Of a DNA stretch of 24,780 nucleotides, positions 1 through 24,780 are shown piece after piece (the stretch's first letter is position 1; every line of letters starts with the position of its first letter). The notes below the pieces were generated by a model. It saw only the letters and a list, made by a program, of their open reading frames with translations, was not told the DNA's origin and searched no databases. The translations under genes and the position numbers were made by a program. Source of the stretch: a virus; IMG/VR virus record IMGVR_UViG_3300042935_000742, positions 1 to 24,780 of that record. One strand, 5' to 3'.

Positions 1-193
1 CCAGATCGTTCTGACCGATGCGGTCGAGATAGGCCAGAGCGTTCTCGATGGTCTTGACCGTCAGCCTGACAGTCTGCTGTGATGATCGTCGATGGCGTGC
101 GATGACCCTGACCGCGACGGTCAGGCACTCGCGTCTGACTGACTGCAGGTGCTGCTGCTCGATGCGGTCGTCGGTGAGATCGTAGAGATACAT
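1..193 (-). CDS. Unknown small protein, 3' end cut by window edge
   Basis: I do not recognise this gene. The frame opens with ATG at 193-191 and stays open for 64 codons to the left edge. It begins MYLYDLTDDRIEQQHLQSVR and is rich in Arg and Gln, with a likely helical stretch around residues 40-58 (TVKTIENALAYLDRIG). Its ATG shares one base with the stop of the upstream HTH gene (TGATG), so translation is probably coupled to that gene, and it would be the third gene behind the promoter near 860. It was found by translating the edge by hand. The end of the protein is outside the window, so length and function cannot be judged. Confidence 0.6.
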   Translation of the reverse strand, partial: MYLYDLTDDRIEQQHLQSVRRECLTVAVRVIARHRRSSQQTVRLTVKTIENALAYLDRIGQNDL

Positions 194-549
194 CAGTGAC
201 CCCTGTCTGCTCGTGGGTCACGCACTTCCCAGACACCGCGCTGCACCTTGCGGAAGCGGTCGGTGTGGTTGTTGATGAGTCGATGTGCACGCTCAGATGT
301 GACACCGAGTGTGGCTGCCAGATCGTGCTGTGTGATGTGTGCAAAGAGATTCGCTGTGCACCACTGCAGCATCGTCTGCTCGATGATCTCGATGGTCTTC
401 TCGATGTCAGGGTTGGCTGTCGCTGCTGTCAGCATCTGCTCGATGTCTGACGATGGCACTGCCTGCCTGATGCTCATAGGTACAGTCGCGACCCACATAG
501 GTCGGCCGTACTCGACGATCGCTGTCTCGATGACCTGATGTGGTGTCAT
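193..549 (-). CDS. Small helix-turn-helix protein, 118 aa
   Basis: Probably a DNA-binding protein. Around residues 73-112 it shows a winged-helix-like pattern: HDLAATLGVTSERAHRLI reads as helix, turn (GVTSE) and recognition helix, followed by RFRKVQRGVWEVRD as a likely wing. The N-terminal half is acidic and helical and has no motif I recognise. The start ATG overlaps the stop of the 89-residue gene upstream (ATGA), so the two are likely translationally coupled and share the promoter at 859-887. It could be the factor that binds the palindrome at 836-851, but that is only inference from proximity. Target and role are unknown. Confidence 0.65.
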   Translation of the reverse strand: MTPHQVIETAIVEYGRPMWVATVPMSIRQAVPSSDIEQMLTAATANPDIEKTIEIIEQTMLQWCTANLFAHITQHDLAATLGVTSERAHRLINNHTDRFRKVQRGVWEVRDPRADRGH

Positions 550-815
550 GATGCCACCTGCGCATCGAAGATGAAGTACTCGCGAGCACTGTTGCTGATG
601 GCGTAGGTGTTACCGTCTGAGCATGTGATGTCATAGATCTTGGTGGTAAGCCAAGTGCCAGCGAAAGGCATCTCGCACCCAGACTGCTCTACTGAGAGCA
701 CTGTCACCAGACGCTCATCATGCTCATCTGTGAAGTTCAGCCAGTTGCCGATCAGACCGACAACATCACCAGACTGAATCTGGTTCACTTTTTTCTTACC
801 GATCACCGTGTTCAT
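546..815 (-). CDS. Unknown early-type protein, 89 aa
   Basis: First gene behind the promoter at 859-887. A strong ribosome binding site, TAAGGGGAAAATATG, fixes the start. The protein has a basic N-terminus (MNTVIGKKKVNQ) and then alternates short hydrophobic and polar runs (GDVVGLIGNWLNF, RLVTVLSVEQ, TTKIYDITCSDGNTYAIS), which suggests a small beta-barrel, SH3- or KOW-like fold. It has two Cys (residues 47 and 65). I recognise no family. First position in a short operon of small genes next to a regulated promoter fits an early phage protein that may act on the host, but that is inference. Confidence 0.6.
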   Translation of the reverse strand: MNTVIGKKKVNQIQSGDVVGLIGNWLNFTDEHDERLVTVLSVEQSGCEMPFAGTWLTTKIYDITCSDGNTYAISNSAREYFIFDAQVAS

Positions 816-835
816 ATTTTCCCCTTATTGATCTG

Positions 836-851
836 GTAGGCATCTGCCTAC
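836..851. promoter_or_regulatory. Perfect 16-bp palindrome at the predicted transcription start (operator candidate)
   Basis: GTAGGCATCTGCCTAC has 7-bp arms around a 2-bp centre and lies at about +1 to +16 of the promoter at 859-887, 20 bases upstream of the start codon of the 89-residue gene. A DNA palindrome at this place is a typical repressor operator. With a 2-nt loop it would be a poor RNA hairpin, which favours protein binding. The right half-site, TGCCTACAAGA, recurs at 924-934. Confidence 0.6.
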
Positions 852-858
852 AAGAACA

Positions 859-887
859 ACAATAGCAGATCGGCCGACTGATTGCAA
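859..887 (-). promoter_or_regulatory. Sigma70-type promoter for the leftmost operon
   Basis: On the minus strand a -35 box TTGCAA (882-887) and a -10 box TATTGT (859-864) are separated by exactly 17 bases. Both agree in four of six positions with the consensus. Predicted start of transcription is near 852, giving a leader of about 35 bases that carries the palindrome and the strong ribosome binding site of the 89-residue gene. It is the best promoter I can see in the window. Confidence 0.7.
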
Positions 888-899
888 GTATCTTTATTC

Positions 900-934
900 C
901 CATACAGGGTATGGTCGGCCAGATGCCTACAAGA
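900..934. promoter_or_regulatory. Upstream palindrome and repeated half-site
   Basis: CCATAC AGG GTATGG (900-914) is an inverted repeat with 6-bp arms just upstream of the -35 box. TGCCTACAAGA at 924-934 repeats exactly the 11 bases at 845-855, 79 bp away and in the same orientation. Together they could be an auxiliary operator or activator site acting with the palindrome at the start of transcription. No binding protein can be named from the sequence. Confidence 0.4.
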
Positions 935-1025
935 TCGGCTGCAGGTCATCAGCGCGTTTGCGTCACCGATATGACCATCTGCCTGAGATGCCAGATATCG
1001 ATCACCACAGAGCGTCACAGATGCC

Positions 1026-1547
1026 TTACATCGACCAGTGACCGAGACCGCCGTTGTCGAGCAGATACCGAGCGACACGCAGGTTGCAGTCGAGTGTCAG
1101 CAGCAGGTCGATCGAACCACCACAGGTCTTCCGTGTGACCGTCTTCCATGATGAGTTGATCTGCAGCAGACCTGAGTCATATGTGCCATTTCGGTTGAGA
1201 GTCCAGATGATATTGCCTGCACTATCCCATCGAGCGTTGATGGCCTGTGGTCGGCATCGAGATTCACGCCATGCGATATACGAGAACGCTTCGACAGGTA
1301 GCAGACCGTGATCAGCAAACGCCTGCTCGAACTGTGGGCATCTCTGCGAGTCGTCACTCGACACTCTCGATGGCAGTGGCAGCACTGTCGTCGTAGTCGA
1401 TGTGAGTACTGCATCTGGTGTCGGCTGAGCGAACACTGTCGATGTGATCGTCGTCGGTGCTGCGGCGTGCGCAGGTACGAGCAGCAGACATGTGACTGCT
1501 GTGATGATCGAGATAGATACTGCTGAGAGTCTTTGCATGATGCTCAC
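1026..1547 (-). CDS. Exported lysozyme-like / lytic transglycosylase-like protein, 173 aa
   Basis: Probably cleaves peptidoglycan outside the membrane. Residues 1-28 look like a Sec signal peptide: short basic start, hydrophobic core (ISIITAVTCLLLV) and a cut site PAHA|A. A Thr-rich linker follows (about 31-60, including TTTTV), then a compact catalytic domain (70-173). It holds YIAWRESRC with the likely catalytic Glu95, then DSGLLQINSSW (124-134), the usual substrate-cleft motif of SLT/goose-type lysozyme folds. Four Cys (70, 98, 142, 154) could form two disulfides, as expected for an exported enzyme. The start overlaps the replication gene stop (ATGA). Odd points are its place in the replication operon, far from the lysis genes, and its very short end after GHW. 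It could alternatively be a structural or host-modifying lysozyme. Confidence 0.75.
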   Translation of the reverse strand: MSIMQRLSAVSISIITAVTCLLLVPAHAAAPTTITSTVFAQPTPDAVLTSTTTTVLPLPSRVSSDDSQRCPQFEQAFADHGLLPVEAFSYIAWRESRCRPQAINARWDSAGNIIWTLNRNGTYDSGLLQINSSWKTVTRKTCGGSIDLLLTLDCNLRVARYLLDNGGLGHWSM

Positions 1548-2338
1548 CTGCTTCGGTGTTGGGCACTGATCTGCTTATAGAGATCGAGTGCGGCGGCCTG
1601 CTCATCTGGCGGTCTGTGTGATATCGACTCTAGCATCTCATCGATCGAGATACCAGTGCGAGCGCATGATGCACCGAACGACATCGCATCATCGATGCGC
1701 GGCTCTCGCTTCTGTACTGGCTTCGGTATAGATGTGACTACATCGTTCCATCGCTGCTGTGTCAGCCATGTGGCCATATGTGCGCAGTACCGCATCTCGG
1801 TGATAGTCATCGCATACTGAGTGATCGCATCGATGATCACATCGACTGCAGGTGTCTCTGCATCAGTACACATCTTCTGCCATGCACGCCATGCTGCAGC
1901 CTTCGCGACCTTTCGTGGATACTGCTTCCATGCTGTCTCAAACTGGTCACGAGTAAGTGACGGTTCTTTACGGTTCAGTAAGTAGGTATGCGATGTGTCA
2001 GAGTGTGGCCTTTCTACTCTCACAGTGTGGCCTTCCGCAGTGCTAAGGCCATCGTCAGTGTGGCCTTTCTCTGCGTGACCTAGTAGCCGATACTTCCCGA
2101 CCTTGCCACGACCTGCACCAGCAGGCTCGACGATCTCGATCAGATCATCACGCACCATCTGTGCGATCGACAGCCGCACCCAGTTCACCGAGCAGCGAGC
2201 CTTGCGTGCCAGAGTCGTCTGTGATGGCCAGCAGATGCCTTCATCACTAGCGAAGTCAGCCAGAGCCAGATGCAGCAGCAGACGCTCACCGCGATACGGT
2301 GACGACAGCCAGACCTGCGATATCCACTTCACACTCAT
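1544..2338 (-). CDS. Winged-helix replication initiator-like protein, 264 aa
   Basis: Likely a phage replication initiation protein. Residues about 15-75 form a helix-turn-helix of the type found in RepA- and DnaD-like initiators (ADFASDEGICWPSQTTLARK, then SVNWVRLSIAQMVRDDLIEI), followed by a Gly-rich turn and a charged linker. The C-terminal part has the FETAWKQYPRKVAKAAAWRAW pattern common in phage replication proteins, and ATWLTQQRWND further on. The start has a good site, AGGGGAACATAGATG. It lies downstream of the recombination genes. No ATPase motif is visible, so a separate helicase or loader would be needed. Confidence 0.65.
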   Translation of the reverse strand: MSVKWISQVWLSSPYRGERLLLHLALADFASDEGICWPSQTTLARKARCSVNWVRLSIAQMVRDDLIEIVEPAGAGRGKVGKYRLLGHAEKGHTDDGLSTAEGHTVRVERPHSDTSHTYLLNRKEPSLTRDQFETAWKQYPRKVAKAAAWRAWQKMCTDAETPAVDVIIDAITQYAMTITEMRYCAHMATWLTQQRWNDVVTSIPKPVQKREPRIDDAMSFGASCARTGISIDEMLESISHRPPDEQAAALDLYKQISAQHRSR

Positions 2339-2360
2339 CTATGTTCCCCTATCTATCTGA

Positions 2361-2828
2361 TTAGTCGAGATGACCTGTATCGATCGCCAGAGCGACCAAA
2401 TCTGCGAGCACTGACAGACGCATCACTGCGATGCCATCACTCTCACCATCAGGCATACATACCAGCACGAACGGTCGCACATCACCAAATGCTCGATGCG
2501 GTTCACTCTGCGCTTCAGCAGACCTGTATCGAGTCACCACTGGCGATATCTGTGCACCAGCCTTCACTTCGAGTCGCAGCGCACCACCCCACAGTTCTTC
2601 ATGTCGAGTGTTTGCACCACCGATACCGAGACGCTTCCGAGCGACACGCGCCTTCGCATCACCCTTCGCACGATTCCGCTTACCGCGTGCCACAGGGTCG
2701 CCACAGCCTTTGACTCGACGCTTCCCATCACGAGACTCACGACCGAGAGCACCGAACTTCGGGCACTGCTCACCGAGTGTGCACTTGTCGCGCCGACCCT
2801 GACACTCGCCTTTGCGCTCATCAGTCAT
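2361..2828 (-). CDS. Cys-rich PD-(D/E)XK nuclease-like protein, 155 aa
   Basis: Probably a small DNA endonuclease, possibly a junction resolvase. The N-terminus has four Cys (9, 16, 22, 42) in a basic region with GRRDKCTLGEQCPKFGALGR, which may bind a metal. Then comes RNRAKGDAKARVARKRLGI, a conserved acidic pair (RHEELWG, 75-81) and RLEVKAGAQ (85-93), in which Glu87 and Lys89 fit the E-x-K of the PD-(D/E)XK fold; Asp57 is a candidate for the first acid. I chose ATG at 2828 over the one at 2870 because the latter would overlap the upstream gene by 50 bases; the chosen start gives an 8-base overlap. The pattern recurs in actinophages as far as I recall, but the function is not settled. Confidence 0.6.
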   Translation of the reverse strand: MTDERKGECQGRRDKCTLGEQCPKFGALGRESRDGKRRVKGCGDPVARGKRNRAKGDAKARVARKRLGIGGANTRHEELWGGALRLEVKAGAQISPVVTRYRSAEAQSEPHRAFGDVRPFVLVCMPDGESDGIAVMRLSVLADLVALAIDTGHLD

Positions 2829-3111
2829 GATGCGACCATGTGATGATCTCATGCAGCAACTCATATCCACAGATGGTCAGATCAGCAGACGACATCGACG
2901 ACATGGCATCGATCGCATCTGCGATATCGACACGCAGCAGGCCGCGATGGTGGTGTGCAGAGATCATCATCATCACGAGCGATCTCGCAGCACGCTCATA
3001 GTCGAGCACCTGCTCACTGAGCATGGCGACGAACGCGCCACTCGACTCATTGACCGCGATGGGTTCAGCGATATCGTTCCAGTCAGGTAGATCATCATCA
3101 GCGACTGGCAT
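2821..3111 (-). CDS. Unknown acidic protein, 96 aa
   Basis: I do not recognise this protein. It starts with an acidic stretch (MPVADDDLPDWNDIAEP) and continues with helices rich in Ala, Met and Ser (ERAARSLVMMMISAHHHRG, then DAIDAMSSMSSADLTICGYE). It has one Cys and no signal peptide or clear membrane segment. It is packed between WhiB (1-base gap) and the nuclease-like gene (8-base overlap), so it is probably made with them. An all-helical adaptor is plausible but not shown. Confidence 0.55.
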   Translation of the reverse strand: MPVADDDLPDWNDIAEPIAVNESSGAFVAMLSEQVLDYERAARSLVMMMISAHHHRGLLRVDIADAIDAMSSMSSADLTICGYELLHEIITWSHHD

Positions 3112-3112
3112 A

Positions 3113-3346
3113 CTAGACGCGATTCTTCCGCATCACTCTGCGCTCTAGTGGTGTATATCCACCGAACATGCCCCACTTATCGTCGGTCGATTCTAAGTCG
3201 ATCACCATCGCCAGACATTGTTTGCGCACCGCACACATCGAGCACACTGCTCTCGCTGCTGTGTAGGCATCTGGCTCTCGTGCGTCTCGTGGGAAGAATA
3301 CTTTCGTATCCATAGAGATACAGTTGGCACGATCGCGCCATCTCAT
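3113..3346 (-). CDS. WhiB-family iron-sulfur regulator, 77 aa
   Basis: A WhiB-like transcription regulator, a family confined to Actinomycetota and their phages. The four Cys that bind the [4Fe-4S] cluster are present with the right spacing: Cys9, Cys35, Cys38 and Cys44 (CSMCAVRKQC). The turn motif that contacts the sigma factor is recognisable as WGMFGGYTPLERR (58-70), slightly changed from the usual G-[IV]-W-G-G, and a basic tail (RRVMRKNRV) could bind DNA. Its length is typical of phage copies. Family members bind region 4 of the primary sigma factor and change promoter choice. It overlaps the upstream gene by ATGA, so it is expressed with the recombination genes. It may redirect host transcription or affect septation, as reported for a mycobacteriophage WhiB (TM4 WhiB); here that is inference. 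Confidence 0.9.
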   Translation of the reverse strand: MRWRDRANCISMDTKVFFPRDAREPDAYTAARAVCSMCAVRKQCLAMVIDLESTDDKWGMFGGYTPLERRVMRKNRV

Positions 3347-3801
3347 GCGATCAGTGTGTTGATATCACTGAGTGGCAGGAATCGATCGGCTGTGAAGAAG
3401 CACATCGACTCATCACGCATGATCACATCTCGGTGTGTCGTCGCTCGATCATTGACTCGTCGAGTCTCAATGCGATATCTCTCATCTCTGAGATCGAGCA
3501 GGAAGTCATCGTCACTACATGCGACCATGATGATCGGTACGATCATGCGCAGACCTGCTGCAGTTTGCAGTCGAGCCACTTTGATAGTGCTGATCATGTA
3601 GTCATGCTGCGCAAAGTAGTCATATGAGTATGTGCGGCATTTGATCTCTAGCACTGCCTTTGGGTTGCGGTACTCACTGAGTGTGCGATCGTAGTGTTGA
3701 TACATCTGACCGCTCTCGATCTGACCGCGCCAGTGTTCTCTCAGTCGATCGACTGCTGCCTGCTCACGCTGCCGATCTGTCGATGTCTCGAATGTTCTCA
3801 T
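3343..3801 (-). CDS. PD-(D/E)XK-like protein, possible nuclease, 152 aa
   Basis: Possibly a restriction-endonuclease-fold enzyme. Residues 38-54 carry a candidate active site: YDRTL (Asp38), a short spacer, then VLEIKCR with Glu52 and Lys54 as E-x-K, preceded by beta-like hydrophobics. Further on, DYMISTIKVARLQTAAG and MIVPIIMVACSDDDFLLDL look like the helix and strands after the core in such folds. The C-terminal third has no motif I can assign. Location between the annealing protein and WhiB supports a role in DNA processing. A nucleoside-binding or purely structural role is not excluded. Confidence 0.5.
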   Translation of the reverse strand: MRTFETSTDRQREQAAVDRLREHWRGQIESGQMYQHYDRTLSEYRNPKAVLEIKCRTYSYDYFAQHDYMISTIKVARLQTAAGLRMIVPIIMVACSDDDFLLDLRDERYRIETRRVNDRATTHRDVIMRDESMCFFTADRFLPLSDINTLIA

Positions 3802-3802
3802 G

Positions 3803-4507
3803 TCACACTTCCATCAGTTTCGATATCAGTGATGATGCTTCCTTGCTCGTGATCGATGTCATCGACTCGACCTGTCGCTGCAGTGCATGAGTAGCGAACT
3901 CTGGCAGATCGGCCACAGACTTCTCACGAGCCAACTTCTGTATCAGACCCATCTGCTTCTGCGACGCGATAGCAGCCAGTGATCGCACACGCTCACGCTG
4001 TGGCTCTGGTGTAGGCATATCGACGACAGTCGCACCGAACGCTTCAGCGATCTCTGCAGGTGTCAGTGTCTGAGTGTCATCAGCAGCAGGCACAGGCTTC
4101 GCTCTGCTACCCAGTGCAGCACGACCCTTCGCAGGGTGATCATCAGATGATCTATCCATCTGACGATTGACCACTTCGTTTGCTGATGCGATGTGTGGCT
4201 CATCTACTGCGAGAGCAGCCATGATCGCACGACCCCATGCAGAAGTTTCAGCGTTCATCACTTCACTGTCACGAGTGAAGTTCGTGCGACCCATCACAGG
4301 CTCTGCAGCACATGCGATCGCAGGCATCTGATCATCTGGTGTGCGATAGCACGCTGCTGTATAGACGATGAACTCGCGGCCGCCGATATCGACGATGCGG
4401 AATGGCTGAGCAGGGTCTGCAGGTCGCAGTACCGCTTCAGGGTGCTTGGCTCTGAGTTGTCTGATGCGCTGTGCAACATCGACATAGCCTTCGAGTGAGT
4501 ATGACAT
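3803..4507 (-). CDS. Erf-like single-strand annealing protein, 234 aa
   Basis: Likely the annealing partner of a phage recombination pair with the YqaJ exonuclease directly upstream. The N-terminal half has the pattern seen in actinophage Erf/recombinase-like proteins: YVDVAQRIRQLRAKHPEAVL, FIVYTAACYRTPDDQMPAIA, and NAETSAWGRAIMAALA followed by IASANEVVNRQ. A Pro/Ala-rich linker (about 125-175) leads to a C-terminal helical domain, SQKQMGLIQKLAREK to ASSLISKLMEV, often found at the end of phage recombination and replication proteins. The gap to the exonuclease gene is only 2 bases. Assignment to a named superfamily (Erf, Rad52-like or other) would need a profile search. Confidence 0.65.
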   Translation of the reverse strand: MSYSLEGYVDVAQRIRQLRAKHPEAVLRPADPAQPFRIVDIGGREFIVYTAACYRTPDDQMPAIACAAEPVMGRTNFTRDSEVMNAETSAWGRAIMAALAVDEPHIASANEVVNRQMDRSSDDHPAKGRAALGSRAKPVPAADDTQTLTPAEIAEAFGATVVDMPTPEPQRERVRSLAAIASQKQMGLIQKLAREKSVADLPEFATHALQRQVESMTSITSKEASSLISKLMEV

Positions 4508-4509
4508 GT

Positions 4510-5469
4510 CTATATTCCCTTCGGTTTGACAGTGCGCATGACACGCACTGGTGCTGATTGTGTTGTGTACTGTGCCACCAGATCAGGCTGATCTGATCGC
4601 AGAGACTTGAGATCGACTGACTCACGACCTGCCTGCTCACGCCATGTGATGACAGTGCGACCATCGATGCGGCCTTCATCTGCGTCGAGTAGCAGCCGAG
4701 CGAGATGATCTTTGGCAGCCTGCTCGATGGTGTCTGCCTGCTTCTTTAGTGCTCGTGCTTCTTCGAGATCGCGCACCCAGTCGATAGCGTCTGGTGGTAG
4801 ATCAGTCGCTCGACGCTCGATGCGCCACAGCGATGCGATCTGGTCTGCACTCATCTGATCGATCAGGCCATCAGGCTGCACGCCTGCATCTACTGATGCA
4901 CAGAATATCTCGGCCTGCTCTGCGAGCATATCCATCGCCTGATTGTTCTTCGGTACTTCCATAGTGCTGATGCGCATATCACGATCGAGCACACACAGCC
5001 ATGCGTCTGCACCTGTCACATACTGCTGTGCATATATCTGCCACAGGTACTCTGGTGGCACATCGGCCAGTGACGAGATCGAATATTTGCGTGTCGTCTT
5101 GATCTCACCGATCAGCACAGGCTGCGACTGCGTGATGGCAGTACCTGCATCGACAGCATCAAGTGTCACAGTCCAGCGACCAGATCGATACATGATGTCA
5201 GGTGTGACGAGCGGTATGTCGAGTCGTCGTGATAGCACAGTGACGAGTGCAGGCTCTAGATCATTGCCGACCTGCATCGCTGCTGTCGGTGAACTGATCG
5301 TCGGCTCGGTGCTCTTCCGATACCACAGATCAGCCTGTGACATGAACGCTGACGAGTCCATCAGTGCAGGTGCTTCACTGCCACCCAGTGTGCAGAGACC
5401 ATTCTCGTCTCGGTGTCTTATCTTCAGCCAGTCATATGTTCCATGAGTGGGTTTCTCGATGATGATCAT
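4510..5469 (-). CDS. YqaJ/lambda-exonuclease-type viral recombinase nuclease, 319 aa
   Basis: A 5'-3' double-strand DNA exonuclease of the YqaJ family, making single-stranded ends for the annealing protein encoded next. From ATG at 5469 it reads THGTYDWLKIRHRDENG, then LGGSEAPALM (the G-[GA]-S motif, 28-37), VGNDLEPAL with Glu72, VTLDAVD with Asp104, GEIKTTRK with Glu122 and Lys124, and YLWQIYAQQYV with Gln144. These are the PD-(D/E)XK catalytic residues in family order. I chose 5469 because GAAGGGAACACTGCAC precedes it; two in-frame ATGs upstream (5511, 5487) lack such a site. The C-terminal third is helical and charged. It is the first gene of the replication and recombination block. Confidence 0.85.
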   Translation of the reverse strand: MIIIEKPTHGTYDWLKIRHRDENGLCTLGGSEAPALMDSSAFMSQADLWYRKSTEPTISSPTAAMQVGNDLEPALVTVLSRRLDIPLVTPDIMYRSGRWTVTLDAVDAGTAITQSQPVLIGEIKTTRKYSISSLADVPPEYLWQIYAQQYVTGADAWLCVLDRDMRISTMEVPKNNQAMDMLAEQAEIFCASVDAGVQPDGLIDQMSADQIASLWRIERRATDLPPDAIDWVRDLEEARALKKQADTIEQAAKDHLARLLLDADEGRIDGRTVITWREQAGRESVDLKSLRSDQPDLVAQYTTQSAPVRVMRTVKPKGI

Positions 5470-5602
5470 GTGCAGTGTTCCCTTCATTAGATGTGTATTT
5501 ACATCTTGCACTAAGGGTGTACCACAGTTGTGTGATGGTGTTAGTCATCTGAGTAAAGTGGCTGCGACTGGCCGATCGGTGAACCAGACCAGTCACAGCC
5601 TG
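5470..5602 (-). promoter_or_regulatory. 133-bp intergenic control region between operons
   Basis: The largest break in the central part of the window, between the end of the lysis/phosphoesterase operon and the recombination operon. It holds an inverted repeat AGATGT-GTATTT-ACATCT (5489-5506) just upstream of the exonuclease start, and a larger hairpin-capable repeat (5562-5598) with arms GACTGG and CCAGTC extended by CTG/CAG across one mismatch, its loop containing CCGATCGG. I found no convincing -35 and -10 pair; TAAATA with TGGTAC 17 bases upstream is weak. A terminator followed by an early promoter would be expected here. Confidence 0.4.
5489..5506. repeat. Inverted repeat upstream of the exonuclease gene
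   Basis: AGATGT and ACATCT form perfect 6-bp arms around GTATTT. It lies 20 bases before the exonuclease start codon and just upstream of its ribosome binding site, so it could be an operator or a leader hairpin. The site is AT-rich, unlike its surroundings. Confidence 0.4.
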
Positions 5603-5983
5603 TCAGTCGGTTGGGAAGGGGAAGACCGAACCAACTGAACTATCAGACAATACTGTGACCTGCGTGATCATGGCAACAGGTATGGCGAGCAGATGATCGA
5701 GCATCGCATCATCAGTGACTGACTGTGCGATCACCACATGACCAGTCTTTGCACCAGATATCAGATACCCCACAGAGCACACCACACATGGCACATCTTC
5801 GATCTCATCGACAGACTGCCACCCAGTGCCGACGCTGTGAGCGTCGAGCCATCTGACATGCACCAGAGACTCGATGCGATCAGTCGTCATCATCGACCCC
5901 ACGATCACCGCAGATTGGGTGCGGCTGTATTGGCTCATCGCATCTACATGGCGGCCGTCTAGCACCGACGAGATACATCTCAC
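5603..5983 (-). CDS. Conserved-looking phage protein of unknown function, 126 aa
   Basis: No function can be given. The central part reads VHVRWLDAHSVGTGWQSVDE, then CVVCSVGYLIS and HVVIAQSVTDD, then IPVAMITQVTVLS. I recall this order (a D-A-H/C turn, a W, an S-V-G-Y strand and an I-P near the end) from small phage proteins of unknown function, suggesting a compact beta-rich domain. The start at 5983 overlaps the phosphoesterase stop as ATGA; an alternative in-frame ATG at 5938 would remove 15 poorly patterned residues and cannot be excluded. It is the last gene of its operon. Confidence 0.6.
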   Translation of the reverse strand: MRCISSVLDGRHVDAMSQYSRTQSAVIVGSMMTTDRIESLVHVRWLDAHSVGTGWQSVDEIEDVPCVVCSVGYLISGAKTGHVVIAQSVTDDAMLDHLLAIPVAMITQVTVLSDSSVGSVFPFPTD

Positions 5984-7050
5984 CAGCCTTCGGACTTGCG
6001 ATCTACACAGAAGATCGGTGCTTGTATCGTGATGCCCTTCTCAGGTGCGACGATCGCGAGAGCCTGCTGCGGCTGCTCGAAAGAGAAGTTGCTTATGTAG
6101 GCATACTCGTCGTATCCCTTCATCGAACCATTGACGACCATCGATGGTGATGGCAGATACTGATGCCAGTGACCGAGCCAGAGAGTCTGAAACGATGCGC
6201 CTGTGGCAAGGTATCTCTGAGCCTTGCGTGCACGCATGCGCATGATAGGTGGATAGATGCCACCGATCGAGCCGCCACCCTGTGTCTGATCACCGTGAGT
6301 CAGCAGATGATGTGTGTCATAGATCGCGATCAGTGCATCAGATGACTCTGGTATTTGGAATGTGATACGCCGATCATCAGCGAAGTGACGCTCTAGCATC
6401 TTGGCAAGCAGCCAGTCAAAGTTAGTGCGAGCACGCAGTTTCATTCTTGGCTTGCGAGTTGTGCGACCATGATTACCAGCGACCGCAGCGATGTGCACCT
6501 TCTTGAACTCGCCTGCCAGTAGATCAATGGCAGATGCGATCTGCTCTGCCCAGTAGAGCAGCGAGCCGAGCATCGTATCTTCGTTCGTCTCTTTCAGTTC
6601 TTCATGTATGTCACCACTGAAGATGTCACCGCCGAGCATCAGCACCACACCGTCATATTTCATACCTGCTAGGTGATGACGCGCCATCTTGATCACATTC
6701 TGTGACCACCGTTTCATGCGCAGTACAGCGATGGTGCGGTTATATGCGTTGAGACCATCGACTTCTTCTGGCTCGACTATCTCATCGAGATGCAGATCAG
6801 ACAGCATCAGCACCAGAGTCGCAGCACTGGCTTTCGTCTTGGCTTGCGGCTGCAGCCACTTGATCGGCTGTATCTTTGCGTTCTCTACCTGCTCGACGAC
6901 ATCGAGTGTGCGACGCACCTGCTCTAACTGTGTGGCGATACGCGCCATCTCACTGATAGCACTGTCACGCTCACGCCTGACCTTCAGTACTTCAGCACGC
7001 AGCATCTCGCTGCCATCAGAGACTGCTGATATCTCGTCACCGAGACTCAT
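5980..7050 (-). CDS. Calcineurin-like metallophosphoesterase with N-terminal coiled coil, 356 aa
   Basis: A two-metal phosphoesterase of the calcineurin-like superfamily. All motifs are in order: SDLHLDE (Asp85, His87), GGDIFSGD (140-147), AGNHGR (Asn193, His194), LTHGD (His252) and GHWH (293-296). Members include phosphatases, phosphodiesterases and Mre11/SbcD-type nucleases; this sequence does not decide which. Residues about 15-60 form a charged helix, probably a coiled coil for dimerisation. The gene overlaps the small HTH gene upstream by ATGA, so the two are made together. It lies after the lysis genes rather than among the recombination genes, which argues against a simple SbcD partner role. 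Confidence 0.85.
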   Translation of the reverse strand: MSLGDEISAVSDGSEMLRAEVLKVRRERDSAISEMARIATQLEQVRRTLDVVEQVENAKIQPIKWLQPQAKTKASAATLVLMLSDLHLDEIVEPEEVDGLNAYNRTIAVLRMKRWSQNVIKMARHHLAGMKYDGVVLMLGGDIFSGDIHEELKETNEDTMLGSLLYWAEQIASAIDLLAGEFKKVHIAAVAGNHGRTTRKPRMKLRARTNFDWLLAKMLERHFADDRRITFQIPESSDALIAIYDTHHLLTHGDQTQGGGSIGGIYPPIMRMRARKAQRYLATGASFQTLWLGHWHQYLPSPSMVVNGSMKGYDEYAYISNFSFEQPQQALAIVAPEKGITIQAPIFCVDRKSEGW

Positions 7051-7271
7051 CGAAGTGCAGTTCGATAGTTACTGATCACAGACTGTGCGAGAGATATACC
7101 GCGTCGAGACAGAGCACGCACGATCGATGACTGTGGTACAGAGTGATCATCTAGTGCAGCCTGTAGATCGGCCGCATCTTCTTCTGTCATCGCTTGCATG
7201 ATCTCATCTAGTCGGTTCTTCCGACCTGACTTGCATCTACTCGCGTCGATCTCTTCCCTTAGATTTCCCAT
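7047..7271 (-). CDS. Small helix-turn-helix-like protein, 74 aa
   Basis: Probably a small DNA-binding protein paired with the phosphoesterase. It reads KSGRKNRLDEIMQAMTEEDA at the N-terminus, then SSIVRALSRRGISLAQSVIS, which fits a helix, a turn at GIS and a recognition helix, then NYRTALR. I chose ATG at 7271, since GAAGGGAATATCG precedes it; the longer frame from 7319 lacks a site and would overlap the upstream gene further. The chosen start still lies within the end of the one-helix membrane protein gene (35-base overlap), and its stop overlaps the phosphoesterase start. It might help recruit the phosphoesterase to DNA, but that is inference. Confidence 0.65.
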   Translation of the reverse strand: MGNLREEIDASRCKSGRKNRLDEIMQAMTEEDAADLQAALDDHSVPQSSIVRALSRRGISLAQSVISNYRTALR

Positions 7272-7470
7272 CGATATTCCCTTCGTGATGCCAGTCGAGA
7301 TGTGTATCGACTTTATCACCGATGCGATTCAGCAATCTATAGACCGCACTGATCTGATCTGTGACTAGAGCGTGATCGTCACGGTTCTCTCGACGCATAC
7401 TGGTGATGAGCGCAGCCATGACACCACCTACCGCAGTGACTACTGCGACGACGATCGCTGTGTTATCCAC
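7237..7470 (-). CDS. One-helix membrane protein of the lysis cassette, 77 aa
   Basis: A small membrane protein with one N-terminal transmembrane segment (residues about 4-24, TAIVVAVVTAVGGVMAALIT), a basic stop (RREN), and a charged helical tail that could form a coiled coil (VTDQISAVYRLLNRIGDKV). It overlaps the endolysin stop by 8 bases. Proteins like this commonly follow the endolysin in actinophages and are thought to act as a second holin, an antiholin or another lysis accessory. There is no lipobox, so it is not an obvious spanin. Confidence 0.65.
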   Translation of the reverse strand: MDNTAIVVAVVTAVGGVMAALITSMRRENRDDHALVTDQISAVYRLLNRIGDKVDTHLDWHHEGNIDGKSKGRDRRE

Positions 7471-7966
7471 CAGCCTGAGCAGCCAGACTCTGCTCGATCA
7501 AAGCAAAGGCTGCCTTCATAGCGGCAGCATCATCAGCCATCTTCGGTGAGACTTCCACATGCAGCCAGTCGCCTGATGGCGCACCTGACACTGTTGGCTT
7601 GTCATACTTCTGCCATGCACCGCGATCACATCGCCATGCTCTTCCATGCGGCTCAGGGAAATAGTCAATGATCATCTCTAGGCCGATCGCGTCAGCGTGC
7701 TGAGTTAGTAGTTTGCACCACTGCATACCAGCAGCACGACCACCACCCTTGCCCTTGCCCATCTGCCTATATGACAGATCGACTGCGCGACCAGTCGCGT
7801 GCACACTCAGAGATTCCTTTCCCTTCATATTCCTGATGCCCCAGTCACCGTTATTCCATAGGCCACTACCAGAGAGACGCACTACTTCATCGATCAATAC
7901 TTTCAGACCAGCACGCCGACCCTTCGCAGCACCATCTGAGTTCCCTGTGTACTTGCGTGACATCAC
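7463..7966 (-). CDS. Endolysin: M15-type zinc peptidase, 167 aa
   Basis: A peptidoglycan peptidase that cleaves cell-wall stem or cross-bridge peptides at lysis. The zinc-site pattern of the M15 (VanY/L-alanyl-D-glutamate peptidase) family is present: SVHATGRAVD gives His56 and Asp63 (H-x6-D), and GDWLHVEV gives Asp133 and His136 (D-x2-H). Before these, WGIRNMKGKESLS fits the substrate-side strand of the family. It has no signal peptide, so export depends on the holin. No wall-binding domain is visible; it is a single-domain enzyme. Its start overlaps the holin stop as ATGA. Confidence 0.85.
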   Translation of the reverse strand: MMSRKYTGNSDGAAKGRRAGLKVLIDEVVRLSGSGLWNNGDWGIRNMKGKESLSVHATGRAVDLSYRQMGKGKGGGRAAGMQWCKLLTQHADAIGLEMIIDYFPEPHGRAWRCDRGAWQKYDKPTVSGAPSGDWLHVEVSPKMADDAAAMKAAFALIEQSLAAQAGG

Positions 7967-8241
7967 GAAACCTTCGTGCGCTTCGATGCCTTCTTCGCAG
8001 GTGACATACCACCGAACGCTTGATCGATCTCATCGCGAGTCAGTGTGCCATCGACAGCAGCCTTCGCTAACTGCTCGACTACCTTCGCCACTGCAGCAAA
8101 TCCTGCGAGAGCAGCAGACTGCCAGAGTGTGATATCAGCATCAGAGACTGAGTTGATCACACTCGACCCTGTGATGATCGCCAGTGCTGACGATAGGAAT
8201 AGTGCGACGATGCGCTGCGCGATCTCTTGTGCTTTCTTCAT
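7963..8241 (-). CDS. Holin, r1t-like, 92 aa
   Basis: Forms the membrane lesion that releases the endolysin. Two hydrophobic segments are visible: residues about 11-32 (IVALFLSSALAIITGSSVIN) and about 38-58 (LWQSAALAGFAAVAKVVEQL), with a basic tail (PAKKASKRTKVS), the layout of actinophage r1t-type holins. It also carries an acidic stretch (TRDEIDQAFGG) before the tail. It is directly upstream of, and overlaps, the endolysin gene, and itself overlaps the 56-residue membrane protein gene (ATGA). The family call is from pattern memory; the two-helix topology is clear. Confidence 0.7.
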   Translation of the reverse strand: MKKAQEIAQRIVALFLSSALAIITGSSVINSVSDADITLWQSAALAGFAAVAKVVEQLAKAAVDGTLTRDEIDQAFGGMSPAKKASKRTKVS

Positions 8242-8408
8242 TGGTCTGTGTCTTTCAGTGATGTGAGTAGTAGATGCACCACCAGAGCGATGATGCTGAT
8301 AGACCAGCCTAACCGACGAGTAGAGCCAGAGAGAGTGATCAGCACTAGACCTGTACCTGCGAGAGTCCAGATCAGACCATGCACTTCATCGACCCATTTA
8401 TTTGCCAT
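8238..8408 (-). CDS. Two-helix membrane peptide of the lysis cassette, 56 aa
   Basis: A short gene found by hand translation. ATG at 8408-8406 opens MANKWVDEVHGLIWTLAG, with hydrophobic segments at about residues 11-28 and 34-50 split by a basic loop (STRRLG), ending LKDTDQ. Its stop overlaps the holin start as ATGA. Position directly before the holin, coupled to it, suggests a holin partner, pinholin or antiholin. I recognise no family. Confidence 0.65.
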   Translation of the reverse strand: MANKWVDEVHGLIWTLAGTGLVLITLSGSTRRLGWSISIIALVVHLLLTSLKDTDQ

Positions 8409-8413
8409 CTGGC

Positions 8414-9829
8414 TTATCTCTTTCGTTGTGACTGACTTTGGCTGCCGCTCGAAATAGGAACTGGCAGCACGAATGTTAGTGCAGTCACAGCGATCACCGC
8501 ACGACGCTGACCGACGCTGATAGTGCTTCCTGCAGGCACATATGAAGAGAGTGCATCACTGGCGAAGATATCGACAGCAGACTCGAACGATTCCTTTACA
8601 TCGTCAGACGCATCACTGATGATGTCACCTATCTCAGCGACCTGCTCATCGGTCAGCATCTCGAAGGCTGCAGAGTCTGTGATGGCCGCTATGTCTGCCA
8701 CTGTGATCTGATCAGGTAACACATCGGCCAGACCTGCGACTGCATTAGATAGGTCAGATAGTTCCTGTATCAGATCGACGGTTGTCTCGGTGACTGGTGT
8801 CGTCTCGACTGTGGTATCGACCGCAGGCACAGTCGTCTCGATCACAGGGGTTGTGGTAGTAGTCGCAACTGCAGTCGTAGAAGGTGCAAAACTCGAAGTG
8901 GTGCTGATGACAGGCACAGTCGTCTCTGGTGCAGTGGTAGGCGGCCATGTGGTACTCGTCTCGATCGGTGTCTCTGTAGTGGTGGTCGATGGTACAGCAG
9001 GTGGCTCGGTAGTGGTAGTCGATGTCTGTGTCGGTACAGGTGCTGCAGTAGTCGTGGTACTCGTGGTGGTACTCGATGTGGTCACAGGTATCTGTGATGT
9101 AGTCACATAGATAGTCGATGATGTGGTGGTACTCGATGTGGTGGTACTCGATGTGGTGGTACTCGATGTGGTGGTACTCGATGTGGTGGTACTCGATGTG
9201 GTGGTGTCTGGCACTGTGGTATCTGGCATCGTCGTATCAGGCACAGTCGTATCAGGCACAGTCGTATCAGGCACAGTCGTATCAGGCACAGTCGTATCTG
9301 GTATCGGCTCACTGGTAAATGACTCAGGCTGCACGATCGCCCAACCCTGACCATCGATGTTCCATGCAAGCATGAAGCAAGTACCACCGCCATTCTCATA
9401 TACCCACGCATCGAGACTCTGCACACCAGCATCTATATCGAGCAGACCTGACTCAGTAGCAGAGCAACCCTGATCTACCCACGAACCGAACTGATGTGTA
9501 CCGATAGTGACCATGCCACCATCATCAGACGCAAGCCAGAACTCGATCGTGTCGTGCTCTGGTATCTGTATCGCACCTGTGTAGTGCAGCATAAAGAGAT
9601 CAGTACCACACTCACCGAACTGCTGCTCTGGTGTATCCCATGTGGCATTGATGAAGTCGAGTGTGCCCTGACCGCACACAGGGTACTGATCATCTGACAT
9701 GACAGGTGGTATCTCATCGATGCTGTACCCAGTGACAGCGAGACCTGTGACTACATCAGCAGATGCAGGTGCTACCCATGCGAGTGCAGCGACTGGCGCA
9801 AATATCAGCCAACGAGAAGTGCGAGCCAC
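8414..9829 (-). CDS. Exported PA14-domain protein on a Thr/Pro stalk with C-terminal membrane anchor, 471 aa
   Basis: Looks like a cell-surface protein rather than a usual phage protein. Residues 1-24 are a signal peptide (core LIFAPVAALAWVA, cut site ASA|D). Residues about 25-175 match a PA14-like domain: LHYTGAIQIPEHDTIEFWLA, then SDDGGMVTIG and AWVYENGGGT; such domains are beta-sandwiches that often bind glycans. Four Cys (52, 74, 122, 151) could make two disulfides. A stalk (about 176-350) is built of VPDTT and TSSTT repeats and other Thr/Pro runs. A helical acidic domain (351-428) follows, then SYVPAGSTISVGQRR, a hydrophobic segment (AVIAVTALTFVLPVPI) and a basic tail (SQRKR). I recall this C-terminal layout from Acidimicrobiia surface proteins. 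The start codon is GTG. It lies between tail and lysis genes. Receptor masking, adhesion or a virion part are all possible. Confidence 0.7.
   Translation of the reverse strand: MARTSRWLIFAPVAALAWVAPASADVVTGLAVTGYSIDEIPPVMSDDQYPVCGQGTLDFINATWDTPEQQFGECGTDLFMLHYTGAIQIPEHDTIEFWLASDDGGMVTIGTHQFGSWVDQGCSATESGLLDIDAGVQSLDAWVYENGGGTCFMLAWNIDGQGWAIVQPESFTSEPIPDTTVPDTTVPDTTVPDTTVPDTTMPDTTVPDTTTSSTTTSSTTTSSTTTSSTTTSSTTTSSTIYVTTSQIPVTTSSTTTSTTTTAAPVPTQTSTTTTEPPAVPSTTTTETPIETSTTWPPTTAPETTVPVISTTSSFAPSTTAVATTTTTPVIETTVPAVDTTVETTPVTETTVDLIQELSDLSNAVAGLADVLPDQITVADIAAITDSAAFEMLTDEQVAEIGDIISDASDDVKESFESAVDIFASDALSSYVPAGSTISVGQRRAVIAVTALTFVLPVPISSGSQSQSQRKR
9120..9209. repeat. 15-bp tandem repeat encoding TSSTT
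   Basis: Five perfect copies of GATGTGGTGGTACTC (plus strand) and a sixth, partly changed copy. Each unit encodes five stalk residues on the minus strand, so slippage by whole units would change stalk length and keep the frame. Confidence 0.9.
9211..9300. repeat. 15-bp tandem repeat encoding the PDTTV stalk
   Basis: Six units of the type GCACAGTCGTATCAG (plus strand): three identical, two with one change, and the outermost (9211-9225) with three. They encode PDTTV repeats next to the PA14 domain. The low divergence of the inner units suggests recent expansion. Confidence 0.9.
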
Positions 9830-9834
9830 ATCAT

Positions 9835-10029
9835 CTAGCCAAGTAGCAGTGTGGCTTCATCGGCTGTGATACCAAGTTTGGTGAGCAACGCTTCACGGGC
9901 TGCTGCTTTGACTACGAGAGCATCGGCTTTTGCTTTTGCGTCTGCTTGGTCGGCTGCTACTTGTGCAGGGTCTCGCGGTTCTAAAAAGATTGGGCAAACA
10001 CTATCTGTTGGTGTGATGTCTGTTTTCAT
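9835..10029 (-). CDS. Small protein downstream of the tail fibre, 64 aa
   Basis: A short protein often found directly behind phage tail-fibre genes, function unknown. It has an Ala/Lys/Asp-rich helix (VAADQADAKAKADALVVKAA) and ends ALLTKLGITADEATLLLG, the usual last segment of such proteins. Its ATG overlaps the stop of the 302-residue gene (ATGA). Base composition matches the foreign-looking distal part of that gene (no GATC, more A and T), so the two probably entered together. A role as fibre chaperone or regulator is inference. Confidence 0.65.
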   Translation of the reverse strand: MKTDITPTDSVCPIFLEPRDPAQVAADQADAKAKADALVVKAAAREALLTKLGITADEATLLLG

Positions 10030-10934
10030 TGATTGTACCCGTACACGCTCATCGTGCCTGTAATAGTTCCAAGAGTTGGAAAAATAGTAAAACCGTCATA
10101 ACTGACTGTCTGATTATGTGTTGCGCCTTGCATAGAAAAGTATCCGCCGTTGGTGTCGTTCATTGCAAAAGTAAAAATTCCTGTTGCTGCTGCTATTTGT
10201 GGATTGAAAAACTCATTACTTGCAAAATTGATTAGCGTTGTAGTGATGTTGTTATTTAAGGTTAGTAAATTGTTTGTTGAATCTGAACCCGAAACGGCTG
10301 CGTTAGTAGAAACTGCTAACTGTGCAACATAACTGTTAGCAGTAGTGTTGTCTGTTCCTGCAGCCCGTAATCTTAGTTTCAGGTCTGTTGCTGTAGAACA
10401 TGTATGTTCCAAAACCATCTTGTAATTGCGATACGAACTAGTAAAAACGCCGTTCAATGAAACACTAGACGCACCCGAATATGTAACTTGACCAACGGCA
10501 TTAGCCGTACCTGTTCCACTACCAACCGCAACCGAAGTTGGTGTAATTGGAATAAGACCGCCACCGATTGCAGCAACACCGTTTGCTTGAAACACGCTGA
10601 CACCTGCGCTACTGAAATATAAAGTGCCACCACCATACTGTGCGAGTGCGAGACTGCCTGTAGTAGAAACTGTTGCTGTACCAGCAGTGATCGTGCATAC
10701 ACCTGCACCGATATTGAGCAGCGTCAGAGTGTCGCCTGCTGCGAACAGCGAAGTATTTACTGTGATCGTGGTAGCACTAGCAGAGTTCATCACAACTTTA
10801 GTTCCAGCATCAGCAGCGACCAGCGTGTAACTGGCTGTCTTAGTCGAGACGGTTTGATTGTAGTCGTTTGCCTGCAGTGTATTCATCTGCGCTGCAGTAA
10901 GAACCTGACTCGCTGTAAAGGTCTGTCGTGCCAT
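10026..10934 (-). CDS. Receptor-binding / tail-fibre-type protein, chimeric, 302 aa
   Basis: Likely a distal tail protein that contacts the host. The N-terminus (ARQTFTASQVLTAAQMNTLQ) is an attachment segment I recall from phage fibre-like proteins; residues about 30-120 are Thr/Ala/Gly-rich beta structure. From about 140 on, a C-terminal beta-sandwich follows: GVFTSSYRNYKMVLEHTC, LKLRLRAAGTDNTTANSYVA, then FASNEFFNPQIAAATGIFTF and a final MSVYGYNQ. This type occurs at the ends of fibres of aquatic phages, as far as I recall. Codons from about residue 82 onwards use more A and T and lack GATC, unlike the first part, so the tip was probably exchanged by recombination. No strong ribosome binding site precedes the ATG. 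Confidence 0.65.
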   Translation of the reverse strand: MARQTFTASQVLTAAQMNTLQANDYNQTVSTKTASYTLVAADAGTKVVMNSASATTITVNTSLFAAGDTLTLLNIGAGVCTITAGTATVSTTGSLALAQYGGGTLYFSSAGVSVFQANGVAAIGGGLIPITPTSVAVGSGTGTANAVGQVTYSGASSVSLNGVFTSSYRNYKMVLEHTCSTATDLKLRLRAAGTDNTTANSYVAQLAVSTNAAVSGSDSTNNLLTLNNNITTTLINFASNEFFNPQIAAATGIFTFAMNDTNGGYFSMQGATHNQTVSYDGFTIFPTLGTITGTMSVYGYNQ

Positions 10935-10953
10935 AGTCGGTCAGTGTACTTGA

Positions 10954-12210
10954 TCAGGCCAGTGCGTTGCTACCGTCGAGCGTACCGAAGGTGATGTCGT
11001 CAAGAATAAACTCATAGACAATCTGCGTGTTGTATAGGCCGAGAGTCAGAGTATGGGTGCTCGGTGTGATCTGGTGCTTTATGTTGTCTATACCGTAGAG
11101 ACTCGTGACAGATGATGGTGTGCCGACATCGAATGATCTGGTGATCTGCACCACATCGCCTATCTCTAGGCCGATGACTGTGGCACGCTCGCCAGATTGT
11201 AAGTCTGAGACTCTGAGCATTAGATCGTCGAATCTGAACTGTGGTACAGCGTAGGCATCTAGCAGATCTTGTGTGAGCGTCAGAGCCTGTGCGTCGTCTG
11301 AGAGCAGCAGATCATCGAACGCGAGTGTGGCGATACCGTACTCGGTCTGGCTCGCAGCATCATCTGATGTCTGTACTGTGCCGCCTTCGATGAATGCCTG
11401 CACACGGTTATACAAGAACTGTTGGCCATAGGCCACATTGAGACCTTGATATGCGATGTCGATCGTAGGTGACTGATCAGTGAATGTTGCAGAGATCGAT
11501 GCGAAGGCTGCGGTAACTCGATCAGTGAATGTTAGATCGCCGTTGCCTGCGATGAAGCAAAGCCCCTGCTCTGACTCTGCTATGCGCTGCAGATATGACA
11601 GTGCATTCGTGTTTGGTGCGATCACATAGTCACCGAGTGTCGCAGTACCTGTCGCGATAGATCGTGTTGCAGGATACGAGATTTCAGGAAGGTCGAGCAG
11701 ATATTGGACTCGTGCACCAGATAACTCTTCGACTGGTGTCAGCGCGATCTCTGTGGCTGTGTTAGCGAGAAGCACGAAGTCATCTGCTGCTGTGATCGTC
11801 ACAGTGCTGAGTTGATAGTCATAGTTCACAGCGATGTCTGTGATGCGGCCAGTGAAGATCGGTGTGCCGCCAGATGAGACTGTCACTTTGCGTCGCGGTG
11901 TCACACCAGACTTGCCTGTGGTGATGTCATAGAACGGTGATGATGTGTTGAGTGGGTCGAAGCGTCGCTCGTTATCGCTGAGCCGCATGGTCATCGTGCC
12001 TGCGCGGAATGATTCAAACTCATCAGATCGGCCACGACCGATCGCCAGTTCCATGATGTACTCTGCGACATCTGTACCGAGTAGCGTGCCATCAAGATAG
12101 TTCTGATCGAGCACACCTAGACCTGCATCATCGAGTGTGAATGGGTCTGCAGGAAATCCTAGTTGACATAGCACGCTGATCTGCTCGCCATAGACGAGAG
12201 TTGTCGCCAT
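10954..12210 (-). CDS. Minor tail protein, hub/baseplate-like, 418 aa
   Basis: A structural tail-tip protein. Near the N-terminus it shows DVAEYIMELAIGRGRSDEFE, then FRAGTMTMRLSDNERRFDP and NTSSPFYDITTGKSGVTPRR, a pattern typical of minor tail proteins in actinophages, followed by beta-rich segments (PIFTGRITDIAVNYDYQLST, VTITAADDFVLLA). The C-terminal part (MLRVSDLQSGERATVIGLEI) is again beta-rich and ends in a repeat-free tail. It starts 2 bases after the tape measure stop, the usual place of distal tail or hub proteins. Confidence 0.75.
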   Translation of the reverse strand: MATTLVYGEQISVLCQLGFPADPFTLDDAGLGVLDQNYLDGTLLGTDVAEYIMELAIGRGRSDEFESFRAGTMTMRLSDNERRFDPLNTSSPFYDITTGKSGVTPRRKVTVSSGGTPIFTGRITDIAVNYDYQLSTVTITAADDFVLLANTATEIALTPVEELSGARVQYLLDLPEISYPATRSIATGTATLGDYVIAPNTNALSYLQRIAESEQGLCFIAGNGDLTFTDRVTAAFASISATFTDQSPTIDIAYQGLNVAYGQQFLYNRVQAFIEGGTVQTSDDAASQTEYGIATLAFDDLLLSDDAQALTLTQDLLDAYAVPQFRFDDLMLRVSDLQSGERATVIGLEIGDVVQITRSFDVGTPSSVTSLYGIDNIKHQITPSTHTLTLGLYNTQIVYEFILDDITFGTLDGSNALA

Positions 12211-12212
12211 GA

Positions 12213-15029
12213 CTACACCACCGCTTGCGCAGTGAGTGGTAGGTATCCGTTGAGACGCTCATATTGTTTGAGAGCCTTCACGATGTCATCACCCACTGCT
12301 CTGCCATCTGTACCCATACCAGCATTGACTGTGATGTTGATCTCTGTGTTCCCCATCACACCAGATCGGTTCAGTGGTATCACTGCTTCCGCACCGTTCT
12401 CACCGAGCAAAGCCTGCACTGGTCGTGTCACGATTCCACCCTTAGCGAGTGCCAAACCAGCCTTCTTGTATTGGTCATACAGTTTGGGGAACTGCTTCCG
12501 AGCAGCGACCACAGGTGTATCTGATCTCAGTGCTGCTGAGTTTGGGTGTAGCGCATTGACTGCCTGCATAAATGAGCCGAACAGACCACCGCCACTACTA
12601 GATGCGCCGCCACCTGTGATCACATCACCAGATGAATCAACCTTTGCCTGAACTGCTGCAGGTGTCTGACCGCGTACTGTCGCAAGTTCTGCTTCTGCGT
12701 CACGCAGTTTGCGCACTGCTTCGGTCTCACGATCGATGGCATCAGTGACACGATCGGTCGCATCTACCTGCTTCGACTTCGCTTCGTTTAGTTCATCGAG
12801 CGCAGACTTGTATGTGACCGACCCTTCCTGCGCACCGTAGGTCACTTCAGTGAGTAGTGTCTCTGCTTCCTGCAGCGCGACCGTCGCATCGTACTGTGTA
12901 TCTACTGCATCAGCGACAGACAGTTTTGCTTCAGCGAGAGCGATCTCTGCTTCTCTGATCTCGGCAGGTGTCGAATCGACATTCTTCCGCACATCTTCCA
13001 AAGCCTGCTCTGCAGTCTTGACAGCCTGCGTCGCACCTTCCAGACCGTACCCTGCACGCTCAGAGTCACGCGCAGCCTTAGCACGCTCACGCTCAGCATC
13101 ATTGGCCTGCTTCGACCCCTTGCCATATCCACGAACAACCTGATCGAAATATGTCTGCGCTGCAGTCACCTTGTCTGTTGCCTTCGACAGATCATCTCGT
13201 GCCTTCGTCACAGCCTTAGTCGCATCAGTCGCGCTCTTCGCTGCACCAACCGAGTTGCGCACAGCGTCGCTGTACTTCTTTAGTTTCTCGACTACATCAT
13301 CGAGTTTCTTTTTCGCGCCGCCACCACCCTTACCGCCACCACCATCGAGAGTGCCACCTAGTTCAGCAGCAGCCACATCGAGTGTCGTCGTCGCACCAGC
13401 AGCGACAGTCGCTGCACCACCGAGTGACTCAAACTTCGAGTTCACTTGCATCAGATCTTTAGCAGTCATGCCCATCTGTGTGCCGAGTTTCTTCGTGTCG
13501 ATAGTGATCTCAGGAATGTTCGGAATCAGTGGTATCGAGTTGAAGGCTCTGATCAGAGCATTGACTGCACCGATCGCGATGTTCGCCAGAGCCTGCTTCA
13601 TGTCATCGAACTTCGATATAAAGAATTTGACTGCACCGACTGCGATATTCCCTAGACCCTTGAAGAAGCCGACGAAGAGATCAGGCAGAGCAGCGACCAG
13701 TGCGACTATCGCACCACCGAGACCGACGATGAGTGAGCCACCCAGAGTCGCCAGCCACTTGACCAGTGAGCCTGTGAGTCTGGCCGCATATCCAAGCAGC
13801 ATCGGGATACCGTCAGACAGAAGCCACTTACCTAGATCACCAAAGAATGTCACCAACTGTGCAGGCAACTCTCGCGCTGCAAGAGATATCCATGAAACCA
13901 GTTTGTCACCGAGACGCTGCACATTCGTGACCAGTGCAGGCAGCGCAGTGCCGATCAGGAACTTGGTCAGACCCATGCTGAAATCTTTCATCGCTTGAAT
14001 GATCATCGGTATGCGCGGTGTGACCCAGCCGATGAGTGCATCACCGAGTGAACTGATAGCGCGGCCTAGCATCGGCAGACCTGTATCACGAATGTATGCG
14101 GCAGCCTTCCCGATGAAGTCTGCGAACGCTGCAGCGAAGATGGGGAAGCCAGTCTTGATCTTCTCTGCGATGAAGTCGAGACCACCAGCGAGACCACCAG
14201 TGCTGAGCGATGCAGAGAAATCTGTCAGCAGTGGCATCACCTTCGTCGAGACCACACCGAGTATCGATGTGAAAGCAGGAATGAGTGCTGTGCCGATCTG
14301 TGCTGAGACATCTTTGAACTGTGCTGCGAGTATGCGCTGACGGTTGGCCACACCTTCACTCGTGCGATCGAAGTCGCCTTGTGCCAGTGTCGAGTCTTTC
14401 ATGATCAGCGCATATGCGGCCTGAGTCTTGGCAGTGATGTCGAGTGCACCTGCACCGTCATACAGACCGAGTGCTCGTGCTTCTTCTTTGAGTCGAACAT
14501 CATTGATCGCGATACCAAACCGCTTCAGTGGCTCGGTCTCACCAGACAGACCAGAGCGCAGTGCGAGTATCGCATCATCGACGCTTGTGTTGTTGAATGA
14601 TGCAAGGTCGGCAGCGAGACCTACGAGTGATGTGCTCATCTCTTGCGCCATCGGCTGAGTGACACCGAAGGCCTGCATCAAGTTCCCATATGTGCCTGCG
14701 GCTTCCAGTGCGGCCTGCTCAGAGATACCGAGATTCTGTGCTGCACTCTTAGCGAAGTCGCGCACCGCTTTAGACGATGAGCCGAACACCACATCGACCT
14801 TGCTCAGTGATTCCTGCAGGCTGCTGCCCATGTCGATGAACTTCTTTGCAGTCACTGCGGCTGCAGTACCGAACGCGGCTGTAGCAAGTGCCATCGTCTT
14901 CATAGATGGCAGAGCAGACGACATGCGCTTTCCCATATTGACAGTGGCATCACCAGTGTCTTTGAGTGCACCTATCGCAGACTTCGCGTTACCGAATATC
15001 TGTAGAGTGAGTTTGCGTGCGCCTGCCAT
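12213..15029 (-). CDS. Tail tape measure protein, TP901 type, 938 aa
   Basis: Sets tail length and is packed inside the tail tube. Residues about 70-200 match the TP901 tape-measure core: LSKVDVVFGSSSKAVRDFAK, then SVDDAILALRSGLSGETEPL (149-168) and KRFGIAINDVRL. A long hydrophobic region in the middle (GSLIVGLGGAIVALVAALPD and following) could insert in the host membrane during DNA entry. Residues about 560-790 are charged helices, probably coiled coil, and the C-terminus has GENGAEAVIPLNRSG and GTDGRAVGDDIVKALKQYER, which I recall as common tape-measure ends. At about 1.5 angstrom per residue the length suggests a tail near 140 nm. It is the longest gene in the window. Confidence 0.95.
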   Translation of the reverse strand: MAGARKLTLQIFGNAKSAIGALKDTGDATVNMGKRMSSALPSMKTMALATAAFGTAAAVTAKKFIDMGSSLQESLSKVDVVFGSSSKAVRDFAKSAAQNLGISEQAALEAAGTYGNLMQAFGVTQPMAQEMSTSLVGLAADLASFNNTSVDDAILALRSGLSGETEPLKRFGIAINDVRLKEEARALGLYDGAGALDITAKTQAAYALIMKDSTLAQGDFDRTSEGVANRQRILAAQFKDVSAQIGTALIPAFTSILGVVSTKVMPLLTDFSASLSTGGLAGGLDFIAEKIKTGFPIFAAAFADFIGKAAAYIRDTGLPMLGRAISSLGDALIGWVTPRIPMIIQAMKDFSMGLTKFLIGTALPALVTNVQRLGDKLVSWISLAARELPAQLVTFFGDLGKWLLSDGIPMLLGYAARLTGSLVKWLATLGGSLIVGLGGAIVALVAALPDLFVGFFKGLGNIAVGAVKFFISKFDDMKQALANIAIGAVNALIRAFNSIPLIPNIPEITIDTKKLGTQMGMTAKDLMQVNSKFESLGGAATVAAGATTTLDVAAAELGGTLDGGGGKGGGGAKKKLDDVVEKLKKYSDAVRNSVGAAKSATDATKAVTKARDDLSKATDKVTAAQTYFDQVVRGYGKGSKQANDAERERAKAARDSERAGYGLEGATQAVKTAEQALEDVRKNVDSTPAEIREAEIALAEAKLSVADAVDTQYDATVALQEAETLLTEVTYGAQEGSVTYKSALDELNEAKSKQVDATDRVTDAIDRETEAVRKLRDAEAELATVRGQTPAAVQAKVDSSGDVITGGGASSSGGGLFGSFMQAVNALHPNSAALRSDTPVVAARKQFPKLYDQYKKAGLALAKGGIVTRPVQALLGENGAEAVIPLNRSGVMGNTEINITVNAGMGTDGRAVGDDIVKALKQYERLNGYLPLTAQAVV

Positions 15030-15041
15030 GATCAGTGCAGT

Positions 15042-15698
15042 CTATTCTGGAAACGCTTGGCCTGTAATGCGATCGATCGCTGTCTGATATAGACCAGTGA
15101 TGTACTGCTCACGATCACCCACAGCACGATATAGAAAGAAGTCGCGACCCTTCTGCGACTGCTTGAACTGATTCCAGCCCCTGATCACTTTGATACCACC
15201 AGACTTCGTGCGTGCTATCTCGACAGCCTGACCGCCGAGACGCTTCGAGATTGTCTTGCCTGACGACTCGACGCTCTGACTCTCTACACGCTTGACGACG
15301 ACATCTACATCTTCACCATGACGCACCAGAGTGGCACGAGATCGACGACCGCGCACATTCGGTTTCTTGATCAGACGACGAGTATCACGATGAGCACCAA
15401 AGTTTGCGCCACCGAAGTACGGAACTTCTTTGCCGCCACCTGTGACAGCCACACGCAGTTTGCTTGATGACTGCTGCAGTGATGCTGCGGCTGACTTTTC
15501 CATCTTCGTACCAGCGATCTGATTTGCTCGCCTGATGATGATCTCTGCTACTGCTTCGTTCGCCTTCTGTATGATCTCTTCGCTGTGACCTGCATCTGCA
15601 GCGTTCTTGATCGACTTGATGAACTGTGTGTAGTTGATGATCTCGATCTTGCCGAACTGATCTTTCTGACCTTTGATCTCGATGCGCTCAGATGCCAT
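15042..15698 (-). CDS. HK97 gp10-like neck/tail protein with basic insert, 218 aa
   Basis: Possibly a head-tail joining or tail-completion protein. The N-terminal helices (TQFIKSIKNAADAGHSEEII, then AVAEIIIRRANQIAGT) and the central VPYFGGANFGAHRD resemble the gp10 family, which usually reads VPYA-G-x-x-E/N-F-G, and the ending (FFLYRAVGDREQYITGLYQT) resembles its F-L-x-x-A helix. Between them lies an unusual basic stretch of about 70 residues (LIKKPNVRGRRSRATLVRHG and on). Its place after the tail chaperones instead of among the connectors is odd. The start has AGGTGATCACGCATG and follows the end of the frameshifted chaperone by 6 bases. Confidence 0.45.
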   Translation of the reverse strand: MASERIEIKGQKDQFGKIEIINYTQFIKSIKNAADAGHSEEIIQKANEAVAEIIIRRANQIAGTKMEKSAAASLQQSSSKLRVAVTGGGKEVPYFGGANFGAHRDTRRLIKKPNVRGRRSRATLVRHGEDVDVVVKRVESQSVESSGKTISKRLGGQAVEIARTKSGGIKVIRGWNQFKQSQKGRDFFLYRAVGDREQYITGLYQTAIDRITGQAFPE

Positions 15699-15704
15699 GC
15701 GTGA

Positions 15705-16126
15705 TCACCTGCGCTTGCGGCTTTGCTTGGCACGCCACTTCAGATACTCGATCAGAGTGTTGAGCATCGTCTCTGACTCGGCCATCAGTGCTGACGGTGC
15801 GATGCCAGTCTCGATCGCGAGTGATGCAATCAGCCAGTGGTAACTGTCGTCGCCAAAGGGTTACCACCTTCTTCGGCTTTGCTGTCGTCAGCCATCTCGA
15901 CATCTTCAACAGTCTGAATCCAGTCAGGGTCAAACTTGAGACTGGTGTTCTTGCATCGAGTCTCTGCAGACCATGCGAGCCATGCGAGATCAGTGAGCCT
16001 GATCTCTTGCTCGAACTTGGCGACACTGCGTGACCATGTTCTCTCGAACGATACGAAGTCTGCGAAGCGTGCGGTGACATCTCTCGTCTCGCCATCTGTA
16101 AAGTGAACTGTCAGTGCGATCTTCAT
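15705..16126 (-). CDS. Tail assembly chaperone GT, made by -1 frameshift, 140 aa
   Basis: The long form of the tail chaperone. The first 91 codons are shared with protein G. At C_CCT_TTG (15860-15854) the ribosome can slip back by one base, after which the frame stays open for 49 residues (GDDSYHWLIASLAIETGIAP, then SALMAESETMLNTLIEYLKW) to a TGA at 15707-15705. The heptamer fits X_XXY_YYZ in the G frame exactly. The T part resembles the usual T domain with YHWLIAS and YLKW. G and GT proteins coat the tape measure during tail assembly; many siphophages recode here. The slip itself is inference, but the open -1 frame has protein-like content up to the next gene. Confidence 0.8.
15830..16126 (-). 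CDS. Tail assembly chaperone G, 98 aa
   Basis: The short form of the tail chaperone, read without frameshift and ending in GNPLATTVTTG. The start has a strong site, AAAGGGGAACATAGATG. The body (KIALTVHFTDGETRDVTARF, then FVSFERTWSRSVAKFEQEIR and LTDLAWLAW) has the pattern of G-type chaperones. It lies between the tail tube gene and the tape measure gene, the conserved place for this pair. G is normally made in large excess over GT. Confidence 0.85.
   Translation of the reverse strand: MKIALTVHFTDGETRDVTARFADFVSFERTWSRSVAKFEQEIRLTDLAWLAWSAETRCKNTSLKFDPDWIQTVEDVEMADDSKAEEGGNPLATTVTTG
15854..15860 (-). promoter_or_regulatory. Slippery heptamer CCCTTTG for -1 frameshift
   Basis: On the minus strand, codons read AAC CCT TTG, so the heptamer splits as C_CCT_TTG and both tRNAs can re-pair with CCC and TTT. 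A Shine-Dalgarno-like GAAGAAGGTGG lies a few bases upstream and could stimulate slipping, as in dnaX. I see no strong stem directly downstream. Confidence 0.75.
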
Positions 16127-16151
16127 CTATGTTCCCCTTTCGGTATGTGAT

Positions 16152-16559
16152 TTAGGCTGTGGTCTTTACCAATGTGCCGCCAGTGAATGAAAGCGAAGTC
16201 ATCGCCAACTCACCGACTGCTGCAGCGACAGGTGTGTGCGCTGCCAAGAAAGTATTGGAAACCGTGTAAAGCGGATTCGTCGTGCTGGTCGATGCACTCG
16301 ATGGTCGCACCGTGACAGTGGTCTGTGTGCCGACGAGTGGGAAGACAGTCGCTTCAACTTCTGATGCTGCAAAATCTTGCATGAACTCGACATCTACTGT
16401 GATGTTCTGCAATCCACCAACAAAGGTGTGACCACTGCTACCAAAGGTTGTTGATTCAACACTGTCGATCTCATAGGTAAGGGTCACGCTGTTTGCGCGG
16501 TCGCTGAGTACTACACCGTTCACGGTGATGTCTGCGTTAGTAAGTACGAGTTGAGCCAT
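16152..16559 (-). CDS. Major tail tube protein, 135 aa
   Basis: Subunit of the tail tube. The protein is almost all beta: LVLTNADITVNGVVLSDRAN, VTLTYEIDSVESTTFGSSGH and ITVDVEFMQDFAASEVEATV, ending LAMTSLSFTGGTLVKTTA. The S-V-E-S-T-T-F-G turn, the residues TFVGGLQN and the length fit the short tail tube proteins of siphophages. It sits directly before the chaperone genes, the conserved position. A site AGAAAGAAGA precedes the start. It ends 25 bases before the chaperone start, with the chaperone's own ribosome binding site in between, as expected for a highly expressed gene. Confidence 0.85.
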   Translation of the reverse strand: MAQLVLTNADITVNGVVLSDRANSVTLTYEIDSVESTTFGSSGHTFVGGLQNITVDVEFMQDFAASEVEATVFPLVGTQTTVTVRPSSASTSTTNPLYTVSNTFLAAHTPVAAAVGELAMTSLSFTGGTLVKTTA

Positions 16560-16560
16560 G

Positions 16561-16731
16561 TTAGATATCTTCTTTCTTGTCGATCAGTTTCTTTGATGCT
16601 GCTGTGGCTGCTACGAGATGACCTGCAGATACGAGAGCATCGACATCTAGTGACTCTAGTTGAGATGCACTTACCGTGTCACCTAACTCGAAGCCTGCCA
16701 GTCGATCACTTGCCACTGTGTATGTCGTCAT
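16561..16731 (-). CDS. Small head-tail region protein, 56 aa
   Basis: A short gene found by hand translation. A strong site, TAGGAAGGCATAACTATG, precedes the start. The protein reads MTTYTVASDRLAGFELGDTV, then QLESLDVDALVSAGHL and a Lys-rich end (SKKLIDKKEDI). I recall similar small proteins (a VASDRLAGF start and an ALIxGGHL-like motif) between connector and tail tube genes of actinophages. Function unknown. It ends 1 base before the tail tube gene, whose ribosome binding site lies inside it. Confidence 0.7.
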   Translation of the reverse strand: MTTYTVASDRLAGFELGDTVSASQLESLDVDALVSAGHLVAATAASKKLIDKKEDI

Positions 16732-16743
16732 AGTTATGCCTTC

Positions 16744-17151
16744 CTAAGCGTGCACTACAACTGTGCACTGTACTTGCAGGAACTCTGCTTCGGCAACCGA
16801 TACCGCCGATATATTTACACCGCTCTCGACTACCAGTGTGCGAGCCACACCGCCGAGAGTAGGGTCGCCTTCGATGGCTGCGCGTATAGATGTAGCACCG
16901 TCATATGACAGATACCCATCGAGAGCAGTATGTGCAGTGCGATCGATGTACCTGCCGACTATCACGAACACTGAGCAGCGCATGACGACATCGCCACCAC
17001 CGAACGACTTGTGATACTCGACTGACTCGATGACAGGGAATCCCACAGGTGGGTTCAGTTGGTCAGGCATGTAGGTAGATGTGCGCAGACCTGAGATCGT
17101 GCCGAGTCTGGTGGCCAGACCTGTGAGAACCTGAGAGACAGTGGCAGCCAT
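16744..17151 (-). CDS. Tail terminator-like protein, 135 aa
   Basis: Probably caps the tail tube and joins it to the head. It opens with a helix (TVSQVLTGLATRLGTISGLR), then PVGFPVIESVEYHKSFGGGD and a strand set (VMRCSVFVIVGRYIDRTAHT), then LDGYLSYDGATSIRAAIEGD, ending with VQCTVVVHA. The helix-strand order and the place between the connector and the tail tube gene fit tail terminators of siphophages. The start shares one base with the connector stop (TGATG). The call rests on pattern and position. Confidence 0.6.
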   Translation of the reverse strand: MAATVSQVLTGLATRLGTISGLRTSTYMPDQLNPPVGFPVIESVEYHKSFGGGDVVMRCSVFVIVGRYIDRTAHTALDGYLSYDGATSIRAAIEGDPTLGGVARTLVVESGVNISAVSVAEAEFLQVQCTVVVHA

Positions 17152-17744
17152 CAGGCCATGCCAAGTACACGGTATGGCGAGAGTAGATCACGCACATCAG
17201 GGTCAACGGCACGCACTGTGATGGCCATATCAGCGAAGCCGAGTACACCCAGTGCAGCGTTGTATCGAGCGAACTGACGCATCGACAGAAGCACACAGGC
17301 TTCTCTGATGTCATCTGGTATCGATGGCCAACCCCATGTGCCTGCGATCTGTACTGTCGGTGGTGCAGGTGCGAGATATAAAGGGAATGTCTTGCCGCCT
17401 ACTGCTGCGATCGCACGATATGGTCGCGTTTGCAGTGCTGCGTCGAGTGGCTCGAAGATGTAGTCGGTGTTTGCAGTCCATGTCGTGAGATATGAACCTG
17501 TGCCACTGCTGTCGGTCTTTAGAGTTGTCACTGACACCAGATCAGGTATCTGCAGTCGATATGAGTTCGTCGCATAAAATGTGACGGTGTTTGTCGTCTG
17601 ATAGAAGAACCTGCTGCAGTATCCATCGATGCGACGCGACGCACCTTCGATCGAGTTCTCGATCAGCGTGTCATCTACCGAGTCAGTCAGCCGCATAGCG
17701 GCCTTCACTTCTGCAAGCGTGCAATAGCCTTTTGTGATGGCCAT
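17151..17744 (-). CDS. Head-tail connector, HK97 gp6-like adaptor, 197 aa
   Basis: Likely the ring protein that binds under the portal. The N-terminal half fits the gp6 type: YCTLAEVKAAMRLTDSVDDT, then LIENSIEGASRRIDGYCSRF, followed by beta hairpins (TVTFYATNSYRLQIPDLVSV). The middle has VQIAGTWGWPSIPDDIREAC, the usual G-W-x-x-P-x-x-I motif before a last helix (LLSMRQFARYNAALG), and the end (DPDVRDLLSPYRVLGMA) matches connector tails. It follows the capsid gene and a 71-residue gene. Confidence 0.8.
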   Translation of the reverse strand: MAITKGYCTLAEVKAAMRLTDSVDDTLIENSIEGASRRIDGYCSRFFYQTTNTVTFYATNSYRLQIPDLVSVTTLKTDSSGTGSYLTTWTANTDYIFEPLDAALQTRPYRAIAAVGGKTFPLYLAPAPPTVQIAGTWGWPSIPDDIREACVLLSMRQFARYNAALGVLGFADMAITVRAVDPDVRDLLSPYRVLGMA

Positions 17745-17748
17745 GTGC

Positions 17749-17964
17749 TCAGCCTTTCTTGCGTGCGCGTGTCTTCGGTAGTGCTGCAGTCTCTGCCTGT
17801 GGTACTGCGGTCGCAGTCTCTACTGGCGTAGATAGATACTTATGATCGAAGCCGATCTCTCTGAGTGCTGCATCGATGGCGCGTACTCGATCTGTGAGAC
17901 CGCGCTTCTCGTATCCTGCACGCTCAAAGAGTAGAGCGTCGATGTACTTGGAATGTGTTGTCAT
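17749..17964 (-). CDS. Unknown small head-region protein, 71 aa
   Basis: Function unknown. The helical N-terminal half (YIDALLFERAGYEKRGLTDR, then VRAIDAALREIGF) matches small proteins that I recall from the capsid-connector interval of actinophages. The second half is an Ala/Pro/Thr linker ending in a basic tail (KTRARKKG). No clear ribosome binding site precedes the ATG; the hairpin behind the capsid gene ends 12 bases upstream and could affect its translation. Confidence 0.6.
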   Translation of the reverse strand: MTTHSKYIDALLFERAGYEKRGLTDRVRAIDAALREIGFDHKYLSTPVETATAVPQAETAALPKTRARKKG

Positions 17965-17976
17965 GGCATCAGAGTA

Positions 17977-18012
17977 TCAGTGCGTCACAGTGATCAGCCT
18001 GCGACGCACTGA
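17977..18012 (-). terminator. Strong hairpin directly behind the capsid gene
   Basis: TCAGTGCGTC and GACGCACTGA form perfect 10-bp arms around a 16-base loop containing TGATCA. It lies 11 bases after the capsid stop. There is no T-run behind it, so it may be a partial terminator or a structure that protects the capsid mRNA end and lowers expression of the genes after it. Confidence 0.55.
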
Positions 18013-18022
18013 CGATCTCAGA

Positions 18023-19339
18023 TTAGAAGGTTGGTGTTACTAGACCAGTTCCACCGACCAAAGCAAACGCGTTTGGATAACGATTTGCTGTGAAAGCACT
18101 GTATCCATAAACGATCATCTGCACATCGAGTTCAGAACCTTTCGGCTGCTCGAAGCGAAGCATCATCGGTTCGCCACTGCCCTGCTCGAACAAGTGTGCT
18201 TCCTGACTGTTGCCGACGATGATCACATCTTCGTTTGCACCTGCGCCGTTTGTCGTGATGACATTGGCATCAGTGACCACAGGAATGCCTGCGATCGCAT
18301 AGCCGCTCTGTGCGTACTGTGCTGCACCGCTACCTGTGGCGATCGGGTTGAAACCGTAAGGCGTAGGTACTGCGAGTGGTCGGTCTGTGCTATCGACTGC
18401 AGCCAAGATGAATGCGAGTCGTCGTGGGTGCATCAGAATGAAGTTCGGTGTCTGGAAGTAGTTCGTCTGCACACGCTGAATGGCATCGAGCAACTTCGGA
18501 TAAAGTTCCTTCACTGTCGGTGATGCGTCGGTGTAGGTGACTACCTGTGTGATCACATTGGTGAGTGATGTCGCACTGGTCGTGACGAACAATGAATCAA
18601 GGTTCGTGTGGTATGCAGATACGAGATCAGCCATCACGAGCGAGTCGATGTTTGTGCCGCGCTCGATTGCCTGACGACTCACATTCTGCTGACCAGCAAC
18701 AGTGACCACAGAGACATCGAGTTTGGTGTCATCCATGTTGGTCTCTTGTACTGCTGAGCCTTCAGTCTGTACTGCAGTGGCTGAGCCAGTCGTGACCTTC
18801 GAGATCGAGATGACAAGACCTGAGTCTGGCAACTGATGCTTACGAGCGATCTCAAGGAATGGTCGGCCTGCGCGTGCGAATGGTGCAGCGAGTTCAGTCA
18901 AGAACTGTGGCACGATGAGACCAGCAAATGCTGCACTGGTGACATCACGACGCTCGATGCGCTCTTCATTCATGTGGCGCGATAGACGCTCTTTGGCTGA
19001 GAAGTCACCAGAGAACTGAGCAGCGTATGCGTCAGCGATGAATGATGTCTCAGACTTTGGTGAGTAGGTGCGTGCTTCGCTCTTGACGACAGCAGGTGCG
19101 ACTACGGTCTCGATGCCAGAAGCCTTGCGTGCTTCGGCGGCTGCAGCGTTGCGGCCTTCGAGTTCAGAGTGACGCTTGATTTGCTCGTCGAGATCACGCA
19201 CGACATCGAGTGACGATGCGATCTGTGAATCTTCTTCGATGGAAAGTGCACGCTCTTCGGTTGCTGCAGATGCCACGAGTGCATCAGCCTTTGCAAGTTC
19301 TGCGTCGCGCTTCTCGATTAGTTGCTTTGAGTAGGTCAT
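18023..19339 (-). CDS. Major capsid protein, HK97 fold, 438 aa
   Basis: Forms the head shell. I chose ATG at 19339 because GAAGGAACAAACACATG precedes it; the frame extends upstream to 19468 without such a site. Residues 1 to about 75 form a charged helix (QLIEKRDAELAKADALVASA, then VVRDLDEQIKRHSELEGRNA), the delta domain that acts as scaffold and is cut off by the protease encoded upstream. The mature part has the E-loop and spine order of HK97 capsids: FAGLIVPQFLTELAAPFARA, SGLVISISKVTTGSATAVQT, QQNVSRQAIERGTNIDSLV, and later TPYGFNPIATGSGAAQYAQS with GIPVVTDANV. It ends VGGTGLVTPTF. The gene is preceded by an 82-base gap and followed by a hairpin, which fits high and separate expression. 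Confidence 0.95.
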   Translation of the reverse strand: MTYSKQLIEKRDAELAKADALVASAATEERALSIEEDSQIASSLDVVRDLDEQIKRHSELEGRNAAAAEARKASGIETVVAPAVVKSEARTYSPKSETSFIADAYAAQFSGDFSAKERLSRHMNEERIERRDVTSAAFAGLIVPQFLTELAAPFARAGRPFLEIARKHQLPDSGLVISISKVTTGSATAVQTEGSAVQETNMDDTKLDVSVVTVAGQQNVSRQAIERGTNIDSLVMADLVSAYHTNLDSLFVTTSATSLTNVITQVVTYTDASPTVKELYPKLLDAIQRVQTNYFQTPNFILMHPRRLAFILAAVDSTDRPLAVPTPYGFNPIATGSGAAQYAQSGYAIAGIPVVTDANVITTNGAGANEDVIIVGNSQEAHLFEQGSGEPMMLRFEQPKGSELDVQMIVYGYSAFTANRYPNAFALVGGTGLVTPTF

Positions 19340-19421
19340 GTGTTTGTTCCTTCGTGAGTTTTCTGATGGGTGTATCAGTGGCTCACTCAGTGACCTATCT
19401 GGTCGGCTGTGAGTCGGCTGA
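19340..19421 (-). other. 82-bp leader of the capsid gene
   Basis: A gap between the protease stop and the capsid start holding the ribosome binding site GAAGGAA and a direct repeat, GTCGGCTG at 19402-19409 and again at 19413-19420 on the plus strand. I see no convincing promoter boxes. In a genome with almost no gaps such a leader suggests a separate start or processing site for capsid mRNA. Confidence 0.4.
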
Positions 19422-21320
19422 CTATCGTTGGCGAGCCAGAGCGATCTGTGCTTTGCGCACAGAGACACTGGTCGTCGATGTCACTGTACTTGATGATTGC
19501 GCGGTGCGCAACTCAGCGATCGTTTCTTCATATGCAGGGAATGTCACGACGCTCACATCAAACAACTGCACTTCTCGCAACTCTCTGACCGATCGATCAC
19601 TCGACCATGAATCTTGTATCGTGCGAAAGGCAAACGACATCTGGCTCATATCACCGCGACGCATAGCAGAGATCACTCGTGCCGCATCAGGGTTGGCAGG
19701 GTCGAGATCAGCAGTGACCTTCAGGCCGCGCTCATCTTCTTCGAGCATCAGCGTGCCAGACTTCGTGCGTGCCAGTGGCACACCTTCGTGATCTATGAGC
19801 AGCCGCACATCAGCACCATCTTTGATCGTCTTCTGAAACGCGCCGCGCTTCACATACTCTGTAAATGGCATCGGCTCAGATGGTGAGTCGAACACTGCTG
19901 CATAACCGACTAGATGATTGCCATCACCCATCTCACGAAATTCCATTGTGGTATATGCGACTCGACGCTCATCAGCACCAGTCACGCACCATCGGTGTTC
20001 CATACTTGCTAGATCATCGGTCATCTCGATCATTGTAGCCATATCTGTATTCGCTGCGCGACTACTCGACTTCGAGTACTTCGGGTGTGACGGTTTGAGC
20101 AGATCATTGTCTGTGATGTACTTCGGGTTCTGTGGTCGGCCATTCTTTGAGAGATACAGGAAGGCATTGACGCGAGCCATCGCCCACTGCGCTCTGCTTA
20201 CATTCGGTCTGTGACTAGCAGAGAACGCACCTGCACCGCGTCGATACACCGACTTCAGTGCACCCAGAGATACGCGAGACCACTCAGGTTTATCTGCTTC
20301 CTTCATCTCGTCATTGTGCGTCTGTACTTTATTCTGCAGCGCAGTCTCGGTCGCCGCCGATAGCACTATGTTCCCAGTCTTGCCCTGTGCTGATAGCGGC
20401 TCGTTCTTGTCTGAGCCAATGATCTGATCTTTCGGTGGTGCAGGTGGGTCTGCTCTCTGCTCAGCATCTAGGCGTGTGACGATCTGCTCTGCATATCTCT
20501 GTGCTCTGAGTGCTGTGGCTTTGGTCGAGCCACCACCCCACAGCAGCATTGCGACCTGACCTGCGGTGATCTCGTCACCATCTACTGCTTCGAGATCGAC
20601 CAGATGGCGTGCTATCCATGCACCGATCTTGCGCCACTTGCCTTCACTCACTTCACCATCAGCCATGCGTCGTGCATCAGCGACAGTGGCAGGCATGAGA
20701 CCATCACCAGAGAGACCTTGCTCATGTAGTCGCAGGCCGCGTCGTGCAGATGCTCGCATGAACTCTGGTGCAGACAGATCGACTTCAGCACGCATCTCAT
20801 ATTTGGCTTGATCGATCTCGTCAGATGGCTGCTCTTGCAGCAGTCGATCTGGTATGACATTGAATCTGCATATGCCTTCTGGCGCGATGTCACCTTCTAC
20901 GATATGGCACATGCCATCACCTTCATAGAAAGCACAGTGAGCGCACATGCGGCCGATCGCTGCATCAGGTGACTCACGCTGATAGTCGCAGCCATCAGCA
21001 TCACTGGCCTGTGACCACATGCCATACTGCTCAGCGATCTGCTCTAGTGCTTCATACATAACTGACTGTCGTGGTGTCAGGTCATACTCATCATCATCGA
21101 TCTCTGTCTCGATCTCTGACTCACCTTCGATCATGTCATCGAGTGCTCTGATCTCGCCTAGTGGCTCGACATCTTCTGCCATCGAGACGACGACCATCTG
21201 ATCGATCGCATCTTGCTTTGACTGATGGCAGCCAATCGTGGTGTATGTGCCATCACTCTCTTGCTTGACTGTCGCATATGTCGCGCAGTCACTCTGCTGC
21301 TGAGATATCCCGTATGGCAT
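19422..21320 (-). CDS. Multidomain fusion ending in HK97-type prohead protease (S78), 632 aa
   Basis: The C-terminal part (about 455-605) is the serine protease that matures the prohead: HLVGYAAVFDSPSEP, VKRGAFQKTI, VRLLIDHEG with His511, MSQMSFAF with Ser562, and QLFDVSVVTFPAY. Before it lie at least four modules: residues 1-45 with CATYATVKQ and GCHQSKQDAIDQM; 104-153 with a Cys set (111, 126, 129, 138, 151) around MCAHCAFYEGDGMCHI; 205-285 with MPATVADARRMADGEVSEGK and AGQVAMLLWGGG; and 326-413 with RRGAGAFSASHR, QWAMARVNAFLYL and NPKYITDNDLLKPSHP. I recall each as a separate small domain near phage head genes. Usual S78 proteases have about 150-250 residues, so this is very long. The frame is unbroken; an internal start giving protease alone is possible. 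Confidence 0.85.
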   Translation of the reverse strand: MPYGISQQQSDCATYATVKQESDGTYTTIGCHQSKQDAIDQMVVVSMAEDVEPLGEIRALDDMIEGESEIETEIDDDEYDLTPRQSVMYEALEQIAEQYGMWSQASDADGCDYQRESPDAAIGRMCAHCAFYEGDGMCHIVEGDIAPEGICRFNVIPDRLLQEQPSDEIDQAKYEMRAEVDLSAPEFMRASARRGLRLHEQGLSGDGLMPATVADARRMADGEVSEGKWRKIGAWIARHLVDLEAVDGDEITAGQVAMLLWGGGSTKATALRAQRYAEQIVTRLDAEQRADPPAPPKDQIIGSDKNEPLSAQGKTGNIVLSAATETALQNKVQTHNDEMKEADKPEWSRVSLGALKSVYRRGAGAFSASHRPNVSRAQWAMARVNAFLYLSKNGRPQNPKYITDNDLLKPSHPKYSKSSSRAANTDMATMIEMTDDLASMEHRWCVTGADERRVAYTTMEFREMGDGNHLVGYAAVFDSPSEPMPFTEYVKRGAFQKTIKDGADVRLLIDHEGVPLARTKSGTLMLEEDERGLKVTADLDPANPDAARVISAMRRGDMSQMSFAFRTIQDSWSSDRSVRELREVQLFDVSVVTFPAYEETIAELRTAQSSSTVTSTTSVSVRKAQIALARQR

Positions 21321-21322
21321 AG

Positions 21323-21580
21323 TCAGTCAGTATCAGGTGTCAGCACGATGACAGCGTGAGTACTGCTTGCAGTCACCGCGTACAGCGTTTCTTTTTGTGG
21401 AATAAATAATGAAACCGATTCGCTATTTCCTAGATGGAAGCCTGTGCTCGATGTGACACTACTGCCGCCGAGATATACCTTGCCGCTTCCAGCGTTGTGC
21501 AAATACACAGTGCGGTTGAAATCATCTGACGGTACACACAGCACAGGTGCAGTACCGACTGAGACAGATATCGATCGCAT
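21323..21580 (-). CDS. Small beta-rich head-region protein, 85 aa
   Basis: Function unknown; possibly a head decoration or fitting protein. It is rich in beta strands: RTVYLHNAGSGKVYLGGSSV, then TGFHLGNSESVSLFIPQ and TLYAVTASSTHAVIVLTPDT. I recall the V-Y-L-G-G-x-x-V turn from small phage proteins of this kind. The central part has fewer GATC and more A/T (GGAATAAATAATG on the plus strand) than its neighbours, hinting at exchange. It is set with 2-base gaps between portal and protease fusion. Confidence 0.55.
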   Translation of the reverse strand: MRSISVSVGTAPVLCVPSDDFNRTVYLHNAGSGKVYLGGSSVTSSTGFHLGNSESVSLFIPQKETLYAVTASSTHAVIVLTPDTD

Positions 21581-21582
21581 GA

Positions 21583-22782
21583 CTAAGCCTTCGGCGGTTT
21601 GCTATCGACACCCAGTGTCGGTGCATCACCACCTTCGATACCTGCGATCGGTGCACCTGCGATACCGAGCACGAACTGGTCGCCACCTTCATACGGTTCA
21701 CGGTTCTCTTGCTCGCGTGCTTCGTTCGGTGACAGTGTGCCTGACATGATCTGCACCTGCTGTGCACGCACTCTGGTGATCAGGTCTGCACGCATGAACT
21801 CATCTGCATTGAATCTCACACGCTGAGTGAGTGGCAGCATCTCGCTGATCGCATCTTCCAGTCTGCGCATGAATGGCAGCAGTGTATATCGCACGAAGTT
21901 CACACCAGCCGATTCGATGTTCTGATATGTCTGTGAATCGCCACCTGTACCGAGTATCAGATGCAGTGGGATACGGTACACGCGAGCGATGTCTCTCACG
22001 ATCGCTTCACGATGTTCGAGCATCTGCATATCTGCAGCACTCGTGGTGATCGATCGCCACTTCAGGCCGCCTGTGAGTACAGCAGGTTTGCGTCGGCGCA
22101 CATGCGAGTCTTCCCATGTGTCGCGCAGTATCTGCGCCTGCTCTGTGGTGATCGTAGTGTCAGTCTCTAGCACGCTCGATGGTGTCGCGCCTTCGCCATA
22201 GAACTGAGATAGGAATCTATCCATCGCGATCGACATGCCGATGGTGTTCTTCATGGCTTCGAGTGGTGAGATACCTACCATCTGATTCGGTAGCAGCAAC
22301 CAGTGAATCGCTCTGAGATCAGTCGATGTCAGTGTTTGATTCTTGCCGAGCGTATAGACGATCGAACCATCGTCGGCATATACCTGACCCCTGATCTCTC
22401 GTGGGTGAATGTTCCGCATCTCTGATGGCAGACCACCTGCGGTGCGCGGTGCATAGATGTATGCGTTGCCATGTATCGCGAGTGTGAGCACAGTCTGGTG
22501 CACGAACTCGAACATGGTCTGATGCGCGTTCGGTTTCATCAGCACTGATGGTGTCGGCAGTTTCTCGATGCGACCTGCACGCTGCACAGTCAGTTCGAGT
22601 GGCATCGATGCGATCGAGTCAGCCAGAAGGTTCGTCGATGCTAGAACTGCAGACGATGCAAACGCTGTGAGTTCGGTGACGATCTCACCTGAATAGTTAT
22701 TGTAGAACGGTCGAGCGGTGATCTGATATGGGTCGATGCTCGTAGGTAGTGCGCGACGCTCAGTGTTCTTCCAGAGACTCAT
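21583..22782 (-). CDS. Portal protein, HK97 type, 399 aa
   Basis: Forms the dodecameric ring through which DNA enters and leaves the head. Family features in order: ASTNLLADSIASMPLELTVQ near residue 50-70, LTLAIHGNAYIYAPR, a wing region, HWLLLPNQMVGISPLEAMKN, and SQFYGEGATPSSVLETDTTI. The stem and crown part has HREAIVRDIARVYRIPLHLI and SAGVNFVRYTLLPFMRRLED, ending with NEAREQENREPYEGGDQFVL, the usual N-E-x-R-x-x-E-x-x-P motif. Length is normal for the family. The start overlaps the 46-residue membrane peptide stop as ATGA. Confidence 0.95.
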   Translation of the reverse strand: MSLWKNTERRALPTSIDPYQITARPFYNNYSGEIVTELTAFASSAVLASTNLLADSIASMPLELTVQRAGRIEKLPTPSVLMKPNAHQTMFEFVHQTVLTLAIHGNAYIYAPRTAGGLPSEMRNIHPREIRGQVYADDGSIVYTLGKNQTLTSTDLRAIHWLLLPNQMVGISPLEAMKNTIGMSIAMDRFLSQFYGEGATPSSVLETDTTITTEQAQILRDTWEDSHVRRRKPAVLTGGLKWRSITTSAADMQMLEHREAIVRDIARVYRIPLHLILGTGGDSQTYQNIESAGVNFVRYTLLPFMRRLEDAISEMLPLTQRVRFNADEFMRADLITRVRAQQVQIMSGTLSPNEAREQENREPYEGGDQFVLGIAGAPIAGIEGGDAPTLGVDSKPPKA

Positions 22783-22919
22783 GCGAGCAGACCACCGAGT
22801 GCGATCAGTCCTGCGCCTGCGACTATCAGCGCGAGTGAGATCGAGATCATCGATACACCTATGACGACACAGATGCCGCCAAGTACTTCTATACCTGTAG
22901 TGAGTGCTCGCCTAGTCAT
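22779..22919 (-). CDS. Membrane peptide between terminase and portal, 46 aa
   Basis: A short gene found by hand translation, overlapping both neighbours by ATGA. After MTRRALTTGIEV come two hydrophobic stretches (GGICVVIGVSMISISLALIV and AGAGLIALGGLLA), either one long or two short transmembrane segments. The exact fit between two essential genes and the intact frame argue that it is real. I recall similar tiny hydrophobic proteins at this place in actinophages. Function unknown. Confidence 0.65.
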   Translation of the reverse strand: MTRRALTTGIEVLGGICVVIGVSMISISLALIVAGAGLIALGGLLA

Positions 22920-24424
22920 GACCATACCTGCACGATGTTAGGTGATATAGCGGCCGTCTGTCTTGATGTCGCTCTATCGAGTGCCATCACGAGTGCGATG
23001 GCTGCATCGATCTTACGCTTTGATTTACCTTTCGACAACCGCCAACCCTGATCTGTCATGCGCTGTGCTGCACTGAGTACCTGATCTGTGTATGTCGGTG
23101 AGCCATCATGTGTGATCTTTCGATTGACGATCTGCTCATATGCGTGACCGCACGCAGGTATCATGCGGCCGCTCGACTGTGGGAACTCGACCATCGGCAG
23201 ACCGTCATCTGATAGATGCTCTGCTGATCTCTGAAAGTATGCAGGGTCATAGACGATCTCTTGCACCGTGTATGTGCGATGTATCTGGCGCAGGTACTGC
23301 TCGACACTGGCCACATCAACACCTTCGTCACGCGGCTGCCATATCTGTGAGCGTGTCACGACGACACCATCATGCTGCGGCTGTGCGATGACCACCGCGA
23401 TCGAGTCATGCTTCAGTGCCATGTCGAGACCGACCCACACTGGTAGATCGATATCGATCGAGCGATCAGATCGACACGCTTCCCAAGCACCTGCAGGCAG
23501 CCACGACTCTTGTGCACGCACCCACTGATTCAATCGCCAACGACGGAAGGCTGCTTCGTCTGTCTGCATCATCGCGGTAGTCATGTCATCTCGATCTAGT
23601 AGTCGCTCATAGAGATTCGGGTTCGATATTGCCCATGCCTTCTGATCATCGATCGCACACTCGGCAGGTGCTTCCCACCACCAGAAACCGAATGATGGGT
23701 CATCGATCTCACCTGCTGCGCACTGCTTCCCATACTGGTAGAGACGACCTGCCACTGTGTCTAGGTCATATCCTGCTGTCGTGATCGAGACGATGAGTGG
23801 CTCTAGTCGTGCACCAGAGCCGAGCGTCATCTGGTCATAGAGATCACTGGTGCTCTGATTCCAAAGTTCGTCGAATAGCACGAGCGATGGATTGAGTCCA
23901 GCCTGACCCTTGAACTCTGATGAGAGCACACGCAAGATCGAACCGAAGCGCGGCATCTCGATGACATCGCGATACACCTTGCACTCTGCTGCGAGTAGCG
24001 GTGATGACATGACCTGAGTCTTCGCTTCATTGAATATGATGCGTGCCTGCTGACGATCACCAGCGACGACATAGTTCTCTGCACCAGACTCACCTGCGAT
24101 CAGACCGTACACAGCGATCGCACTGCCCATCAAAGACTTCCCATGCTTGCGCGGCAGGCCGATCATCGCACGCCTGTATCTGAGTCTGCCTTGTGGTGTG
24201 CGCTCATAGAGAGCACGCAGCAGCCACTTCTGCCATGCAGTGAACTCTAGGTTTGACCCTGCGCGGAATCCTTTGAGAACGAGAAAGTGTTCGCGTGCGA
24301 AGTTGATGATCTCATCACCGTCGGTCGCAGTGTGTAGTCGTGGCGTGTAGAAGGTCGGCTGCCATCTAGCCGTTGGCTGCATTCCGTTTCGCTTCGATGC
24401 GTCGCCTGATGTCTTGGAACTCAT
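22916..24424 (-). CDS. terL: Terminase large subunit, 502 aa
   Basis: Motor and nuclease of DNA packaging. The ATPase has Walker A GLPRKHGKS (89-97), Walker B LVLFDE (181-186) with the catalytic Glu, and the coupling motif SITTAG (213-218). The RNase-H-like nuclease has three acids in place: VGLDMALKHD (Asp334), IVYDPAYF (Asp393) and KIDAAIALVMALDRA (Asp473). I chose ATG at 24424, with AGGGG 12 bases upstream, which overlaps the small terminase gene by 59 bases; a later in-frame ATG (24382) would cut the overlap but has a weaker site. It overlaps the 46-residue gene by ATGA. Confidence 0.95.
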   Translation of the reverse strand: MSSKTSGDASKRNGMQPTARWQPTFYTPRLHTATDGDEIINFAREHFLVLKGFRAGSNLEFTAWQKWLLRALYERTPQGRLRYRRAMIGLPRKHGKSLMGSAIAVYGLIAGESGAENYVVAGDRQQARIIFNEAKTQVMSSPLLAAECKVYRDVIEMPRFGSILRVLSSEFKGQAGLNPSLVLFDELWNQSTSDLYDQMTLGSGARLEPLIVSITTAGYDLDTVAGRLYQYGKQCAAGEIDDPSFGFWWWEAPAECAIDDQKAWAISNPNLYERLLDRDDMTTAMMQTDEAAFRRWRLNQWVRAQESWLPAGAWEACRSDRSIDIDLPVWVGLDMALKHDSIAVVIAQPQHDGVVVTRSQIWQPRDEGVDVASVEQYLRQIHRTYTVQEIVYDPAYFQRSAEHLSDDGLPMVEFPQSSGRMIPACGHAYEQIVNRKITHDGSPTYTDQVLSAAQRMTDQGWRLSKGKSKRKIDAAIALVMALDRATSRQTAAISPNIVQVWS

Positions 24425-24780
24425 GTTGTTTGATATCCCCTATGCCTAGCGTCGCTCTGTCAGTAGGTGAGAATCCTATCTGAGCGAGCAGACTCGTGAT
24501 CTGTCGGTCGATCTCTCGCAGACCGCGACGCTCACGCCATGCAGTCGCATCTGTGAACACCATCTGTCTGAGCACACTGCGCTCATCAGTCATCTCACAC
24601 GCCATCAGAACTAGATCACCGTCGAGTGATGGCCTGAGCCATGACGCGCCAGAAGTCCAGACACGCACCCAGAGTGCGCGGCCATGCTGACCTAGCGGCC
24701 GATGCGGTTCAGGTGTCTGCGATGCCAGAGATGGCAGTGCAGTGATCGATGCCTGCGATGGCAGTTTGCGACCACCGACA
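24366..24780 (-). CDS. terS: Terminase small subunit, P27 type, 5' end outside the window
   Basis: DNA-recognition subunit of the packaging terminase. The frame is open to the right edge with no start codon beyond the GTG at 24668, so the true start is outside. The visible 137 residues begin GGRKLPSQASITALPS, continue with GRALWVRVWTSGASWLRPSL and DGDLVLMACEMTDERSVL, then helices with REIDRQITSLLAQIGFSPTD and RATLG. The W near an aspartate-rich turn and the I-G-F-S-P-T-D-R end match the P27 family (usually L-G-L-T-P-x-x-R). The GTG at 24668 would cut off a family-like N-terminus, so it is not the start. Confidence 0.8.
   Translation of the reverse strand, partial: VGGRKLPSQASITALPSLASQTPEPHRPLGQHGRALWVRVWTSGASWLRPSLDGDLVLMACEMTDERSVLRQMVFTDATAWRERRGLREIDRQITSLLAQIGFSPTDRATLGIGDIKQHEFQDIRRRIEAKRNAANG

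Follow-up and report, generated by a model that had tools for sequence, protein, structure and literature searches.

A prohead protease at the C-terminal end of a mosaic multidomain phage protein

Prohead proteases of the HK97 gp4 type are stand-alone proteins of roughly 200 aa. In the virus genome studied here, a complete IMG/VR record of 24,780 bases that we refer to as the window, the same catalytic domain family forms the C-terminal third of a 632-aa chain, which raises the question of what the preceding part contributes and whether it has to be joined to the protease at all. A preliminary description of this DNA had reported a single frame of 632 residues, and this frame is present exactly at 19422-21320, on the minus strand (from 21320 down to 19422), a direction that the description omitted. 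The segments it named all lie in the frame, namely a GCHQSKQDAIDQ segment, a Cys cluster, a WGGG module, a RRGAGAFSASHR...NAFLYL module, and an S78 protease domain at residues 462-608. Its statement that the usual enzyme is about one-third of the fused size is borne out by relatives that encode the protease separately, in which the S78 frames span 200-252 aa from stop to stop where complete; two longer S78 open frames, of 378 and 429 aa, were seen in the third scan.

The protease domain and its gene

Profile searches assigned the S78 segment to Pfam PF04586 (Peptidase_S78; E = 9.2e-42, 143.4 bits against a cut-off of 21) and to the NCBIfam HK97 proheadase family TIGR01543 (E = 1.7e-35, 122.3 bits against a cut-off of 59), and the PHROG match of the protein was phrog_80, head maturation protease. 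H511 and S562, which we take to be the catalytic residues of S78, were kept in 95 of 95 alignment rows (the window counted twice). The gene sits between those for the portal and the capsid protein; upstream lie an 85-aa gene, the portal gene, and the large terminase gene, and downstream lies the major capsid protein (MCP) gene. Judged by profile, His/Ser pair, and gene position, the window protein is an S78/HK97 prohead protease, and in the predicted chain this enzyme makes up the last third of a precursor with several domains. This make-up explains why annotation pipelines give such proteins one-domain names such as protease, capsid protein, or hypothetical.

The protease start lies two bases past the stop of the 85-aa gene (21320-21325) and has no clear ribosome site, an arrangement that suggests translational coupling. 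No Pfam family matched the 85-aa product. For the MCP we took as start the ATG at 19339, 44 codons into the open frame and preceded by the Shine-Dalgarno-like stretch aagga; the frame as listed begins at a GTG that falls within the protease gene (19339-19468), and the ATG with its ribosome site is likelier.

A frame error joining two genes had been named as one finding that would undo the fusion. Relatives with split genes do occur, as this explanation would have it, but two contigs from other datasets (L002 and L003) carry the 632-aa frame at 100% identity, the fusion recurs in many diverged relatives, and a fused version is found in the cultured phage phiPsal1. At least 598 of at least 599 candidate IMG/VR stretches encode a relative, the best 80 of which were kept. 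We therefore reject a sequencing or assembly error, whose probability we consider negligible, and regard the fusion of an entire S78 domain to several further modules as real and conserved.

Table 1. Features of the head gene region in the window
Feature	Position	Strand	Description
Major capsid protein (MCP)	18023..19339	-	phrog_2263, E 9.5e-49
Fused prohead protease gene	19422..21320	-	632 aa, 69.9 kDa, pI 4.84
S78 prohead protease domain	19485..19970	-	residues 451-612; H511 and S562 invariant
Junction	19971..20060	-	residues 421-450; gene break site in split relatives
DUF5824 module	20061..20360	-	residues 321-420; three helices; basic, pI 10
WGGG module	20457..20801	-	residues 174-288; all-helical; phrog_2859; invariant columns
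HiPIP-like four-cysteine module	20826..21011	-	modelled residues 104-165; C126, C129, C138, C151
Acidic linker	20967..21149	-	residues 58-118; net charge -16; poorly conserved
GCH module	21150..21320	-	residues 1-57; predicted three strands and helix; weakly DUF2188-like
Small 85-aa gene, portal-protease interval	21323..21580	-	kept in many relatives
Portal protein gene	21583..22782	-	PF04860, E 2.8e-72

Modules of the N-terminal part

An AlphaFold2 model of the protein, built on 43 aligned relatives (mean pLDDT, 74.8), was confident for GCH, for the WGGG helices within residues 186-288, and for the DUF5824 helices within 322-393, and not confident for the linker and the Cys region. The pLDDT exceeded 90 over most of GCH and was mostly >90 in WGGG. 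DUF2188 was matched by GCH in 8 of the 43 relatives (best E = 0.0084), and the window's own GCH module gave no match to it. Only 7 of 61 fused relatives have residues in the linker columns. DUF5824 (PF19141) was recognized at residues 349-398 (E = 3.2e-7; 31 bits, above the cut-off of 25), a stretch also matched by phrog_28338; PHROG matches named "cytidyltransferase" (phrog_3041) are due to this shared stretch and were discarded. Beside the linkers, the junction is the least conserved stretch, with a mean identity to the window of 0.16 versus 0.52-0.63 in GCH, WGGG, DUF5824, and S78. Median dN/dS over pairs of relatives, which are not mutually independent, was 0.11 for GCH, 0.107 for WGGG, 0.097 for DUF5824, and 0.073 for S78, low values that speak against a chance open frame.

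Foldseek gave no match of WGGG or DUF5824 to the PDB at E <= 0.001 (180 matches at E up to 10), and profile searches returned one weak match for WGGG (E = 0.48) and none for DUF5824. In a viral structure library there were 44 matches at E <= 0.001, and those listed included prohead protease, XkdF, HAD-like, ParB/Sulfiredoxin, ChaB, and portal proteins, which suggests that the modules travel among head-region proteins. Likeness of WGGG/DUF5824 to a sigma-factor helical region (best VIA Z, 5.4) was within the range of common helical arrangements, and OGG-like matches of WGGG (21 of 41 members, best E = 0.0014), with the window under the cut-off, were taken as weak; neither assignment was kept. 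DUF5824 was not found in the open-licence PMC literature, where subscription papers are mostly missing.

The Cys cluster had been described as a possible metal site, and it does look like one. Its four cysteines are invariant in 38 of 38 aligned modules, and C111 is a further cysteine of the cluster. A PDB profile search with the 38 sequences had as its best match 3h31, the high-potential iron-sulfur protein (HiPIP) of Rhodothermus marinus (E = 1.1e-5); HiPIPs or PioC filled the first 9 of 18 rows, only two of which were below 1e-3. A profile restricted to the 18 sequences of the window's subtype likewise placed 3h31 first (E = 2.1e-5), followed by rows at 0.018 and 0.031. The four cysteines and a G-I-x-P-x-G-x-C pattern align between 3h31 and the window module. 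When the module was modelled by itself (pLDDT, 73.6), 3h31 was also the top Foldseek match (probability, 0.82; TM, 0.50), at an E value of only 0.36, and in a VIA comparison with 10 chains all 6 with Z >= 2 were HiPIPs (best Z, 4.7; rmsd, 2.3; 48 aligned). With E values of up to 1 allowed, Pfam HIPIP (PF01355) matched 30 of the 38 members, the best of them at 1.4e-4, but the window module stays below the cut-off (12.7 versus 22 bits, E = 0.17) and is thus termed HiPIP-like rather than classed as a family member; a HIPIP family search of the whole record gave no match. By profile and predicted fold, then, the Cys module is nearest to HiPIPs, and its site is a putative metal site.

One would not expect a head precursor to contain an iron-sulfur module. 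The window's version differs from 3h31 in being a module of ~60 aa within a phage precursor made in the cytoplasm. In open-licence literature, with subscription papers mostly missing, a search for HiPIP together with bacteriophage and capsid found only membrane-vesicle work (by title), and "high potential iron-sulfur protein" was absent from the matches listed in PMC.

Fused and split forms among relatives

Two scans of viral sequences and one of genomes provided the relatives, 157 loci in all. Counting sequences as distinct when the last 120 residues of the frame bearing the N-terminal part differ, and setting aside 45 duplicates and 9 incomplete loci, we were left with 100 distinct sequences, counting the window, in which both parts are present; the two are fused in 73 and encoded separately in 27. 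Since the loci are those most like the query (the best 80 of each list), 73:27 is not a population frequency; the tally needs WGGG and S78 by construction and leaves out L083-L085. The third scan, some of whose contigs repeat those of the earlier scans, gave 53 distinct sequences, of which 35 were fused, 13 were split, and 5 showed no S78 in the stored sequence.

Each of the 27 split cases has the gene for the N-terminal part directly upstream of a short S78 gene, and in 22 the MCP follows S78, as far as the stored DNA shows. A Shine-Dalgarno-like stretch precedes one of the first two starts in 25 of the 27 split protease genes, L113 and L138 being the exceptions. Separate genes with a clear start, which had been proposed as evidence against the fusion, are thus found in relatives, while the fusion in the window stands. 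The suggestion that the link itself matters, by coupling capsid filling to protease delivery, fares less well, with a gene for each part in 27 of the 100 sequences. In a 94-row S78 tree, which has long branches, fused and split states changed 7 times (at least 2 changes forced by strong branches) versus a shuffled mean of 23.1; presence changed 10 times for DUF5824 and 12 times for the Cys module.

The N-terminal part is also variable in content. Among 65 non-redundant proteins, searches at E <= 0.01 found DUF5824 in 52, S78 in 45, HAD acid phosphatase in 4, DUF3721 in 4, and ADP-ribosyltransferase (ART), TUDOR, and HIPIP in 2 each. HAD occurs at three places, between WGGG and S78 (L022), between GCH and WGGG (L154), and between DUF5824 and WGGG (L229); ART ends the split N-terminal genes of L113 (3920-5449, E = 3e-18) and L159 (2217-3686, E = 3.9e-15), and a TUDOR domain is present in L049. 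Two relatives have the reversed order, with S78 first and then WGGG and DUF5824 (L185, 3296-4912; L190, 3218-4876). As side observations, L185 is where the only LPD22 match was seen (E = 0.008), and DUF3721 (L147, E = 4e-10; L200, E = 6.5e-12) lies between GCH and WGGG, the place of the Cys module in others. Taken together, the N-terminal part is, at the level of sequence, a mosaic of four modules whose fused and split forms exchange freely in relatives.

This exchange, along with modules that come and go, indicates that covalent linkage is optional and leaves the scaffold role put forward in the preliminary description unsupported. Protease-scaffold fusions are known in other systems, and the N-terminal part shares with scaffolds an acidic composition overall (pI 4.68) and a position adjoining the MCP. 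Nevertheless, the model has no long coiled core, module content is variable, a single chain is not needed, and the MCP of phiPsal1 is annotated "HK97 including scaffold/propeptide", that is, with a scaffold of its own. In the window MCP, a charged stretch of ~100 residues at the N terminus may be a delta-type domain. We consider it very unlikely that the N-terminal part is a head scaffolding protein joined to its protease.

Alternatively, one gene could yield two products if translation also began within it, at the junction, and gave a short protease, an arrangement seen in the nested head genes C/Nu3 of lambda. A junction ATG with a strong Shine-Dalgarno sequence was found in 8 of 41 fused clusters, versus 2.58 expected from synonymous reshuffles, 2 of 1,000 of which reached 8; elsewhere in the genes the figure was 4 of 501, and a looser motif gave 14 of 41 versus 8.9 expected (3 of 500 reshuffles). 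The excess weakens when GTG and TTG are allowed (24 of 1,000 reshuffles reach 8), L155 and L156 come from one MAG and are thus counted twice, and the signal could be a remnant of gene fusion. Thus, some fused relatives may also make a short protease, or may carry the scar of a recent fusion; as an account of this gene, a second product seems improbable. In the window an internal protease start was rejected, with no Shine-Dalgarno-like site at the candidate starts of residues 427-476.

Possible roles of the N-terminal part and closest known systems

Our preferred reading, to which sequence and analogy lend about an even chance, is that the N-terminal part is a passenger, taken up into the procapsid attached to the protease or alongside it and later released by proteolysis. 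Fusion to the protease would carry the N-terminal part into the procapsid, and in split relatives an affinity of its own for that assembly would do so. The activated protease would then cut the capsid protein and its own junction, and the freed part would remain in the head as an internal protein and may exit together with the DNA. Self-cleavage with release of the N-terminal part, as first suggested, is plausible. That relatives often encode the front part separately makes it probable that it is a passenger, and its module content varies between phages as expected of cargo and unlike a scaffold, to judge from the relatives compared.

Several observations count against a passenger. The window modules include no recognized effector enzyme, and enzymes are present in few relatives (HAD in 4 of 65 and ART in 2 of 65). 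The junction has no conserved cleavage motif that can be named, and split N-terminal genes have no protease as carrier, which means that fusion cannot be how loading works in general. GCH and WGGG also adjoin portal-like and XkdF-like proteins, which fits an assembly role as well. The N-terminal part could accordingly be an adaptor confined to the procapsid, with WGGG and GCH docking the protease to portal or capsid before being discarded after maturation. WGGG columns are filled in every listed alignment row and hold the most invariant residues, the gene always accompanies portal and MCP where seen, and portal, XkdF, and prohead protease proteins are among the fold matches in the viral library. 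HAD and ART insertions, however, serve no plain docking purpose, and modules are lost and reordered in relatives. We hold this adaptor to be possible but on the unlikely side.

Were the N-terminal part indeed a passenger, very common aquatic phages would swap virion cargo via one gene beside the head protease, and the naturally occurring fused and split pairs would allow one to ask directly whether cargo must be covalently linked in order to be loaded. More tentatively still, and doubtfully, the protease or the preceding gene slot in small aquatic phages might be a loading dock for swappable passengers, of HiPIP type and, in relatives, of ART or HAD type, that would be incorporated into the head, set free by the protease during maturation, and passed to the host; the iron-sulfur module would then be a redox-active head part of a kind not described for capsid proteases. 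Of 50,697 phage records, 189 match the N-terminal part (residues 1-437), comprising 183 from Salinibacter, 4 from Roseobacter, 1 from Pontimonas, and 1 from Actinomycetia. Among genome contigs, 6 of 53 candidates were relatives, and the MAGs include Microbacteriaceae and Candidatus Actinomarina.

The general kind of protein is already known, and PHROG 80 already holds the fused form. Pontimonas phage phiPsal1 resembles the window closely, in that a single 484-aa chain (AUV61415.1) contains GCH, four-Cys, WGGG, and S78 and is encoded, as in the window, between portal plus small gene and MCP. The protein is annotated as a prohead protease and matches phrog_80 over its full length (E = 8e-128); unlike the window protein, it is shorter and lacks DUF5824, and the two share about 37% identity over 68% of the window protein. 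In Roseobacter phage CRP-821, a 974-aa "major capsid protein" (L083, 3974-6898) has WGGG and a DUF5824-like segment, the latter scoring under the cut-off, before an S78-like domain; this chain of four parts differs from the window in including the capsid protein itself (Phage_capsid, E = 2.8e-31).

A broader parallel is provided by polyvalent phage proteins, for which excerpts of Iyer et al. 2017 (PMC5512222) describe assemblin-like peptidases at the C termini and propose processing by such peptidases during virion assembly. Like the window protein, these chains combine multiple domains with a terminal peptidase of the head-protease type, and their ART domains recur in two window relatives (L113 and L159). 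As far as those excerpts extend, the differences are that the window has no recognized ART, LPD, or other effector domain, that LPD22 of the polyvalent set matches only 1 of 41 WGGG modules (E = 0.001), that the polyvalent peptidase is "always at the C termini" whereas two window relatives have the protease first, and that the window family alternates between gene-fused and gene-split forms. In giant phages, according to excerpts of PMC5694885, the head protease cuts itself, the MCP, the portal, and ejection proteins. The HiPIP-like module, fused/split exchange, and internal junction starts were not found in the open-licence literature, from which subscription papers are mostly missing.

Two minor observations concern the surroundings of these genes. 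In Actinomycetia phage DSL-LC01 (L085, 4590-5633), DUF5824 occurs near the portal in a 347-aa protein without S78. In the window, three separate 135-aa frames lie on the minus strand (15688-16095, 16152-16559, and 16744-17151), the last of which matches a tail terminator family.
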